From Nocardiopsis potens DSM 45234 (GTDB lineage: Bacteria; Actinomycetota; Actinomycetes; Streptosporangiales; Streptosporangiaceae): a stretch of DNA of 64,000 nucleotides. Position numbers and translations under genes: made by a program. The notes under the pieces were generated by a model, which worked only from the letters and a program-made list of their open reading frames with translations, had not been told where the DNA came from and ran no database searches. Below, one piece after another: positions 1 through 64,000 of the stretch (positions within the stretch are counted from its first letter, which is position 1; each line of letters opens with the position of its first letter). Where the stretch lies: positions 62,001 to 126,000 of the forward strand of contig NZ_ANBB01000027.1 of the NCBI RefSeq assembly GCF_000341105.1. Reading direction: 5' to 3'.

Positions 1-144
1 GGCGTCGACCGAGGCGTAGGCGCCCAGGCGCGGCTCGACCTCCTCCAGCCGCTCCAGGACCGAGTCGACCAGTTCGACGGGGGAGAGCCGCCGTTCCCGC
101 ACCGCCTTAGCGGCGTCGGCGAGGGAGAGCTCATAGGGCCGCAT
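1..144 (-). CDS. Amidase, N-terminal part (runs off the window)
   Basis: Reading leftward from ATG at 144, the 48 visible codons begin MRPYELSLADAAKAVRERRL and continue with a helical stretch (VELVDSVLERLEEVEPRLGAY). This is the usual opening of amidase-signature enzymes (GatA/AtzE/AtzF type), where a short helical segment precedes the core. The catalytic Lys-cisSer-Ser triad lies outside the window, so activity and substrate cannot be judged. The start overlaps the end of the small upstream gene by 14 bp, so the two are translationally coupled. With an AtzG-like partner, an AtzE-type amidase acting on carboxybiuret-like or other small amides is the best guess. Confidence 0.75.
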   Translation of the reverse strand, partial: MRPYELSLADAAKAVRERRLSPVELVDSVLERLEEVEPRLGAYASVDA

Positions 145-307
145 CGGTGCGGGCCTCCTCTGCGCGGTAGGCGGCGGTGGGCGGTGTGTCGGCGAGGTCG
201 AGCTCGCGCAGGAGGGCGACGACGGAGCGGAGGTGCTCGGCGGCGGCGGCCACCCGGGCGTCCCGGTCGGCCTCCGGCGGTACGGGGCCATCCGGTGCAT
301 CCGGCAT
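131..307 (-). CDS. Small AtzG-like (DUF4089-type) amidase partner protein, 58 aa
   Basis: ATG at 307 has a good ribosome-binding site (GGAAGGGAAGA) 8 nt upstream. The 58-residue product starts MPDAPDGPVPPEADRDARVA and is a short two-helix protein. In AtzE systems a protein of about this size (AtzG, DUF4089) forms a GatC-like belt around the amidase. Placement immediately before the amidase with a 14-bp overlap supports that role. Family assignment rests on size, position and general pattern, not on a database search; a GatC-like protein is the alternative. Confidence 0.6.
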   Translation of the reverse strand: MPDAPDGPVPPEADRDARVAAAAEHLRSVVALLRELDLADTPPTAAYRAEEARTDAAL

Positions 308-440
308 GCGGGGGTCTTCCCTTCCGGTCGGTGAAGAACGGGGCGGTGCCCGTAAAAGCTAAATATTTGCGTTAGTGGAGTGTAGGGACCTAGGGTCACC
401 GGAGGCAACCCGCCGCGGCCCACCAGGAGGAGGTCTCCCC

Positions 441-1343
441 ATGCGACATGGCCGGACTGAGAGCACGCCGTTCTGGGATGTGGGAGGGGTGCGGGTGCAC
501 CGCATCGACGAGACCCCGCTCCCGCCGCCGACCGGCCCCTGGCTGCTCCCCGGCGCCACCCCCGATCTGGTCGCGGAGGAGGAGTGGCTGCACCCCGCCT
601 ACGCCGGCGGCGACGGCCTGCTCCGCCTGGACAGCCACGGCTTCGCGCTGGTCGCGGGCGGCAGGCGGATCCTCGTCGACACCGGGATCGGCAACGGGAA
701 GACCCGGGCGAATCCGGCCTGGAACGGCCTGCGCACCGGCTACCTGGAGCGGCTCATCGCCGCCGGGTTCCCGCCGGACTCCGTCGACCTGGTGGTCCTC
801 ACCCACCTGCACACCGACCACGTCGGCTGGAACACCCGCGAGCGGTCCGGCGCATGGGAGCCGACCTTCCCCAACGCCCGCTACGTCGTCTCCCGGGCCG
901 AGCGGGACTTCTGGCGGGGGTATGAGATGGACGCGGCGCGGCGGCAGATGTTCCGCGACTCCGTGGACCCCGTCGAGGAGGCGGGGCTGCTCGACCCGGT
1001 CGACGTCCCGGCGGAGGGGGCCGAGGCCGCCCCGGGCGTGCGCCTGCTGCCCACCCCCGGGCACACGCCGGGCCACGTCGCCGTCCGGGTGGACGGAGGC
1101 GGCGGGACGGCGCTGATCACCGGCGACTGCGTCCACCACCCGGTCCAGCTGGCCCGGCCGGATCTCACCAGCTGCGTCGACACCGACCCGGAGCAGGCCC
1201 GGGCGGTGCGCGGCGCACTGCTCGACTCGCTCGCCGGCACCGGGACCCTCCTCCTCGGCACGCACTTCCCGCCGCCCACCGCGGGCCGCGTGGTCCGGCA
1301 CGGCGGCGGCTACCGGCTGGAGCCGGTCCCGCCGCGCCGGTGA
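441..1343 (+). CDS. MBL-fold metallo-hydrolase
   Basis: ATG at 441 is chosen over upstream in-frame starts because AGGAGGAGG lies at 424-432. The 300-aa protein has the zinc motif HLHTDH at residues 122-127, a further PGHTPGH at about 205-208 and GDCVHH at about 228, the order expected of the metallo-beta-lactamase superfamily with two metal ions. The lack of a signal peptide suggests a cytoplasmic enzyme. Members with this layout include lactonases (AttM/AiiA type) and many uncharacterised hydrolases; nothing here fixes the substrate. It is followed by a convergent monooxygenase gene and seems to be a single-gene unit. Confidence 0.85.
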   Translation: MRHGRTESTPFWDVGGVRVHRIDETPLPPPTGPWLLPGATPDLVAEEEWLHPAYAGGDGLLRLDSHGFALVAGGRRILVDTGIGNGKTRANPAWNGLRTGYLERLIAAGFPPDSVDLVVLTHLHTDHVGWNTRERSGAWEPTFPNARYVVSRAERDFWRGYEMDAARRQMFRDSVDPVEEAGLLDPVDVPAEGAEAAPGVRLLPTPGHTPGHVAVRVDGGGGTALITGDCVHHPVQLARPDLTSCVDTDPEQARAVRGALLDSLAGTGTLLLGTHFPPPTAGRVVRHGGGYRLEPVPPRR

Positions 1344-1506
1344 GCGGACCGGGATGAGCCCCGGGCGGCGGCGGGGCCGGGAAGTCCCTTCCCGCAGGCT
1401 CCGCTCGGCGGTTCCGGGCCGAGCCCGCGTCCGGCGGGGCCGCCCCTCCCCGGACGGGCCGCCCTGCGGCCGCCGCGACCCGGCGGCCGGACCGGGCCTT
1501 CCGGGG

Positions 1507-2721
1507 TCAGTCCCGCGGGCCGTCGGCGGGGACGGCGCGTTCCGGGGGCAGCCAGCCCATGACGCCGTCGGTGGCGCGGGCGAGCACCGCCGGGGGCAGG
1601 CGGCGCATCAGCCCGTTGCGCAGCGACTGCCGCCACCCGCCGCCCAGGTGCGAACCGAACCGGCCGGCCTGCACGGAGGCGCGGGCCAGCGCCCGGCACC
1701 GGGGCCTGCGGGCGGCGTCGAAGGCGGACAGCGCGGCGGACAGGCCGCCGCCGGCCGCGACCGGGGCCCCGACCAGCAGGCCGGTGCAGAGCCCGTCCTC
1801 CAGCGCGGTCGCCGCGCCCTGCCCCATCGTGGGCAGGGTGGCGTGCGCGGCGTCGCCCACCATGACCACCCGGCCCCGGGCGTAGCGCGGCAGGCCGCCG
1901 GGCAGGTGGTGCACGTCGTGGCGGAGCAGGGCGGAGGGCGGCGTGGCGGCGACGATCCGCTCCACCAGCGGGTCCCAGCCGGCGAACCTGCCGGAGGCGG
2001 CGGCGGACTCGTCGTCGAACCGGGTGCGCTCGGGCAGCCGCACGTACCCGTACCAGTACGTCTCCCCGCCGTGCACCGGCATCACGCCGAACTCCGCGTG
2101 CGGCCCCCAGAACTGGCGCAGCGAGCCGTCGCCCGCGAGCTCCGCGGGCAGGCCGGTGACGACCGCGCGCCAGCTGGAGTAGCCGCTGTAGGCGGGGCGG
2201 CGGCCGGGGAACAGCGCCGCGCGCACCGCGCTGCGCACCCCGTCGGCGCCGACGACCAGGTCGGCGGGGAACGACCGGTCGCCGGCCCGCACCACCGCGC
2301 GGGCGCCGCCCGGTTCTCCGGGGCGGACGCCGGTGACCCGGGCCGAGGTGACCAGCTCCGCGCCCGCTGCGCGCGCCCTCTCCAGCAGCGCGGAGTGCAG
2401 CCGGCGGCGGTGCACGCCGACCAGCGCGGTCGTCCGCCGGGTCTCCGGGTCGTCGGGGAAGCGGAACATCGGCCGCCCGCGCATGTCCAGGGTGCCGCTC
2501 GCCCAGGTGGGCGCGCCCAGCCCGGCGATGGCGCCGTCGTCGAACCCCAGGCCGCGCAGGGCGGCCGCGGCGTTGCGGGTCAGCGCGACGCCCGCCCCCA
2601 CCTCGCCCGCTTCCCCGGCCCGCTCCAGCACGGTGGTGCGCCAGCCCTCGCGGGCCAGCGCGGCGGCCGATGCCAGGCCCGCGATCCCGCCCCCGACCAC
2701 CACCGCGGTCAGCTCCTGCAT
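1507..2721 (-). CDS. FAD-dependent aromatic-type monooxygenase
   Basis: ATG at 2721 follows GGAGAAG. The 404-aa protein has the FAD-binding GxGxxG (GGGIAG at residues 10-15) in a beta-alpha-beta fold, and GDAAHATLPTMGQG at about 289-302, the second FAD motif of class A flavoprotein hydroxylases. These enzymes use NAD(P)H and oxygen to hydroxylate a small, often aromatic, substrate. It is transcribed divergently from a TetR regulator across a 117-bp gap with two operator-like palindromes, so it is probably induced by its substrate through that regulator. The substrate is not predictable from sequence alone. Confidence 0.85.
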   Translation of the reverse strand: MQELTAVVVGGGIAGLASAAALAREGWRTTVLERAGEAGEVGAGVALTRNAAAALRGLGFDDGAIAGLGAPTWASGTLDMRGRPMFRFPDDPETRRTTALVGVHRRRLHSALLERARAAGAELVTSARVTGVRPGEPGGARAVVRAGDRSFPADLVVGADGVRSAVRAALFPGRRPAYSGYSSWRAVVTGLPAELAGDGSLRQFWGPHAEFGVMPVHGGETYWYGYVRLPERTRFDDESAAASGRFAGWDPLVERIVAATPPSALLRHDVHHLPGGLPRYARGRVVMVGDAAHATLPTMGQGAATALEDGLCTGLLVGAPVAAGGGLSAALSAFDAARRPRCRALARASVQAGRFGSHLGGGWRQSLRNGLMRRLPPAVLARATDGVMGWLPPERAVPADGPRD

Positions 2722-2770
2722 GGCTTCTCCGATCTCCCGTTCGGCGGCCGCCCCGCTGGCCGGCCCCTCG

Positions 2771-2811
2771 TTCACTACGATGGTAGTGGCATTCGGTACG
2801 AGAGTAGTGAA
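2771..2811. promoter_or_regulatory. Tandem operator-like palindromes between monooxygenase and tetR-type gene
   Basis: Two 20-bp imperfect palindromes of the form TTCACTACnnnnGTAGTGAA lie 21 bp apart. The first, at 2771-2790, contains CACTAC-4 nt-GTAGTG with perfect arms. The second, at 2792-2811, reads TTCGGTACGAGAGTAGTGAA. Placement in the divergent promoter region is typical for TetR dimers. Binding by the adjacent regulator is inferred. Confidence 0.75.
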
Positions 2812-2838
2812 CGGGGTGCGCGGGCCTATACTCGGCCC

Positions 2839-3516
2839 ATGCCGCCGCCCAACCCGCACCGGCGCCGCGCCCTGGCCGACGCCGCCGTCTCGCTGCTGGC
2901 CGACCGCGGAGCGCACGGACTGACCCACCGCTCCGTCGAAGCGCTCGCCGAGGTGCCCGCGGGAACGGCCTCCAACTACTTCCGCAGCCGGGAGGCGCTC
3001 CTCGTCGCCGCCGCGGAGCGCATCGTCGAGCTGCACCTGGCGGACATGGAGGCCGCCACGGCGGCGGAGGGCACGGGGACGGAGGGCGCGGCGGTGGAGC
3101 CGTCCGGGCGGCCCTGGTGGGCGGAGGACGCCGAGGCGTTCGCGGACCTGCTCGCGGAATCGCTGTGGACCGCGGCGACGGCGCTGCGCGAGCGCTACCT
3201 GGCGGTCTTCGAGCTCCAGCTGGAAGCGCGGCGCAGCCCCGCCCTCACCGAGGCCCTGGCCGGACTGGGCGGAGCCGCGGTGCGCGCCAGCGCCGGCCTG
3301 CACACCGCGGCGGGGTCGCCGGTCCCCGAGGCCGCGGTCCCGATCGTGGGCGACCTCTACGCCGGCGTGCTGTTCACCCTCGTCGCACGCCCCGCCGAGA
3401 CCCTGGACCGGGAGGCGGTCCGCGCCCGCGCGGCGGCGATCGTGCACGGGGCCCTCGCCGCCGCCCCGGCCCCCACCGCACCGGACGGAGGGCCCGGCCC
3501 CGAAGGGCGGCCGTAG
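2839..3516 (+). CDS. TetR-family transcriptional regulator
   Basis: The 225-aa product has an N-terminal helix-turn-helix (about residues 5-50: RRRALADAAVSLLADRG, then LTHRSVEALAEVPAGTASNY and FRSREALL), the classic TetR DNA-binding domain ending in a YF motif. The remainder is a helical ligand-binding region with low-complexity Ala/Glu stretches. It likely represses itself and the divergent FAD monooxygenase from the palindromes at 2771-2811. ATG 2839 lies 28 bp past the second palindrome, so repressor binding would block the promoter. Confidence 0.88.
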   Translation: MPPPNPHRRRALADAAVSLLADRGAHGLTHRSVEALAEVPAGTASNYFRSREALLVAAAERIVELHLADMEAATAAEGTGTEGAAVEPSGRPWWAEDAEAFADLLAESLWTAATALRERYLAVFELQLEARRSPALTEALAGLGGAAVRASAGLHTAAGSPVPEAAVPIVGDLYAGVLFTLVARPAETLDREAVRARAAAIVHGALAAAPAPTAPDGGPGPEGRP

Positions 3517-3600
3517 CACCGGGATCCCGGCCGCCCGGTACCGCTCCCGGGAGCACCGGCTCGCGGCACCTCGTCCGGCCGGGCGGCCCGGGAACGGCGG

Positions 3601-3629
3601 CGCCGCCGGCTCCGGGGGAGCCGGCGGCG
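3601..3629. terminator. Bidirectional terminator hairpin
   Basis: A 13-bp perfect stem (CGCCGCCGGCTCC paired with GGAGCCGGCGGCG) encloses a 3-nt loop between the convergent tetR-type (ends 3516) and MFS (ends 3682) genes. There is no U-tract, as is usual in high-GC actinomycetes. Confidence 0.7.
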
Positions 3630-3681
3630 CGAGCGGAAGGCGGTCGGGGCGGAGACCGGGGCGGACGCCCTCCCCGGGCGG

Positions 3682-4983
3682 CTATTCGGCGGAGGCGGGC
3701 ACCTCCCGCCGTTCCCCGTCCCGCCGCCGGCCGCCGGCGGGCTCCCCGGCCTCCTCGGACCCCTCCCGCAGCGGCGCGGGACCGGGGCCGAACAGCCCGA
3801 CGGCCAGGGAGGCGAAGGCCAGGGCGGCGGCGCCCCACAGCAGCGGCATGATGCCGGCCGCTTCGACGGCGGTGCCGCCGGCGAACGCGCCGAGGGCGAT
3901 GGCGGCGGTGAACACGCCGACGTAGAGCCCGGTGACCTGCTCGACCCGGTGCGGGGCGGCGCGGGTCATCCAGATCTGCCCGGCCACCGACACCCCGCCG
4001 TAGGCCAGGCCCCACAGCGCGATGGCGGCCCCGGCGAACACGCCGACCGAGCCGAGCAGGACCAGCAGCACGATCGCGGCCCCGATGCCCCCGGCCAGGA
4101 CCAGCACCGTGGCCCGGGGGCGGCGCGCCGCCAGGGCCCCCGCGGCGAAGTTGCCGGCGAGCCCGAAGAGGCCGTACACCAGCAGCAGGAAGGCGACGCC
4201 CGACGGGGCGAGCCCGCCGTGCTCCTCCAGCACCGGCCGCACGTAGGTGTAGGCGGCGAAGTGCGCGGTGACCAGCGCCGTGACCACGATCAGGCCGGTG
4301 GCCACCGCCGGCGGCAGCGGCGACCGGCCGCCCGCGTCCGCGCCCGCCGCGGGCGCGGACGCGGGGCGGGGCAGCCGGGGGGGCACCGCCACCAGGCCGG
4401 CGGCCAGGACGACCGCGGCCGCGGACAGGGCGCCGAACGCGGCGCGCCAGCCGAAGGCGTCGCCGATGACGGTGCCCAGCGGCACCCCGGCGACCGAGGC
4501 CGCCGCGACGCCGCTGACCGCGAAGGAGACCGCGAGCGCGGCATTGCGCGGCGCGACGAGCCGGGGCGCGACCGCCGCCGCCAGCCCCCACACCGTTCCC
4601 ATCCCGAGGCCGAGGACCACGCGGGCGGCGATCAGCAGGGCGAACCCCTGGGCGAAGGCGGTCAGCGCGTTGCCGGCGGCCAGCACCAGCATCGCCGCCG
4701 CCAGCACGGTCCGCCGGTCGAGCGCGCCGAGGAACCGCGGGACCACGGGCGCGGTGACCGCGGCGACCAGGCCGGTGGCGGTGAGGCTGAACCCCGCCGT
4801 CCCGGAGGAGACGCCCAGGCCCTCGGCCATCGGCGTGAGCACGCCGACCGGCAGCATCTCGGAGGTGACGACGGTGAAGGTGCTCAGGGAGAGGACGGCG
4901 ACCGCGGACCACTGCCGCAGGGTGGTGCGGGCGGTGCGCGCCGTGTCGTTGTCCGCCGCAGAGGGCGGAGCCGTGGAAGTCAT
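3682..4983 (-). CDS. MFS transporter, DHA1-type drug/metabolite exporter
   Basis: The 433-aa protein has about twelve hydrophobic segments, starting with WSAVAVLSLSTFTVVTSEML and including PVGVLTPMAEGLGVS, which resembles motif regions of AraJ/YdhP-like (DHA1) exporters. A long hydrophilic central loop (RLPRPASAPAAGADAGGRS, about residues 195-215) separates the two six-helix halves. ATG 4983 (MTSTAPPSA) was taken because upstream in-frame sequence overlaps the divergent LysR gene. It likely exports a small toxic molecule or sugar by proton antiport under the control of that LysR regulator. Substrate unknown. Confidence 0.85.
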   Translation of the reverse strand: MTSTAPPSAADNDTARTARTTLRQWSAVAVLSLSTFTVVTSEMLPVGVLTPMAEGLGVSSGTAGFSLTATGLVAAVTAPVVPRFLGALDRRTVLAAAMLVLAAGNALTAFAQGFALLIAARVVLGLGMGTVWGLAAAVAPRLVAPRNAALAVSFAVSGVAAASVAGVPLGTVIGDAFGWRAAFGALSAAAVVLAAGLVAVPPRLPRPASAPAAGADAGGRSPLPPAVATGLIVVTALVTAHFAAYTYVRPVLEEHGGLAPSGVAFLLLVYGLFGLAGNFAAGALAARRPRATVLVLAGGIGAAIVLLVLLGSVGVFAGAAIALWGLAYGGVSVAGQIWMTRAAPHRVEQVTGLYVGVFTAAIALGAFAGGTAVEAAGIMPLLWGAAALAFASLAVGLFGPGPAPLREGSEEAGEPAGGRRRDGERREVPASAE

Positions 4984-5028
4984 GGAGGTCAGCCAAGTAC
5001 GCGCGGCCGGCGCGAACAACAGCGATCC

Positions 5029-5046
5029 GCTCACGGATCGGTGAGC
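5029..5046. promoter_or_regulatory. Operator-like palindrome between MFS and LysR genes
   Basis: GCTCAC-6 nt-GTGAGC is an inverted repeat in the 97-bp divergent gap. It overlaps a GATCCG/CGGATC pair. It is a plausible site for the adjacent LysR-type regulator; binding is inferred. Confidence 0.5.
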
Positions 5047-5080
5047 TACGCTAACGGATGTGCCGAGTGCGGGGAGAACG

Positions 5081-6082
5081 ATGAACCAGGTGCACGTCCA
5101 GCAGATCGAGTGCCTGATCGTGCTCTCCGAGGAGCTGCACTTCGGCCGCACCGCGGAGCGCCTCGGGGTCTCCCGGAGCCGGGTCAGCCAGCTCGTCGCC
5201 GCGCTCGAACGGCGGATCGGGGTCCGCCTGGTCCAGCGGACCAGCCGCAGGGTCTCCCTCACCCGCTTCGGCGCCCAGTTCGTGGACGAGGTGCGCCCCG
5301 CCTACGAGGCCCTGGCCGCAACCTTCCTCCGGGCCCGCGACCGGGCCATGCGCGGGGCCCTGCGGGAGCTGCGCATCGGTTTCCACGGCAGCCTGTACGA
5401 GGAGGTCGCCGAGGCCTTCCGCCGGCTGCGCGCCCGGCACGAGGTGGCGGTCACGCTGTGCGAGATCCCGCTCGGCTCGCCGTTCACCGCCGTGCTGGAG
5501 GGGCGCCTGGACGCCGTGATGGTCGAGCTCCCGGTGCACGAGGCGCGGCTGACCGTCGGCTACCGGTTCCCGCCGCAGGACCGGCTGCTCGCCGTCGCCG
5601 CCGGTCACCCGCTCGCCGGGCGCGAGCGGGTGCACGCCGAGGAACTGGCCGGCCTCGACCTGCTGCACCCGGCCGGGGACGCCCCGGACTACTGGACGGC
5701 CGCCCGGGTGCCGCCGACCACGCCCTCGGGCGCGCCGATCCGCTCCACCACCGGCATCACCACGGTGCAGGAAGGGCTGGCCCTGGTCGCCGGGGGCGAC
5801 CATGCCATGCTGGTCTGCCGCCCGCTGGCCGAGCACACCCCGCGCGGCGACATGCGCTGCGTACCGGTCGACGGCCTGGCCGAGCGGTCGCAGATGGCCC
5901 TGATCCGGCGCACCGCCGACGCCGCCCCGCAGCTGGAGCTCCTCGCCCGGCTCCTGGACGAGGAGTACGGCCGCCCCGACCCGGAGGAGACCGGGCCGGC
6001 GGAGCCGGAGCTAACGGAGGCCGACCCGGCCGAAGCGGCGGAGCCCCGCCCCCGGGTCCGGGCCGGCGCCGGCACCGGCTGA
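5081..6082 (+). CDS. LysR-family transcriptional regulator
   Basis: ATG 5081 is preferred over GTG 5060 because GGGGAGA sits just upstream. The N-terminal winged HTH (residues about 5-65: ECLIVLSEELHFGRTAERLG, VSRSRVSQLVAALERRIG, VRLVQRTSRRVSLTRFG) is diagnostic. The rest, to about residue 290, is the periplasmic-binding-like effector domain. The last 35 residues are an acidic, Pro/Ala-rich tail that reads as disorder. Divergence from the MFS exporter suggests it controls that gene. Confidence 0.9.
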   Translation: MNQVHVQQIECLIVLSEELHFGRTAERLGVSRSRVSQLVAALERRIGVRLVQRTSRRVSLTRFGAQFVDEVRPAYEALAATFLRARDRAMRGALRELRIGFHGSLYEEVAEAFRRLRARHEVAVTLCEIPLGSPFTAVLEGRLDAVMVELPVHEARLTVGYRFPPQDRLLAVAAGHPLAGRERVHAEELAGLDLLHPAGDAPDYWTAARVPPTTPSGAPIRSTTGITTVQEGLALVAGGDHAMLVCRPLAEHTPRGDMRCVPVDGLAERSQMALIRRTADAAPQLELLARLLDEEYGRPDPEETGPAEPELTEADPAEAAEPRPRVRAGAGTG

Positions 6083-6100
6083 ACCCGGTACCCGCACGCA

Positions 6101-6117
6101 CCGCCGGAGGCCGGCGG
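6101..6117 (+). terminator. Short hairpin after the LysR gene
   Basis: CCGCCGG-3 nt-CCGGCGG forms a 7-bp GC stem 19 nt after the LysR stop codon. The intergenic stretch to 6302 holds other GC-rich self-complementary segments but no gene that I can support. Confidence 0.4.
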
Positions 6118-6302
6118 CCCCTCGGGGCGCGGTGGTCTCCCGTTCCCCGCTGCGGAGCCGGCGGCGCGCTGGGCGTGCCCGGCCGGTGAAGAGCGCGTTC
6201 GCACCGGCCCCGTGCGGGGGGCCCGGCCGCGCCGGCTTCGGCGCCCCCGGCCGTGCCGCTAGCGGGCGGCGGCGCCCCGCGCCGGGCAGGGGGCCGTGCC
6301 GC

Positions 6303-6764
6303 TCAGCGCACGGCACGGGAGACGAGGTCGGCGATGGCCTTCTCCTCGGCCGGGCCGATCGCGGTCAGCGCGAACGAGGCCGGCCAGAAGGAGCCGTCGT
6401 CGAGGGCGGCGGCGTCGCTGAAGGCGAAGGTCGCGTAGCGGGTCTTGAACTTCGCCGTGCTCTGGAAGAAGCACAGGATCTTCCCGTCGAGCGCATAGGC
6501 CGGCATCCCGTACCAGGTCTTCGGCGCGAGCTGCGGCGCGGTCGCGGTGACGATCTCGTGCACCCGCTCCGCGAGGACGCGGTCCTTCTCCGGCATCTTG
6601 GCGATCTTCGCGAGCACCTCGTTCCGCTCGGCCTCGGCCTTCGCCGCGCCCTTCGCGGCGCTCTTCGCGCGCCGGGCCTCGGCCCGCACCTCGGCGGCGC
6701 GCTCCTTCATCGCGGCGCGCTCTTCGGCGGAAAGGCCGCTCGACCCCGTCTTGGAAGTGGCCAT
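6303..6764 (-). CDS. DUF1801 / iron-chaperone-like (YdhG-type) protein
   Basis: The 153-aa protein has a charged, alanine-rich helical N terminus (about residues 10-60, coiled-coil-like) followed by a compact domain containing TWYGMPAYALDGKILCFFQS and KTRYATFAFSDAAALDDGSF. The WYGMPAY stretch and the downstream pattern match DUF1801 proteins. The biochemical function is not firmly known for this family; some members were proposed as frataxin-like iron chaperones. It appears monocistronic. Confidence 0.75.
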   Translation of the reverse strand: MATSKTGSSGLSAEERAAMKERAAEVRAEARRAKSAAKGAAKAEAERNEVLAKIAKMPEKDRVLAERVHEIVTATAPQLAPKTWYGMPAYALDGKILCFFQSTAKFKTRYATFAFSDAAALDDGSFWPASFALTAIGPAEEKAIADLVSRAVR

Positions 6765-7119
6765 CGTCGTCTCCGATCTCTGCGTACGGCCGGCCCGCGG
6801 CGGACTCGGCTCCGAGGATCACCGCCTCGGCGCCCCTCCCCGCCGGGCGGGGGAGCGCCGGGTGCGCGGCGGTGCCCATGCCGATCACGCTAGTGAGGCG
6901 GCCTGCGGCTCTGCTTCTCGATTCCTGACCGGATCGCCCGCTCCGCCGCGCACGGCGGCGCACCGGGCCGGTGCGGGGCGGCCCCGGCCGTACGATGCAC
7001 CAGGGCCCGCCGACGGGGCGGGCAGGACCGGAGAGGAGCGCGACCGTGGGCGTTCACGGCGGCCGCAGGCACCGCACCGGGAAGGGCCCGGACCGCACGC
7101 CCGGGGAGCGCCTCCCGTC
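6765..7119. other. Divergent intergenic region, no gene seen
   Basis: The 355 bp between the DUF1801 gene and the HD-domain gene must contain both promoters. Reading both strands, I found no coding region with a ribosome-binding site and no clear consensus promoter or operator. Scattered GC-rich self-complementary stretches occur near 6945-7000. Confidence 0.4.
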
Positions 7120-7713
7120 ATGATCCTCAGCGCCGAAGAGATCCGCGCCCTGCACCGGAAGCACGCCCCCTCCCCGGAGGCGTTCGACCTGGTGTACACG
7201 CACTCCGAGATCGTGTGGGGGGTCGCCGAGCAGCTGCTCCGCACGGCGGGCGGCGGCGCCGACCCCGAACTGGTCCGGGTCGGGTGCATGCTGCACGACA
7301 TCGGCGTCTACCTGCTGTACACGCCCTCCGGGGCGTTCGACGCGAAGGGGTACGTCCGGCACGGCGTGCTCGGCCACGCCCTCCTCGCCGACGAGGGTCT
7401 CCCCGAGGAGATCCGCCGGTTCTGCTCCCGGCACACCGGCGTCGGCATCTCCGCCGAGGACGTCCGCTCCCAGGGGCTGCCCATCCCCGTGGACGACTAC
7501 ACGGCGGAGACGCCCGAAGAGGAGATCGTGATGTACGCCGACAAGTTCCACAGCAAGACCGACCCCCCGGTCTTCGTCTCCCCAGGCACCTACTCGGAGT
7601 CCGTCGCCCGGTTCGGCCGGGACAAGCAGGAGCGGTTCGCGGAGCTGAGGCGGCGGTTCGGCGACCCCGACCCCGTCCTCCTGATGGCGCTGCACGGCCA
7701 CGGCCTGGTCTAG
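7120..7713 (+). CDS. HD-domain metal-dependent phosphohydrolase-like protein
   Basis: ATG 7120 follows GGGGAG at 7103-7108. The 197-aa product carries the HD motif (CMLHDIG, His59-Asp60) and further metal-ligand candidates such as HSEIVW near the start, RHGVLGHALL, and MYADKFHSK. HD proteins of this size hydrolyse phosphate esters of nucleotides or similar compounds, and the family is broad. No membrane segments or signal peptide are seen. Its stop is only about 10-20 bp before the left edge of repeat element copy 1, so its 3' end abuts the element. Confidence 0.8.
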   Translation: MILSAEEIRALHRKHAPSPEAFDLVYTHSEIVWGVAEQLLRTAGGGADPELVRVGCMLHDIGVYLLYTPSGAFDAKGYVRHGVLGHALLADEGLPEEIRRFCSRHTGVGISAEDVRSQGLPIPVDDYTAETPEEEIVMYADKFHSKTDPPVFVSPGTYSESVARFGRDKQERFAELRRRFGDPDPVLLMALHGHGLV

Positions 7714-7731
7714 AGCGACCCTCGCCCCAGG

Positions 7732-7813
7732 CGATGATCTCGACGTTGCGGCCCTTGAGCCGCCCCGAGGTTTCCAGTGTCCGTTGCAACACCGCACACC
7801 AGAGGACAGGAGG
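7732..7813 (+). repeat. Left terminal inverted repeat of copy 1
   Basis: It starts CGATGATCTCGACGTTGCGG, then passes through GAGGTTTCCAGTGTCCGTTG and CAACACCGCACACCAGAGGA. It matches the reverse complement of 8941-9041 over about 80 bp with roughly 80% identity by eye. A related terminus occurs at 61739-61820. Confidence 0.85.
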
Positions 7814-7819
7814 GGATCG

Positions 7820-8090
7820 GCCGGTCGGGCGGCCGAGGCCGCGGCGCCTCGCGGGGCGGGGGTTCAAGCGGGCGGCGAGGGCGGGGAGGGGGACCGGCTG
7901 GTCGGTCTGGCGCGGCGCCCCGCGGAGTGACGGTTCAGGCAGGCAGCGACGGCAGCGGTGGGGGCGTGGCCGGGCGCCTCACCCGGGCGCGGCGCCCCAC
8001 GGGGTCGGGCTTAAGGCGAGCAGCGAAGGCGGGAGCGGGTTGGGCGCCGCGTTCACCTGCCCGGCGCGTGCTCCCGGCGGGAAGCGGCGG
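7820..8090 (+). repeat. Left array of copy 1, about 3 units, forward orientation
   Basis: The units are recognised by the anchor GGTTCAAGCGGGCGGCGA (variants at about 7861, 7931 and 8008), about 70-77 bp apart, each followed by GC-rich sequence and GCGCGGCGCC. These units are more degenerate than those in copies 2 and 3. Confidence 0.8.
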
Positions 8091-8630
8091 CGCCCCGGCG
8101 GTGGGGGTGGGCCCGCCCGAGCCGAGCAGGGTGGCCTTATCCCCTATGCCGGGTTTGCGGCAGGGATCGGGCGGGAGCGGGGGGCGCCCTGCGCACCGTG
8201 AGAGCACTACGATTACATCTACCAGCGAGTAGTAAGCCCTGAGGCCCCCACCACCCCCTCGCCGGTCACCCAGAGTGGCCAAGCTGGGGCCTCGTGGGAG
8301 AACAAAAGCGGCATTCCGCCCCTGCCTCTACTCTCTCCGGGTTCCGGCCCCCTGACTCCCGGCCTTGCGGGCGGCTCGAACCCCCGATCACCGGCCCGAT
8401 CGAGGCGATCCGGGGCTTCCGGGGGCCGATCCGGGCCGGGATGCGCGCCCGGGAATCACCGGGGTGCTCTCGCGGTGCGCAGGGCACCCCACCCCGCCAT
8501 CACCCTGCGTATTCACCCAGGTGAGGGAGGTGTAGCGGTTTCAAGGGCGGTCGGCCCCGGCGCCCGGGCGACGCGGGCACGGCGATCCCGCCCCCCGGCC
8601 CGCCCCGACCATTCTCGCCCCGCTCTGCCG
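8091..8630 (+). repeat. Core of copy 1
   Basis: About 540 bp closely matching 33394-33932 and, inverted, 46630-47170. It contains an inner inverted repeat (8189-8205 and 8466-8482, 17 bp with one mismatch), a TGCCG-6 nt-CGGCA hairpin near 8147, the block GATTACATCTACCAGCGAGT near 8211, and a conserved right part with GTATTCACCCAGGT. No reading frame shared by all copies with a start and ribosome-binding site was found. It is the most diverged of the three cores. Confidence 0.85.
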
Positions 8631-8940
8631 CGCCGGACCGACCGGCCGGTCCCCGCCGTCGCCGCCAGCCTGAACCCCCGCCCCGTGGGGCCCGTGCCCG
8701 GGCGATCGCCTTCGCCCCGGCCCTGCCTTCGCCGTCGCCGCTCGTCTTGACCTCCGCTCTGCGGGGTGCCGCGCCGGACCGACCGGCCGGTGTCCACCGC
8801 CGCCTTCGCCGCCCGTCTTGACCTGTACCCCGTGGGGTGCCGCGCTCGGGCGATCGCCTTCGCCCCGCCCCTACCGCCGCCGTCGCCGCCCGCTTGGACC
8901 CCCGCCCCGTGGGGTGCCGCGCCCGACCGACCGGCCGGCA
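8630..8940 (-). repeat. Right array of copy 1, about 4 units, reverse orientation
   Basis: The units read in reverse complement relative to the left array, with anchors CTTGAACC-like at about 8667, 8744, 8815 and 8892. GACCGACCGGCCGGT linkers alternate with GGGCGATCGCC linkers, as in the other copies. Confidence 0.8.
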
Positions 8941-9041
8941 CGCCCTCCTGTCCTCTGGTGGCTCCTGTCCTCTGGTGGGCAGTGTTGCAACGGGCACTGG
9001 AAACCACCCGCTCTGCCAGGACCGCAGCGTCGAGATCATCG
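8941..9041 (-). repeat. Right terminal inverted repeat of copy 1
   Basis: Read on the minus strand it begins CGATGATCTCGACGCTGCGG and continues through GTGGTTTCCAGTGCCCGTTG. A short internal duplication of TCCTGTCCTCTGGTGG occurs at about 8947-8978. Its outer end is only 55 bp before the ATG of the next gene. Confidence 0.85.
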
Positions 9042-9096
9042 GGGCGAGGCCGGCGGCCCGGTCCGGTTCGTCGGCGGGGTGTGGTTGTCTCGTCCC

Positions 9097-9456
9097 ATGG
9101 GCGTTGAGATCACGCGGTTCCTGCGACTGGTGAGCGCGCTCCCGGAGAGCGACCACCGGGAGCTGGACAAGTACACGGCGTTCGCCGTGCGCGGCAAGGG
9201 CTTCGGCTACCTGTGGCCGCGCACCAGGACCGTGGGGCTGAAGCAGACCCTCTCCGAGCAGGCCGCCCTGGTCGCCGAGCGCCCGGAGGTGTTCGAGGAG
9301 CAGTTCACCGCCGGCGGGTACGGCTGGGTCGTCGTCCACCTGGACGGCATCGAACTGGACGAGCTCAGCGAACTGGTCCTGGAGGCCTGGCGGCTGTCGG
9401 CCCCCGAGGAGCTGCTCGACGCCCTGCCCACCCCCGCCGCCCTCGCCGGCGCCTGA
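9097..9456 (+). CDS. MmcQ/YjbR family protein
   Basis: The 119-aa protein has the compact MmcQ/YjbR fold pattern: an N-terminal helix (ITRFLRLVSALPES), AFAVRGKGFGYLWPRT, LKQTLSEQAALVAERPEVF, then GGYGWVVVHLDGIELDELSE and a C-terminal helical LVLEAWRLSAPEELLDAL. Proteins of this family have a CyaY-like or DNA-binding-like fold, with no agreed function. ATG 9097 lies 55 bp beyond the end of repeat element copy 1, so the promoter must lie within or very near the element's right terminus unless transcription reads through. Confidence 0.8.
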   Translation: MGVEITRFLRLVSALPESDHRELDKYTAFAVRGKGFGYLWPRTRTVGLKQTLSEQAALVAERPEVFEEQFTAGGYGWVVVHLDGIELDELSELVLEAWRLSAPEELLDALPTPAALAGA

Positions 9457-9465
9457 CCGCCCCGG

Positions 9466-9499
9466 GCCGCCCCGGTGCGCGGCCGTGCGCAGGGGCGGC
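9466..9499. terminator. Bidirectional hairpin between convergent genes
   Basis: GCCGCCCC (9466-9473) pairs with GGGGCGGC (9492-9499), with further internal pairing between GTGCGCGGCC and GTGCGC. It separates the MmcQ/YjbR gene from the convergent histidine kinase gene. Confidence 0.6.
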
Positions 9500-9506
9500 C
9501 GCCCGG

Positions 9507-10880
9507 TCAGGCCGTGGCGCGGGGCAGGAACGCGGTGACGGTCGTCCCCCCGGGCCCGCTGTCGATGCCGACGCGGCCGCCCTGGGCGGTGACCAGGGAG
9601 CGGACGATCGCCAGGCCCAGGCCGGCGATGCGGCCCGAACCGTCGGCGCGGGTGGTGACGAACGGCTCGAAGACGTGCGCGAGCACCTCGGGGTCGATTC
9701 CGGGGCCGTCGTCGGAGACGGCCAGCACCACCTCCCCGCCCTCGCGCCGGGCCGACACCTCGGCCGCGGTGCCGGGCGGGTTGTGCGCGATCGCGTTGTC
9801 CACCAGGTTGGCCAGGCACTGCTCCAGGCGCGCCTGGTCGCCGAGGAGCACCTCCGGCGGCGGGTCGTGCACGGTGACCGAGGCGGCGTGCGGCAGCGCC
9901 TCCAACCGGGCGCGCACCTCGTCGAAGAGGTCGGGCAGGAACACCGGTTCGCGGCGGGCGTCGATCTCGTCGCCGCCCCGCGCCACCGCCATCAGGTCCT
10001 CCAGCACCCGGCGCAGCCGGTCCAGCTCGGTGCGGACCACCGCCGCCTCCGGCCCGCCGAGCAGCTCCAGGTGCCCCTCGGCGACGGCGAGCGGGGTGCG
10101 CACCTCGTGCGAGATGACCGCCAGGTAGCGGCGCCGGTCGGCGTCGGCCTCCTCGATCCGGGCCAGCATCTGGTTGAGCTCGGTGGCCAGCTCGGCGATC
10201 TCGTCCCGGGTGTCCGGGACCGGGACCCGGGCGGCCAGGTCGGTCGGCGAGACCGCCTGCGCCGCCGAGGAGACCTCCCGCACCGGGCGCAGCGTCCGCC
10301 GCACCACCAGCCACAGCAGCACCCCGCCGCCGGCCACGCCGACCGCCCCGGCCAGCCCCGCCCACAGCAGCACGGTCGCGGCCGCGTCCCGGGTCTGGTC
10401 CAGCGGCGCGGCGACGGTCACCACGGCCAGCCGGGTCCCGGCCCCGTCGGTGACCTCGGCGTCCAGCACCCGCAGCGGGCCCGCGGACGTGTCCAGGGTG
10501 CGCAGGGCGCCGGGGTCGGCCGGCGGCGCGCCGCCGCCGCGCATCAGCGCCGCCGCCCGCGAAGGACCGCCGGTGCTCTGCAGGCGCACCCCGTCGACGG
10601 TCACCAGCGACACGTGCCGGGCCCCGCTCGGGTGCACGGCGAGCGCCTGGCGGACGGCGCGCTCGGCCTCGGGCCCCGACACCACCCCGTCCAGGCCGGC
10701 CGCGGCGGGCAGCCGCTCGCCGAGCGCGGCCCCGATCAGGCCGGCCTCCTCGCGGAGCAGCCGGTCGACGTCGCTCCGTCCCGACACCCGCACCAGCTCG
10801 TAGGTGAGCAGCGCGACCCCGCCGATCACCACCAGCATGACCAGCAGCGACCGGAGCAGGACGCGGCCGCCGAGGCTCAC
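9507..10880 (-). CDS. Two-component sensor histidine kinase
   Basis: The GTG start at 10880 overlaps the stop of the response regulator (GTGA). The 457-aa protein has TM1 at about residues 8-28, an extracytoplasmic sensor region to about 150, TM2 at about 160-180, HAMP at about 180-230, and HisKA with ISHEVRTPLAV (phospho-acceptor His258). A HATPase_c domain follows with an N-box (NLVDNAIAHN), DDGPGIDPE and GLGLAIV. It belongs to the common EnvZ/CpxA-like class. The sensor signal is unknown. The adjacent divergent PepSY gene is its likely regulatory target. Confidence 0.93.
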   Translation of the reverse strand: MSLGGRVLLRSLLVMLVVIGGVALLTYELVRVSGRSDVDRLLREEAGLIGAALGERLPAAAGLDGVVSGPEAERAVRQALAVHPSGARHVSLVTVDGVRLQSTGGPSRAAALMRGGGAPPADPGALRTLDTSAGPLRVLDAEVTDGAGTRLAVVTVAAPLDQTRDAAATVLLWAGLAGAVGVAGGGVLLWLVVRRTLRPVREVSSAAQAVSPTDLAARVPVPDTRDEIAELATELNQMLARIEEADADRRRYLAVISHEVRTPLAVAEGHLELLGGPEAAVVRTELDRLRRVLEDLMAVARGGDEIDARREPVFLPDLFDEVRARLEALPHAASVTVHDPPPEVLLGDQARLEQCLANLVDNAIAHNPPGTAAEVSARREGGEVVLAVSDDGPGIDPEVLAHVFEPFVTTRADGSGRIAGLGLAIVRSLVTAQGGRVGIDSGPGGTTVTAFLPRATA

Positions 10881-11542
10881 CGGGGGTCCTCCGCCAGCCG
10901 GTAGCCGACCCCGCGGACCGTCTCGATCCGCCCCGGGCCGAGCTTGCGGCGGAGCTGGCTGACGTAGACCTCGACCACGTTGGACGAGCCCTCGAAGTCG
11001 TACCCCCAGACCAGGTCCAGCAGCTGGGGCTGGGAGAGCACCTGGCCGGGGTGCTGCACCAGCACCTTCAGCAGGGCGAACTCGCGCGCCGACAGGGTGA
11101 CGGTGCTCCCGTCCACCGACGCGGCGCGCGCCCCCAGGTCCAGGGTCACCCCGCCGGCGGCCAGCACGTCGCCGCGCTCCTGGCCGCCGCCGCGCAGCCG
11201 GGCCCGCACCCGGGCCAGCAGCTCGTTCACGCTGAACGGCTTGACCATGTAGTCGTCGGCCCCGGCGTCGAGGTTGGCGACCCGGTCGCTCACCGCGTCC
11301 TTGGCGGTCAGCACGATCACCGGGACCGAGGGGCGGCGCCTGCGGAGCCGGCGCAGCAGCTCCTCGCCGGGCAGCCCGGGCAGGCCCAGGTCCAGGACGA
11401 CCAGCTCGACGTCGGAGGCGAGCGCCATGGTCAGCCCGTCGATCCCGTCGGAGGCGACCAGGACCTGGTGGCCGGCGCTCTCCAGGCCCCGGCGCACGAA
11501 CGACACGATCCCCTGCTCGTCCTCCACCACCAGAATCGCCAT
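10877..11542 (-). CDS. OmpR/PhoB-family response regulator
   Basis: ATG 11542 (MAILVVEDEQ) has GGGAG just upstream; the longer open frame to 11608 lacks a better site. The 221-aa protein has a receiver domain with acidic residues at 7-9, phospho-acceptor Asp51 (VVLDLGLPG) and LTAKDA near 80, then a winged-helix DNA-binding domain (LSAREFALLKVLVQHPGQVL, SSNVVEVYVSQLRRKLG, IETVRGVGYRL). It forms a GTGA-overlap operon with the kinase. It likely acts at the repeats at 11610-11640. Confidence 0.93.
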   Translation of the reverse strand: MAILVVEDEQGIVSFVRRGLESAGHQVLVASDGIDGLTMALASDVELVVLDLGLPGLPGEELLRRLRRRRPSVPVIVLTAKDAVSDRVANLDAGADDYMVKPFSVNELLARVRARLRGGGQERGDVLAAGGVTLDLGARAASVDGSTVTLSAREFALLKVLVQHPGQVLSQPQLLDLVWGYDFEGSSNVVEVYVSQLRRKLGPGRIETVRGVGYRLAEDPR

Positions 11543-11609
11543 GCCGCTCCCTGATCGTCCTCCCGGTGGCACCAGCCTCCCGGGATCCGCTGAGCCGTCG
11601 CTGAACACG

Positions 11610-11640
11610 ACCTGAAGACCGCCTTCAGGTTCTCCTCAGG
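11610..11640. promoter_or_regulatory. Response-regulator-type binding site
   Basis: CTTCAGG (11623-11629) and CCTCAGG (11634-11640) are direct repeats 11 bp apart, the spacing typical of OmpR/PhoB dimers. ACCTGAAG-5 nt-CTTCAGGT (11610-11630) also forms an 8-bp inverted repeat. The site lies between the response-regulator gene and the divergent PepSY gene. Binding is inferred. Confidence 0.6.
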
Positions 11641-11703
11641 CCCCCATCATCCCGCCGCGCGACGGTGGGAACGTACTCGGACACCTCGAAGCGAGGAGAC
11701 GAC

Positions 11704-12459
11704 ATGCAGCGCCGCACCACGATCCTGATCGCCGCCTCCGCCACCGGGCTGCTGGCCCTCGGCGCGGCGGGCTACCTCCTGGTGGACGACCCCGAGGAGG
11801 TGATCGAACCGGTCCGGATCAGCGGGGTCACCGCGGGCGACACCTCCGGCTCCGGGGAGGGGGCCGGCGGAGGGGACGGCACCACCCGGTCGGTGGACGG
11901 GCTGGAGCGGCTCACCGGCGAGCTGCGCTCCGGCGACGACCCCGACGACTGGTCCGTGGCCGGCGTCGACGTCGACTTCGGCCCCGAGCAGTGGCTGCTC
12001 GGCGACCCGGAGCAGGCGGACCTCGACGGCGACGGCGAGACCAAGCCGGTGCTGGAGGAGCTGCGCGCCCTGGAGGGGCAGGAGGTCGACCTCGGCGTCC
12101 GCTATGAGGAGGACGACGACGGCGACGATGACGGCGAGGGCGCCGACCGCGACGACGCCGAGGTGTTCACCGTCAACGGCGCGACCTACCGGGACCCCGA
12201 CGGCGCCGCCCCCTGGGAGGCCGCGGCCGAGCAGGGCGGGGCCGACCGGGACGCGGTCGCCACCGCCGCGGAGAAGGCGGTCGGCGAGGGCGCCCGCGCC
12301 GTCGACGTGGACCGCGGCGACGTGGAGGACGGCGCCGGCTGGGACGTCGAGGTGCACGGCGCCGACGGCCAGGAGTACGAGGTCCTCCTCGACGCCTCCG
12401 GCAAGGTCGTCGACGTCCGCGCCGACACCGGCGAGGACGGCGACGACTCCGACGACTGA
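11704..12459 (+). CDS. Membrane-anchored PepSY-domain protein
   Basis: The 251-aa protein has a single N-terminal hydrophobic segment (residues 6-25, ILIAASATGLLALGAAGYLL) without a lipobox Cys, so it is probably anchored with its acidic bulk outside. A highly acidic central stretch (EEDDDGDDDGEGADRDDAEV) is followed by a PepSY-like C terminus (WDVEVHGADGQEYEVLLDAS, KVVDVR). PepSY proteins are often targets and modulators of neighbouring two-component systems. Its divergence from this one over a direct-repeat site fits that. Role in cell-envelope sensing is inference. Confidence 0.8.
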   Translation: MQRRTTILIAASATGLLALGAAGYLLVDDPEEVIEPVRISGVTAGDTSGSGEGAGGGDGTTRSVDGLERLTGELRSGDDPDDWSVAGVDVDFGPEQWLLGDPEQADLDGDGETKPVLEELRALEGQEVDLGVRYEEDDDGDDDGEGADRDDAEVFTVNGATYRDPDGAAPWEAAAEQGGADRDAVATAAEKAVGEGARAVDVDRGDVEDGAGWDVEVHGADGQEYEVLLDASGKVVDVRADTGEDGDDSDD

Positions 12460-12475
12460 GCGGCCCCGCCTCCCT

Positions 12476-12539
12476 CGATGATCTTGACGTTGCGGGGGAA
12501 TCGGAGCGCTCCGATTCCCCCGCAACGTCAAGATCATCG
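12476..12539. repeat. 64-bp perfect palindrome sharing the termini of copy 1
   Basis: Two 32-nt arms are exact reverse complements with no spacer. Each begins CGATGATCTTGACGTTGCGG, differing at a single base from the first 20 nt of the copy 1 terminal repeat. It sits 17 bp after the PepSY gene stop and could act as a terminator. The match to the element ends suggests it is instead a minimal or ends-only member of the same family. Confidence 0.9.
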
Positions 12540-12695
12540 GTCTGAGGAGGTTTCCCCGTCGGCGCGCCCGCAGGGGGCGGACCTGGTGACCCGGTGCGCC
12601 GCTTCCCGGCCCGCTTCGGTGGTTCGCCCCGCATCTGCGCAGGTGGGCTGGTAGAAGTCGGGGGACCTTGCCCGCCCTGCTCCCGCGGAGACCCC

Positions 12696-13334
12696 ATGGC
12701 GCAGCCCACCGTCCTCGACTTCGACGCCTTCTACTCCGACCGGCTGGACCGCCGCGGCGGTCCAGCCGCCCCGGACGTCCCCTGGGACCTGCGCTGCCCG
12801 CAGCCGGCGCTGGTCCGGGCCGGGCAGGCCGTGCGCTCGCCGGTCCTCGAAGTGGGGTGCGGCCTGGGCGACAACGCCGTCCACCTCGCCCTGGCCGGCC
12901 ACCGCGTCACCGCCGCCGACATCTCGCCGGCCGCCGTCCGCGAGGCCCGGAGACGGGCCGGGGCCGCCGGAGCGGAGGTGGAGTTCGCGGTCGCCGACGC
13001 CACCGACCTGGGGCCGGCCTTCACCGGCTTCGCCACCGTCGTCGACGTCGCCCTGCTGCACAGCCTCCCGGGCGGTCTGCACCGGGCCTATGCGCGCTGC
13101 CTGCACGGCGCCGCGCGGCCGGGCGCCCGCCTGCTGCTGCTCTGCCTGGCCGGGGCCGGGGAGGGCCCGGACAGCGCGCGCCCCGGGGCCGGCCCCCGGC
13201 CGCTGAGCAGGGAGCGGGTCGAGGCGGCCCTGCACGGGTACTGGCGGGTGCGCCGGTTCCGGCGCGAGGAGCTGGCCGCCCCCGGCGGCGCCTCCGCCGA
13301 CCCCGCCTGGCTGGTGGAGGCGGTGCGGTGCTGA
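12696..13334 (+). CDS. Class I SAM-dependent methyltransferase
   Basis: The 212-aa protein has motif I VLEVGCGLGDNAVHLALAG at about residues 50-68, motif II TAADISPAAV, VEFAVADATDL and a motif near VVDVALLHSLPGGLH, the standard Rossmann methyltransferase order. Its C-terminal region is short. It overlaps the next gene by 7 bp, so the two are co-translated. Substrate unknown; similarity to small thiopurine- or tellurite-resistance-like methyltransferases is only general. Confidence 0.85.
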   Translation: MAQPTVLDFDAFYSDRLDRRGGPAAPDVPWDLRCPQPALVRAGQAVRSPVLEVGCGLGDNAVHLALAGHRVTAADISPAAVREARRRAGAAGAEVEFAVADATDLGPAFTGFATVVDVALLHSLPGGLHRAYARCLHGAARPGARLLLLCLAGAGEGPDSARPGAGPRPLSRERVEAALHGYWRVRRFRREELAAPGGASADPAWLVEAVRC

Positions 13335-14680
13335 CGGGTAAGCGCTCCCCGGCCGGGGCGGGGCGGCCGGCGCCCGCCCACGGCCGGGACGACAGCGTCC
13401 TGCTGCGCGACGCCGACCTGGTGCTGACGATGGACCCGTTCTACGGTGAGGGCCTGCTCGGGACGGTGGAGCGGTGCGACCTCCTCATCCGGGAGGGCGC
13501 GATCGCCGCCGTCGGCGGCCGCCTCGTGGCCGGCCCGGACACCGAGGTGATCGACGTGCGCGGGAAGGTGCTGCTCCCCGGCTTCGTCGACGCCCACACC
13601 CACCTGTGGCAGAGCGCGATCCGCGGGCGCGGGCCCGCCCTGGGGCTCTACGAGTGGTTCGACGCCTGCGTGTGGACGGTCGTCCCGCGCATCCCGCCCG
13701 CCGACATGTACCGGTTCGTTCGCCTCTCCGCCGCCGATGCGCTCCAGTCGGGCACCACCACCGTCGTCGACTGGGTGCCCGCCCTGGAGTACGCGGTCTC
13801 CGAGGCATACCTGGAGGCCGTCTCCGACAGCGGGGTGCGCTTCGTCCACGCCGCCTACCAGGAGCCCGCCGACGCGGGCCTGGCCGCCAAGGTCCTCACC
13901 GGGCTGGTCGCGCCGCACCCCCTGGGCACGCCGCAGGTCGCCACCGTCGCCCACCCGGACGACCCGGACCACCTGCGGGTGCACGCCGGACTCGCCCGGG
14001 AGCTGGACGTCCACCTCAACCTTCACCTCCTGGAGCACCGCACCGACCGCTCCGCCGATCTCGTCGCCCGGCTCCAGGAGGCCGGCGGCCTCGGCCCGAA
14101 GACCCTGCTCAACCACGTCATCCACGTCACCGCCGCCGAACTGGACCTGCTGGCCCACCGCGGTGCCGCGGTCGCGCACTGCCCGCTGAGCAACATGCGG
14201 CTGGGAACGGGCGTCATGCCGCTGCGCGAGATCCACCGGCGCGGCATCCGGGTCGGCCTGGGGCAGGACGGCGGCACCAACGACTCCGCGGACATGTTCG
14301 CCTCGATGAAGGCCGCCGTGGGGCTGCAGCGGGCCGTCTCCCTGGACCCGGCCGGCTACCCCGGGCCGGAGGAGGCCCTGTACATGGCCACGATGGGCGG
14401 GGCCCGGGCGGTCGGCCAGGACGACCGGATCGGCTCGCTCACCCCGGGCAAGCGGGCGGACGTCGTGGTGCTCGACCCGGCGGCGCTGAACCTCGCCCCG
14501 CTCGGCGCCCGGCCCGCGCAGATCGTCTTCGGCGGCCGCCCGGAGAACGTCACCGACGTGTTCGTCGACGGGGTCGCCCGCAAGCGCGCCGGACGGCCGA
14601 CCGGGACCGACCCCGCCCGCCTGGTGGCCGAGGCCGACGCCGCCGCCCGCACGCTGTGGGGAGGGGAGGCGGGCCGGTGA
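13328..14680 (+). CDS. Amidohydrolase (8-oxoguanine deaminase / TRZ-ATZ family)
   Basis: GTG 13328 overlaps the upstream stop. The 450-aa protein has the metal motif HTHLWQ after LLPGFVDA (about residue 90), later metal-ligand His residues (NLHLLEH and NHVIHV), and QDGGTNDSADMF (about 315), whose Asp is the conserved metal ligand. GSLTPGKRADVVVLD is the typical C-terminal strand. This is the TRZ/ATZ-type deaminase class acting on ring-amino heterocycles such as 8-oxoguanine or guanine. Pairing with a methyltransferase suggests metabolism of a methylated or modified purine, but that is inference. Confidence 0.88.
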   Translation: MLTGKRSPAGAGRPAPAHGRDDSVLLRDADLVLTMDPFYGEGLLGTVERCDLLIREGAIAAVGGRLVAGPDTEVIDVRGKVLLPGFVDAHTHLWQSAIRGRGPALGLYEWFDACVWTVVPRIPPADMYRFVRLSAADALQSGTTTVVDWVPALEYAVSEAYLEAVSDSGVRFVHAAYQEPADAGLAAKVLTGLVAPHPLGTPQVATVAHPDDPDHLRVHAGLARELDVHLNLHLLEHRTDRSADLVARLQEAGGLGPKTLLNHVIHVTAAELDLLAHRGAAVAHCPLSNMRLGTGVMPLREIHRRGIRVGLGQDGGTNDSADMFASMKAAVGLQRAVSLDPAGYPGPEEALYMATMGGARAVGQDDRIGSLTPGKRADVVVLDPAALNLAPLGARPAQIVFGGRPENVTDVFVDGVARKRAGRPTGTDPARLVAEADAAARTLWGGEAGR

Positions 14681-14687
14681 CGCCCGG

Positions 14688-14709
14688 CGCCCCGCGCGTC
14701 TCCGGGGCG
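14688..14709 (+). terminator. Terminator hairpin after the amidohydrolase
   Basis: CGCCCCG-8 nt-CGGGGCG lies 8 nt after the stop codon at 14680. Confidence 0.5.
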
Positions 14710-14893
14710 TGCGGCGTGGCGCCGCCGCAGGCCGGGTCCGGTCCGGTAGATCGTTGACCGGGGAAGCCCCTGCTCCCCGCCGGCGCGGGGCGGAGGAGGG
14801 GCACCCGGCGGCGATCCATCTCGTCCGCCCCGCGGGAACCGGACCGCCCCGAGCGTCCGCGGGGCGGACCGGGGCCAGGGGCGGGCGGAGACG

Positions 14894-15568
14894 ATGACCA
14901 AGAACCTGACCGCGTTCCTGTGCGCGGTCGCCCTGCTGCAGTTCGGGTACCCGGTGACCCTGCTGGGAGAGCTGTGGACCGCGCTGTACATGCTGCTCTA
15001 CATCGGCATGATCTACTTCGGCATCAAGATCGTCCGGGCCCAGCCCGGGTGGACGGCGCCGTTCCTGGTGCTGGCGGCGGTCTTCTTCGCCTGCGGGGTG
15101 TGGTTCGCCCTGGAGCAGGGCAGCGAGGCCGCCCGGCTGGGGATGTCCGCCGCGCTCATCGCCTTCCAGGGCCACCTGATCTACTCCCTGCTGGCGTTCG
15201 TCTTCCGCCGCCGCCTCGCCCCCCGGATCGATCTCGTGCTGGCCGCGATCTCGGTCTACCTGCTGCTCGGCGGCCTGTTCGCCTCCGCCTACGGGGCGAT
15301 CGAGGTCCTGTGGCCCGGCAGCTTCAACGACACCGCCGACCCCGGCGGGCGCGTCGCCTGGCAGCAGCTCATGTACGGCAGCTACGTCACCCTGGCCACG
15401 CTCGGCTACGGCGACGTCGTCCCGGTCGCCGCGTGGGCCCGGTCGCTGTCCGCCCTGGAGGGGGTGGCGGGGACGCTCTTCATCACCACCGTCATCGCCC
15501 GCCTGGTCGGGGCCTTCGCCGCCCCCGACGGCCGGCGCCGCGGGGCGCCCCGGGAGCCGCGGACCTGA
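14894..15568 (+). CDS. Potassium-channel-like two-pore-helix membrane protein
   Basis: The 225-aa product has about five or six hydrophobic segments (from LTAFLCAVALLQFGYPVTLL onward). It ends with a pore loop TLATLGYGDVVP at about residues 168-179, the K+ selectivity-filter signature, followed by the last transmembrane helix. No cytoplasmic RCK/TrkA-N domain is present; the tail is short and Arg-rich. It is probably a simple tetrameric K+ channel. It stands alone between terminator-like regions. Confidence 0.85.
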   Translation: MTKNLTAFLCAVALLQFGYPVTLLGELWTALYMLLYIGMIYFGIKIVRAQPGWTAPFLVLAAVFFACGVWFALEQGSEAARLGMSAALIAFQGHLIYSLLAFVFRRRLAPRIDLVLAAISVYLLLGGLFASAYGAIEVLWPGSFNDTADPGGRVAWQQLMYGSYVTLATLGYGDVVPVAAWARSLSALEGVAGTLFITTVIARLVGAFAAPDGRRRGAPREPRT

Positions 15569-16071
15569 CCCGGCCGCGGACCCCGGGCGCGGTGCGCCGG
15601 AACCGGGGGCGGCCGTGCGCCGCCGCCGTCGATCCGGCGGCGCGGAGGGCGGAACGGGCAGAACGCAGGAGGGCATGGGCGGCCGCCCTTCTCCGCGGGC
15701 GGCCGGCGGTGCGGCGGAGCCGCGTCCGCCGCAGGCATGCCCGGAATTCCTTTGAGCGCCGGGCGGACCGATCCGGCGCTGGCGGCCCCTTGAAAGACGG
15801 AAAGGCGCCGCGGCCCCGCCGCGGAATTCCTCCTTCCGGGCGGAAGGAGGCCCCTGCGGCGCAGGAGTTCCGGAATTCGGGAAGGGATCCCGAAGGCCGG
15901 CCGCCGCAGGAGGTTTTGCCGCTGGCGGAGGGTTCTTTGGCGTGTAAAAGCCGCCTCCTTGACCGCAACGGGGAATCATGTACCCCGCCGACCTGGTTTC
16001 AGGTGTGAATTCGGAGCGCAGGGCAATGGCACCGTGCGGTCCGGTCGCTTCCAAGGAGAGGTTCTCTCGGC
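15569..16071. other. 503-bp leader region rich in short hairpins
   Basis: There is no supported gene in this stretch upstream of the polysaccharide genes. It holds several exact stem-loops in close order: CCTCCTTCC-4-GGAAGGAGG (15829-15850), CCTGC-3-GCAGG (15853-15865) and TTCGGGA-5-TCCCGAA (15876-15894). It also has repeated GGAATTCC-like words. The last 120 bp are lower in GC and probably hold the promoter. It may be a structured 5' leader, or terminators of the upstream channel gene. Confidence 0.5.
15829..15850 (+). terminator. Strong hairpin, possible terminator or leader element
   Basis: A 9-bp perfect stem with a GGGC tetraloop lies 261 bp after the channel gene and 222 bp before the epimerase gene. 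The distance from the channel makes a role in the downstream leader as likely as simple termination. Confidence 0.45.
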
Positions 16072-17205
16072 ATGGCCGAATTCTCGATGCCAGGATACGT
16101 CGCGGTCGTCCTGGGAACGCGCCCGGAAATGATCAAACTGGCGCCGCTCGTGCGCGAACTGGGGGAGCGGGTCCGGGTCATCCACACCGGCCAGCACTGG
16201 GGCCAGGAGATGTCCGGCGCCTTCCTCGAAGGGCTGGGCATGCCCGAGCCGGTGCGGCTGCCCGGCATCGGCGGCCACACCCGCGGCCGGCAGATCGGGG
16301 TCGCACTCGATCTGATGGACGAGATGTTCCGCGCGCAGCGCCCCACCGCGGTCGTGGTGCAGGGCGACACCAACTCCACGGTCGCCGGCGCCCTCGCCGC
16401 GAACAGCACCGGCGTCCCGCTCGTGCACGTCGAGGCCGGGCTGCGCAGCAACGACCGGAACATGCCCGAGGAGTACAACCGGATCGTCACCGACAACCTC
16501 TCCGACGTGCTCTGCGCCGCCACCGAGCTGAACCGGCTCAACCTGCTGCACGAGGGCATGGACCCGGACATGATCAAGGTCACCGGCAACACGGTGGTCG
16601 AGGTCGTGCAGGACTCGCTGCCCGCCCCCGAGGAGCGGGAGCGGATGCTGCGCCGGATGGGCGTGCGCCCCGACGAGTACGTGCTGGCCACGATCCACCG
16701 CCCGGAGAACACCGACCACCCCGAGCAGCTCTCCGCGATCCTGCACGAGCTGTCCGACCTGGTGCGCACCACCGGCCGCCCCGTCCTCTTCCCCATGCAC
16801 CCGCGGACCGGCAACGCCGTGGCCCAGGACGGCCTGGAGCACCTGCTGGAGGGGGTCACCGTCACCGAACCGCTGGGCTACGCCGACTTCCTCGCCCTGG
16901 CCCGCCACGCCGCGCTGCTCATCTCCGACTCCGGCGGCATCCAGGAGGAGTGCACCGTCCTCAAGCGGCCGCTGCTGGTGGTCCGCCGCTCCACCGAGCG
17001 GCCCGAGGCGGTCGACGCCGGGTTCGCCCGGCTGGTGCGCCCCGGCCCGGAGCTGGGCGTGGCCGCCCAGGAGCGGCTGGAGCGCACCGCCGACCTGCTC
17101 GCCGCCCTGGCCCCGCTGCCCAGCCCCTACGGCGACGGCACCGCCTCCGCCCGCATCGCCGAGCTGGTCGGCGGCCCGGTCGCGGTGCCCGCCACCGCGG
17201 TCTGA
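16072..17205 (+). CDS. wecB: UDP-N-acetylglucosamine 2-epimerase (non-hydrolysing)
   Basis: The 377-aa protein begins with VVLGTRPEMIKLAPLV and contains QGDTNSTVAGALAA, HVEAGLRSND (catalytic acidic residues around 120), EEYNRIVTDNLSD, GNTVVEVV, IHRPENTD and DSGGIQEEC, the full series of WecB/MnaA motifs. It interconverts UDP-GlcNAc and UDP-ManNAc in the cytoplasm. It is followed after 11 bp by a membrane glycosyltransferase, so UDP-ManNAc is probably used by that enzyme. GGAGAGGTT lies about 10 nt before ATG 16072. Confidence 0.93.
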   Translation: MAEFSMPGYVAVVLGTRPEMIKLAPLVRELGERVRVIHTGQHWGQEMSGAFLEGLGMPEPVRLPGIGGHTRGRQIGVALDLMDEMFRAQRPTAVVVQGDTNSTVAGALAANSTGVPLVHVEAGLRSNDRNMPEEYNRIVTDNLSDVLCAATELNRLNLLHEGMDPDMIKVTGNTVVEVVQDSLPAPEERERMLRRMGVRPDEYVLATIHRPENTDHPEQLSAILHELSDLVRTTGRPVLFPMHPRTGNAVAQDGLEHLLEGVTVTEPLGYADFLALARHAALLISDSGGIQEECTVLKRPLLVVRRSTERPEAVDAGFARLVRPGPELGVAAQERLERTADLLAALAPLPSPYGDGTASARIAELVGGPVAVPATAV

Positions 17206-17216
17206 GGCGGGGCCGC

Positions 17217-18617
17217 ATGTTCGACGCGACCCTGATGCTGACGGTGCTGCTCACCGCCGTCCTCGTCTACACGGTCCTGGTCTCCGTCCGCTACGTGCTG
17301 TACTGGTCGGCCTCCTACTACTTCCACCACAAGGCCGGCAAGGGCCTCCGCGACCTGCCCCCGGGCGACCCGTCCGCGTTCACCTGGCACTTCCTGGTGC
17401 CCTGCCGGGACGAGGAGGTGGTCATCGCCGAGACCATGGACCGGCTGCGGGAGCGCTTCCCCGAGGCGCACGTGTGGGTCATCGACGACGACAGCGACGA
17501 CGCCACCGGCGAGATCGTCGCCGAGCGCGCCGACCGGGACGCCAGGGTGCACCTGCTCACCCGCCGCCGCCCCGACGCGCGCGTCGGCAAGGGCGCCGCG
17601 CTCAACGCCGCCTACCGGGCGCTCAACGCCTGGCTGCCGGAGGGCACCGACCGCACCCGCCACATCACCTGCGTGGTCGACGCCGACGGCGACCTGGCGC
17701 CCGGCGCGCTGGAGCTGCTCGCCTCGCCGCGCGCCTTCGGCGACCCGGAACTGGGCGCGGCCCAGGTCGGCGTGCGGATGCGCAACGCCGGGGACACCCG
17801 CCCGCTGGCCGGCCAGGGCGCCCTGGCCAACGCCTACGCGCACTGGCTGGCGCGGATGCAGGACGTGGAGTTCTCCGCGATCAACAACGGCATGCAGCTG
17901 CTCCGCGAGCGCACGAGGTCGGTCGGGCTGGGCGGCAACGGCCAGTTCGGCCGGCTCAGCGCGCTCGACGCGATCGCCGGCGAGGACGAGGCCCCGTGGC
18001 CGCCGCACGCGCTGCTCGAAGACTACGTGTGCGGCCTGGAGATGCACCTGGCCGGGATCAAGGTGATCCACGTCGAGAACACCCACGTCTCCCAGGAGGG
18101 CCTGGTCACCACGCGCCGGTTCCTCACCCAGCGCACCCGGTGGGCCCAGGGCAACCTGCAGTGCCTGCGCTACTCCTACCGGCTGGCGCGCTCTCCGCGC
18201 ATCCCGTTCGCCGGGCACCTGGAGACCATGTACACCTTCACCCAGCCGCTGGTGGCGGCGGTGCTGGCGATCATCGCCGCGGCGACGCTCGCGACGATGG
18301 CCTTCGGCCCGTACGAGAACCCGCAGCTGTCGGGGTACGACTTCGGCCGGTTCACGCTGCTGGGCCTGGGGATCCTGCTGCTGTCGGCGGTCCCCATCGT
18401 GCTGTGGGGCCTGCGCTACCGCGTCGGCCGCTACCCCGGCGAGCGCTGGTGGGTCGGCCTGCTGTGGGGGGTGGGCCTGTGGATCTACGCCTACCACCTG
18501 ATCCCGGTCTCACTGCGCGCCCTCTACCGCATCGCCCGCGGCCGCAACGGCTGGGCCAAGACCCGCCGCAACGCCGAACTGACGGCGGTCACCGCCCCCA
18601 CCGCCCGCGAGGACTGA
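17217..18617 (+). CDS. Processive family-2 membrane glycosyltransferase (BcsA/HasA/NodC-like)
   Basis: The 466-aa protein has a TM helix at about residues 5-27, then a GT-A domain with PCRDEE, DDDSDD (89-94), DADGDL (155-160), LLEDY (about 266-270) and QRTRW (305-309), the D,D,D,QxxRW signature of processive synthases. Three further hydrophobic stretches follow at about 340-365, 380-402 and 415-440. It polymerises a sugar nucleotide and exports the chain through its membrane channel. Coupling with wecB suggests a ManNAc- or GlcNAc-containing polymer; no modification genes are adjacent. Confidence 0.88.
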   Translation: MFDATLMLTVLLTAVLVYTVLVSVRYVLYWSASYYFHHKAGKGLRDLPPGDPSAFTWHFLVPCRDEEVVIAETMDRLRERFPEAHVWVIDDDSDDATGEIVAERADRDARVHLLTRRRPDARVGKGAALNAAYRALNAWLPEGTDRTRHITCVVDADGDLAPGALELLASPRAFGDPELGAAQVGVRMRNAGDTRPLAGQGALANAYAHWLARMQDVEFSAINNGMQLLRERTRSVGLGGNGQFGRLSALDAIAGEDEAPWPPHALLEDYVCGLEMHLAGIKVIHVENTHVSQEGLVTTRRFLTQRTRWAQGNLQCLRYSYRLARSPRIPFAGHLETMYTFTQPLVAAVLAIIAAATLATMAFGPYENPQLSGYDFGRFTLLGLGILLLSAVPIVLWGLRYRVGRYPGERWWVGLLWGVGLWIYAYHLIPVSLRALYRIARGRNGWAKTRRNAELTAVTAPTARED

Positions 18618-18705
18618 CCCGGAGGCGGAAGGCCGCGGCCCCGGTGCCCTCGGCGCCCGGGCCCGCGAAGAGGCCTCCCCGCTCCGACGGACCGGGGCAG
18701 ACGGC

Positions 18706-19029
18706 TCATTCGAGCTCGGGACGGCGGTCCTCGGCCCGCTCCGGCGCCTCGCGCGAGGAGTCGGAGTGGCCGACGAAGACCCCGGCGGTATGGGAGGCGC
18801 CCAGGTGCGCCCAGACGGAGGGCTCGTACGACCGCTGCTCCGGGGCGGGGGCCAGCTTGTAGGAGGCCAGCGGTACGCCCTCCCGGTCCACCACCGTGAT
18901 CTGCTCGGGGACGAACGGGCCGCCGCTCAGCCGGAGTACCGGCACTCCGTGCCGCTCCTCCACGGCGAGCAGGCCCCGGTCCTCCTCGGAGAGGTCGGAC
19001 AGCGGCACCGGGGGCTTCTTCTCGGCCAT
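18706..19029 (-). CDS. Conserved-looking hypothetical protein, 107 aa
   Basis: ATG 19029 (MAEKKPPVPLSDLSEEDRGL) is chosen because GAGGAGGAAGCAGGAG lies just before it; the open frame continues to 19176 without a comparable site. The protein has a short beta-rich middle (VPVLRLSGGPFVPEQITVVD, GVPLASYKL) and a charged C terminus (SSREAPERAEDRRPELE). No hydrophobic segments are present. I do not recognise the family. It is convergent with the polysaccharide synthase gene. Confidence 0.65.
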   Translation of the reverse strand: MAEKKPPVPLSDLSEEDRGLLAVEERHGVPVLRLSGGPFVPEQITVVDREGVPLASYKLAPAPEQRSYEPSVWAHLGASHTAGVFVGHSDSSREAPERAEDRRPELE

Positions 19030-19373
19030 CTCCTGCTTCCTCCTCTGCGGTCGAAGGTCGGAACCAGAGGAGTCAATACCCTCTGTGTCCGCATGGACAC
19101 CATGCGCTCTCATTCGGTGTCGCCGCCGGGGCCGCTTTCGGTCTCCCGAATCGCCGCCTCTCTCGGCCCCGGTCAAGGTTGTGGCCTGCGGAAACGCGGC
19201 CCGGTGGAGCCTGTCGGCCCTGTATCGGCGGAGATCCGGCGGAACGGCGGATGGAACGGCCCGGGGCGGAGAAGGATGGGGGCGGCCGCCCGCCCTCCCC
19301 GGCGGGCGGCGGCACGGCGGGGCGGTGCGTCACCGGGCGGCCCGCCCGCGATCCCACCACAGGGAAGGACCCG
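19030..19373. other. Divergent intergenic region
   Basis: 344 bp separate the hypothetical gene and the acetyltransferase gene. GACACC-14 nt-GGTGTC (19096-19121) is a possible operator. No consensus promoter or coding region is visible. Confidence 0.35.
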
Positions 19374-20174
19374 ATGGCACACAGCGCGGAGACGATCGAA
19401 TCGCTGGGGCAGCTCACCATGGGCTGGCGCGGACTGGTGCTCGACCGCACCGCGGGCGCCGACGTGCGGGACCTGCCGGGCATCGCCGTCCGCTGGGCCG
19501 ACTGCCGGTTCCCCTTCTGGAACTGCATCGCCCTGACCGACATCGGCGCGGACGCGGCGCTCACCGGGAAGCGCCTGGAGCAGGCGGCCGACATCATGCG
19601 CGCCAAGGAGCACCCCGGGTTCCTCTGGCTCTTCGAGGACCTGCTCGAAGAGGGGGCCCGAGCCGGGCTGCGCGCCGCCGCCGAGAAGGCCGGCCTCGAA
19701 TACGCCTTCCCCGGCACCGGGATGGCCGGGGACCTCCTCCCGATCCCCGAACCCTCCCACCCGGACCTGGAGTTCGTCCGCGTCTCCACCGACGAGCACC
19801 TGGAGGCCTACGCCGACATCAACTCGCGCGCCTACGGCTTCCCGATCGAGGCCGGCCGGGACGGGATCGGCGGGTCCGCGCTGTGGAAGAGCGGCGTCCA
19901 CGCCTACCTCGGCCTGCGCGGAGGCACCCCGGTGACCGGTGCCGCGACGCTGGAGGCGGACGGCCGCCTGTTCACCGTCCTGGTCGCCACGGACCCCGAA
20001 TGGGAGCGCCGCGGCTACGGTGAGGCGGTCACCCGCAAGGCCCTGTACGAGGGCTCCCGGGCCACCGGCCTGACCCGCGCCACCCTGCACGCCACCGAGG
20101 CGGGGGCGCCGCTCTACCCCCGCATCGGCTTCGAGCCGAACACCCCGATCCACTTCTACGGACTGAAGGGCTGA
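19374..20174 (+). CDS. GNAT-family acetyltransferase
   Basis: The 266-aa protein has an N-terminal domain of unknown role and a C-terminal GNAT fold: SRAYGFPIEAG, GTPVTGAATLEADGRLFTVL, then the acetyl-CoA motif VATDPEWERRGYGEAVTRKA (about residues 203-222) and LHATEAGAPLYPRIGFEP. AGGGAAGGA precedes ATG 19374. Two-domain GNATs of this length transfer acetyl groups to small amines or peptides; the substrate is unknown. Confidence 0.88.
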   Translation: MAHSAETIESLGQLTMGWRGLVLDRTAGADVRDLPGIAVRWADCRFPFWNCIALTDIGADAALTGKRLEQAADIMRAKEHPGFLWLFEDLLEEGARAGLRAAAEKAGLEYAFPGTGMAGDLLPIPEPSHPDLEFVRVSTDEHLEAYADINSRAYGFPIEAGRDGIGGSALWKSGVHAYLGLRGGTPVTGAATLEADGRLFTVLVATDPEWERRGYGEAVTRKALYEGSRATGLTRATLHATEAGAPLYPRIGFEPNTPIHFYGLKG

Positions 20175-20414
20175 GCGGGCGCGGGCCCGGGGCCGGGGAA
20201 CGCGGAGGAAGGCGCCCCGGCCCGCCCGGCGGCCGGACGGGAGAGGTGTGCACGCGGAGCGCCCGACCGCCCTCCGGCGTCCGTGCCGGCGCGGAGGAGG
20301 GGGCGGGGACCCCGAGCGGCTCCGCGAAGCGGAACCGTCGCGCAGTGGATTTCAACGACCGCTCTACGCTCGCGTCCGGGGCTTCGGAATCCTCGCGCAG
20401 GTGTCCGCGCGCCT

Positions 20415-21572
20415 TCAGAACCGGAGGTCCGGATCGTCCAGCCAGACCCGGTGGGCGCCGTCCGCGCCGACCGTCAGGCCGAACCGCCCGATCCCCGGGC
20501 GGCCCGCGCCGGCCCACCACCGGTACGCGGCCTCCACCTCGTCCCACAGCCGGCGCGGACCGGACTGGTGCACCTGGGCCCTCCCCGCCCCGGAGGGGAA
20601 CCGCACCAGGGCCCAGGACCGGTCCTCCGGGGCGTAGAACCAGGCGACGCGTGCACCGTCGTCCTGGCCGCCGCGGGCGTGCACGCAGCGCGGCACCTTC
20701 AGGCCGACGGCGAAGTCCAGCGCGCCGTAAGGGTCATCGGAGAAGGCCTCCCGCTCGGTCAGGGCGGTGGAGGACACCTCCCCGGGCCAGTCGGTCACCA
20801 GGGCCTCGTGGTCGGGCCAGGCGAGCCGCTGCGAGCGCGCCTTCATGAACTGCGCGGGGCCGGTGAACCGGCCGCTCGCGCTCTCGCCGTCCTCGGCGAC
20901 CACCAGCCGCGCGATCCCGTCCAGCGGGCTGTAGTCGGTTCCCCAGGGGACGAGGACCACCCCGCCCGGCCGGGTCTGGGAGATCCAGGCGGACGGGACC
21001 GAGCGCAGCCCGCAGGTGGCGATCACCCGGTCGAACGGAGCCCGCTCCGGACGGCCGAGCAGGCCGTCGCCGGCGACCACGGCGGGGCGGAACCCCGCCC
21101 GGTGCAGGTTGTCCGCCGCCGTCGCGGCCAGCCCGGCGTCCACCTCGACGGTGGTCACCGCGCCGTCGCCCAGCCGGGCGGAGAGCAGGGCGGCGTTCCA
21201 CCCGGTCCCGGTGCCGACCTCCAGCACGCTCATGCCCGGGCGCGCGTCCAGGTCGCGCAGCATGGAGAAGACCAGGGACGGCATCGACGCCGAGGAGGTG
21301 TAGAGCCCTCCGGGCGACGCCCCGCCGTGCCGCCCGTCGTCCCACTGCACGGTGATCGGGACGTCCGCCTCGGCCCACCGGGACCAGGCCTCGGGGTCGG
21401 TCCGTCGGTCGACGGCCGCGCTCTCGCCGGTGGCGGGATCGAAGGGCCACATCACCTCTGGGAGGAACCCGGACCGGGGCACCGCCTCGAAGGCGTCCGC
21501 CCACTCAGGGGATATGGCCCCGGTGTCGGAGAGCAGCCGCAGTAGTGCGGCACGGGGAGGGGACGGACTCAT
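20415..21572 (-). CDS. Protein-L-isoaspartate O-methyltransferase-like enzyme
   Basis: The 385-aa product has the PCMT pattern: an N-terminal AFEAVPRSGFLPEVMWPFD region, SSASMPSLVFSML, motif I VLEVGTGTGWNAALLSARLG at about residues 114-133, VTTVEVD, DRVIATCGLRSVP and GGVVLVPWGT. The extra 180 C-terminal residues are typical of long actinobacterial PCMT relatives, which sometimes sit in peptide (FxLD/lanthipeptide) loci. I examined 21573-21774 and found no precursor-peptide ORF, so a stand-alone repair or modification enzyme is more likely. Confidence 0.8.
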   Translation of the reverse strand: MSPSPPRAALLRLLSDTGAISPEWADAFEAVPRSGFLPEVMWPFDPATGESAAVDRRTDPEAWSRWAEADVPITVQWDDGRHGGASPGGLYTSSASMPSLVFSMLRDLDARPGMSVLEVGTGTGWNAALLSARLGDGAVTTVEVDAGLAATAADNLHRAGFRPAVVAGDGLLGRPERAPFDRVIATCGLRSVPSAWISQTRPGGVVLVPWGTDYSPLDGIARLVVAEDGESASGRFTGPAQFMKARSQRLAWPDHEALVTDWPGEVSSTALTEREAFSDDPYGALDFAVGLKVPRCVHARGGQDDGARVAWFYAPEDRSWALVRFPSGAGRAQVHQSGPRRLWDEVEAAYRWWAGAGRPGIGRFGLTVGADGAHRVWLDDPDLRF

Positions 21573-21774
21573 TTCTCGCGTCGGCCCGGGGGCGGGCCGC
21601 TGTCGGGGTGCGGGGGAGGAGGCGGAGGAAGTGGTCGGGGCGGGGGCTGCCGGGGCCCTTCGTGCTTTCCCATGCGTGGATTCCCTGGGAAGTCGGGGTG
21701 TTCAGGGCAATGGTAATGAGGTGGTCACTCTGAGTGCCAGAGGCTGGGGGTGGAGGTGCTGGTCCGGAGGCGGT

Positions 21775-22173
21775 TCAGGTGCGCGGAGTGAACCACAGCC
21801 GGTTGATCCCGCCGTCGGTGTAGTCCACGGTGATCTCGGTGCCCGCCGGGATGTCGGCGACGGCGGTGATGTGCAGGGCGGAGGCGGCGAAGTCCTTGCG
21901 GTACCGGGCCAGCGGCTCGGCGGCGTGGTTGTACAGGGTGCCGTAGCCCAGCGCGATGCCGACCGCGCCGCCCTCCCAGTTGAAGTAGTACTCGTAGAGC
22001 AGGGTGCCGTCCACCGGCGGCCGGTCGGCGGCGGGCAGCACCAGCACCGGGCAGAGTTCGACCAGGTCCCCCGCCCGGAAACCGCGGAGCGCGAACACGC
22101 CCCGCCCGTGCACGGCCGAGGCGCGCACCTCCAGGCCGCCGGCGCCGCACACGTGCTCCCCGCGCCCGCTCAC
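21775..22173 (-). CDS. SET-domain protein-lysine methyltransferase-like protein
   Basis: GTG 22173 overlaps the upstream stop codon (GTGA), so the 132-aa protein is translationally coupled. It consists almost only of a SET domain: AVHGRGVFALRGFRAGDLVE near the start, YEYYFNW, YGTLYNHAAEPLARY (the NH motif) and AGTEITVDYTDGG, matching the SAM and substrate motifs of bacterial stand-alone SET proteins. The likely target is a lysine in a protein, possibly histone-like or ribosomal, but that is unknown. It pairs with a second methyltransferase gene. Confidence 0.82.
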   Translation of the reverse strand: MSGRGEHVCGAGGLEVRASAVHGRGVFALRGFRAGDLVELCPVLVLPAADRPPVDGTLLYEYYFNWEGGAVGIALGYGTLYNHAAEPLARYRKDFAASALHITAVADIPAGTEITVDYTDGGINRLWFTPRT

Positions 22174-23105
22174 GCCCGCACCGCCCGGTACCAGTGGTCC
22201 GGTTCGCCGAGCATGCCCAGGTCGCCGACACGGTCGATTCGGTCGCGGTGGTAGGGCGACCACTCCGCGACCGGCCCGGCGTCGGTCAGCTCCAGCCCGG
22301 CCCGGGCGAACTGCTCGGCCAGGACGTCGTCAGGGACGGCCAGCTTCTCGTAGGTGTGCGGCGGGACGACGGTCCGCCCGGTGGCGGCCTCCACCACCTC
22401 GCAGGCCACCGACAGCACGGCCATCGGGGTCCCGTCCAGCGGGCGCAGCGTGCGGCGCCTGCGGTCGACCGCCTCCACGTCGCCGTCCGGGCCGCGGTAC
22501 AGCTCCGGCCACTCGGTCGTCCCGTCCCCGGCGTCCGGGGCGTAGCGGCCGCCCGCGTAGTCGAAGACCAGCACCCCGCCGGGGGCCAGCGCGCCGGCCA
22601 GGGCGGCGATGAACCGCTCGTGCCCGCCGGGGTCGGTGACATCGCCGAGGCTGTTGCCGCCCATGAACGCGAACTCCGCGCCGCCCGGCGGGAGTGCCCG
22701 CGCGGCGGCCCGGACATCGCCGTGCCGCACGTCCAGCCGGGGCCGGAAGGGTGCGGGGACGTTGCGGGCCAGCCCCGCCTCCAGTGCGCCCCGGGACAGG
22801 TCCACGCAGACCAGCCGCTCCGCGCCCGCCTCCAGCAGCGGGGCGGCGTGCCGGAGGGGGCCGCAGCACGGCAGGTAGACCAGGGAGGGGAGCGGGCGCC
22901 CGTACACCCGCAGGGCGGCCGCGACCTCCGCCCGGCTCAGCTCCGCGTCGAAGTGGATCTCGCCGGCCAGCCGCATCAGCGGCTCGCTGTCGTAGTGCTC
23001 GCCGACCATCCGCATCAGTCCGGGGTCCACCAGGTCGAGGCCGTCCAGTTCGGTCACGCCGCCGGTCTCGGTCGCGCTGCTCGTCTCGGCCATGCCGTGG
23101 GCCAT
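22170..23105 (-). CDS. SAM-dependent methyltransferase coupled to a SET gene
   Basis: ATG 23105 has GAGGAGGCGG just upstream. The 311-aa protein has a helical N terminus (LVDPGLMRMVGEHYDSEPLM), then VYLPCCGPLRHAAPLL (motif I, a CCG variant of GxGxG), ERLVCVDLSRGALE, RHGDVRAAARALPPGGAEFA, FMGGNSLGDV and PGGVLVFDYAG, a class I methyltransferase. The unusual motif I and coupling to SET suggest a small two-gene modification unit. Substrate unknown. Confidence 0.8.
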   Translation of the reverse strand: MAHGMAETSSATETGGVTELDGLDLVDPGLMRMVGEHYDSEPLMRLAGEIHFDAELSRAEVAAALRVYGRPLPSLVYLPCCGPLRHAAPLLEAGAERLVCVDLSRGALEAGLARNVPAPFRPRLDVRHGDVRAAARALPPGGAEFAFMGGNSLGDVTDPGGHERFIAALAGALAPGGVLVFDYAGGRYAPDAGDGTTEWPELYRGPDGDVEAVDRRRRTLRPLDGTPMAVLSVACEVVEAATGRTVVPPHTYEKLAVPDDVLAEQFARAGLELTDAGPVAEWSPYHRDRIDRVGDLGMLGEPDHWYRAVRA

Positions 23106-23436
23106 CCCGCCGCCTCCTCGCCGCCGTCCGCACCGCCCGGGCCGGTCCATTCCCGGCAGAGCGATGATCACCGATGGCGATGGCATCCGCGCCGAGAGTG
23201 GCCGGATCCGGCCGCCGGAACGCCGCTCGCCCGGGCCCCTTCCGGCGTCTCGACCGGCCGCCGGGCCGAGGGCGGCCCCCGCGTGGCCGGGGAATTTACC
23301 CGTCCTCGGCCGACCGCTGATCGATCCGTTCCATGGAACCGCCGCAGAGTGATTCGGAGCGGCCCGCCGCCGGTGCCCCGGCCCCGGCGGGAGCGGCCGG
23401 GGAGAGGGAACGGGAGTAGGGAGCGGAGGGAACGAG
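23106..23436. other. Divergent intergenic region with two palindromes
   Basis: 331 bp between the methyltransferase gene and the membrane protein gene. GGCCGGATCCGGCC (23200-23213) and GTTCCATGGAAC (23328-23339) are perfect palindromes and possible regulator sites. No gene is seen. Confidence 0.4.
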
Positions 23437-23943
23437 ATGGGCGGATGGCGGGTGTTCGCCTCCTGCATGCTGATCTTCGCGGGGGCGGTCAATCTCCTCC
23501 AGGGGATGGTGGCGTCGTTCAATCCCGGCTTCTACACGGCGCCGGACGGGGAGATCCTGGTCTTCGACTACGCCTGGTGGGGGGTCTCCCTGGCGGTGTG
23601 GGGCGCGGTGCTCCTGCTGGCGGGGTTCGCGGCGCTGTCCGGGCGGATGTGGGCGCGCGCGGTGGGCGTGGTAGCCGCCGGGCTGAACGCGTTCGCGCAG
23701 CTCGCGTTCTTGGAGGCCTACCCGGTGTGGTCGGTGGTGGCCCTCGTCGTCGACGGCCTGGTGGTCTACGGGCTGACCGCCGGATGGCGCGACAGGGAAG
23801 CGGCGGTGCCCCGGATCGACTCCGAGCGCGAGGCCTACCGGTCCGGCCACCGGGACGCCGACGAGGCCCCGGTGCCCGGGGACGAGACGCGTGAACCGGA
23901 GCGCCCGCTGCACTTCGGCCGGCACGAGCAGGGGTTCGGCTGA
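23437..23943 (+). CDS. Small four-helix membrane protein
   Basis: The 168-aa protein has four hydrophobic segments (VFASCMLIFAGAVNLLQGMV, WWGVSLAVWGAVLLLAGFAA, AVGVVAAGLNAFAQLAFL and WSVVALVVDGLVVYGLTAGW) and a hydrophilic acidic tail from about residue 115. This resembles the DUF7144-type integral membrane proteins common in actinomycetes. Function is unknown. Probably monocistronic. Confidence 0.75.
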   Translation: MGGWRVFASCMLIFAGAVNLLQGMVASFNPGFYTAPDGEILVFDYAWWGVSLAVWGAVLLLAGFAALSGRMWARAVGVVAAGLNAFAQLAFLEAYPVWSVVALVVDGLVVYGLTAGWRDREAAVPRIDSEREAYRSGHRDADEAPVPGDETREPERPLHFGRHEQGFG

Positions 23944-24016
23944 TCGGACGCGGGTGATGGGCGGCCGCCCTCGGAGGTTCGGCGGCCGCCCGAGCAGGGG
24001 TTCGGTGGTGAAGGCG

Positions 24017-24346
24017 TCAGAAGGCGTCGCGCTTGGCGGCGTCGAGGAAGGCCCGCCACTCGGGGGAGGGGAAGAGGAGCGCCCCGAGGTCCCTGTGCTT
24101 GGTGTCGCGCATGGCGCTCACCCGGGGGGCGTCGGCGACCTCCACGCAGTCCTGGCCTTCGGCCTGGCTATAGGTGGACTTGCGGAACGCCGAGCTTGCC
24201 GGGAAGGCGGCGACTTCCACGCAGTTGTTGCTGTTGGCGTTGGTGTAGCTGGACGTACGCCATGCCGGGCTCGCCGGGAGAACGGCGATCTCGACGCACT
24301 CTCCGCGGTCTGTGCTGTAGCTGGACTTGCGGAAGACCGCTTCCAT
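24017..24346 (-). CDS. DUF397 protein with three tandem repeats
   Basis: The 109-aa protein contains the DUF397 motif (F/W-RKSSYS-x(5-8)-CVEVA) three times: FRKSSYSTDRGECVEIAVLP, WRTSSYTNANSNNCVEVAAF and FRKSTYSQAEGQDCVEVADA. They are followed by DTKHRDLGALLFPSPEWRAF, the usual C-terminal DUF397 end. Most family members have one or two copies. The ATG is preceded by AAGGAGAGG and lies 11 bp after the XRE stop, so it is the second gene of that operon. DUF397 proteins partner with XRE regulators in actinomycete signalling; the mechanism is poorly known. Confidence 0.9.
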   Translation of the reverse strand: MEAVFRKSSYSTDRGECVEIAVLPASPAWRTSSYTNANSNNCVEVAAFPASSAFRKSTYSQAEGQDCVEVADAPRVSAMRDTKHRDLGALLFPSPEWRAFLDAAKRDAF

Positions 24347-24357
24347 GGGCCTCTCCT

Positions 24358-25200
24358 TCAGAGCTGCGTTGCCAGGTGCTTCAGGCGTTCTCGGGACTGG
24401 GGGACCGAAAGCGCGGATGCATGTACATGGTCGTAGAGCAAGCTATAGCGCTGGTGATCTTGCCGGGTCTCCAGGTACAGCCCGTCCGTCGCAGTCTCCA
24501 CGTGGACGACAGGCGGGTCTTCCGGGAACTCCAGAAGCACGAAGTGCCCAGTAAGACCTGCGTGGGCGCCTGCGGAGAACGGCAGTACCTGAAGGTGAAC
24601 GTTTTCGTGCTCCTGGCCGACGGTCAGCAGGTGTTCGAGCTGCTCACGCATCACCTTGGGGCCACCGACAGGGCGAACGAGGGCGGCTTCATCGATGATC
24701 GCCCAGAGGCGGGGAGGATGGTCCGCGCTCAAGATCTGCTGGCGCTCCATTCGGATGGCCACTCTGCGCGCGATGACATCCTCTTTGGTGCCGAACCCGC
24801 GCATGAGAGCTTCCGCATAGGCGGAGGTCTGAAGGAGACCGGGTACGACCCCGAGCTGAAAGGTCCGGATGACCGACGCCTCGGCCTCCAGGCCGATGTA
24901 GGTCCCGTTGCCCAGCAGGTCATCGTGCGCCGCCCACCAGCCCTTCTGGCGTGATTGGCGGGCCAGCTCGATCAGTGCCTCCCGGCGGCTCCCGTCTTCG
25001 ACCTTGTACAGGTCGAGCAGGTCCTTGATGTCACGGGGGTTGGGACGTTTCCACTCGTTCCGCTCCATCCGGGTGATCTTGCTGGTGTCCCATTCGAGCT
25101 GCTTCGCGGCCTGGCTGGCGGTGAGCCCCGCGGTTTCGCGGAGTCGGCGCAGTTCGAGACTGAGCCGCCGTCGGCGGACTGTCGGGCTGTACCTCGGCAT
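24358..25200 (-). CDS. XRE-family regulator of the DUF397-associated type
   Basis: ATG 25200 is chosen because GGAAGG lies 9 nt upstream, while the alternative ATG 25209 has none at good spacing. The 280-aa protein has an N-terminal HTH (LRRLRETAGLTASQAAKQLE, WDTSKITRMERNE) and the long DUF5753-like region with RTFQLGVVPGLLQTSAYAEA and HLQVLPFSAGAHAGLTGHFV. This BldB/WhiJ-like family regulates development and antibiotic production in streptomycetes. It likely binds the repeats at 25243-25298. Confidence 0.92.
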   Translation of the reverse strand: MPRYSPTVRRRRLSLELRRLRETAGLTASQAAKQLEWDTSKITRMERNEWKRPNPRDIKDLLDLYKVEDGSRREALIELARQSRQKGWWAAHDDLLGNGTYIGLEAEASVIRTFQLGVVPGLLQTSAYAEALMRGFGTKEDVIARRVAIRMERQQILSADHPPRLWAIIDEAALVRPVGGPKVMREQLEHLLTVGQEHENVHLQVLPFSAGAHAGLTGHFVLLEFPEDPPVVHVETATDGLYLETRQDHQRYSLLYDHVHASALSVPQSRERLKHLATQL

Positions 25201-25242
25201 GGGGGTCATCCTTCCAGTCGTTGGGTCGGTACTCAGAGTGCA

Positions 25243-25298
25243 ATTGGGATTTCGAGGTGCATAGTACACGCATTGCGATTTGCGTATTGCGATTTAGG
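25243..25298. promoter_or_regulatory. Triple ATTGSGATTT repeats in the XRE/HATPase gap
   Basis: ATTGGGATTTCG (25243-25254), ATTGCGATTTGCG (25272-25284) and ATTGCGATTTAGG (25286-25298) are direct repeats. The last two are 14 bp apart. On the minus strand TACTAT lies near 25262 as a possible -10 for the XRE gene, just beside them. They are candidate binding sites for the XRE regulator. Confidence 0.65.
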
Positions 25299-25371
25299 TT
25301 CGACGCAGGCAGTCTATGGGCACTGGTCGTACTCGCGCCATCACTCGGCGCGCGAACCCCCTGGGGGCACC

Positions 25372-25890
25372 ATGTCCGCTACTTCCGAGACCTCCCGCAG
25401 CGCATGGCCGTTCCACTCGGTGCGCTGGGAGCCGCGCGTCTACCCCGGCCGGCTGAAGCAGGCCTCCCGGGTCCGCGCGCACATCCGCCGTGACCTCGCC
25501 GGGTTCCCCGACGACACCGTCGGCACCCTCCAGCTCTGCTGCTCCGAGCTCTTCGCCAACGCCGTCAGCTACACCGCCTCCGGCGAAGAAGGCGGCGAGG
25601 TCGTCCGCCGCCTCTGCCTGCACCGCCCCGACACCCTCCGCCTGGAGGTCACCGACGGCGGCTGGACCGACCGCCGCCCTGCCGTCCCGGACGACCGCAG
25701 CGACCGCGACTGGGCCACCGCCGAAGGCCAGCGCGGCCTCCTCCTGGTCACCGCCTGTGCCACCGAGTGGGGCTACTTCCAGGTCGTCCCGCACCCCGGC
25801 CTCAACCTGGGCCTCCGCGTCTGGGCCGACTTCCCCGTCGACCCCGGCCGCGTCCCCGCCGGCCTGGAGCGCTACATCTTCGCCCACTGA
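25372..25890 (+). CDS. HATPase_c anti-sigma-factor-like ATP-binding protein
   Basis: The 172-aa product has a GHKL ATPase core: LQLCCSELFANAVSYTASGE (N-box), LRLEVTDGGWTDRRPAVPDD (the D-G motif), EGQRGLLLVTACATEWGY, without any phospho-acceptor domain. Such stand-alone RsbW-like proteins are abundant in actinomycetes next to XRE/DUF397 pairs and may be anti-sigma or anti-anti-sigma switch kinases. The gene is divergent from the XRE operon across shared repeats. Confidence 0.87.
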   Translation: MSATSETSRSAWPFHSVRWEPRVYPGRLKQASRVRAHIRRDLAGFPDDTVGTLQLCCSELFANAVSYTASGEEGGEVVRRLCLHRPDTLRLEVTDGGWTDRRPAVPDDRSDRDWATAEGQRGLLLVTACATEWGYFQVVPHPGLNLGLRVWADFPVDPGRVPAGLERYIFAH

Positions 25891-26116
25891 ACACCGGGCG
25901 ATCCAGACGCCGCGGCCGCCCCGGGAGGAGCACCCCGGTGGGCGGAGAGAAGAGGTACCGGTGCCGCGTTCGAGGGGGCGGCACCGGCACCGATGGGGAA
26001 GTCCCCGCCGGACGGACGGGTGGGGGCGGCCGCGGCTCTACCTCTCACGACCTCTCACGACCCCTCGCGAACTCACCGCCACTTCTATGCCCCACCGGGC
26101 AGGAAGAAGCCAACCG

Positions 26117-26629
26117 ATGGACCCGTCAACCAGGAAGACCACCACCGGCGCCCCCGCGCACACCGCAGCCGAGGCCGCGTCCGCCACCGAACCCCGCCCG
26201 GACCTGCGCGCGGTCCTGGCGGCGCCCAGGGGGCAGCGGTTCAGCCGTCCCCGCCGCTACGCCCGGCCCCTCCCGCCGAACCGCCCCGAGCGGCGCACCA
26301 CCCTGGAGCCCCCGGCGCCCGGCCCGGCCGAGCGCGGCGCCCTCCCGCCGTGGCTCTCCCAGCTGAGAACCGAACTCGCCCCCGAAGCCCGCGCCGCCGC
26401 CCCGCACGCCGGCCCCGTGCGCACCGCCCGCCGGTCCAGCCCGTCGTCCCGAATGCCTCCCGCGCGCCCTGCACCCGCTCGGCGCCTAGTAGCCGGCCGT
26501 GACCGCCGACGCCCCCGCCGTCCGCGTCGCTGGACCGGCCCGCGCTTCATCGGCTGCGAGACCGTGCCCTACACCTGCACCATCCTGGGCATGCTGCTGG
26601 CCGCCTACCTTCTCGGCCTCCTCGGCTGA
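26117..26629 (+). CDS. Hypothetical Pro/Arg-rich protein with a C-terminal membrane segment
   Basis: ATG 26117 follows AGGAAGAAG. The 170-aa product is rich in Pro, Ala and Arg, probably disordered, and ends with CTILGMLLAAYLLGLLG, a hydrophobic helix typical of tail-anchored proteins. Codon third positions are mostly G/C, as for real genes here, but low complexity weakens the call. It is followed by a strong hairpin at 26647-26682. No family recognised. Confidence 0.45.
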   Translation: MDPSTRKTTTGAPAHTAAEAASATEPRPDLRAVLAAPRGQRFSRPRRYARPLPPNRPERRTTLEPPAPGPAERGALPPWLSQLRTELAPEARAAAPHAGPVRTARRSSPSSRMPPARPAPARRLVAGRDRRRPRRPRRWTGPRFIGCETVPYTCTILGMLLAAYLLGLLG

Positions 26630-26646
26630 GAGCACCGAGAGGGCAT

Positions 26647-26682
26647 GCGGGCCCGGTGGAGGCATCCCCCCGCCGGGCCCGC
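26647..26682. terminator. Hairpin separating convergent genes
   Basis: GCGGGCCCGG (26647-26656) pairs exactly with CCGGGCCCGC (26673-26682) across a 16-nt loop, 18 nt after the stop at 26629. The rest of the 312-bp gap to 26941 carries no gene I can support and marks the change to lower GC. Confidence 0.65.
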
Positions 26683-26941
26683 GTTCGGAGGCGATCGGGT
26701 TCTCGAGCTCCGCGGCTGATTCAAAGTCGCCACCGCTGAGCCTCCATGTGCTGGGGCGGGAAAGCCGTCGAGGCGAGACTTTGAAACACCCCTGTCGGAA
26801 CTCCGCCGGAAAATCGGACACAGGCCGCCTGGCGGCGCCTCTCTTCCCGGCACATATCGAGCAGCTGGCGTCCTTCCTCTCCTCAGAGCTTACGCACCGA
26901 TGATCTGCCTGTCGCGCTCGAGAGTGTCTCGATGAAGAGCA

Positions 26942-28390
26942 TCAAATGTGCGATCTCTTGAGTGTTCCCGGAGGTGGAAGAGAATCTTCTTCTCGGGGCG
27001 CCGGCCATCGCCGTGTTCTTTCCCTGTTTTTGTAGGGGCGGGGATCGCTATCCCAGTCGACTGCCCAGCCTGGAATCTTGACCCCGGATCCGTATACCGC
27101 GACGGGAGCGAAAGAGGGGGTCGTCTTAAATTTTGCCCCAGTGAAATCGATTTCCATTTCAAGGGCGGTGTGCGCGACGCAGATGTCTCCGGTGAATTCT
27201 GTGTTGCGAAAATTTGAGATCGATACAGAGCGTGAGGACATTGACATGTCCCGGATCTTCGCCCCTTGAAATTCAAGTCCAGACATGTCGGATTCTTCGA
27301 ATCGAATGCGATCGTTCAAGTGGGTGTTCGTGAAGTTGGCGGATCGAATTTCGCATTCCCTGATCGTGATGGGGCCAGTGAATCGGGCGCCGCGAAAATC
27401 TGCTCCCTCGAGTGTTATTCCATTCAAATCCAGCGAAGGAATGACCGCTCCGGCTAGATTCCAAGAGTGCTTTCCCCAGTCTTTGGGGGTGCGTATGTAT
27501 CCTTGGCGTTGGATGTACTGTATTTCTGGGTAGAGATAAGGGTTGTCGGGGAGGTGGCGGATCAGAATTTCTATGGCTGTTCGACGCTCGTCGCATGCGG
27601 CCGGCCAGGCCGGGTCGAAAGGAGTCTCATTTTCTGGAGCGGGTACGGCTACGCCGTCTGGAAGGGGGCGGCGGAGGAATGAGCACAGGACTTGGACAAT
27701 GGGTGATCGCCAACGCGGGTATTCATCCGCAATGCTTCCCAGGGAAGCCAGTGCTCCTTGTCGTGAAGTCGCATGCTCGGACTCGAGTAGGTTGAGCGCG
27801 GAAACGTATATTTCATTTATTCGGGGCTCTTCGGCGTCTTGCTGATTTAGTTCTGCGATGCGTCGGTCATGTAGGTGGATGTATTCTTGATGTTGTTGTT
27901 TTCGGGCGGCCAAGAGAACGGTGAGTGCTGCACCGGTCGCCCCGCCTACCGCGAGTCCGGCCTTGATCGCGTCCAACTGCTGGCCGGGTTCCGCGACGGA
28001 GAGCATCCAAGTTGTACTCGCCCACGTCGAGAACGCCACTGCGGCGGTTCCGCCGAGGACCCACCAGCGCGAAAACGGGTAGAGGGAACCTGCGGGGCGG
28101 GATCGTTCTCTCCAAATTAGAACACCATGGACCACCAACAGAGTGCCGGCCAGAGCTGTGAACCAGGGGATGGGAACTGAACGTATCAGCTCCTGCGCCG
28201 GTCCCCACAAGTGATCTAGTGCCCATAGGATGAAAAGAAATCCAATAAAAAATATAATGGGTAAGCGAACCCATTTCGTGAAGCTGGAGGCTGGGGATGG
28301 GATTTCGCTGAAAAGTGCGGCGCCTTCCTGGTGTAGGCGCCTTGCTCGATGTGAAGCGAGGTTGTCATTGAATGGATTGTATCTACGCAA
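26942..28390 (-). CDS. Membrane-anchored pentapeptide-repeat protein in a lower-GC island
   Basis: The start is TTG 28390 with GGTGAG just upstream; no in-frame ATG or GTG is near. The 482-aa protein has transmembrane segments at about 39-58, 74-91, 108-130 and 145-162. A helical region with LHDRRIAELNQQ follows. From about residue 300 there are pentapeptide repeats (LDLNGITLEGADFRGARF, IRSANFTNTHLNDRIRF, MSGLEFQGAKIRDMSM), then a charged tail. GC is clearly lower than in neighbours, and more codons end in A/T, suggesting horizontal acquisition. Function is unknown; membrane pentapeptide proteins are sometimes linked to defence or stress. Confidence 0.8.
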   Translation of the reverse strand: MRRYNPFNDNLASHRARRLHQEGAALFSEIPSPASSFTKWVRLPIIFFIGFLFILWALDHLWGPAQELIRSVPIPWFTALAGTLLVVHGVLIWRERSRPAGSLYPFSRWWVLGGTAAVAFSTWASTTWMLSVAEPGQQLDAIKAGLAVGGATGAALTVLLAARKQQHQEYIHLHDRRIAELNQQDAEEPRINEIYVSALNLLESEHATSRQGALASLGSIADEYPRWRSPIVQVLCSFLRRPLPDGVAVPAPENETPFDPAWPAACDERRTAIEILIRHLPDNPYLYPEIQYIQRQGYIRTPKDWGKHSWNLAGAVIPSLDLNGITLEGADFRGARFTGPITIRECEIRSANFTNTHLNDRIRFEESDMSGLEFQGAKIRDMSMSSRSVSISNFRNTEFTGDICVAHTALEMEIDFTGAKFKTTPSFAPVAVYGSGVKIPGWAVDWDSDPRPYKNRERTRRWPAPREEDSLPPPGTLKRSHI

Positions 28391-28604
28391 ATCTCACCGC
28401 CGACCTTGTTGATCTCCGATATTGAACTCTACTGTCTTTATGTGGGGTCGCCGAAAAGGTATCCTCATTTTAGCTTTCCCTTGGCGTGTAGGGGGAAAGG
28501 GACGTGTGGCCAGTGCAGAGCCGCGGCCGGTTCGAAACCGTCGGCAGTGGAGAAACCAGCCGGGGTGCGGTCCCGAGAAGGCCTCGATCCGACCTCTCCC
28601 GGGA

Positions 28605-30032
28605 TCAGTCCAGCGGCGGGCGGCGCCGGCCGTGGCCGGTCGCCGCCTCGAAGGCGGCCGCACGGCCGAGCAGGGCGCGCTCGCCGCGGGGCGGGCCGAC
28701 CAGCTGTACCCCGACCGGCAGCCCGCCCGGGGTGAACCCGCCGGGCACCGAGACCGCCGGGCAGCCGGTGGCGCTCACCCAGTAGCAGGAGGCCATCCAG
28801 CCCAGGTAGTCCGGCATCGGGACGCCCGCCACCTCCGCCGGGTATTCCAGGTCGGCGTCGAACGGCGCGACCTGGCTCACCGGCAGCAGCAGCACGTCGA
28901 ACCGCTCGAAGAACGCGCGGAACCGGTGGTAGAGCCCGGTGAGCGCGACCTGGGCCCGGCCCACCTGTCCGCCGGTCAGCGCCGAGCCCTGGGCGGCGTT
29001 GGCCGCCACCGCCTCCTTGACCCGGCCGGGGTGGGCGTCGATCAGGTCGCCGAGCAGCAGGTGGAACCGCCAGGCGCGCAGGGTGCGGAAGGCCTCCTCG
29101 GCGCCGGAGAAGTCCGGACGGACCTCCTCCACCGAGGCGCCGAGCCGCTCCATCACCCGACCGGCCTCGGCGGTCACCGCCGCCACCTCGGGCTCGACCG
29201 GCAGGGCGCCGCCGAAGTCCGGGGCGAGCGCCGCCCGCACCCCCGCCAGACCGGCGTCCGGTACCTCGGCGAACGGCGCCCCGGGGTCCCCCAGCGCGGT
29301 CGGCGTCCGCGGGTCCGGCCCGGCGATCACCGACAGCAGCAGCGCGGCGTCGGCGACGGTCCGCCCCATCGGGCCGGGCGTGCCCAGGGGATCCCACAGC
29401 AGCGGCGCCGGCCAGGCCGGGACCCGCCCCGGGGTCGGCCGCAGCCCCACCACGTTGCAGAACGACGCCGGGTTGCGCAGCGAGCCGCCCATGTCGGAAC
29501 CGTCGGCGATCGGGTGCAGCCCGGCGGCGAGCGCGGCCGCCGCCCCGCCGCTGCTGCCGCCCGCCGACCGGGACGTGTCGTAGGGGTTGCGGGTGGTGCC
29601 GAACACCGGGTTGAAGGTGTGCGAGCCCGCGGCGAACTCCGGGACGTTGGTCTTGCCGACGACGATCGCGCCGGCCGCGCGCATCCGCTCCACGATGAGC
29701 GCGTCGGCGCCGGGCACGTGCTCGGCGAAGACCGGCGAGCCGTGCGTGGTGCGCAGCCCCGCGGTGTCGTGCACGTCCTTGACCGCCACCGGCAGCCCGT
29801 GCAGCGGGCCCGGGGCGGCGCCGCGCGCCAGCCGCTCGTCGGCGGCCGCGGCCTCCTCCATCGCCCGGTCCGCGCACCGGGTGACGACCGCGTTGATCAG
29901 CGGATCGACCGCGTGGATCCGGTCCAGGTGCGCCCGCACCGCCTCGCGGGCCGACACCTCGCGCCCGCGCAGCAGCCGGGCCAGCTCGACGGCGTCGGTG
30001 TAGTGCAGCGGGTCCGGACCGGTGTCGCTCAC
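28605..30032 (-). CDS. Amidase-signature family amidase
   Basis: GTG 30032 (VSDTGPDPLHYTD) has GGAG five nt upstream and is preferred over an upstream start at 30083. The 475-aa protein has PVAVKDVHDTAGLRTTHGS (catalytic Lys about 85), SRSAGGSSGGAAAALAAG (cis-Ser about 160) and GSDMGGSLRNPASFCNVVGL (nucleophile Ser about 184), the complete Ser-cisSer-Lys triad. It hydrolyses a carboxamide in the cytoplasm; the substrate cannot be read. It is divergent from an XRE-cupin gene that probably regulates it. Confidence 0.9.
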   Translation of the reverse strand: MSDTGPDPLHYTDAVELARLLRGREVSAREAVRAHLDRIHAVDPLINAVVTRCADRAMEEAAAADERLARGAAPGPLHGLPVAVKDVHDTAGLRTTHGSPVFAEHVPGADALIVERMRAAGAIVVGKTNVPEFAAGSHTFNPVFGTTRNPYDTSRSAGGSSGGAAAALAAGLHPIADGSDMGGSLRNPASFCNVVGLRPTPGRVPAWPAPLLWDPLGTPGPMGRTVADAALLLSVIAGPDPRTPTALGDPGAPFAEVPDAGLAGVRAALAPDFGGALPVEPEVAAVTAEAGRVMERLGASVEEVRPDFSGAEEAFRTLRAWRFHLLLGDLIDAHPGRVKEAVAANAAQGSALTGGQVGRAQVALTGLYHRFRAFFERFDVLLLPVSQVAPFDADLEYPAEVAGVPMPDYLGWMASCYWVSATGCPAVSVPGGFTPGGLPVGVQLVGPPRGERALLGRAAAFEAATGHGRRRPPLD

Positions 30033-30283
30033 GGGGGCTCCGTTCTCTCCGGGGAGGGTGCGCCCTGCGGTGGCCCGGGCCACCGCAGGGACGGGGGATT
30101 CCTACCCGCGGACCGGCGGAGAACCGGCGTCCGGCCGGCCTGTGCCGGAAACGCCCACTACGGCCGCACGGGCACGGGCGTTGTACATTTCAGTGAACGC
30201 TCTGCGGGGCGGTGCGGAAGCGGGCGGTGCGCCGCCCGGGTCGGGTCGGGCCCCGAGGGGCGGAAGACGGAAGAGGTGCTGCG

Positions 30284-30892
30284 GTGGTCCGCGAACGGAG
30301 CGGCCGGGTGCTCGCGGCCAACCTGCGGGTGCTGCGGGAGAAGGCGGGGCTGTCGCTGTCGGAGCTGGCCCGCCGGTCGGACATCGCCAAGGGGACGCTC
30401 TCCCAGCTGGAGTCCGGCTCAGGCAACCCCACCCTGGAGACGGTGTTCAGTCTGTCGAACGCTCTGGAGGTGCCGGTCTCCTCGCTGCTGGCCGAGCACG
30501 GCGACCCCGACGCCGTCCTGGTCCGCTCCGCCGACGTGGAGGAGTTCAGCGGGGACGCCGTCGACCTGCGGATGCTGCGCCGCCTGGACCTGTCCGATGC
30601 CACCTTCGAACTGTACGACCAGCGCATCCGCCCGGGCGAGGAGCAGCACTCCGACGGCCACCCCGGGCGCGAGCACCACATCGTCACCCGGGGCGTGCTC
30701 CGGCTGGGTCCGGTGGACGCCCCCTACGAGCTGCACCCCGGCGACTACGTGTGCTTCTCCGCCGACCGCCCGCACTCCTACGCGGCGCTGGGGGAGGAGA
30801 CCGTCACCTCGGTCCTGCTGCTCGAATACCCGGCGGGCCCGGCCCTGCACGGCCGGGGCTGCTCGGCGGCGGGGCGCACCCGCCGGGGCTGA
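30284..30892 (+). CDS. XRE-cupin transcriptional regulator
   Basis: GTG 30284 follows GGAAGAGG at 30269-30276. The 202-aa protein has an N-terminal HTH (NLRVLREKAGLSLSELARRS, DIAKGTLSQLESGSGNPTLE) and a C-terminal cupin (EQHSDGHPGREHHIVTRGVL, LHPGDYVCFSADRPHSYAAL). Such regulators bind a small metabolite in the cupin and control adjacent catabolic genes. It is divergent from the amidase gene over about 250 bp. Confidence 0.9.
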   Translation: MVRERSGRVLAANLRVLREKAGLSLSELARRSDIAKGTLSQLESGSGNPTLETVFSLSNALEVPVSSLLAEHGDPDAVLVRSADVEEFSGDAVDLRMLRRLDLSDATFELYDQRIRPGEEQHSDGHPGREHHIVTRGVLRLGPVDAPYELHPGDYVCFSADRPHSYAALGEETVTSVLLLEYPAGPALHGRGCSAAGRTRRG

Positions 30893-31017
30893 ACCGCGCG
30901 GCCCGGGCCCGGGGCCGCTCCGCCGAGGGGTCGGGGAGGAAGGCCGCACGGGCCGGGCCCGCCGCACCGCCCCGGGGGAGGGGGGCGGCGCGGAACGCTT
31001 CCGCTACCGGGCGGCGC

Positions 31018-31158
31018 CTAGTTGTCGCACATGATCACCAGATAGCAGACGGTGATCACCCTGTCCCACTTGTCGGCGGCGGCGGGGGCGGCGGTCAGGC
31101 CCACCAGGGCCGCGGACAGGGCGAACGCGGCGGTGGTGCGGGCCAGGAAGCGCGCCAT
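31018..31158 (-). CDS. Small secreted two-cysteine peptide, 46 aa
   Basis: ATG 31158 has AGGAG 9 nt upstream. The predicted product is a signal peptide (MARFLARTTAAFALSAALVG then LTAAPAAA, n-region with two Arg, hydrophobic core, AxA cleavage site) followed by an 18-residue mature part DKWDRVITVCYLVIMCDN. The two Cys lie six residues apart and could form a disulphide ring. It is divergent from a beta-lactamase-like membrane protein. I do not recognise the family. A signalling peptide or envelope-acting peptide is speculative; very small genes are easy to over-call. Confidence 0.55.
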   Translation of the reverse strand: MARFLARTTAAFALSAALVGLTAAPAAADKWDRVITVCYLVIMCDN

Positions 31159-31322
31159 GACGGCAATCTCCTCACTTTTGGCAATGGAATCGTCACTTAT
31201 TGTTGCAGATTTGCGGAGGGGGCGGTCCCGCTACACGGAATCGGCGGCCCGCCCGGCCATGGGGTGCAGGGCGGCGCGGGGGCGGCTCCGCCGCTCTCCC
31301 GGGCGGGCCTAGGGTGGCGAGA

Positions 31323-32861
31323 GTGCCGATATCCCAGACCTTCCCGTTCCTTGCCCCCTGTTCCCCCCGTTCCCCGCGCCCGCCGCGCACCGGGCGCCCG
31401 GCCGCCGCCGCGTGCGCCGCGCTCCTCGCCGCCGCGACCGTTCTGCCCGGTGCGCCGGCCGCCTCGGCCGCCGACGAGGCGAAGGCGCTCCCCTCCGCGA
31501 TCGACGCCCTCGTACAGGAGTACCGGGACGCCGCCGGCGTGCCCGGTGTCGCGGTGGCCGTCACCCGGGGCGCGGAGACCGTGCACGCGGCCGGCTACGG
31601 CACCACCCCCGTCGGCGACCCCGTCACCGCGGACACCCCGATGGCGATGGCCTCGGTCAGCAAGTCCTTCACCGCGGCGGCGGTGCTGCAACTGGTCGAG
31701 GCCGGCGAGGTCGACCTCGACGAGCCGGTCCGCACCTACCTGCCCGAGTTCGAGATGGCCGACCCGCGCGCCGAGCGGATCACCGTGCTCCAGCTCCTCG
31801 ACCAGACCTCGGGCATGTCCGACACGACCTTCCCCGCCTTCACCCGGGAGCAGCCCGAGGACCTGCGCGAAGCGGTGGCGAGCATGCGCACCGGGCGGCT
31901 GGCCGCCGACCCGGGGGAGCGGCACGAGTACCACAACCCCAACACGCAGGTCGCCGCGCGCCTGGTCGAGGCGGTCGCGGGCAGGCCGTTCGCCGAGCAG
32001 CTGCGGGCGGGGGTCTTCGAACCGCTCGGCATGGAGAACAGCACCACCATCGACACCGACCGGGACCTGCCGCCGAGCGCGCACGGGCACCTCAAGGCCT
32101 TCGGGGCGCCGGTCGCGGCCCCCGAGCCCCGCGCCTTCGGCAACGGCTCCGGCGGCGTGATCAGCACCGCCGACGACATGGCGGCCTGGCTGATCGCGCA
32201 GAACAACGGGGGGAAGGGGGCCGGCGGCGCCCGGATCGCCTCGGCGGAGAGCATCGAGCGGATGCACACCCCCTCGCCGAACTCCGGCTCCTACGCGCTG
32301 GGCTGGTCGGTCGGGGAGACCCCGTCGGGGGCACCGGTGATCGCGCACGGCGGGGACCTGTTCACCTCGACCGCCTACCAGGCGCTGCTGCCCGAGTCCG
32401 GCCACGGCGTCGCGGTGATGGCCAACACCGGCATGGCCTACGGGGACGCCCAGGCCATCGCCGACGCGCTGATCACGCTGATCGAGGAGGAGGAGGCGCC
32501 CGCGCCGCCGTCGCAGGCCGCGCTCGTCTGGACCGACGTGCTGCTCACCGCCCTGGCCGCCGGCGCCGCCGCGGCGGCCTGGTTCGGCGCGCGGCGCGCA
32601 CCCCGCTGGGCGCGCCTCCGGGCGGGCAGGCCGCTCGGAGCGGCGCTGCGGCTGCTGCCGCTGGCCCTGCCCCCGCTGCTCTTCGCCGAGATCCACCGGG
32701 TCGTCGGCTTCCTCTTCCGGGGCCGCGACGTGGCCTGGATCCAGGTCTCCTACCTCTACCCCTCGTTCATGCTGCTGCTCGGCGCGGCGGCACTGGCCTG
32801 CGCGGTCGTCGCCGCCGCCCGCATCGCCTCCCTGGTCCGGAACCGGGCGCGGCGGGACTGA
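31323..32861 (+). CDS. Class C beta-lactamase-fold serine hydrolase with membrane tail
   Basis: GTG 31323 (VPISQTFPFLAP) gives 512 aa with an N-terminal signal region (AAACAALLAAATVLPGAPAA). The hydrolase domain has SVSK (Ser111-Lys114), YHN (Tyr203-Asn205) and HGG (His342), the catalytic motifs of PF00144 esterases and D-Ala-D-Ala peptidases. After about residue 395, three hydrophobic segments form a membrane anchor. The active site would face the outside, suggesting a cell-wall or ester/peptide hydrolase. A true beta-lactamase role is not implied. A hairpin follows at 32866. Confidence 0.87.
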   Translation: MPISQTFPFLAPCSPRSPRPPRTGRPAAAACAALLAAATVLPGAPAASAADEAKALPSAIDALVQEYRDAAGVPGVAVAVTRGAETVHAAGYGTTPVGDPVTADTPMAMASVSKSFTAAAVLQLVEAGEVDLDEPVRTYLPEFEMADPRAERITVLQLLDQTSGMSDTTFPAFTREQPEDLREAVASMRTGRLAADPGERHEYHNPNTQVAARLVEAVAGRPFAEQLRAGVFEPLGMENSTTIDTDRDLPPSAHGHLKAFGAPVAAPEPRAFGNGSGGVISTADDMAAWLIAQNNGGKGAGGARIASAESIERMHTPSPNSGSYALGWSVGETPSGAPVIAHGGDLFTSTAYQALLPESGHGVAVMANTGMAYGDAQAIADALITLIEEEEAPAPPSQAALVWTDVLLTALAAGAAAAAWFGARRAPRWARLRAGRPLGAALRLLPLALPPLLFAEIHRVVGFLFRGRDVAWIQVSYLYPSFMLLLGAAALACAVVAAARIASLVRNRARRD

Positions 32862-32865
32862 CCCG

Positions 32866-32885
32866 AGCAGGGCGCCTCCCCTGCT
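32866..32885 (+). terminator. Terminator hairpin after the serine hydrolase
   Basis: AGCAGGG-6 nt-CCCTGCT lies 5 nt after the stop codon and just before repeat element copy 2. Confidence 0.6.
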
Positions 32886-32934
32886 GAAAGGCTGCCGGAT
32901 GTGCAGGCGACTCCGCACGGCGACAGCGGCCGAC

Positions 32935-33393
32935 CCACCTCACCCGGGTGGGGAGCGAGAGTTCAAGCGGGCGGCGACGGCAGCGGTAGGGGCGGGGTTG
33001 GGCGCCTCACCCGGGCGCGGCGCCTCGCGGGGCGGGGGTTCAGACCGGCGGCGAGGGCGGGAGGGAGGCGTGCCGGCCGGTCGGTTCGGCGCGGGGCCTC
33101 GCGGAGTGGAGGTTCAGGCGGGCGGCGACGGCCAAGGAGGGGCCGAGGTCCGGCGCCTCACCCGGGCGCGGCGTCTCACGGGGCGAGGGTTCAAACCGGC
33201 GGCGACGGCGCAGGTAGGAACCGGGCCAGGCGCCCCACCCGGGCGCGGCGCCTCGCGGAGCGAAGGTTCAAGCGGGCGGCGAGGGCGGGAGGGGGACCGG
33301 CCGGTCGGTCGGCGCGGCGCCCCACGGAGCGGAGGTTCAAACGGGCGGCGACGGCAGCGGTGGGGCGGGGCGGAGGCGGCCGCCCGGGCGCGG
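32935..33393 (+). repeat. Left array of copy 2, six units, forward orientation
   Basis: GGTTCAAGCGGGCGGCGA-type anchors occur at about 32961, 33039, 33112, 33189, 33266 and 33335 (spacing 78, 73, 77, 77, 69 bp). Each unit ends in GCGCGGCGCC. Two linker types are seen: GACCGGCCGGTCGGTC and a longer GC-rich one ending GCCTCACCCGG. Confidence 0.88.
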
Positions 33394-33932
33394 CGCCCCG
33401 GCGGTGCGGGTGGGCCCGCCCGAGCCGAGCAGAGTGGCCTTATCCCCTATGCCGGGTTCGCGGCAGGGAACAGGCAGGGGCGGGGGCGGCCTGCGCACCG
33501 CGAGAGCACCCCGATTACATCTACCAGCGAGTAGTAGCCCCCAGGCCCCCACCACCCCCTCCCCGGTCACCCAGAGTGGCCAAAGCGGGGCCTCTCGGGA
33601 GGGCAAAAGCGACATCTCGCCCTCACTCCTGCCTCTCCTGGGTTTCGGCCCCCTGCATCCCGGCCTTGCGGGCGGCTCGAACCCCTCACCACCGGCCCGA
33701 CCGAGGCGATCCGGGCCTCTCGGGGGCCGATCCGGCCCAGGGTGCGCGCCCGGGAATCACCGGGGGGCTCTCGCGGTGCGCAGGGCGCCCCACCCCACCA
33801 TCACCGTGGGTATTCACCCAGGTCAGAGAGGTGCAGCGGTTTCAGAGGCGGCCGGCCCCGGCGCCCGGGCGGCGCGGGCACGGCCACCCCGCCACCCCGG
33901 CCCGCCCCGACCACTACCGCCCTGCTCTGCCG
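33394..33932 (+). repeat. Core of copy 2
   Basis: The 539-bp core contains an exact 17-bp inner inverted repeat (33491-33507 and 33767-33783) spanning 293 nt, a TGCCG-6-CGGCA hairpin near 33450, ATCTACCAGCGAGTAGTAG near 33519, and GGGTATTCACCCAGGT near 33811. It differs from copy 3 at only scattered positions plus one short replaced segment near its outer left end. No protein-coding frame is supported. Confidence 0.88.
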
Positions 33933-34400
33933 CACCCGACCGACCGGCCGGTCCCCACCGCCGCCCTCGCCGCCCGCTTGAACCCTCACCCCGTGAGGCG
34001 CCGCGCCCGGGCGATCGCCTCCGCCCCGCCCTCACCGCTTCCGTCGCCGCCCGCTTGAACCTGCACTCCGTGGGGCGCCGCGCCCGACCGACCGGCCGGT
34101 CCCCACCGCCGCCCTCGCTGCCCGCTTGAACCCCGACCTCGTGAGATGCCGCGCCCGGGTGGGGCGCCGGGCCCTGTCCCTGCCTACGCCGTCGCTGCTG
34201 TCTTGGCCTTCGCTCCGCGAGGCGCCGCGCCTGACCGACCGGCCGGTCCTCCCCTCGCCCTCGCTGCCCGCTTGAACCCCGACCCCGTGAGGCGCCGCGC
34301 CCGGGCGATCGCCTCCGCCCCGCCCCCACCTGCGCCGTCGCCGCCCGCTTGAACCTGCACTCCGCGACGTGCCGCGCTTGGGCGACCGCCTTCACCCTGG
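33933..34400 (-). repeat. Right array of copy 2, six units, reverse orientation
   Basis: Reverse-oriented anchors (CGCTTGAACC type) at about 33975, 34053, 34125, 34201, 34271 and 34348. GACCGACCGGCCGGTC linkers alternate with GGGCGATCGCC linkers. The array ends about 110 bp before the promoter of the hydroxyproline operon. Confidence 0.88.
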
Positions 34401-34417
34401 CCCTTCGGTCGACTATT

Positions 34418-34435
34418 CGTTCGTCAACATGAACG
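34418..34435. promoter_or_regulatory. Upstream operator-like repeat of the hydroxyproline operon
   Basis: CGTTC-8 nt-GAACG resembles the palindrome at 34546-34563 and lies about 92 bp upstream of the predicted -35. It may be a second site for the same regulator. Confidence 0.45.
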
Positions 34436-34509
34436 GTCGGACCCATCGTGGTGCCGCTTCGGGGCGGTAGATGCCCTTTGAAGTGGCGCATTTGCCTCGC
34501 AATCAGGCA

Positions 34510-34539
34510 TTGACGTGACCGGCGTCTCATGACTAACCT
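34510..34539 (+). promoter_or_regulatory. Candidate promoter of the hydroxyproline operon
   Basis: TTGACG (34510-34515) and TAACCT (34534-34539) are spaced 18 bp apart. Transcription would start near 34546, inside the next palindrome, so a bound repressor would block it. Confidence 0.55.
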
Positions 34540-34545
34540 CGCAGT

Positions 34546-34563
34546 CGTTCAGTTAAATGAACG
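34546..34563. promoter_or_regulatory. Operator palindrome CGTTCA-6-TGAACG
   Basis: A perfect 6-bp inverted repeat overlaps the predicted start of transcription. GntR- or IclR-type regulators often control hydroxyproline genes through such sites, but no regulator gene lies in this cluster, so the protein would be encoded elsewhere. Confidence 0.55.
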
Positions 34564-34583
34564 CAAGTGAGGGGTGGTGCGGC

Positions 34584-35771
34584 GTGCAGGGGCATCCGGA
34601 CGTCGTGGTGGTGGGAGCGGGAGTGATCGGCGCGGCCTGCGCCGAAGCGCTCAGCGCCGCCGGTCTACGGGTGACCGTGGTCGACCGGGGCGCGCCCGCC
34701 TCCGGCACCACCGCGGCCGGCGAGGGCAACGTCCTCGTCTCGGACAAGGAGCCCGGCCCCGAGCTGGAGCTGGCCAAGGCCTCCCGGCGGCTCTGGCCCG
34801 AACTCCTGGCCGGCCTCGCCGAGGAGATCGGCCCGCAGGCATCCGAGGCCGAGTGGGAGCCCAAGGGCGGCCTGGTCGTCGCCACCGGCGGGGAGTCCGC
34901 CGCGCCGCTGGCCGACTTCGCCGCAGGCCAGCGCGCCGCCGGCGTCCGCGCCGAGGAGATCGCCCCCGACGCCGCCTTCGACCTGGAGCCGCACCTGACC
35001 CGCGCGGTCACCGCCGCCGTGCACTACCCCGACGACGCCCAGCTCCAACCGGTGCTCGCCGCCGCCGCGCTGCTCGCCGCGGTCCGCGCCCGGGGCGGCC
35101 GGGTCCGGCCCGGCACCGAGGCCCTTGGCGTCGAGCGCACCGCCGCCGGCGGGGTCGCCGGGCTGCGCACCGGCGCCGGGACCATCCCGTGCGGGGCGGT
35201 GGTGAACGCCTGCGGCCCCTGGTCCGGGGAGTTCTCCGCGGCCGCCGGAGCCCCGGTCGACGTCCGGCCGCGCCGCGGCATGGTGCTGGTGACGGCCCCG
35301 CTGCCGCCCGGCACGGTGCGCCGCAAGGTCTACGACGCCGACTACGTGGGCGCGGTCGCCAGCGACGGCGCCGACCTGCAGACCTCCACCGTGGTGGAGT
35401 CCACCCGCGCCGGGACCGTGCTCATCGGCTCCAGCCGGCAGCGCGCCGGCTTCGACGACACCGTCCGCGTCGACGTGCTGCGCGCCGTCGCCGCCAAGGC
35501 CGCCGCGCTCTTCCCGGTGCTCGCCCGGGTCCCGGTGATGCGCGCCTACGGCGGGTTCCGCCCCTACGCCCCCGACCACCTCCCGGTCATCGGCCCCGAC
35601 CCGCGGTTGCCCGGCCTGTGGCACGCCACCGGCCACGAGGGCGCCGGCATCGGACTGGCCGCGGCCACCGGAAGGCTTCTCGCCGACCTGTTCACCGGCG
35701 CCCCGCCGGTCCTCGACCCGGCCCCCTTCCGGGCCGACCGCCCGGCCCTGACCGCAGAGGCGGTGTCCTGA
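34584..35771 (+). CDS. FAD-dependent D-amino-acid (D-hydroxyproline) dehydrogenase, catalytic subunit
   Basis: GTG 34584 follows GAGGGG at 34569-34574; the in-frame ATG 34557 lies inside the operator and has no ribosome-binding site. The 395-aa DAO-family protein has GAGVIG (residues 11-16), a GEGNVLVSD loop, RRGMVLVT and a C-terminal YGGFRPYAPDHLPVIGPDP then GHEGAGIGLAAATG. In LhpB-type systems this subunit oxidises cis-4-hydroxy-D-proline to pyrroline-4-hydroxy-2-carboxylate together with two electron-transfer subunits, both encoded next. Confidence 0.85.
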   Translation: MQGHPDVVVVGAGVIGAACAEALSAAGLRVTVVDRGAPASGTTAAGEGNVLVSDKEPGPELELAKASRRLWPELLAGLAEEIGPQASEAEWEPKGGLVVATGGESAAPLADFAAGQRAAGVRAEEIAPDAAFDLEPHLTRAVTAAVHYPDDAQLQPVLAAAALLAAVRARGGRVRPGTEALGVERTAAGGVAGLRTGAGTIPCGAVVNACGPWSGEFSAAAGAPVDVRPRRGMVLVTAPLPPGTVRRKVYDADYVGAVASDGADLQTSTVVESTRAGTVLIGSSRQRAGFDDTVRVDVLRAVAAKAAALFPVLARVPVMRAYGGFRPYAPDHLPVIGPDPRLPGLWHATGHEGAGIGLAAATGRLLADLFTGAPPVLDPAPFRADRPALTAEAVS

Positions 35772-35929
35772 TGCCGGGCCCGGAGCGGGCGGGAGAGGCG
35801 GGCGCCCCCCGCAGCCGGCCGCGATCGGGAGAGGTCCCGGAGAAGACGGCCCGGCCGGCCGGGCCGCCCTTCCACGCAGACGGCGCGGCCCGGCGCGGCC
35901 GACCACACCGACGAAGTGAGGAGCGCCCC

Positions 35930-36199
35930 GTGGGCGAGGTGCTGAAGATCAGGGTGGACGGCGAAGAGGTCGCCGCCGAGCCCGGCCAGACCGTGGCCGG
36001 AGTGCTGCTCGGGATGGGGCGCCGGTCCTGGCGCACCACCCGGGGCGAGGGCAGGCCGCGCGGCGTGTTCTGCGGAATCGGCGTCTGCTTCGACTGCCTG
36101 GTCGTGGTCAACGGGGTGCCCGACGTGCGGGCCTGCCGGCGCCGGGTCGCCGACGGCGACGACGTCCGCGCCCAGCACGGGGCGGAGCTCCCCTCCTGA
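35930..36199 (+). CDS. Small (2Fe-2S) subunit of the D-hydroxyproline dehydrogenase
   Basis: GTG 35930 with GAGGAG at 35918-35923 is preferred over ATG 35771, which would add a Pro/Arg-rich tail of 53 residues. The 89-aa protein has Cys48, Cys53, Cys56 and Cys69 (FCGIGVCFDC...AC), the plant-type 2Fe-2S ligand spacing of OoxA/HcnA-like subunits. It passes electrons between the FAD subunits. The 158-bp gap before it is unusually long for this operon. Confidence 0.85.
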   Translation: MGEVLKIRVDGEEVAAEPGQTVAGVLLGMGRRSWRTTRGEGRPRGVFCGIGVCFDCLVVVNGVPDVRACRRRVADGDDVRAQHGAELPS

Positions 36200-36269
36200 C
36201 CCTCCCCGCCCCGCGGGAGCCCCGAACCCTCCCCGGCCGAAGCCGGGGCACCGATGAAGGAGGAACCGG

Positions 36270-37643
36270 ATGAGCCGCGAGACCGCCCGCGTCGCCGTGG
36301 TCGGCGCCGGGCCCGCCGGGCTGGCCGCCGCCCGCGCCGCCGCCGCGGCCGGGGCCGGCGTCCTGCTGATCGACTCCGAACCCGCCCCCGGCGGCCAGTA
36401 CCTGCGCCGCGACGCCCTCGCCGACGCCGCCGGGACCGCGCGCCGGGACCGGGCCACCGCGCTTCCCGCCGGCACCGAGCACCTGCCCGACACCTCCGTC
36501 TGGGCCGTCGAACCCGCCCCCGGCGGCGGGCGCCGGCTGCACCTGCGCACCGGCCCGGCCGACGCCCCCGGGCGGCGCGGGCGCACCGTGGACGCGGCCG
36601 CCCTGGTCCTGGCCACCGGCGCGCACGACCGCGCACTGCCGTTCCCCGGCTGGGACCTGCCCGGCGTCTTCACCGCCGGCGCCGCCCAGGCGCTCGCCAA
36701 GGAGCAGCGGATCGCGGTGGGCCGCCGAGTACTGCTCTCCGGGACCGGCCCGTTCCTGCTCCCCGTCGCCCGCTCGCTGATCGGCGCCGGCGCCCGGGTG
36801 GCCGCCGTGCTGGAGGCCGGCGAACCGGTCACCGGCTGGCTGCGCGACCCCGCCGGGCTCGCCGCCGGCACCGGCAAGCTCGGCGAACTCGCCGGCCACC
36901 TCGCCCTGCTGGCCCGGCACCGCGTCCCCTACCGGCCGCGCACCGCCGTCGTGGCGGCGCACGGCGACGGCGCCGTGCGGGCCGCCACCACCGTCCGCCT
37001 GGACCCGGACTGGAACCCGGTCCCCGGCACCGAGCGGACCGTCGAGGCGGACGCGGTCTGCGTCGGCTTCGGCTTCACCCCGCGCACCGAGCTCGCCGTC
37101 GCCGCCGGCTGCGCCATGGCCGGCGGGTTCGCCGAGGTCGGCGCCGCCCAGGCCACCTCGGTGCCCGGGGTGTTCGCCGCCGGGGAGCTCACCGGCATCG
37201 GCGGCGCCGACCTGGCCGCGGCCGAGGGAGAGGTCGCCGGGGCGGCCGCCGCCCGGCTGCTCGGGTTCGCCGCCCGCCCGCCGCTGCGCGCGCTGCGCCG
37301 GGTCCGCCGCGGCCGCAGGTTCGCCGCCGCGCTCGCCGCCGCCCACCCGGTCCGCCCCGGCTGGCAGGGCTGGCTCCGCGACGACACCCTCGTCTGCCGG
37401 TGCGAGGAGGTCGGCCGGGCCGAACTGGTCGAGGCGGCCCGCGCCCGCCAGGCGGTCGGCACCCGGTCGCTGAAACTGGCCACCCGGGTCGGCCTGGGCC
37501 CCTGCCAGGGCCGGATCTGCGCCCGCAACGCCGCCGAACTGGTCGGCGACCCCGCCCTCGCGGACGGCTTCGCCCGCCGCCCGATCGCCGCCCCGATCCG
37601 CCTCGGCGAACTGGCCGAGGACCCCCGGACCGCCGCCCCATGA
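36270..37643 (+). CDS. FAD/NAD(P)-binding subunit with BFD-like 2Fe-2S domain
   Basis: The 457-aa protein opens with VAVVGAGPAGLAAARAA (GxGxxG, residues 12-17), has LVLATGAHDRALPFPGWDLP and GVFTAGAAQAL, and a C-terminal BFD-like cluster with Cys376, Cys378, Cys412 and Cys417 (VCRCEEV...GPCQGRIC). This matches OoxB/HcnB/LhpF-type subunits of octopine- or hydroxyproline-dehydrogenase complexes. It likely links the flavin of the catalytic subunit to the respiratory chain. Confidence 0.86.
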   Translation: MSRETARVAVVGAGPAGLAAARAAAAAGAGVLLIDSEPAPGGQYLRRDALADAAGTARRDRATALPAGTEHLPDTSVWAVEPAPGGGRRLHLRTGPADAPGRRGRTVDAAALVLATGAHDRALPFPGWDLPGVFTAGAAQALAKEQRIAVGRRVLLSGTGPFLLPVARSLIGAGARVAAVLEAGEPVTGWLRDPAGLAAGTGKLGELAGHLALLARHRVPYRPRTAVVAAHGDGAVRAATTVRLDPDWNPVPGTERTVEADAVCVGFGFTPRTELAVAAGCAMAGGFAEVGAAQATSVPGVFAAGELTGIGGADLAAAEGEVAGAAAARLLGFAARPPLRALRRVRRGRRFAAALAAAHPVRPGWQGWLRDDTLVCRCEEVGRAELVEAARARQAVGTRSLKLATRVGLGPCQGRICARNAAELVGDPALADGFARRPIAAPIRLGELAEDPRTAAP

Positions 37644-37687
37644 CACCACCGCGGCCGTGCACCGCCCCTACCGACAAGGAGCCCCCG

Positions 37688-38608
37688 ATGACCGAAGAGA
37701 GACTGGACGGCGTCATCGTCGCCACCGCGCTGCCCTACGCCGAGGACCCGGCGGCGCCCGCCGGGCTCCGCGTCGACCTGGACCGCTACGCCGAGCACTG
37801 CCGCTGGCTGGTGGAGAGCGGCTGCCGCGGCGTCGGCCCCAACGGCTCCCTCGGCGAGTACTCCTCGCTGACCGCCGAGGAGCGGCGCGCCGTGGCGCGC
37901 ACCGCGATCGAGGCGGTCGGCGGCGACGGCGTCGTCGTGGTCGGCGTGCACGGCGTCGGCGCGCACCAGGCCCGGGAATGGGCGGAGAAGGCCGCCGAGG
38001 ACGGCGCCGACGGCGTGCTGTGCCTGCCGCCGACCATGTACCGGGCCAACGACGCCGAGGTGGTGCACCACTTCGAGCAGGTGGCCGCGGCCGGCCTGCC
38101 GGTGATGGCCTACAACAACCCGATCGACACCAAGGTCGACATGAAACCGGAACTGGTCGCCGAGATCGCCGCGATCGACAACGTCGTCGCGGTCAAGGAG
38201 TTCTCCGGAGACGTCCGCCGGGTGCTGGAGCTGCGCGAGCGCGCCCCCGGCCTGAACGTGGTGGCCGGCGCCGACGACGTCGCCCTGGAGGCGCTGCTGA
38301 TGGGCGCCACCGGCTGGTTCGCCGGGTTCCCCAACGTCTTCCCCGCCGAGTCGGCCCGCCTCTACGAGCTGGCGCTGGCCGGGAAACTGGAGGAGGCCCG
38401 GGCTCTGTACGAGCCGCTGGTCGCCGCGTTCCGCTGGGACTCGCGCACCGAGTTCGTGCAGGCCATCAAGCACGGCATGGACATGGTCGGCCGGTACGGC
38501 GGGCCGTGCCGGCCGCCGCGCGGCCCGCTCGCTCCGGACGCGCTGGCCGCCTTGGAGGCCGACATGCGCCGCGCCATCGACCACCTCACCGCGAACCCGG
38601 CGGCCTGA
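37688..38608 (+). CDS. DapA-family 1-pyrroline-4-hydroxy-2-carboxylate deaminase
   Basis: The 306-aa TIM-barrel protein has GVGPNGSLGEYSSLTAEER, VMAYNNP (Tyr about 142) and VAVKEFSGD (Schiff-base Lys170). Its place between the dehydrogenase and the epimerase indicates the deaminase that converts pyrroline-4-hydroxy-2-carboxylate to 2-oxoglutarate semialdehyde and ammonia, rather than lysine synthesis. The gap to the previous gene is 44 bp, with GGAG at about 37679. Confidence 0.88.
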   Translation: MTEERLDGVIVATALPYAEDPAAPAGLRVDLDRYAEHCRWLVESGCRGVGPNGSLGEYSSLTAEERRAVARTAIEAVGGDGVVVVGVHGVGAHQAREWAEKAAEDGADGVLCLPPTMYRANDAEVVHHFEQVAAAGLPVMAYNNPIDTKVDMKPELVAEIAAIDNVVAVKEFSGDVRRVLELRERAPGLNVVAGADDVALEALLMGATGWFAGFPNVFPAESARLYELALAGKLEEARALYEPLVAAFRWDSRTEFVQAIKHGMDMVGRYGGPCRPPRGPLAPDALAALEADMRRAIDHLTANPAA

Positions 38609-38609
38609 C

Positions 38610-39611
38610 ATGCGCGCCGCACGCTACTTCTCCGCGGTCGACTCGCACACCGAGGGCATGCCGACCCGGGTGATCACCGGCGGCGTGGCCCCCGTGCCCG
38701 GGGCGACCATGGCCGAGCGCCGCACCTACTTCGCCGAGCACCTGGACCACATCCGCGAGCTGCTGGTCAACGAGCCGCGCGGGCACCCGGCGATGAGCGG
38801 GGCGATCCTGCAGCCGCCGCTCCACCCCGACGCCGACTGGGGCGTCATCTACATCGAGGTCTCCGGCTGCCTGCCGATGTGCGGGCACGGCACCATCGGG
38901 GTGGCCACCGTGCTGGTGGAGACCGGGATGGTGGAGGTCACCGAGCCCGTCACCCGAGTCCGGCTGGACACCCCCGCCGGGCTGGTCACCGCCGAGGTCG
39001 CGGTGGAGGACGGCCGCGCCGCCGCGGTCACCATCCGCAACGTCCCGTCGTTCTCCCTGGAGCTGGACGCCTCGGTGCACGTCCCCGGCCTCGGCGAGGT
39101 CGGCTACGACATGGCCTACGGCGGCAACTTCTACGCCGTGGTCTCCGCCGAGAAGCTGGGCATCCCCTTCGAGAAGTCCGCCAAGGACGAGATGATGCGG
39201 GCCGGCCTGGCGATCATGGCGGCGGTCAACGAGCGGAACCGCCCCGTCCACCCCGCCGACCCGGACATCTCCGGGTGCAAGCACGTGCAGATCACCGCGC
39301 CGGGCCGGGACGGATCCGACGCCCGCAACGCGATGGTCATCCACCCGGGCTGGTTCGACCGGTCGCCCTGCGGCACCGGCACCAGCGCCCGGATGGCCCA
39401 GCTGCACGCGCGCGGCGAACTGCCGCTGGGCCGCGACTTCACCAACGAGTCGCTGCTGGGCACCCGGTTCATCGGGCGCCTGGTGGAGGAGACCGAGGCC
39501 GGCGGAGTGCCGGCCGTGGTGCCCACGGTGACCGGCAGCGCCTGGATCACCGGCATGGGGCAGTACCTCCTCGACCCCCGGGACCCGTTCCCCCGGGGCT
39601 TCACCCTGTAG
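38610..39611 (+). CDS. 4-hydroxyproline 2-epimerase (proline racemase family)
   Basis: ATG 38610 is one base after the upstream stop. The 333-aa protein has the two catalytic cysteines: Cys91 in LPMCGHGTIG and Cys254 in SPCGTGTS. A Cys/Cys pair marks racemases or epimerases, while dehydratases of the family carry Thr at the second site. DSHTEGMPTRVITGG near the N terminus is typical. It converts trans-4-hydroxy-L-proline to cis-4-hydroxy-D-proline, the first step of the pathway. Confidence 0.92.
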   Translation: MRAARYFSAVDSHTEGMPTRVITGGVAPVPGATMAERRTYFAEHLDHIRELLVNEPRGHPAMSGAILQPPLHPDADWGVIYIEVSGCLPMCGHGTIGVATVLVETGMVEVTEPVTRVRLDTPAGLVTAEVAVEDGRAAAVTIRNVPSFSLELDASVHVPGLGEVGYDMAYGGNFYAVVSAEKLGIPFEKSAKDEMMRAGLAIMAAVNERNRPVHPADPDISGCKHVQITAPGRDGSDARNAMVIHPGWFDRSPCGTGTSARMAQLHARGELPLGRDFTNESLLGTRFIGRLVEETEAGGVPAVVPTVTGSAWITGMGQYLLDPRDPFPRGFTL

Positions 39612-39613
39612 GC

Positions 39614-39638
39614 GCGGGGCGGCCGCGCGCCGCCCCGC
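39614..39638 (+). terminator. Hairpin between epimerase and transporter genes
   Basis: GCGGGGCGGC-5 nt-GCCGCCCCGC lies 3 nt after the epimerase stop. It suggests that the transporter and aldehyde dehydrogenase genes are partly or wholly transcribed from a promoter in the 294-bp gap at 39612-39905, in which I saw no clear promoter. Confidence 0.65.
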
Positions 39639-39905
39639 CGCTCCCCGGCCCCGCCCCGCGGGCCGCCGATCCCCGTCCCCGGCGCCCGGGCGCCGACCGC
39701 GCCCCGCGGCCGCCCCGGACGGGCGGGCGGCCGCCGGGCGGGGCCCGACCGGGCGGACCCGCGCGTCCCCGCGGGCCACCGCCACCGGCGCCGACGCGGC
39801 GCCGCATCCCCCCACCGGGCCCCGCGCAGCGCGGCGCCCGGGCGCGCCCGACCGCGCCCGCCGCCGGCCCGGGGCCCTCCCTCGGACGACCGAGAGCTGG
39901 TCCGA

Positions 39906-41384
39906 ATGGAAATCCTCGTCACGATCAACGACTGGCTGTGGAACCCGCTGGTGGTGCTCGCCCTCGGGCTGGGCCTGGTCCTCACCGTGCTCACCAGGGG
40001 AGTGCAGTTCCGGCTGCTGCCCGAGGCGGTCCGCCAGATCCGCGCGGGCAAGAGCGGCGGCCGGGACGCCGAGGAGGGCGTCTCCTCCTTCCAGGCGCTG
40101 ATGCTCACCCTGTCCAGCCGGGTCGGCGTGGGCAACATCGCCGGCGTGGCCACCGCGATCGCGGCCGGCGGCCCCGGCGCGCTGGTCTGGATGTGCGTGA
40201 TGGCGCTGCTCGGCGGCGCACTCGCGTTCATCGAATCGACCCTCGCCCAGATCTACAAGCGGAAGGCCGACGGCCGGTTCCGCGGCGGCATCCCCTACTA
40301 CATCGAGCGCGGGCTCGGCCTGAAACCGCTGGCCACGGCCGCGGCGCTCACCGCGCTCACCCTCTACGGGCTGCTCGCCCCCGGCGTCCAGGCCAACAAC
40401 ATCACCGCCGCGGTGCACACCGCCACCGGCACCGACCCGTGGATCACCGGTGCCGTCCTCACCGCCGCCTTCGGCTACGTGGTCTTCGGCGGGCGCAAGC
40501 GCATCGTGGCCGTCGCCGACACCCTGGTCCCGGTGATGGCGGCGGGCTACCTGCTGGCCGCCGTCGCGGTGCTGGCCGCCAACGCCCCGGCGCTGCCGGG
40601 CGCCGCGATGCTGGTCCTGGGCAGCGCCTTCGGCACCGACGCGGTGTTCGGCGGGATCGTCGGCGCCGCCGTCGCCTGGGGCGTGCGCCGCGCCCTGTTC
40701 TCCAACGTGGCCGGCGTCGGCGAGGGCACCTACGGGGCGGCCGCCGCCGACGTCTCGCACCCGGTCAAGCAGGGGCTGGTGCAGGCATTCTCGATCTACA
40801 TCGACACCCTGCTGGTGTGCACCGCCACCGGCCTGATGATCGTGGTCACCGGCAGCTACAACGTGCGGACCGAGGACGGGCGGACGCTCGCCGAGCACCT
40901 GCCCGGCACCGAGGCCGGCCCGGCCTTCACCCAGGAGGCGGTCAGTTCGGTGCTCCCCGGGGCGGGGCCGCTGTTCGTCGCCGCCGCGATCACCCTGTTC
41001 GCGTTCACCACCCTGGTCGCCTTCTTCTACATCGCCGACACCAGCCTGGCCTACCTGACGCCGCGCCCCGCCGCCCGGACCGCCCTGCGGCTGGCGATGA
41101 CCGCGGTGACCATGTACGCCTCGGTGCAGTCCGCCGACCTGATCTGGGCCGTCGGCGACGTCGGCTACGCCTCGCTGGCCTGGGTCAACATGGTCTGCCT
41201 GATCTTCCTGGCCCGGCCGGCCCTGGCCGCGCTGCGCGACTACGACGCCCAGCGCCGCCGCGGCCTGGACCCGGTCTTCGACCCCGAGGCGGCGGGCGTC
41301 CGCGGCGCCGACTACTGGAGCGGCGAGGACGCCCCGGCGCACCGAACCGCCCGGCGGCCCGCCGAACCGCCCCGCGAACCGTGA
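39906..41384 (+). CDS. AGCS-family sodium:alanine/amino-acid symporter
   Basis: The 492-aa protein has about ten or eleven hydrophobic segments starting at WLWNPLVVLALGLGLVLTVL, with AGCS signatures FQALMLTLSSRVGVGNIAGV and AFIESTLAQIYK, then FRGGIPYYIERGLG and TYGAAAADVSHPVKQGLVQA. It imports alanine/glycine-type amino acids with Na+. In this cluster it most likely takes up hydroxyproline or proline, which is inference since other hydroxyproline clusters use ABC or MFS carriers. Confidence 0.88.
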   Translation: MEILVTINDWLWNPLVVLALGLGLVLTVLTRGVQFRLLPEAVRQIRAGKSGGRDAEEGVSSFQALMLTLSSRVGVGNIAGVATAIAAGGPGALVWMCVMALLGGALAFIESTLAQIYKRKADGRFRGGIPYYIERGLGLKPLATAAALTALTLYGLLAPGVQANNITAAVHTATGTDPWITGAVLTAAFGYVVFGGRKRIVAVADTLVPVMAAGYLLAAVAVLAANAPALPGAAMLVLGSAFGTDAVFGGIVGAAVAWGVRRALFSNVAGVGEGTYGAAAADVSHPVKQGLVQAFSIYIDTLLVCTATGLMIVVTGSYNVRTEDGRTLAEHLPGTEAGPAFTQEAVSSVLPGAGPLFVAAAITLFAFTTLVAFFYIADTSLAYLTPRPAARTALRLAMTAVTMYASVQSADLIWAVGDVGYASLAWVNMVCLIFLARPALAALRDYDAQRRRGLDPVFDPEAAGVRGADYWSGEDAPAHRTARRPAEPPREP

Positions 41385-41460
41385 CCACCGCGCGGCGGCC
41401 CCGCCCCGGGGCCGCCCCCTCCCCGGCCGGAACCGGCCGGGGCACCCGACAAGGAGCACG

Positions 41461-43014
41461 ATGACCAGCGCAGACGAAAGGACGGGGGCGCCCGTGGCCG
41501 CCGAGACCGGCATCGACCCCCGTACCGCCCGGCCGATCGGGGAACCGGTGCCGCTCTCCGCCCCCGCCGAGGCCGAGGCGGCCGCGCGGGCCGCCGCGCG
41601 GGCGGCCCCCGCCCTGGACCGGGCCGGCCGGGCGTTCCGGGCCGACCTGCTGCGGGCCGCCGGGGAGGCGCTGGAGGCCCGGCGCGCCGAGATCGTCCGG
41701 ACCGCCGACGGGGAGACGGCGCTGGGCGCCGACCGGCTGGGCGGCGAGCTGACCCGGACCGTGCACCAGGCCCGGCACTTCGCCGAGGTGCTGGAGGAGG
41801 GGTCCTACCTGGAGGCGGCGATCGACCGGGCGGGCGGCACCCCGCCGGGGCCGGACCTGCGGCGGATGCTGGTGCCGATCGGCCCGGTCGCGGTGTTCGG
41901 GGCGGCCAACTTCCCGCTGGCGTTCTCGGTGCCCGGCGGCGACACGGTGTCGGCGCTTGCCGCGGGCTGCCCGGTGGTGGTCAAGGCGCACGAGTCGCAC
42001 CCGCGGACGTCGCGGCTGGCGTTCGAGGCGCTGGCCGGGGCGGCCGAGCGGGCCGGGGCGCCGGAGGGGGCGCTGGGGCTGGTGCACGGCCGGGAGGCCG
42101 GGGCGGCGCTGGTGGCCGACCCGAGGATCAGGGCGGTCGGGTTCACCGGGTCCGCGGCGGGCGGCCGGGCGCTGATGGACATCGCCGCCGCCCGGCCGGA
42201 CCCGATCCCGTTCTACGGGGAGCTGTCCGGGATCAACCCGGTGGTGGTCACCGAGGGCGCGGCGCGGGCGCGCGCCGCCGGGATCGCGGCCGGGCTGCTC
42301 GCCTCGGTGACCGGCTCCGGCGGACAGCTGTGCACCAAGCCGGGGCTGGTGTTCGTGCCGGCCGGGCCGGACGGCGACGCGCTGGTGGAGGCGGTGCGCG
42401 CGGGCTTCGCCGAGGCGGGGGAGGCGGTGCTGCTCAACGCCGGCGTGCGCGCCTCCTACCTGGCGGCGGCCGAGCGGCTGGCCGGGCTGCCGGGGATGCG
42501 GCTGCTCGCCGCCGGGCGGGACGGGCAGGGGGCGGAGGGCTTCCGGGCCGGGGCGCGGCTGCTGTCGGTGCCGGCCGGCCGGTTCGGCGCGGAGGCGGCC
42601 GAGGAGTGCTTCGGGCCGCTGACGGTGCTGGTCCGCTACGCGGGGGCGGAGGAGCTGGCGGCGGCGCTGGACCGAGTGCCGGGGTCGCTGGCGGCGGCGC
42701 TGCACTGCGACGGGGAGGCGGAGGCCGGGGCCGCCGCCGAGCTGGCCGGGGTGCTGCGGGAGCGGGCCGGGCGAGTGGTGTTCGGCGGGTTCCCGACCGG
42801 GGTGCGGGTGTCGTGGGCGCAGACGCACGGCGGCCCGTGGCCGTCGGCGAGCGCCCCGCACAGCTCGGTGGGGGCGAGCGCGATCCGGCGGTTCCTGCGC
42901 CCGGTCACCTGGCAGGACGCACCGGAATGGGCGCTCCCGGCCGAGCTGCGCGACGGCCCGGCGGACGTCCCGCGCCGGATCGACGGCCGCCTGGCCCCGG
43001 CCCGGGACCGCTGA
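41461..43014 (+). CDS. 2-oxoglutarate semialdehyde dehydrogenase (aldehyde dehydrogenase family)
   Basis: The 517-aa protein has GPVAVFGAANFPLAFSVPGG, KAHESHP (NADP-binding region), VGFTGSAAGGRALMD (about 230), catalytic Glu254 in FYGELSG and nucleophile Cys291 in GGQLCTKPG. This is the 2,5-dioxovalerate dehydrogenase subgroup of ALDHs. It finishes hydroxyproline breakdown by oxidising 2-oxoglutarate semialdehyde to 2-oxoglutarate. GGAG precedes ATG 41461. Confidence 0.9.
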   Translation: MTSADERTGAPVAAETGIDPRTARPIGEPVPLSAPAEAEAAARAAARAAPALDRAGRAFRADLLRAAGEALEARRAEIVRTADGETALGADRLGGELTRTVHQARHFAEVLEEGSYLEAAIDRAGGTPPGPDLRRMLVPIGPVAVFGAANFPLAFSVPGGDTVSALAAGCPVVVKAHESHPRTSRLAFEALAGAAERAGAPEGALGLVHGREAGAALVADPRIRAVGFTGSAAGGRALMDIAAARPDPIPFYGELSGINPVVVTEGAARARAAGIAAGLLASVTGSGGQLCTKPGLVFVPAGPDGDALVEAVRAGFAEAGEAVLLNAGVRASYLAAAERLAGLPGMRLLAAGRDGQGAEGFRAGARLLSVPAGRFGAEAAEECFGPLTVLVRYAGAEELAAALDRVPGSLAAALHCDGEAEAGAAAELAGVLRERAGRVVFGGFPTGVRVSWAQTHGGPWPSASAPHSSVGASAIRRFLRPVTWQDAPEWALPAELRDGPADVPRRIDGRLAPARDR

Positions 43015-43049
43015 CGGGAGAAGGGGGCGGGGAAGCGCCCCGTCTCCCG
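43015..43049 (+). terminator. Terminator at the end of the hydroxyproline cluster
   Basis: CGGGAGA (43015-43021) pairs with TCTCCCG (43043-43049), with inner GGGGCG/CGCCCC pairing, directly after the dehydrogenase stop. Confidence 0.6.
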
Positions 43050-43241
43050 CCTTCCCCCCTCCGCGCTGATGCCGGCGGCACCCGGTGGCCGCTCGGAGAC
43101 CGTTCGGAGGTCGTTCGGAGGCCGCGCGGTGGCGCCGTGCGGTGGCGCCGTGCGGCCCCGGCCGGACGGCGTTCCCGGGCGGAGTTACCGTCGTGGTGAG
43201 GGGCGGGGCGCCCCGCCCGCCGGCAGGGGAGGAGAGCGGCC

Positions 43242-43649
43242 GTGACCGAGCGCAAGCCCGCGGGGATGGAGTTCGAGAGCTGGGTGGACAAGATGATCCG
43301 CGAGGCGACCGAGCGCGGTGAGTTCGACGACCTGCCCGGCGCCGGCAAGCCCATCCCGGACATCGACCGGCCCCGCGACGACCTGTGGTGGGTCCGCAAG
43401 AAGGTGCAGGAGGAGGGGGTGGCGCCGCTGCCCCGCGCGCTCCAGGTGCGCAAGGAGGCCGAGGAGGCCCGCGCGGCGGCGGTCGGCGCCCGCACCGAGG
43501 CCGAGGCGCGGCGGATCATCGAGGAGATCAACGAGACCATCACCGAGACGGTGAAGACGCCCCAGTCGGGCCCGGCGCTGAACATGATGCCGTTCGACGT
43601 GGAGCAGGTCCTCGCCGAGTGGCGGGAGCGCAGCGGGCGGGGCCGCTGA
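43242..43649 (+). CDS. DUF1992-domain (DnaJC28-like) protein
   Basis: GTG 43242 gives 135 aa with ESWVDKMIREATERGEFDDL and PGAGKPIPD, the hallmark of DUF1992, followed by DDLWWVRKKVQEEG and a long helical, charged region (EAEEARAAAVGARTEAEARR). Family members are often DnaJ-associated; the role is not established. It appears monocistronic. Confidence 0.85.
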   Translation: MTERKPAGMEFESWVDKMIREATERGEFDDLPGAGKPIPDIDRPRDDLWWVRKKVQEEGVAPLPRALQVRKEAEEARAAAVGARTEAEARRIIEEINETITETVKTPQSGPALNMMPFDVEQVLAEWRERSGRGR

Positions 43650-43888
43650 GCGGTGGTCGCGACGCTGCGACTCCGTCAGGGCGCGTCGACGGGGCCGCAG
43701 CGCCGAGACCGTCGTGTCGGTGACGGCCTCCGCCGGGTCCGCCACGGGGAAGGGGCCGGTCGGGTGGAGCGGACGCTTGAACCCCGTCGGCGACCCGGAC
43801 GGGGCCAGGTCCGGGGTGCCGGGAGGGGCCGGTAGGGGTGCCGATGCCGCCCGTGCCGGTCGGCTTTCTGCGACGCGCCGCCCCGGTG

Positions 43889-44308
43889 CTACCCGGCCAG
43901 GTGGCGGAGGGCGATCAGGACCGCCACCGCGCTCAGGACCACGATCGGCACGCCGATCAGGATGCCCGCCAGGGTGGCGCGGCCGGGGCGGGGCACCGGG
44001 TGGGGTGCCAGGGCGCCCCGGTTGTAGATGGTCAGCGGCGGGGCGTAGTGCAGGAGCAGCGGGTAGGGGGCGGAGGTGTCAACGGTCAGTTCGGCCGTGC
44101 CGACCTTGATCCCGTAGTAGGAGCACCAGACCCGCAGCGTGCGGACGCCGGGCGGGACGGGCAGCGGGTTGCTTCCGGCGGACAGCTGCCAGCGGCGCCC
44201 GTCGACCTCGGCGATCAGGGGGCAGCCGCCCTTCACTCCGGGGATCGAGGTGGCGTCCACCTGAAGCGTCAGCCGCGGTGCCAGCGGTCCGGTCCACTGC
44301 GGTTGCAC
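43889..44308 (-). CDS. Hypothetical protein with C-terminal transmembrane helix
   Basis: GTG 44308 (VQPQWTGPLAPRL) is the only reasonable start in frame, though GGAGGGG sits closer to it than usual. The 139-aa protein has a beta-rich soluble part (LTLQVDATSIPGVKGGCPLI, GVRTLRVWCSYYGIKVG) with two Cys and ends in LAGILIGVPIVVLSAVAVLI plus a short basic tail. The tail helix indicates a membrane anchor. Family not recognised. Confidence 0.6.
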   Translation of the reverse strand: MQPQWTGPLAPRLTLQVDATSIPGVKGGCPLIAEVDGRRWQLSAGSNPLPVPPGVRTLRVWCSYYGIKVGTAELTVDTSAPYPLLLHYAPPLTIYNRGALAPHPVPRPGRATLAGILIGVPIVVLSAVAVLIALRHLAG

Positions 44309-44429
44309 GGCCCCTCCATCACCCGGTATGCGGCTTTCCGTATATTTCCTCCGACATTGTGCCGTACGGGAGCGGTGGAGCGGGAGGGACGTCCGGAACC
44401 GGCCGTTCCGGCGGCTCCGGACGGTCCGG

Positions 44430-44828
44430 TCAGTCCAGCGGGCGGCCGGTGGTGGCGTGCACGTGCTCCGGGACGGGGTCGTGCCGGTCGCCGACGGTGC
44501 TGGTGCCGGACGGCTCGAACAGCAGCATCGAGGCGCCGCCGGGCGAGGACGGCCGGTGTTCGACCCCGCGCGGCACGACGAACACCGAGCCCGCGGGCAG
44601 GCGCACGGTGTGCTCCGCGCCGCCGGGGCCCTCGCGCAGCGCGATGTGCAGCTCGCCGTCGAGGACGAGGAAGAACTCGTCGGTGTCGTCGTGGGCGTGC
44701 CACACGTGCTCGCCGCGGGCCCTGGCGATCCGCACGTCGTAGTCGTTGACGCGGGCGGCGATGCGCGGGCTCCAAGCCTGGTCGAAGCGGGCCAGGGCGG
44801 CGCCGAGGTCGATGGGTTCACGGTTCAT
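44430..44828 (-). CDS. Single-domain cupin protein
   Basis: ATG 44828 (MNREPIDLGAALARF) with GCGAGG nine nt upstream gives 132 aa. The cupin motif WHAHDDTDEFFLVLDGELHI and the second motif PAGSVFVVPRGVEHRPSSPG contain the His/Glu metal ligands. Such small cupins bind metal and may be isomerases or sensing proteins. It is divergent, with a 52-bp gap, from a GlxA-like regulator, which probably controls it. Confidence 0.85.
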   Translation of the reverse strand: MNREPIDLGAALARFDQAWSPRIAARVNDYDVRIARARGEHVWHAHDDTDEFFLVLDGELHIALREGPGGAEHTVRLPAGSVFVVPRGVEHRPSSPGGASMLLFEPSGTSTVGDRHDPVPEHVHATTGRPLD

Positions 44829-44880
44829 GCCGGCCATCCTCGCCGGGGTCCGCCACCGGGAGAAGTGATAGGAATCGCCC

Positions 44881-45867
44881 ATGTCGAAAAGATCGTCGCA
44901 CCGGGTGGCCGCCATCGTCGACGAGGGGTCGAACCCGTTCGAGCTGGGGGTGGCCGCCGAGCTGTTCGGGCTGCGCCGCCCCGAGCTGCCGGTGCCCTGG
45001 TACGAGTTCACCGTGTGCGCCCCGGCCCCGCGGGTGCGGATGCACCGCGGCGCCTTCACCCTGTCGGCGACCGGCCTGGAGGCGGTGGAGGACGCGGACA
45101 CGGTGATCGTGCCCAACCGGCCCGACCCCGAGGCGGGGGCCTCGGCGGCGGTACTGGAGGCGGTGCGCGGCGCGGCGGAGCGGGGCGCACGGCTGGTGAG
45201 CCTGTGCACGGGCGCTTTCACCCTGGCCGAGGCGGGGGTGCTGGACGGCCGGCGGGCGACGACGCACTGGCGGTGGGCGGAGGTCTTCCGGGCCCGCCAC
45301 CCGCGGGTCGACCTCCGCCCCGAGGTGCTCTTCGTCGACGAGGGCGACGTGCTCACCGCGGCGGGCAGCGCCGCGGCCCTGGACCTCTGCCTGTACCTGG
45401 TCGAGCGCGACCACGGGGCGGAGGTCGCGGCGTCGGTGTCGCGCCGGCTGGTGTTCTCGGGGCGGCGGGACGGCGGGCAGCGCCAGTTCATCGAGGCCCC
45501 GGTGCCGGCGGTCGCGGACCCGTCGCTGCGCCCGGTGCTGGAGTGGGCGCGGGAGCGGGCCGCCGGACCGCTGTCGGTGGCCGACCTGGCCCGGCGGGCG
45601 GGGGTGGGGCGGGCGACCCTGCACCGGCGGTTCCGCGCCGAGCTGGGCACCACGCCGCTGGAGTGGCTGACCGCGGAGCGGGTCCGCCTGGCGTGCCGCC
45701 TGATCGAACGCGGCGAGCGCGGTGCCGAGCGGATCGCACACCTGTCCGGCCTGGGCACCGGCGCCAACCTCCGGATCCAGATGCGCCGCCGAACCGGCCT
45801 GACCCCGACCGCCTACCGGTCCCGATTCGGCCCCTTGCAGGGACAAGTCCCGGGACCGGCCGAGTAG
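44881..45867 (+). CDS. GlxA-like AraC regulator (DJ-1/PfpI domain plus HTH)
   Basis: The 328-aa protein has an N-terminal class-I glutamine-amidotransferase-like fold (VAAIVDEGSNPFELGVAAEL, nucleophile-elbow-like VSLCTGAFTLAEAG) and a C-terminal AraC HTH pair (SVADLARRAGVGRATLHRRF, AERIAHLSGLGTGANLRIQM, TGLTPTAYR). This architecture is the GlxA family. It likely regulates the divergent cupin gene. The first unit of repeat copy 3 starts about 15-25 bp after its stop. Confidence 0.9.
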   Translation: MSKRSSHRVAAIVDEGSNPFELGVAAELFGLRRPELPVPWYEFTVCAPAPRVRMHRGAFTLSATGLEAVEDADTVIVPNRPDPEAGASAAVLEAVRGAAERGARLVSLCTGAFTLAEAGVLDGRRATTHWRWAEVFRARHPRVDLRPEVLFVDEGDVLTAAGSAAALDLCLYLVERDHGAEVAASVSRRLVFSGRRDGGQRQFIEAPVPAVADPSLRPVLEWARERAAGPLSVADLARRAGVGRATLHRRFRAELGTTPLEWLTAERVRLACRLIERGERGAERIAHLSGLGTGANLRIQMRRRTGLTPTAYRSRFGPLQGQVPGPAE

Positions 45868-45879
45868 TACGGACGAGCG

Positions 45880-46629
45880 GCTCTGCCGGGGCGCGGCGCC
45901 CCACGGAGCGAGGGGGCAAACGGGCAGCGAAGGCAGGAGGAGGGACCGGCTGGTCGGTCCGGCGCGGCGCCCCACGGGGCGAAGGTCCGAGCAGCGGCGA
46001 CGGCGTAGGCAGGGGCAGGGCCCGGCGCCCCACCCGGGCGCGGCATCTCACGGGGTCGGGGTTAAGGCGGGCGGCGAGGGCGGCGGTGGGGACCGGCTGG
46101 TCGGTCGGGCGCGGCGCCCCACGGAGTGCAGGTTCAAGCAGGCGGCGACGGAAGCGGTGAGGGCGGGGCGGAGGCGATCGCCCGGGTGTCGGGCCCCACA
46201 GGGTGAGGGTTCAAACGGGCGGCGAGGGCGGCGGTAGAGCCGGGGTACAGGAGTCGCCCGGGCGCGGCGCCTCACGGGGTGAGGGTCCAAGCGGGCGGCG
46301 AGGGTGGCGGTGGGGACCGGCTGGTCGGTCGGGTGCGGCGCCTCGCGAAGCGGGGGTCAAGACGGGCGGCGACGGCGCGGGTGGGGGCGGGGCGGAGGCG
46401 GTCGCCCGGGCGCGGTGCCTCGCGGAGTGACGGTTCAGGCGGGCGGCGAGGGTGGGTGGGCGTGCCGGCTGGTCGGTCGGGCGCGGCGCCCCACGGAGTG
46501 CAGGTTCAAGCGGGCGGCGACGGCGCAGGTGGGGGCGGGGCGGAGGCGGTCGCCCGGGCGCGGCGCCTCACGGGGTGAGGGGCCAAGCGGGCGGCGAGGG
46601 CGGCGGTGGGGACCGGCCGGTCGGTCGGG
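45880..46629 (+). repeat. Ten-unit array of copy 3 with alternating A and B units
   Basis: Anchors (GGTTCAAGCGGGCGGCGA variants) occur at about 45916, 45984, 46060, 46131, 46208, 46284, 46355, 46432, 46503 and 46580. Spacings alternate mostly between about 70-72 and 76-78 bp. B units carry GACCGGCTGGTCGGTCGGG. A units carry GGCGGAGGCGGTCGCCCGGG. Together they form a higher-order period of about 148 bp. Confidence 0.88.
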
Positions 46630-47170
46630 TGCGGCAGAGCAGGGCGGGAGTGGTCGGGGCGGGCCGGGGTGGCGGGGTGGCCGTGCCCGCGCCGCCCGGG
46701 CGGCGCGGCCGGCCGCCTCTGAAACCGCTGCACCTCTCTGACCTGGGTGAATACCCACGGTGATGGTGGGGTGGGGCGCCCTGCGCACCGCGAGAGCACC
46801 CCGGTGATTCCCGGGCGCGCACCCTGGGCCGGATCGGCCCCCGAGAGGCCCGGATCGCCTCGGTCGGGCCGGTGGTGAGGGGTTCGAGCCGCCCGCAAGG
46901 CCGGGATGCAGGGGGCCGGAACTCGGGCAGGGGCGGCGCGGGGGCGAGATGTCGCTTTTGCCCTCCCGAGAGGCCCCGCTTTGGCCACTCTGGGTGATCG
47001 GTGAGGGGGTGGTGGGAGCCTCGGGGGCTACTACTCGCTGGTAGATGTAATCGGGGTGCTCTCGCGGTGCGCAGGCCGCCCCCACTTCCGCCCGTTCCCC
47101 GCCGCGAACCCGGCATAGGGGATAAGGCCCCCTGGTTGCTGCGGGCAGGCCCACCCGCACCGCCGGGGCG
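46630..47170 (-). repeat. Core of copy 3 (inverted)
   Basis: The 541-bp core carries the inner inverted repeat as a perfect 23-bp pair (46781-46803 and 47052-47074), overall span 294 nt, the same span as in copies 1 and 2. CTACTACTCGCTGGTAGATG lies at about 47029-47048. The identity to copy 2 is high throughout the middle, and the segment near 47125-47150 is replaced. Confidence 0.88.
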
Positions 47171-47603
47171 CCGCGCCCGGGTGAGGCCTGCGCCCCGGCC
47201 CTACCCTCGCCGTCGCCGCCGGTTTGAGCCTTCGCCCCGTGGGGCGCCGCGCCGAACCGACCGGCCGGTCCCCACCGCCGCCGTCGCCGCCCGTTTGAAC
47301 CTCCGCTCTGCGGGGCGCCGCGCCCGGGTGGGGCGCCTGGCCTGGTTCCTACCTGCGCCGTCGCTGCCTGTCTGGACCTTCGCTCCGTGGGGCGCCGCGC
47401 TCGGGTGGGGCCTGCGCCCCGGCCCTACCCTCGCCGTCGCCGCCGGTTTGGGCCTCCGCCCGGTGGGGCGCCGCGCCGAACCGACCGGCCGGCCCCCCTC
47501 CTCGCCGTCGCCGCCCGCTTGAACCTTCGCTCCGTGGGGTGCCGCACCCGGGTGAGGCGCCCGGCCCCGCCCCTTCCTGGGCCGTCGCCGTTGGCTTGAA
47601 CCT
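47171..47603 (-). repeat. Six-unit right array of copy 3
   Basis: Anchors (TTGAACCTTCGCTCCGTGGG type) at about 47222, 47292, 47370, 47445, 47518 and 47594. The orientation is opposite to the ten-unit array. The last anchor lies immediately beside the stop codon (47604) of the adjacent AraC gene, whose final codons resemble array sequence. Confidence 0.85.
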
Positions 47604-48368
47604 TCACCCTGTGGGGGGTCGTGTGGCTCCGAGGCCAGGTCGGGTGGCGGCTGTGCGTTCGGCGAGGAGGGCGGCGGGGGTGAGGCCGGACATGCGGCGG
47701 ACCTCTCGGGTCAGGTGCGGCTGGTCGGCGTAGCCGGCGGTGAGGGCCAGGTCGGCAAGGGGGCGGCCGGGGTCGGCGTCGGCGGCGCGCAGGAACCGCT
47801 GCAGTCGGGCGGTGCGCTGCAGGGCGCGGGGGCCCAGGCCGGTGTGGTCGAGCAGGAGCCGGCGGAGCTGGCGCTCGGACAGCCCGACGGCGCGGGCGGC
47901 GCCGGCCGCGGTGGCGCCGGGCTCGGACAGGGCGCGCAGCGCGGCGCGCACCCGCGGATCGGGTGGGGCGGCGGGCAGGGCGGGGCGGGCGCCGGACCAG
48001 ATCTGTTCGGTGAGGCGTTCGGCGTCGGGGCGGGGCAGCAGTGCGTCCAGTGGCAGGTCGGCGTCGCGGACCAGGTGGGCGGGGAGGCCCAGGGCGGGGC
48101 CGATGGCGGAGGTGCGCAGCCGCAGGCCGCGGATGCGGGTGTGCGGGGCCAGCAGCGGCACGGCGGGGTCGGCGGTCGGGCCGGCCAGGCGCGCGGCCCC
48201 GCCGTCGGTGACGATGAGGTCGGCGCAGGCGTCCGGGAGGACCCGCTGGGGGTGGCCGCCGGGGGCGGCGCCGATGCGCTGCTCCCGCCGGCAGGCGATG
48301 AGCGGGTCGGGGCGGCCGGGGCGGTGCTCGGTGTAGACCGAGGCGGGCCCGGTGTCCGCTTCGTTCAA
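47604..48368 (-). CDS. AraC-family transcriptional regulator
   Basis: The 254-aa product has an N-terminal region typical of DUF6597-type sensing domains (CRREQRIGAAPGGHPQRVLP, DACADLIVTDGG, GLRLRTSAIGPALGLP). A C-terminal AraC HTH follows (GAARAVGLSERQLRRLLLDH, LADLALTAGYADQPHLTREV, RRMSGLTPAALL). The start is probably TTG 48368, as no in-frame ATG/GTG fits; this is uncertain. The last residues and the stop lie in the edge of repeat copy 3. It is divergent from the VOC gene, with a 34-bp gap. Confidence 0.82.
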   Translation of the reverse strand: MNEADTGPASVYTEHRPGRPDPLIACRREQRIGAAPGGHPQRVLPDACADLIVTDGGAARLAGPTADPAVPLLAPHTRIRGLRLRTSAIGPALGLPAHLVRDADLPLDALLPRPDAERLTEQIWSGARPALPAAPPDPRVRAALRALSEPGATAAGAARAVGLSERQLRRLLLDHTGLGPRALQRTARLQRFLRAADADPGRPLADLALTAGYADQPHLTREVRRMSGLTPAALLAERTAATRPGLGATRPPTG

Positions 48369-48402
48369 GACGCGCGCCCCCTTCCGGTCCCATTATCGAC
48401 CC

Positions 48403-48840
48403 ATGGAACAGCGACTGGATTTCATCACCCTGTCCACTCCGGACCTGGACGCGGTGCGGGCGTTCTACCGCGACGGCCTGGGGTGGGCACCGCTGCTGGA
48501 CGTCCCCGGGGAGATCGTCTTCTTCCAGGTGGGCCGCGGCCTGGTGGCGGGGTTCTTCGACGCGGAGAAGTTCACCGCGGACATGGAGGGGAGCGGTGCG
48601 CCGGTCGGCCCGTCGGGGCTGACCCTGTCGCACAACGTCGCGTCCCCGGCCGAGGTCGACGCGGTGGTCGAGCGGGCGGTGCGGGCGGGGGCACGGCTGG
48701 TCAAGGCGCCGAAGAAGGCGGCGTTCGGCGGCTACCACGGCCATTTCGCCGACCCGTGCGGGCTGGTCTGGGAGGTCTGCCACAACCCCGGCTGGAGCGT
48801 GGCGGCCGACGGGACGGTGCGCCTGACCGAGGTGGAGTGA
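48403..48840 (+). CDS. VOC (glyoxalase/dioxygenase) superfamily protein
   Basis: The 145-aa protein is one VOC module pair: LDFITLSTPDLDAVRAFYRD and GLGWAPLLDVPGEIVFFQVG, then VDAVVERAVRAGARLVKAPK and GYHGHFADPCGLVWEVCHNP. The metal-ligand pattern suggests glyoxalase-like or resistance-type proteins. AraC regulators with such sensing domains commonly control neighbouring VOC genes, as the divergent arrangement suggests here. Confidence 0.88.
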   Translation: MEQRLDFITLSTPDLDAVRAFYRDGLGWAPLLDVPGEIVFFQVGRGLVAGFFDAEKFTADMEGSGAPVGPSGLTLSHNVASPAEVDAVVERAVRAGARLVKAPKKAAFGGYHGHFADPCGLVWEVCHNPGWSVAADGTVRLTEVE

Positions 48841-48863
48841 CCGGGGCGGAGTGACCGGGCTCC

Positions 48864-48898
48864 GGTGCCCGCCCTCCCCTCCCGGGAGGACGGGCGCC
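48864..48898 (+). terminator. Terminator hairpin after the VOC gene
   Basis: GGTGCCCGCCCTCCC pairs with GGGAGGACGGGCGCC, a 15-bp stem with one mismatch and one G-U pair and a 5-nt loop. Confidence 0.6.
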
Positions 48899-48938
48899 GC
48901 GCCCGGCGGGCCCGGCGCCGGAGACCTAGAGTGGGGGC

Positions 48939-49832
48939 ATGGACTCCCTCTTCGGCGATCGCGACGTCCTGGTCATCGACGGCGGGTTGGCGACCCGGCT
49001 GGAGCACCACGGGTGCGACCTCTCCGACGAGCTGTGGTCGGCCCGGCTGCTGCGGGACGACCCCGGGCTGATCCGGCGGGTGCACCGGGAGTTCTTCGAG
49101 GCCGGGGCCGACATCGCGGTCTCGGCGAGCTACCAGGCCAGTACCGCGGCGTTCGAGCGGCGGGGGGTGCCGCGGGCGGAGGCCGAGGGGCTGCTGCGGC
49201 TCTCGGTCCGCCTCGCCGAGCAGGCCCGGGACGAGGCGGGCGGCGGGCTGGTCGCGGCGAGCGTCGGCCCCTACGGGGCGGCGCTGGCCGACGGCTCGGA
49301 GTACACCGGCGACTACGGGCTGGGCGCCGGGGAGCTCGCCGACTGGCACCGGGACCGCTGGCACCTGCTCGCCGGCTCCGGCGCCGACCTGCTGGCGTGC
49401 GAGACGATCCCCTCCTGCGCGGAGGCGCGGGCGCTGGCCGAGCTGGTGCGCGAGACGCCGGGGGTGCGCGCCTGGGTGAGCTTCTCCGGCCGCGACGCCG
49501 GGCACATCAGCGACGGGACGCCGATCGCCGAGGCGGCGGCGGTGTTCGCCGGGCTGCCGCAGGTGGTCGCGGTGGGGGTGAACTGCACGGCGCCCGAGTA
49601 CGTGCCGGGGCTGGTGCGCGGGGCGGTGCGGGGCAGCGGGCTGCCGGCGGTGGCCTACCCCAACTCCGGGGAGTCCTGGGACGCCGAGCGGCGGGAGTGG
49701 AACGGCCGCGGCGCCCCCGAGGAGTTCGGCCCCCGCGCGGAGGAGTGGGTGCGGGCCGGCGCGCGGCTGGTCGGCGGCTGCTGCCGGACCGGCCCCGAGC
49801 ACATCCGCCGAATCCGCGAACGGATTGCGTGA
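48939..49832 (+). CDS. mmuM: Homocysteine S-methyltransferase
   Basis: The 297-aa protein has the Hcy-binding fold with VIDGGLATRLEHHGCDLSDE, VSASYQAS, ASVGPYGAALADGSEYTGDY and the zinc ligands Cys216 (GVNCTAPE) and Cys281-Cys282 (GGCCRTGPEHI). It matches MmuM, which transfers methyl from S-methylmethionine (or SAM) to homocysteine to give methionine. ATG 48939 lies 41 bp past a terminator hairpin, so it has its own promoter. Confidence 0.93.
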   Translation: MDSLFGDRDVLVIDGGLATRLEHHGCDLSDELWSARLLRDDPGLIRRVHREFFEAGADIAVSASYQASTAAFERRGVPRAEAEGLLRLSVRLAEQARDEAGGGLVAASVGPYGAALADGSEYTGDYGLGAGELADWHRDRWHLLAGSGADLLACETIPSCAEARALAELVRETPGVRAWVSFSGRDAGHISDGTPIAEAAAVFAGLPQVVAVGVNCTAPEYVPGLVRGAVRGSGLPAVAYPNSGESWDAERREWNGRGAPEEFGPRAEEWVRAGARLVGGCCRTGPEHIRRIRERIA

Positions 49833-50089
49833 AACGCAACGGAATGGCCCGGACCGGACGCGCGGCGGTTGTGCCGAGGGTGGCCGCCGGACCGCTCCGG
49901 TTTTTCCGGGAATTCCTTTTCTTTCGGCGCTGACCTGCTGGTTTCCCGGCTGTGAGGGGGTTGCGGAACACGCATGAGGCTGCTCGGGCGCCGCTTCGGC
50001 CATTAGGGTTGATTTCTGGGACGTGGCCATTGGGCGGTGCCGGCTCCGGCGGCGGGCGGAACCGGGCGCGGCAGCCGATAGGGGAGAGC

Positions 50090-52153
50090 ATGACGAAGGA
50101 GCCCAGGCGACTCGGCGAATTCGTCCTCTACCGGGAGCTCGGCCGGGGCGGGTTCGGCACCGTGCACCTGGGCGTCGACCCCCGCGGGCGCCGGGCCGCG
50201 GTCAAGGAGCTCCACCCGCACATGGTCGGCGACCCCCGGGCGCGCGAGCTGTTCCGCCGCGAGGTGGTGGCGGCGCAGGGGGTGCGGGGCTTCTGCACCG
50301 CGGCGGTGCTGGCGGCCGACCCGGACGCGCCGCGCCCCTGGATCGCCTCGGAGTACGTGGAGGGGCCGACGCTGCGCTCGGCGGTGGAGCGGGAGGGGCC
50401 GCGCCGGGGCGCCGACCTGGAGCGGCTGGCGGTGCACACCGCGACCGCGCTGGCCGCGATCCACGCCGCCGGGGTGGTGCACCGGGACTTCAAGCCGGAC
50501 AACATCATCCTCGGCGAGGACGGGCCGCGGGTGATCGACTTCGGGGTGGCGCGGTTGGCCGAGGTGGGCGCGGCCGGCACCGCCCCGGTGGGCACGGTCG
50601 GCTACATGTCCCCCGAGCAGCTGGAGGAGCAGCAGGGCGACCGCCCGGTCACCGGCAAGGCCGACGTCTTCGCGTGGGGCGCGACGATGGTCTTCGCGGG
50701 CACCGGGGCGGCGGCGTTCCCCGGCGACAACGAGTACGCCCGGATGCTCCGGGTGCTCAGCGGGGCGCCGGTGCTGGGCGGGCTGAGCGGGGAGCTGCGG
50801 GCGCTGGCCGCGGCCTGTCTGGCGAAGGACCCCGATCGGCGGCCGACCGCCCGGGCGCTGGTGGACATGCTGGTGGGGGCGGCCGCGCCGCCGGAGCCCC
50901 CGGTGGCGCCGGCGACGGTGCACACGGTGCCGGTGCGCCCGCCCGGCCCGGAGGGGACCGAGCCCGTCTCCACTCGGGCCGCGAAGGTGCCGTTCCAGGC
51001 GCCGCCGGACGGCGCGTCGGACGCGCCCGCGCAGCGGGCGCCGGCGCTCCTCGCCGCGGCGGGGCAACGGCTGCTGGACGGCGACGCCGAGGGCGCGGAG
51101 GGGCCGCTGCGCTCGGCGATCGCCGCGTTCGCCCGCGGCGGTGACGCGGGCCGGGCCGACTACGGCCGGATCCTCCTGGGCGACCTGCACAACGTGGCCG
51201 GACGGCACCCCGAGGCGTGGCGGCACCTGGAGGGGCTGCGCGCCCGGTTCGAGGCGACCGGGCAGCGGCTGCACCTGGCGCGCTGCCTGCGCGGTCTGGC
51301 GCTGCTGGACCACGGGACCCTGTGGGGCGAGCCGTCCCGCGGCCACCTGGCGGGGCTGGTGGGGCGGCGCCGGCAGGCGCCGGCGCGCGGGCGCCCGTGG
51401 GAGGTGCACGAGCGGGTGGCGCTGGCGGAGCGGTCGCTGGAGCTGTTCGCCGAGGCGGGCCAGGGGCGGGAGTGCGCCCGCACCCGGCTGGTGCTGGGGC
51501 AGGTGCTGAGCGAGGCGGGGGAGTCGGAGCGGGCGGTGGACGCCTTCTCCCAGGCGATCGGGGCCTACCAGGGACTGGGCCGGGAGGCCCGGTGGTGGGA
51601 GGCGCGGGCGCGGCGGATCGCCGGGCAGACCCGGTTCCACGCGGTGATGGCGGTGAACATGGCGGTGGGCATCCACACCGGCCCGGAGAAGGAGGGCTGG
51701 GAGCTGTCGCTGGTGCTGGCCAACGCGCGGCGGGCGGCCAAGCTGAGCGGGCAGGCCGGCGACCAGCGGGGGCGGATCTCGGCGCAGATCCTGCTGGCGC
51801 GGGTGGTGTGGGCGTCGCTGGGCCACGCCGACGTGGATGTCGGGCCGGCCCCGGCGTCGGGCACGGTGAGCGGTTCGCCCTCGGGCCCGTCCACGCCGGG
51901 GGCGGCGGCCCACTCGGCCTGGTACGACCGGATCACCACCTCCGGGGAGGTCAGCGGCCTGCTGGAGGCGAGCCGGGCGGAGGCCGAGGAGAACGGGCTG
52001 CCCGGCCTGGTGGCGGAGGCCGCGCTGTGGCAGGAGCGGTTCTTCGAGAAGAGCCCCGGCCTGTACGCCACGGGGTGGGAGATGAGCAAGCGGTCCCGCC
52101 CGGTCCCGTTCCGGGAGAGCGGCCTGGGGCGCGGGGACCGCTGCGCGGTGTGA
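50090..52153 (+). CDS. PknB-type Ser/Thr protein kinase with helical-repeat C terminus
   Basis: ATG 50090 follows GGGGAGAG. The 687-aa protein has a full kinase domain: GRGGFGTV (18-25), Lys39 in [17 protein letters not shown] (131-138), DFGVA (150-154) and [11 protein letters not shown] Pro-rich linker (about 265-320) leads into a TPR-like helical region ([36 protein letters not shown]). No transmembrane helix or PASTA repeat is present, so the kinase is probably cytoplasmic. The TPR-like part may bind partners. The 257-bp upstream gap holds no other gene I can support. Confidence 0.9.
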
Positions 52154-52271
52154 GCCGGGCCGGTTCAGGGGCCTTCCGGGGTCCTGGCGCGTGCGGGCGG
52201 CCCGCCCCGGGCCGGCGGGACCGGCGGCCGCGCCCCGCCTCCGCCAGGGGCCGGGCGGCCGCCCGGGAGCC

Positions 52272-53189
52272 TCAGCCGAGACCGCCGCGGGACTCGCAGA
52301 AGCGGAGGAACTCCCGGGCGCGGTGGTTCAGGCTCATGTGCCGGGGCCACGCCAGCAGCACCGGTTCGGCGCGGATGGGGTCGGCGATCTCCTTGACCAC
52401 GACCCGCAGGCCCTCGTGGGTGCGGTCGTGGGCGGGCCGCTGGACCAGGATGCCGTAGCCCATGCCGCGGCCGATCAGGGCGCGCGCGGTCTCGTAGGTG
52501 GTGGGCCGGTGCCGGACCCGGGGGACGACGCCGAAGCGGTGGAAGAGCGAGAGGGTGTGGTGGGCGCTGGGAGCGGTGTCGAGCAGGACCATGGGCTCCT
52601 CGGCCAGGTCGCGCAGGGACACCTCGGGCAGGTCGGCGGCGGGGTGGCCGGCGGGCAGCAGCACGTGCGGCCGCACCGAGAACAGCACGGTGCGCGCCAT
52701 CTCCGGCATGACGTCCATGTCGTAGACGACGGCGAGGTCCAGTTCGCCGCGGAGCAGCCGGCGCTGCAGAACGTCCTGGGTGTCCTCGGCGAAGTCGACG
52801 GTGACCTCGGGGTGCAGGGCGGCGAACCCCTGGAGCAGCGGTGGCAGCACGGCGGGGGCGAGGGTGACGTAGCAGCCCAGGGAGAGCACCCCGGTGAGGG
52901 TGCCGGCCCCGCTGGCCTCGGCCTCCAGGTCCTCGGCCTCGCGCAGCAGCCGGCGGGCCCGGACGAGCAGGCTCGACCCCGACGGGGTGAGGGTGATGCC
53001 GTGCGCCTTGCGCCGCACGCACAGCTGCACCTTGAGCGCGCGCTCCAGGTCGTTGAGGGCCAGGGAGACGGCGGGCTGGGAGATGCGCAGCCGCGCCGCG
53101 GCCTCGCTGAGGGTGCCCGCTTCGGCGATCGCGACGAAGTAGGCGAGCTGCCGGAGCGAGAAGCGCGGCGGCGCCGGGGGTTCGGCCAT
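52272..53189 (-). CDS. LysR-family regulator
   Basis: The 305-aa protein has an N-terminal winged HTH (LRQLAYFVAIAEAGTLSEAA, ARLRISQPAVSLALNDLERA, LTPSGSSLLVRARR) and a substrate-binding-like domain (SLGCYVTLAPAVLPPLLQGF, LDLAVVYDMDVMPEM, GMGYGILVQRP). It is not adjacent to an obvious divergent target, since its upstream neighbour DUF4291 is read in the same direction. It may act elsewhere or on itself. Confidence 0.9.
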   Translation of the reverse strand: MAEPPAPPRFSLRQLAYFVAIAEAGTLSEAAARLRISQPAVSLALNDLERALKVQLCVRRKAHGITLTPSGSSLLVRARRLLREAEDLEAEASGAGTLTGVLSLGCYVTLAPAVLPPLLQGFAALHPEVTVDFAEDTQDVLQRRLLRGELDLAVVYDMDVMPEMARTVLFSVRPHVLLPAGHPAADLPEVSLRDLAEEPMVLLDTAPSAHHTLSLFHRFGVVPRVRHRPTTYETARALIGRGMGYGILVQRPAHDRTHEGLRVVVKEIADPIRAEPVLLAWPRHMSLNHRAREFLRFCESRGGLG

Positions 53190-53301
53190 CCTGCTCACCG
53201 GGTCTTTCCGAGTGCTCGGTGCATGCGGGCGGCGGCCGCCGCCCGGGGTCCCCTGAGCCTGCCATGCCGGGCCGGAGGGCGCCGCGCCGGGGCGGCCGCG
53301 C

Positions 53302-53895
53302 TCACCGGCGCAGGTGGTCCAGGAGCCCGTCCGGCTCGGGGTAGGGGGTCTCTTCGGGGAGGAGCCGGCGGGCGGCCTCCAGGTCGCCGTCGCGCACATG
53401 CCGGTGGATCTCGCGGGCGAGGGCGGTCGCGTCGGTGATGGAGACCGTCCACTCGTCGGCGTAGCGGCGGGCGGCCTCGCCGGCGAGCCCGAGCTGCAGC
53501 GAGCGGTGGGGGAGGGGCCGGAGGAGCAGGTCGCGTTCGGGGTCCCACTGGACGCGGGCCGGGGCCCGGTGCAGTCGCCGCCTCCAGTCGTCCCGGTCGG
53601 CGTGCAGCCCGGGCGCGTAGTGGGACAGGCAGGCGCGCTCCAGCGCCCACTCGAAGCCCTCGCGGGTGATCTCGACCGCGAGGACGGTCTCCTGCCTCTC
53701 CTTGGTGGTCCACCCGCACCGGTACATCATCCAGAGGAAGGACGGCTTGATCCAGGTCATCCGGTCCCGCTTCCAGGCGGCGGGGAAGGCGCCCTCCCGG
53801 GCCGCGGGCAGGCCGATCTCCGGGGCGTAGGCCTGGTAGACGGTGACGGTGGTGTCGGTGCGGCGGGCGCGGATGCGGTGTTCGGGTTCTGTCAC
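53302..53895 (-). CDS. DUF4291 protein
   Basis: GTG 53895 (VTEPEHRIRARRTD) was chosen; a longer start at 53931 is possible, and neither has a strong ribosome-binding site. The 197-aa product contains VTVYQAYAPEIGLPAAREG, MTWIKPSFLWMMYRCGWTTK, VLAVEITREGFEWALERACL, VQWDPERDL and RSLQLGLAGEA, the diagnostic blocks of DUF4291. The function of the family is unknown. It is upstream of and codirectional with the LysR gene. Confidence 0.88.
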   Translation of the reverse strand: MTEPEHRIRARRTDTTVTVYQAYAPEIGLPAAREGAFPAAWKRDRMTWIKPSFLWMMYRCGWTTKERQETVLAVEITREGFEWALERACLSHYAPGLHADRDDWRRRLHRAPARVQWDPERDLLLRPLPHRSLQLGLAGEAARRYADEWTVSITDATALAREIHRHVRDGDLEAARRLLPEETPYPEPDGLLDHLRR

Positions 53896-54036
53896 GGGGA
53901 CAGTGTGCGGATTCGGCCCGGCGTGCGCCACCGGATAACCGGCCGCCGCCCGGCGGCGGGGCTCCCTCTCGGGGGTCCTAGGGTCCGCGCCTCGGTCGTT
54001 GCCGCAGGCGGGGAGGTCCTCGGTGCTCCTCGGTCC

Positions 54037-54573
54037 TCAGGGGGCGCCGGGGCCCAGGCCGTCGGCGGCGAGGACGGAGCGGATGGCGGCGCAGGGGTCG
54101 ATGTGCGGGGAGTCGGCCCGGACGTAGAGGGCGGCGCGGTGGGCCAGGTCGCCCAGGAGGGCCTGCTCGTCGTCGCCGAGGGCGGCCAGGACGGCCTGCT
54201 GGGCGCGGGCGACGCGGCGGGCGGCGTCGGAGAGGACCGAGCGGCCGTGCCCGGTGGCCACGATGCGCCGGGCGCGGCGGTCCCCGGGGGCCGGGACGCG
54301 CTCGACCAGGCCGGCCGATTCCAGGGTGTCCAGCACGTAGGTCATCACGGTGCGGTCGATGCCCAGGTGCGCGGCGAGCGCGGCCTGGGTGGGCAGGTCG
54401 CGCTCGGCGACGGCGGAGAGCACGTGGTAGCCGCGGCTGCCCTCGGGGAGGTCGGACAGGACGAACTCGGCCGCCTCGTGCCAGCGGCGGAGCAGCACGG
54501 CCAGCGCCCAGCCGAGGTCTCCCGGGGCGGCGCCGGTCTGCGGGGTGCCGTGCTGGACACCGGTTTCGGCCAT
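54037..54573 (-). CDS. MarR-family transcriptional regulator
   Basis: ATG 54573 gives 178 aa with a winged-helix core (SRGYHVLSAVAERDLPTQAA, LAAHLGIDRTVMTYVLDTLE, SAGLVERVPAPGDRRARRIV) flanked by dimerisation helices. It is divergent from the flavin fusion oxidase gene, and GCAAC-3-GTTGC in the gap is a likely binding site. MarR proteins respond to small aromatic molecules, which fits control of a flavoenzyme. Confidence 0.9.
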   Translation of the reverse strand: MAETGVQHGTPQTGAAPGDLGWALAVLLRRWHEAAEFVLSDLPEGSRGYHVLSAVAERDLPTQAALAAHLGIDRTVMTYVLDTLESAGLVERVPAPGDRRARRIVATGHGRSVLSDAARRVARAQQAVLAALGDDEQALLGDLAHRAALYVRADSPHIDPCAAIRSVLAADGLGPGAP

Positions 54574-54634
54574 AGCGCGATCGTACCGGAATACCCGGAC
54601 CAGGAAATAGGTTGGCTGGAATATTATCTGCTGA

Positions 54635-54647
54635 GCAACGCAGTTGC
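54635..54647. promoter_or_regulatory. Operator-like palindrome GCAAC-3-GTTGC
   Basis: A perfect inverted repeat lies in the 112-bp MarR/oxidase gap, 39 bp before ATG 54686. The AT-rich stretch at about 54604-54630 beside it may hold the -10 regions. Binding by the MarR protein is inferred. Confidence 0.55.
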
Positions 54648-54685
54648 CGGGGACGGCCCCCGGCGGAGCGCGGAAGGGACCCGCC

Positions 54686-56956
54686 ATGCCCGACTACGGC
54701 CACGACCTGCTGTTCGGCACGTTCATCACCCCGGACGCCGCCGACCCCGCCGCGACGGTCGCCCGCGCCCAGGCCACCGAGCGGGCCGGACTGGACTTCG
54801 CCACCTTCCAGGACCACCCCTACCAGCCGCGCCACCTGGACACCTGGACCCTGCTGAGCTGGGTCGCCGCGAGCACCGAGCGGCTGCGCATCGCCCCCAA
54901 CGTGCTCAACCTGCCGCTGCGCACGCCCTCGGTCACCGCCCGCGCCGCCGCCTCCCTGGACCTGCTCTCCGGCGGTCGGGTGGAGCTGGCCCTGGGCTCC
55001 GGCGCGTTCTGGGACGCCATCGAGGCGATGGGCGGCAGGCGGCTGACCCCCGGCCAGGCCGTCGACGCGCTGGACCAGGCGATCGACGTGATCCGCGCGC
55101 TGTGGGACGCCGGAGCCCGGGGCGGCGCCCGGGCCGGCGGCGAGCACCACCGGGTGTCCGGCGCCAAGCGCGGCCCCGCCCCCGCCCACGGCATCGGCCT
55201 CTGGGTCGGCGCCTACAAGCCCCGCATGCAGCGGCTCACCGGGCGCAAGGCCGACGGCTGGCTGCCCTCGCTGGGCTACGCCGACCTCGCCGCGCTGGCC
55301 GAGGGCAACCGGGTCGTCGACGCCGCCGCCCGGGAGGCCGGCCGCGCCCCCGGCGAGGTCCGCCGGCTGCTCAACCTGACCGGCGCCGAGATCGGCCCGG
55401 CCTCGCGCGGCTTCCTGCAGGGCCCGCCCGAGCAGTGGGTGGACGAGCTGCTGCCGCTCGTCACCGAACACGGCTTCTCCGCGTTCTTCCTGGCCACCGA
55501 CGACCCCGGGCAGATCCGGCGGTACGGCGAGGAGGTCGCCCCGGCGCTGCGCGAGGCCGCCGCCCGGGAGCGCACCGCCCCGGCCCGGCCCGCCGGCGCC
55601 CGGCCCGCCCGGGCCCGCGCCGCCCGCCGGGACGGCATCGACTACGACGCGGTGCCGGACTCGCTCGCCCCCGGCGCGGTCGAACCCGGCGACCGGGAGT
55701 ACGACCGGGTCCGGCACACCTACATGCGCTCCGGCTCGCCCGGCCTGGTGCTGCGCCCCGCCGACGCCGACCAGGCCGCCGAGGCGCTGCGCTACGCCCG
55801 CGAGCAGCGGGCCCCGCTCGCCGTGCGCAGCGGCGGGCACGGCATCAGCGGCCGCTCCACCGGCGACGGCGGCGTGCTCCTCGACCTGTCCCGGATGAAC
55901 CGGGTGGAGCTGCTGGACCGCGGGTCCGGGCTGGTGCGGATCGGCGCCGGCGCCCGGTGGAGCGAGGTCGCCGCGGCGCTCGCCCCGCACGGCCTCGCGA
56001 TCGGCTCCGGCGACCACGGCGGCGTCGGGGTGGGGGGCCTGGCCATCACCGGCGGCCTCGGCTGGACCGCGCGCCGGCACGGGCTGACCATCGACCACCT
56101 GGCGGCGGCCGAGGTGGTGCTGGCCGACGGGACCCGGGTGCGGGCCGACGCCGGCACCGACCCCGACCTGCTGTGGGCGGTGCGCGGCGCGGGCGCCAAC
56201 ATGGGCCTGGTCGCCTCGGTCGAGCTCTACGCCCAGGAGATCGGCGAGGTGGTCTTCGCCGACTTCGCGATGGACGCCGCCGACACCGCCGGCCTGCTGC
56301 AGGCCTGGGGGGCGGCGGTGGAGGAGGCGCCGCGCGAGCTCACCTCGTTCCTGCGGCTGCTCCCCGGCCGCCGCGGATCGGGGCCCGTCGCCGGCGTCCA
56401 GGCGGTCTACGCCGGCGACGACGTCGAGGCCGCGGGCAAGGCCCTCGCCCCGCTCATGGCCGTCGGCCCGGTCCTGGACCAGCAGGCGGTGCTGGCCCCC
56501 TACCGGGCGCTGATGCCCGCCGGGCACGGGCCGCACCGCGGCGCCGCCGAGCCGGTGATGCGCTCGGCCCTGCTGGACCACCTCACCGCGGAGGCGGCCG
56601 AAGGGGTCGCCGCGGTCGCCGGGTCGGGGCAGAGCCTGGGCGTGCACATCCGCGCGGTGGGCGGCGCCGTCAACGACGTCGCGCCGGACGCCACCGCCTA
56701 CCCGCACCGGCACCAGAACTTCTCCCTGGCCGCGATCGGCGCCGGCCCGCGCGTCCCGGCGATGGAGCGGGCCTGGGAGGCGCTGCTCCCGCTCACCGAC
56801 GGCATGTACCTGAGCTTCGAGACCGGCACCGGCCCCGAGGTGCTGCGCCGGGCCTTCCCCGAGCCGGCCCTGTCCCGGCTGCGCGACCTCAAGCGCCGCT
56901 ACGACCCGGACCAGGTCTTCTCCACCAACTTCCCGATCCCGCCCGCGGACCGCTAG
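54686..56956 (+). CDS. Fusion of LLM-class flavin oxidoreductase and FAD-linked (BBE) oxidase
   Basis: ATG 54686 with GGAAGGGA upstream gives 756 aa. Residues 1-310 are a luciferase-like (FMN/F420) oxidoreductase (AERAGLDFATF-type region, LGSGAFWDAIEAMGG, GLWVGAYKPRMQRLTGRKAD). After an Ala/Arg linker (about 311-345) comes an FAD_binding_4 domain with RSGGHGISG (His385, the usual covalent flavin site), GVGVGGLAITGGLGW and a BBE end (RYDPDQVFSTNFPIP). The second flavin-linking Cys of bicovalent relatives is absent. Two redox steps on one substrate are likely; the substrate is unknown. Confidence 0.88.
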   Translation: MPDYGHDLLFGTFITPDAADPAATVARAQATERAGLDFATFQDHPYQPRHLDTWTLLSWVAASTERLRIAPNVLNLPLRTPSVTARAAASLDLLSGGRVELALGSGAFWDAIEAMGGRRLTPGQAVDALDQAIDVIRALWDAGARGGARAGGEHHRVSGAKRGPAPAHGIGLWVGAYKPRMQRLTGRKADGWLPSLGYADLAALAEGNRVVDAAAREAGRAPGEVRRLLNLTGAEIGPASRGFLQGPPEQWVDELLPLVTEHGFSAFFLATDDPGQIRRYGEEVAPALREAAARERTAPARPAGARPARARAARRDGIDYDAVPDSLAPGAVEPGDREYDRVRHTYMRSGSPGLVLRPADADQAAEALRYAREQRAPLAVRSGGHGISGRSTGDGGVLLDLSRMNRVELLDRGSGLVRIGAGARWSEVAAALAPHGLAIGSGDHGGVGVGGLAITGGLGWTARRHGLTIDHLAAAEVVLADGTRVRADAGTDPDLLWAVRGAGANMGLVASVELYAQEIGEVVFADFAMDAADTAGLLQAWGAAVEEAPRELTSFLRLLPGRRGSGPVAGVQAVYAGDDVEAAGKALAPLMAVGPVLDQQAVLAPYRALMPAGHGPHRGAAEPVMRSALLDHLTAEAAEGVAAVAGSGQSLGVHIRAVGGAVNDVAPDATAYPHRHQNFSLAAIGAGPRVPAMERAWEALLPLTDGMYLSFETGTGPEVLRRAFPEPALSRLRDLKRRYDPDQVFSTNFPIPPADR

Positions 56957-56981
56957 CGCGCACCCGCCCCGCCCGCCCCCG

Positions 56982-57413
56982 CTAGATCTCCAGGTCCCGG
57001 GCCAGCTCCTCCCAGCGGAGGCCGCGGAGGGCCGGGTCGGCGCGGGCGGCGGAGGGGGCCTCCGGGGCGCCCTGGAACCAGACGACGGTGAGGGAGGAGC
57101 GGTACAGCGCCGGGTCGCGGCCGGGCCCGACCGGCGCCGAGCGGAAGGAGCCGGTGCAGGCCACCGCGGGCAGCAGCTCGACCGGGCCGAACCCGCCCGG
57201 GCTCTGGTCCGGGTAGGTGCGGGAAGGGGGGACGAGGTGGACCGGTGCGGACGGGAAGGCGTCCTCGGCGGCCCGCAGGAGCCCCCGGATCCGCATCTCG
57301 TTGACCGGCCCGCACGGGTAGCCCTCCGGCATGGCGCCGTAGGTCGAGGTGAGCCGCAGCTCGGTGAGCTCGACCGGGCGGCCGGAGGCGAGGGTGAGGC
57401 GGGTCGGCGGCAT
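56982..57413 (-). CDS. Hypothetical protein, 143 aa
   Basis: ATG 57413 (MPPTRLTLASGRPVELTELR). The globular sequence includes STYGAMPEGYPCGPVNEMRI, VHLVPPSRTYPDQSPGGFGP and SSLTVVWFQGAPEAPSA. Strand-rich pattern, no hydrophobic segment. I do not recognise the family. It is convergent with the flavin fusion oxidase, separated by 25 bp. Confidence 0.65.
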   Translation of the reverse strand: MPPTRLTLASGRPVELTELRLTSTYGAMPEGYPCGPVNEMRIRGLLRAAEDAFPSAPVHLVPPSRTYPDQSPGGFGPVELLPAVACTGSFRSAPVGPGRDPALYRSSLTVVWFQGAPEAPSAARADPALRGLRWEELARDLEI

Positions 57414-57709
57414 GCCCGCACCCTACGGGGCCGCCCCCTCGGCGCGGGCCCGGTCTCCGGAGGGCCGGGCGGAGCGCCGGTCGGGGCGGGGACGGGCGCC
57501 CCGGCGGAGGGAAGGCCGCCGAAAACGCTCACGGTGTGCGACATTCTGTAGACATAAAGCGATATGTGAGTCAGAATCGACAACATCGGTCGTCGAGGCT
57601 GAACACTCGTACACCGGATGGAGCCGCCATGAGCCCGACCGTCCACCGCACCCGGTGCCGCGCCGCCGGAGCGGAGGGCGCCCTCCTGACACGGTCCTGA
57701 TCCCCCGAG

Positions 57710-57742
57710 GGGCACCCGCGTTCCCGCCGTCGACGGGTGCCC
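57710..57742. terminator. Hairpin GGGCACCCG...CGGGTGCCC
   Basis: A 9-bp perfect stem with a 15-nt loop. With the next hairpin it forms a tandem terminator for the leftward siderophore-reductase gene, which ends at 57813. Confidence 0.55.
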
Positions 57743-57752
57743 AAGGCGTGGG

Positions 57753-57789
57753 GCCCGCGCTCCGGCCGGCCGCCGGCCGGAGCGCGGGC
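57753..57789. terminator. 18-bp perfect inverted repeat downstream of the SIP gene
   Basis: GCCCGCGCTCCGGCCGGC is repeated exactly as its reverse complement around a single central C. It is 24 nt beyond the stop of the leftward gene, so it is likely its terminator. Confidence 0.7.
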
Positions 57790-57812
57790 GTGTCCGCCCC
57801 CGCGCGGGCCCG

Positions 57813-59345
57813 TCAGAGCCGGCGGGCGGTGGCGAGCCAGGCGGGAAGCGTCCCCAGCCGCTCCGGGGACCCCTCCGGACCGGTCACCCCCTCGTAGCCG
57901 GTGCGCTCCAGGCGCTCCAGCTCCCACCCCTCGCCGAACGCCTCCCGGATCGCCTCCGCCCCGACCTGCGGGCCGAAACCGGGGCCCTCGTCGGAGAGGG
58001 CGAGCACGTGCACCCGCCCGCCGGGCCGGCAGACCCGGTGCAGCGAGGCGGTGTAGCGGGGCCGCTCCCCGGCGTCGAAGACGTGGAACAGCGCGCTGTC
58101 CACGACCGTGTCGTAGTCCCGGCCGGCGGGCAGGTCCAGCGCGTCGGCCTGCTCGAACCGGACCCGCGCGCCCCGGGCGGCGGCCTTGGCCCGCGCCCGC
58201 TCCAGCGCGGCCGGGGAGAAGTCGACGCCGACCACGTCGTGGCCGCGCTCCGCCAGGTGCAGGGCGTTCTCCCCGGTGCCGCAGCCGACGTCCAGCACGG
58301 CCCCGCGGACCAGCCCGTCCTTCTCCAGCCCGACCACCGCGGGCTGCGGGCGGCCGGTCTCCCAGGGCGCGGCCCCGGAGGAGTAGGCGCCGTCGAAGGC
58401 GGCCCGGGCCGGCGAGGGCGCCGGCTCCGCGGCCTCCGCCGAGGCATTCTCCGGTTCGGCCAGGGCGAGCCGCTCCCGCGCCTCGGCCATGTCCTCCTCG
58501 GTGGGGGCGTCGTCCTGGGTCAGCCGCCGCCGCCAGTAGCCGGTGAAGTCGATGGAGCGCTTGTCGGCGCCGCGCTCGCCGACCAGGTGGCGGCGGAGCG
58601 ACCGGACGGCGCCCGCCTCGCCGGCCAGCCAGGCGAAGAGCGGGCCGCCGCCCAGGTCTGCGGCGCGGACCGCGTCCAGCAGGGCCGTGCCCGAACCGGG
58701 CCGGACGTGCCGCCCGCGGTGCGCCCAGTGCACCTCGGCCCCCTCGGGGAGGGGCAGGCCGATCTCGTCCTCGGCGTCGGCGACCTCGGCGAACACCGAG
58801 GCGCGGGTGCCCGCGGGCAGGTGCTCCAGCACGGTGCCGATCGCCGGCAGCGCGGTGTCGTCCCCGGCCAGCAGGATGCGGGCGCCGGTGCCGAAGGCCC
58901 GCTCGATCGCGAGGGGCGCGGCGAACTCGTCCGAGGGGCCGAACATGCCCAGCAGGTCCCCGGGCGCGGCGGTGCGGGCCCAGCGGGTGGCGGGCCCGTC
59001 GTCCGGGCCGCCGCCCTCGGCGCCGTGCAGGACGAAGTCGATGTCGGCGGTGCCGGCGGCGGGGTCGTGGGAGCGCAGGGTGTAGCTGCGCATCCACGGC
59101 CGCACCTGCTCGGGCAGCGCGGTGAAGGCGGAGTACCAGCCCATCGCGCCGCCCTCGGCGGGGGCCTCGGGCAGCACGGGCCGGTCCTGCCCGGGGCGGG
59201 GGAAGAGCAGTTTCACCTGCGAGTCGGGCCGCCGGACGGAGAGGTCGGCCAGGTCGGGGCCGTCGAAGGTGACCCGGACCATGTGCGGGCTCAGGCGCCG
59301 GACGGCGGCGGTTCGGAGCATGCGGACGGGAAGCTGACGTGCCAC
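57813..59345 (-). CDS. Siderophore-interacting (ferric reductase) protein fused to a methyltransferase
   Basis: GTG 59345 with GGGAGA six nt upstream gives 510 aa. The N-terminal 260 residues are a SIP-type FAD oxidoreductase (VRVTFDGPDLADL, RSYTLRSHDP for FAD, ARILLAGDDTALPAIGTVLE, FAWLAGEAGAVRSLRRHL, FTGYWRRR). After a linker, residues about 315-510 form a SAM methyltransferase (VLDVGCGTGENALHLAERGH at 350-369, FEQADALDL). SIP proteins release iron from ferric siderophores. The methyltransferase may modify the siderophore or another thiol/phenol. No stop separates the parts, so this is a true fusion. Confidence 0.9.
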   Translation of the reverse strand: MARQLPVRMLRTAAVRRLSPHMVRVTFDGPDLADLSVRRPDSQVKLLFPRPGQDRPVLPEAPAEGGAMGWYSAFTALPEQVRPWMRSYTLRSHDPAAGTADIDFVLHGAEGGGPDDGPATRWARTAAPGDLLGMFGPSDEFAAPLAIERAFGTGARILLAGDDTALPAIGTVLEHLPAGTRASVFAEVADAEDEIGLPLPEGAEVHWAHRGRHVRPGSGTALLDAVRAADLGGGPLFAWLAGEAGAVRSLRRHLVGERGADKRSIDFTGYWRRRLTQDDAPTEEDMAEARERLALAEPENASAEAAEPAPSPARAAFDGAYSSGAAPWETGRPQPAVVGLEKDGLVRGAVLDVGCGTGENALHLAERGHDVVGVDFSPAALERARAKAAARGARVRFEQADALDLPAGRDYDTVVDSALFHVFDAGERPRYTASLHRVCRPGGRVHVLALSDEGPGFGPQVGAEAIREAFGEGWELERLERTGYEGVTGPEGSPERLGTLPAWLATARRL

Positions 59346-59533
59346 GGCTGTCTCCCGGAGGGGCTCGGAGCGAAGAAGAAGGAAAGGAGGGCGTGCGGAC
59401 CGGCCTGGCCAGGGCGGGCCCGGAGCCTCTGCCTTCCATTGTTTCATTGAACTGCTATTTGAGACTTTTTCCAGTGCCGTCCGGGTCGCGGGGGATAGGG
59501 GCGGGGAAAGTCTCGAACCGCGGTCCCGGGTCG

Positions 59534-59585
59534 GCGCCGCCCTCCCCGCCGGCCGACCCGGACCGGCCGGCGGGGAGGGCGGCGC
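59534..59585. terminator. 21-bp perfect stem, 10-nt loop
   Basis: GCGCCGCCCTCCCCGCCGGC plus one base at 59534-59554 pairs perfectly with 59565-59585. It lies between divergent genes rather than after a gene: 189 bp upstream of the SIP start and 113 bp upstream of a strong promoter. It may act as an insulator-like terminator, or be a small structured RNA. Role unknown. Confidence 0.55.
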
Positions 59586-59697
59586 GCGGCCGGAGCGGAG
59601 GCCGCCGCGCGGCGGGGTGCGGCGCGGGCGCGCCCGGCGGCGGAACCGGATCGGGGGCGGAACCGAATCGGCGGTGCGCGGGAAATCCGCCCCCGAC

Positions 59698-59727
59698 TTG
59701 ACAGCGGCGAATTGCGGTCCCGATAAT
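59698..59727 (+). promoter_or_regulatory. Strong sigma-70-type promoter
   Basis: TTGACA (59698-59703), an 18-bp spacer and GATAAT (59722-59727). It is the best consensus promoter seen in the window. It drives a long leader toward the nitroreductase-hemerythrin gene at 60092. Confidence 0.7.
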
Positions 59728-59793
59728 CAGATCCGTGTCGTGCTGCCCCGACCGAGTGAACGGCGGGCGCGGCCGGCGCCTTACCTTGGAGAT

Positions 59794-59829
59794 GTGGTCA
59801 CCGACATGGGCCTCATAAAGAAGATCTGA
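59794..59829 (+). CDS. Possible leader peptide (11 codons)
   Basis: GTG 59794 with TTGGAG upstream, or ATG 59806, opens VVTDMGLIKKI followed by TGA. It lies about 60 nt after the predicted transcription start and 260 nt before the next gene. It could be a short leader ORF; so small a frame may arise by chance. Confidence 0.3.
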   Translation: MVTDMGLIKKI

Positions 59830-60091
59830 TCGCCGCCGCGCGTGCGCGCTCTGCGCGCCCGGTGCAGGCTCCGCCGCACCGTCCAGCGCGGTGATTCGCG
59901 TTTCCGGCCGGGTTCCGGTTCTGCTCCGACCCTGCCGTGCCGCGCTCCGCGGGCGTCCCCGCGCCGCGCCGTCCTTCACCTTTCACCGGCCGCGCCGCCG
60001 TTCCCCGTTTCCCTTTCCCGTGGAAAACGGCTGCTCCGTGCTGCGCATTGCGCCGGTTCCCTTGAGCATTCCCGAAAAAGGAGAGACTTTC

Positions 60092-60919
60092 TTGACCCTG
60101 GATTTCAACCGTTCCGTCATCGAGGAATTCCGCGCCAACAACGGGCGCGTGGGCGGCATGTTCGAAGGCGCCCGGCTGCTGCTGCTCACCACCACCGGCG
60201 CGCGCAGCGGCCGGCCGCACACCGTCCCGCTGGGCGCCCTGCCGGACGGCGACCGCACCCTGGTCATCGCCTCCGCGATGGGCTCCGACCGGCACCCCGC
60301 CTGGTATCGCAACATCCTCGCCGACCCCGAGGTCACCGTCGAGGACGGGCTCTTCGTGCACCGCGCCCGGGCGGCCGTCCTGGAGGGGGAGGAGCGGGAC
60401 CGGCTCTTCGCCCGCGCGGTCGAGGCCGACCCCGGCTGGGGCGAATACCAGGCGCGCACCTCCCGGGTGCTCCCGGTGGTCGCGCTGACCACCGTCTCGG
60501 TGGAGCCGCCGCAGGTGTCCGGCGGCGAGTTCCTCGCCGCGGCGCACGCCGGGATCCGCCGGGAGCTGGAGCTGATCCGCGCCGAGGTGGCCCGGTCCGG
60601 CCCGGGCGCCCTCGGCGCGCAGCTGCGCGCCAACTGCCTGGCGCTCTGCCGGGGGGTGCACGCCCACCACACCGGCGAGGACACCATGATGTTCCCGGCG
60701 CTGGCCGAGCGCCACCCCGAGATCCGGCCGCAGCTGGACCGGTTCGCCGCCGAGCACGAGAAGGTGGCCGCGATGATCGCCGCCCTGAAGGAGGCCGTCT
60801 CCGACCCCGGCGGCGAGGGGGAGGCGGTGCTGGCCGAGGTGGACCGGCTCATCGCCGACCTGGGCGCCCACTTCGACGAGGAGGAGCGGTGGCTCACCGC
60901 GCTCCTCGACGGGGCGTGA
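60092..60919 (+). CDS. F420-type nitroreductase (DDN) fused to hemerythrin domain
   Basis: TTG 60092 has a strong GGAGA seven nt upstream, and upstream in-frame sequence is low-complexity. The 275-aa protein has an N-terminal deazaflavin-dependent nitroreductase fold (LLLLTTTGARSGRPHTVPLG, ASAMGSDRHPAWYRNILADP) and, from about 150, a hemerythrin HHE domain with CRGVHAHHTGEDTMMFPALA, FAAEHEKVAAMI and HFDEEERW. It may couple F420H2-dependent reduction to oxygen or NO sensing. Both partner domains are typical of actinomycete stress enzymes; this fusion is recorded but rarely studied. Confidence 0.86.
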   Translation: MTLDFNRSVIEEFRANNGRVGGMFEGARLLLLTTTGARSGRPHTVPLGALPDGDRTLVIASAMGSDRHPAWYRNILADPEVTVEDGLFVHRARAAVLEGEERDRLFARAVEADPGWGEYQARTSRVLPVVALTTVSVEPPQVSGGEFLAAAHAGIRRELELIRAEVARSGPGALGAQLRANCLALCRGVHAHHTGEDTMMFPALAERHPEIRPQLDRFAAEHEKVAAMIAALKEAVSDPGGEGEAVLAEVDRLIADLGAHFDEEERWLTALLDGA

Positions 60920-60944
60920 CCTCCCGGCCCCGGCGGCCGGGAGG
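60920..60944. terminator. Bidirectional terminator hairpin
   Basis: CCTCCCGGCC-5 nt-GGCCGGGAGG starts at the base after the stop codon, between two convergent genes. Confidence 0.7.
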
Positions 60945-60988
60945 CCCGCGCCCTCACCGGCCGCCGGAGCCCGGCGGCGGGCCCGCCC

Positions 60989-61549
60989 CTACAGGTCCGG
61001 CTCTGCCAGGACGAACGAGAAGCCCTGCTTCGTCCTGCGCTTCAGCGGGACGTCGGCCTCGACCCGGCGGACCACCTCGCCGCGGCTGATGCCCAGCCCA
61101 TGGGCGATGAGCCGTTCAGGGCGGACCGGAACGGGGTCGTCGAAGGCGACCGCGATCCGGAGCGGCCCCTGGTCCTCGAGGACGGGAGGCGCATGGAGCT
61201 CCCAGCGCCCGTCCCAGTCGAGCTCGAACCGGTTGCGCTGCGCGAACGACGGATCGAGGAGGGTTTCCACGGCGAGCGAAGGCGAATCGTTCCAGTAGCC
61301 GTCCAGCAGGTCGGCGGGCAGCGATCGGACCGGGACGCGCCTGTGCACCCGGAGCTTTCCGGTCTGACCGCAGGCGACGCAGTCGACCAGGAGCCAGGCG
61401 CTGAAGAGCCTGCCGTCGGAGACGGCGCGGAACCTCCCGTCGCCGATGGTGAGGCGGTCGGACGGGCAGACCGCGCACTCCAGCCCGATCAGGGGCAGGC
61501 GGGTCCGCCGCACGGCCCAGGACGGTGCGGTATGAGGAAGTGAAGACAT
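60989..61549 (-). CDS. DUF1062 zinc-ribbon protein
   Basis: The 186-aa protein has two CxxC pairs, Cys25/Cys28 (LECAVCPSDR) and Cys57/Cys60 (LVDCVACGQTGKLRV), the expected zinc ribbon, followed by RVPVRSLPADLLDGYWNDSP and RNRFELDWDGRWELHAP, which are typical DUF1062 blocks, and a C-terminal HTH-like LIAHGLGISRGEVVRRV. It may bind nucleic acid, but the function is unknown. It is divergent from the region with repeat fragment 4. Confidence 0.85.
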   Translation of the reverse strand: MSSLPHTAPSWAVRRTRLPLIGLECAVCPSDRLTIGDGRFRAVSDGRLFSAWLLVDCVACGQTGKLRVHRRVPVRSLPADLLDGYWNDSPSLAVETLLDPSFAQRNRFELDWDGRWELHAPPVLEDQGPLRIAVAFDDPVPVRPERLIAHGLGISRGEVVRRVEADVPLKRRTKQGFSFVLAEPDL

Positions 61550-61726
61550 GATCTCTCTGAAAAACCGACGTGGAGCATGGGAAAGAGAGCCGGCGACGGC
61601 GTCGCCGGCGGCCGATGCGCGGGAAGCGTCAGGTTCAGAGAGCGGGCGGCATCATGTGCGCGGAGTCCTCACATAGGGGAGGCACCAGGCTAGGCGAGCA
61701 CTCCGGCGGGGTCCACCCGTTTTCCC
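61550..61726. other. Intergenic sequence before fragment 4
   Basis: About 180 bp upstream of the DUF1062 gene. No gene or clear promoter is seen. GAGAGCGGGCGGCATCATGTG-like sequence near 61635 is not supported as coding. Confidence 0.35.
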
Positions 61727-62015
61727 GCCCGCCCCAGGCCGTTGATCTCGGCGTTGTCGCTCTCTGAGGCGCCCCGAGGTTTCCGGTGTCCGCCGCAACA
61801 CCGCACACCAAGAGAAGGGAAGGGGCGACGCCGGCAGCAGCGAGGACAGGGCGGACACCCCACCCGAGCGCGGCGCCCCACGGAGCGGGGGTTCAAGCGG
61901 GCGGCGAGGGCAGGGAGGGGACCGGCCAGTCGGTCGGGCGCGGCGCCCCACGGGGTCGGGGTTCAAGCAGGCAGCGAAGGCGGCGGTGGGAGCCGACTGG
62001 TCGGTCCGGCGCGGA
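61727..62015 (+). mobile_element. Truncated palindromic array element, fragment 4
   Basis: It starts with the same GCCCCAGG flank and terminus as copy 1, with a few base changes (about 61739: CGTTGATCTCGGCG, then GAGGTTTCCGGTGTCCGCCG and CAACACCGCACACCA). Two forward units follow (anchors about 61890 and 61962). There is no core and no right end. It shows that the terminus and array are linked units of the same family. Confidence 0.8.
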
Positions 62016-62143
62016 GCGTGCCGGCGGTGAAATGCGGAATCGCCTCCGGAAACGCCGCGGGAATGGCCGCAAGCGGTCACCGGGCGGCGCCGGGGGAGGT
62101 CCCTGGGCCCCCCGTGCGGGCCGGGCGCACTAGAGTTCGGTGC

Positions 62144-62878
62144 ATGGCCGAAGAAAAGGTGTCTCTGCAGCAGCTCGACGAGGACTGGAACCGGGCCCTG
62201 GCAGTGGTGGCGCACCCCGACGACCTGGAGTTCGGGACGGCGTCGGCGATCGCGCGGTGGACCGGGCAGGGCAAGGAGGTCACCGAGCTGCTGGTGACCC
62301 GGGGCGAGGCCGGGATCGACTCGGTGCACCCCGCCGAGGCCGGTCCGCTGCGCACCGAGGAGCAGCTCGCCGCGGCCCGGGTGGTCGGGGCGAGCGGGGT
62401 CGAGTTCCTCGACTTCCCGGACGGCACCCTGGAGTACGGGCTCGACCTGCGCCGCGCGCTGGCCCGGGCGATCCGCGCCCACCGGCCCGACGTCGTCGTC
62501 TCCATCAACTTCCGGGAGGCCTTCGACGGCGCGGACTTCTACAACCACGCCGACCACCGGGTGCTCGGCCCGGCGCTGCTGGACGCGGTGCGCGACGCCG
62601 CCAACCGGTGGGTCTTCCCGGAGCTGGCGGAGGAGGGGCTGGCCCCGTGGAAGGGGGTCCGGTTCGCCGCCTTCTCCGGTTCCCCGCGCAGCACCCACTA
62701 CACGCCCTTCACCGAGAAGGAGCTGGAGACCGGCATCGCCTCGCTCGACGCCCACGAGGCGTACATGGGGGCGCTGGAGGGCTTCGACCACCCGGCGCTG
62801 CTGCGCGGCAACGCCGAGCGGACCGGCGCGCGGGTCGGCGCGGACTACGCGGTGCCGTTCGAGGTCATCGGGGTCTGA
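62144..62878 (+). CDS. PIG-L-family zinc deacetylase
   Basis: The 244-aa protein has the metal motif AVVAHPDDLEFG (His24, Asp26, Asp27) and FYNHADHR (His135, His138), with GVEFLDFPDGTLEYG between them, the LmbE/MshB-like fold. Such enzymes remove N-acetyl groups from GlcNAc-inositol or other amide substrates in the cytoplasm. ATG 62144 is about 130 bp beyond fragment 4 of the repeat element, so its promoter must lie close to the array end. Confidence 0.9.
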   Translation: MAEEKVSLQQLDEDWNRALAVVAHPDDLEFGTASAIARWTGQGKEVTELLVTRGEAGIDSVHPAEAGPLRTEEQLAAARVVGASGVEFLDFPDGTLEYGLDLRRALARAIRAHRPDVVVSINFREAFDGADFYNHADHRVLGPALLDAVRDAANRWVFPELAEEGLAPWKGVRFAAFSGSPRSTHYTPFTEKELETGIASLDAHEAYMGALEGFDHPALLRGNAERTGARVGADYAVPFEVIGV

Positions 62879-62929
62879 CGGGCCTCCGGTGCAGGGCCGG
62901 GACGGTCCCGCACCGGCCCCGCACCGCGC

Positions 62930-64000
62930 TCACGGCACCCGGCGCAGGGCGTCGGGGGTGAGCTCGGCCGGGGTCCGGTAGCCGTCCACCGCCATCAGCA
63001 GGTCGGCCTCGGCCAGCAGCGAGCGGACCACGTGCTCCACGCCGTCCGCGCCGCCGACGGCCGCGCCGTAGGCGACCGGGCGGCCCACGCCCACCGCGGT
63101 GGCGCCCAGTGCGAGCGCCTTGACCGCGTCGGCGCCGCTGCGCACCCCGGAGTCGAACAGCACCGGGAGCCCTTCGGCGGCCTCGACCACCCCGGGCAGC
63201 GCGTCCAGCGCGGGGAGGCCGCCGTCGGCCTGCCGGCCGCCGTGGTTGGAGCAGTACACCCCGTCCACCCCGCCGTCCCGGGCGCGCCGCACGTCATCCG
63301 GGTGGCACAGGCCCTTGACGATCAGCGGCAGCGAGGTGAGGGAGCGCAGCCACGGCAGGTCGTCCCAGGTGAGGGGGTTGCCGAAGATCTGCGCCCAGTG
63401 CAGTGCCGCCGCCACCGGGTCCTCCTCCGGCGGACGGGCCAGCCGGGACCGGAAGACCGGGTCGGCCAGGTAGTTGGCCAGGACCCCGCCGCGCAGCGGG
63501 AGGAGGTTCCCGGTGGCCAGGTCGCGCGGCCGCCAGCCGGTGACCCAGGTATCCAGGGTGACCGTGATCGCCGCGAACCCGGCCTTCTCGGCGCGGTGCA
63601 CCAGGCTCTCAGCGAGTTCCCGGTCGGTCGGGGTGTACAGCTGGAAGAAGCCGGGGGTGCCGCCGAACTCGGGGACCAGCTCCTCCATCGGGGCGGCGGA
63701 CAGGGTCGACGCGGTCATCGGGACCCCGGTCCGGGCGGCGGCCCGCGCGGCCGCCAGGTCCCCCTGCCCGTCCTGCGCGCAGACGCCGAGCACGCCGATG
63801 GGCGCCAGGAACAGCGGTGAGGGCAGGGCCAGCCCGAACAGCTCCACGGAGAGGTCGCGCTCGGCGGCGCCGACGAACATCCGCGGCATCAGCCCCCACC
63901 GCCGGAAGGCGGCGGTGTTGGCGTTCTGGGTGTGCTCCGCACCGGCGCCGCCGGCGACGTAGGCGAACACCGCGGGGTCCATCGAGGCCCGGGCCCGGGC
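62930..64000 (-). CDS. FMN-dependent alpha-hydroxyacid oxidase / lactate monooxygenase (partial)
   Basis: The gene enters from beyond the window's right edge; about 357 codons are visible. It has RRWGLMPRMFVGAAERDLSV, LFLAPIGVLGVCAQDGQGDL, GFFQLYTPTDRELAESLVHR, VTLDTWVTGWRPRDL, LPLIVKGLCHPDDVRRA, VYCSNHGGRQADGGLPALDA and FDSGVRSGADAVKALALGAT, covering the FMN-binding and active-site His regions. The form resembles lactate 2-monooxygenase more than glycolate oxidase. FMN oxidation of a 2-hydroxyacid is expected. The N terminus is missing. Confidence 0.88.
   Translation of the reverse strand, partial: ARARASMDPAVFAYVAGGAGAEHTQNANTAAFRRWGLMPRMFVGAAERDLSVELFGLALPSPLFLAPIGVLGVCAQDGQGDLAAARAAARTGVPMTASTLSAAPMEELVPEFGGTPGFFQLYTPTDRELAESLVHRAEKAGFAAITVTLDTWVTGWRPRDLATGNLLPLRGGVLANYLADPVFRSRLARPPEEDPVAAALHWAQIFGNPLTWDDLPWLRSLTSLPLIVKGLCHPDDVRRARDGGVDGVYCSNHGGRQADGGLPALDALPGVVEAAEGLPVLFDSGVRSGADAVKALALGATAVGVGRPVAYGAAVGGADGVEHVVRSLLAEADLLMAVDGYRTPAELTPDALRRVP

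Follow-up and report, generated by a model that had tools for sequence, protein, structure and literature searches.

The window, a 64,000-nt part of contig C27 in a 6.91-Mb draft Nocardiopsis genome (G000; GC 75.5%), contains three blocks of non-coding DNA, a truncated fourth copy and a short free-standing palindrome; the second block adjoins a gene of the PF00144 beta-lactamase family (31314–32861). Each block is an element of 1.3–1.7 kb in which a conserved core lies between two mirror-image arrays of tandem units. The initial annotation had described three blocks with a common core and flanking units of ~70–78 bp whose orientation flips at the core, about 37 units in 64 kb with a fragment included. 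A profile HMM built from 264 units (nhmmer scan of the window, E ≤ 1e-2) confirmed this plan in every block and returned 37 units of ~70–78 bp: 3+4, 6+6 and 10+6 in the three blocks, plus a 2-unit fragment. TRF recovered identical arrays in the window. The genus sample comprised six Nocardiopsis genomes including G000; G004 is a near-complete congener (three contigs, 7.4 Mb), and G002, G003 and G005 are taken to be N. suaedae, N. endophytica and N. halophila. Copy counts were taken from pattern searches, and gene calls were heuristic. The features are as follows.

7732–9041, no strand: block 1, complete element of 1,310 bp; terminal motif CGATGATCTCGACG inverted at both ends, and edges of G004 homology
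7732–7811, plus: left terminal repeat of block 1, of the end A type (half palindrome followed by GGTTTCCAGTGTCCGTTGCAACACC...), by terminal-repeat comparison
7839–8054, plus: block 1 left array, 3 units (nhmmer)
8133–8552, plus: block 1 core, conserved part; 86.7% identity to the block 2 core
8635–8928, minus: block 1 right array, 4 units (nhmmer)
8945–9041, minus: right terminal repeat of block 1, of the end A type and containing a 17-bp duplication, by terminal-repeat comparison
12476–12539, no strand: free-standing 64-bp perfect palindrome (0 arm mismatches), each half matching the outermost ~33 bp of a large element
32937–33365, plus: block 2 left array, 6 units (nhmmer)
33366–33937, plus: block 2 core, best-conserved part 33436–33853
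33483–33513, plus: left arm of an inverted repeat within the core, 31 bp; self-match to 33761–33791, 93.5%
33761–33791, minus: right arm of the same inverted repeat; self-match to the left arm
33938–34380, minus: block 2 right array, 6 units (nhmmer); no outer terminal repeat recognized
45884–46625, plus: block 3 left array, 10 units (nhmmer)
46711–47129, minus: block 3 core in reverse orientation; 95% identity to the block 2 core
47188–47618, minus: block 3 right array, 6 units (nhmmer)
61740–62014, plus: truncated element without core, left terminal repeat CGTTGATCTCGG... and 2 units at 61865–62007 (nhmmer; edge of G004 homology)

Anatomy of the large element

All left arrays point in the plus direction and all right arrays in the minus direction, in the window and in the other mapped copies, regardless of the orientation of the core. 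The core between the arrays measures ~570 bp in block 2, with ~420 bp that align well across every copy; it is 95% identical to the core of block 3 and 86.7% identical to that of block 1. Blocks 2 and 3 as a whole are reversed copies of one another, with 87% identity over 1,409 bp. In the better-preserved copies, the arrays are bounded by ~55-bp terminal inverted repeats, the outer ~33 bp of which are one half of the 64-bp palindrome. From the outside inward, the half palindrome CGATGATCTTGACGTTGCGGCCCTATCAGAGC is followed by GGTTTCCAGTGTCCGTTGCAACACC at end A or TTGTCGTCAAGTGGCCGTTGCAACG at end B, and the array comes next; the large element has ends of the form CGATGATCTTGACG, and ends A and B both start at the palindrome centre, GAGC|GCTC. 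Block 1 (7732–9041) and the fragment (from 61740) also carry the outer terminal repeats, which fall inside the coordinates of the initial annotation but were not singled out there. Within the right terminal repeat of block 1 is a perfect 17-bp direct duplication, CTCCTGTCCTCTGGTGG, at 8945–8978.

The left and right ends of one element were more alike than the ends of different elements (0.75 versus 0.69, permutation p = 0.0016), and a slight excess of similarity was likewise seen among the units of one element, across both arms, over units from separate elements (0.627 versus 0.567 in G000). The inner-end motif was recognizable in only 22 of 52 G000 elements and in 1 of 17 G004 elements.

Copy number and distribution

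The initial annotation would have been refuted by a core that occurs nowhere else; pattern searches of the genome and its relatives instead gave about 125 copies in G000 and further copies in G004. A 27-bp core pattern matched G000 at 125 positions, 61 forward and 64 reverse, and a unit motif at 742; the reversed pattern, which served as specificity control for both motifs, gave 0 matches in each case. Many draft contigs of G000 start or stop at a core (C1, C14, C46, C48, C71, C79, C98, C99 and others), which means that 125 may not be the exact copy number, with some copies perhaps counted twice. We estimate that elements make up about 2% of the G000 genome. G004 has 280 matches to the unit motif and at least 37 elements on its main contig.

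The family is known from these two genomes. Core and unit pattern searches found no member in the four other Nocardiopsis species sampled, and a survey of 343 family genomes, in which the best seeds per genome were scored, yielded no full-length core beyond those of G000 and G004; apart from the four congeners, ~337 family genomes are without the element. Weak matches in other family genomes, 23–73 bp long, were judged to be chance. An exact 22-base core motif had 0 matches in GTDB r220, a search that may not have covered the genome of the window itself or those closest to it. Origin from a mobile vector was rejected, there being no match to a plasmid or phage record and only isolated 17–22-bp matches to viral contigs.

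A free palindrome with the ends of the large element

Joined to its mirror image, the half palindrome makes up the free palindrome, which besides the window copy occurs at loci L004, L055, L056, L065 and L069. The first 20 bp of the window copy are identical to large-element ends at other loci. Such free 64-bp palindromes often lie within ~20–60 bp of a stop codon. A shorter relative, a ~74-bp form at locus L078 of G004, joins a long part of end A to the final ~14 bp of the opposite end and reads as a putative internal-deletion derivative.

N. halophila, N. suaedae and N. endophytica share a repeat with the window. Arms of a variant palindrome, CGTTGATCTCGGGAAA..., number 425 in G003, 124 in G002 and 105 in G005, and the variant has only one match each in G000 and G004. 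We found no prior description of the high-copy, 425-arm extragenic palindrome of N. endophytica, whose arms are often situated within 20–60 bp of a stop codon.

Insertion edges and unoccupied sites

Comparison with syntenic loci that lack the element, a check proposed in the initial annotation, showed that, for block 1 and for the fragment alike, homology breaks no more than ~20 bp from the predicted ends. Around block 1, G004 homology stops at 7713 and resumes at 9048, and G004 has there instead a gene that reads as a transporter. Homology to G004 ends at 61733, adjoining the predicted left end of the fragment at 61740, and at this site G004 lacks both palindrome and element. Two G000 elements on contig C37 correspond in G002 to intergenic gaps of 141 and 98 bp; the 141-bp gap, opposite the first of the two, holds a free 64-bp palindrome. 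The PF00144 gene beside block 2 would not fit into the G002 syntenic gap, which is too short, and G004 has no matching sequence there; the gene and block 2 therefore differ together between species.

No consistent target-site duplication was seen at the flanks, most of which were too diverged, and no transposase gene was bounded by element ends in the loci read. Single-arm and inner-end matches outside the arrays (L078, L079 and loci of G003 and G005) were considered as candidates for an autonomous parent and set aside as palindromes, the short form or chance matches.

Recent copies, core exchange and inversion

Mean core identity was 85% in G000 and 70% in G004, where several old subfamilies exist, some with very recent members. 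Two recent G004 copies, 65 kb from each other and with unrelated flanks, share 96% identity over 1,299 bp. The identity of this pair stops inside the arrays, short of the outer ends, an edge that fits recombination as much as transposition.

Elements are also inherited vertically, since the same element carries an ISL3-type IS (93–95% identical) in both species; this orthologous pair, L071 in G000 and L077 in G004, has cores that are 93% identical. At the core edge in L071 (~3010–4390) and in L077, a transposase that reads as ISL3-type is followed by a short ORF of DinB-like appearance, and the transposase frame looks degraded. We considered this transposase as the element's own enzyme and set that idea aside because it is present in just one orthologous pair and appears to carry its own IS ends. 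The site of block 3 is likewise occupied in both G000 and G004, with cores that are 62% identical between flanks of ~90–91% identity. Such core divergence despite similar flanks indicates that the core was replaced or the site hit twice.

Both ends could be typed in 13 G000 elements. Relative to the core, the arrangement was B/A in 7, A/B in 4, A/A in 2 and B/B in none; ends A and B thus lie on opposite sides in 11 of the 13. The occurrence of 7 B/A and 4 A/B arrangements indicates that, in a good share of copies, the core has flipped with respect to the ends.

Coding capacity, RNA structure and host role

The core is non-coding. Of 274 indels, 10 have a length divisible by 3, and a 3-base periodicity is missing. 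A coding origin was rejected on the same grounds, with 264 of the 274 indels breaking the frame and no frame open in all copies.

The initial annotation had proposed, among other roles, the template of a structured RNA, and of this proposal one core inverted repeat has survived. Some compensatory changes occur in the 31-bp repeat, and single sequences folded better than shuffled controls, more so on the minus strand (z = −3.3) than on the plus strand (z = −2.7). Against these observations, Rfam returned 0 matches at the gathering threshold, and the consensus fold of 71 sequences reached −26.9 kcal/mol, with a covariation term of −1.87, compared with −220 for a single sequence. The hairpin of the unit, CCTCAC-GGG-GTGAGG, had little excess pairing over independence. 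We consider it very improbable that the core is a conserved structured RNA.

A DNA-architecture or segregation site, also proposed at the outset, would accord with the many copies across the chromosome, but the arrangement in G004 speaks against it. Spacing of the elements had a coefficient of variation (CV) of 0.99, inside the random range of 0.73–1.29, and positions were uniform (KS p = 0.70). Measured against the replication fork, whose direction was deduced from the position of dnaA, the orientation of the cores was 15:12 (p = 0.70), so that a KOPS-like orientation bias is missing. The four other congeners sampled, moreover, lack the family. Even spacing as an architecture signal, regular-looking by eye on some G000 contigs, was random in G004. 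That the elements are chromosome-architecture or segregation sites is very improbable.

Placement relative to genes was skewed. Elements lay between convergent genes in 17 of 39 cases, compared with 22 of 108 background gaps (p = 0.010), and between divergent genes in 4 of 39, compared with 28 of 108 (p = 0.044). A placement mostly downstream of genes is compatible with tolerance as well as with a role at gene 3′ ends, for which the elements might be kept by the host as, for example, transcription terminators, insulators or mRNA 3′ stabilizers. Their position downstream of stop codons and the frequent location of the 64-bp palindromes within ~20–60 bp of a stop codon would agree with such a role. 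Orthologous sites in sister species, even in G004, nevertheless do without the element, the gene calls behind the skew are heuristic, and avoidance of promoters is expected for any tolerated insertion. A retained 3′-end role is improbable by our reckoning.

Routes of spread

That the family is a dispersed, palindrome-ended array element is common to three readings of the data and is much surer than the route by which it moves. Our preferred reading, with a probability of about 0.5, is a non-autonomous foldback-type mobile element family of Nocardiopsis whose outer ends are part of the element. A transposase acting in trans on the common outer ends would spread both the large element and the 64-bp palindrome, mostly into the space just 3′ of genes, and transposition would be the main route. 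The arrays would then gain or lose units through unequal recombination, and pairing between inverted arrays, either inside one copy or from one copy to another, would invert the core and copy it from site to site. The 64-bp palindrome would be a MITE-like form made of two fused outer halves, and the family presumably has no host function. A non-autonomous mobile element was among the proposals of the initial annotation, and it best fits the copy number, the unoccupied sites, the recent dispersed copies and the ends held in common with the smaller palindrome; the lack of a transposase within the element ends at the loci read and of a consistent target duplication counts against it, as do the small share of elements with a recognizable inner-end motif, the recent-copy identity that stops inside the arrays and the 62% core identity at the block 3 site.

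Spread might instead proceed mainly by ectopic gene conversion or recombination between arrays at old sites, with the outer halves as remnants of an older palindromic repeat inside which the arrays grew. The missing target duplication would fit, as would the recent G004 copies that have core and arrays in common and lose identity within the arrays, the different core subfamilies that block 3 and its G004 ortholog carry at one site, and the greater likeness of units within than between elements (0.627 versus 0.567, G000). Conversion between arrays alone, however, does not seed new sites, and some orthologous sites are unoccupied, with only a short intergenic gap in place of the element; homology to G004 also ends beside the predicted terminus of the fragment. 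We consider this route unlikely. Alternatively, the large element could be an IS-like unit that targets the dyad centre of existing 64-bp palindromes, in which case the outer ~33 bp on each side would be target. The start of ends A and B at the palindrome centre, the likeness of the two halves at one locus and the free G002 palindrome at an orthologous site that is filled in G000 all point this way, and REP sequences, reported as IS targets (PMC1525189), offer a precedent. Yet the ~74-bp form at L078 reads as a derivative by internal deletion, and the site of the fragment in G004 lacks palindrome and element together; targeting of palindromes appears unlikely.

Returning to the foldback reading, we tentatively entertain, as possible though not probable, an invertible foldback class in which the inverted arrays are landing pads for recombination and remain stationary, and the core inverts where it lies and is copied from one site to another. 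If true, this would be a mobile system on two levels, with arrays that end in palindromes and a core open to exchange, and we found no bacterial description of one.

Comparison with known systems

Animals and plants are the known hosts of Foldback elements. The statement of the initial annotation that no named element has this plan holds for bacteria within the literature searched, but the plan is that of eukaryotic Foldback elements (Drosophila FB; Tetris, PMC4079207; Galileo, PMC3573991). In Tetris of D. virilis, the inverted ends comprise a flanking and an inner domain besides tandem repeats of ~220 bp, the middle domain has no coding capacity, and the outer ends are common to the MITE DAIBAM (PMC4079207). 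The Nocardiopsis element likewise has long inverted ends built of tandem repeats and a middle domain free of a transposase gene, its core being non-coding, and, as with Tetris and DAIBAM, its outer ends recur in a miniature element as halves of the 64-bp palindrome. It differs from Tetris in its unit (70–78 bp versus ~220 bp) and in its conserved core, where the middle of Tetris is variable, and from eukaryotic Foldback elements generally in its bacterial host of 75% GC; no consistent target duplication was seen at its mostly diverged flanks, and we claim no sequence relation. Given the same plan, the Nocardiopsis element may be said to work like Foldback, with no claim of descent. A search of the open-licence literature returned no foldback element from a bacterium.

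Among bacterial elements, the closest parallel that we found is BrickBuilt of Porphyromonas gingivalis, which together with MITE464/PgRS is intergenic and non-autonomous, with short terminal repeats and an internal tandem array (PMC4596501). The direct repeats there, all in one orientation, are 23 or 41 nt long, and the ends resemble those of the IS5 family; BrickBuilt has 19 copies and ends like GAGACCTTTGCA (PMC4596501). The Nocardiopsis element has opposed arrays around a core, ~125 copies and ends of the form CGATGATCTTGACG; with two opposed arrays and other ends, it does not belong to the BrickBuilt MITEs. Bacterial MITEs in general are likewise non-coding, multi-copy and intergenic, with terminal inverted repeats (PMC10969869), features that the 64-bp palindromes and the large elements all possess, although the large element is much longer and has inverted arrays and a conserved core. 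It is not an insertion sequence, since core and arrays are non-coding and the sole internal transposase belongs to a separate ISL3-type IS. The 64-bp palindrome resembles REP and REPIN sequences in abundance and intergenic position. REPs, however, are palindromes of 20–40 bp tagged GTAG or CGTC (PMC3733652, PMC3116915), and the palindrome described here, at 64 bp, untagged and with ends CGATGATC/CGTTGATC, falls outside that class.

With ~125 copies and a free miniature of the same ends, the family permits a direct test of how repeat-built inverted ends originate and grow, and a host with simple genetics suits such testing of foldback-end evolution. The elements also mark break points of the draft assembly, in which a number of contigs stop at a core.
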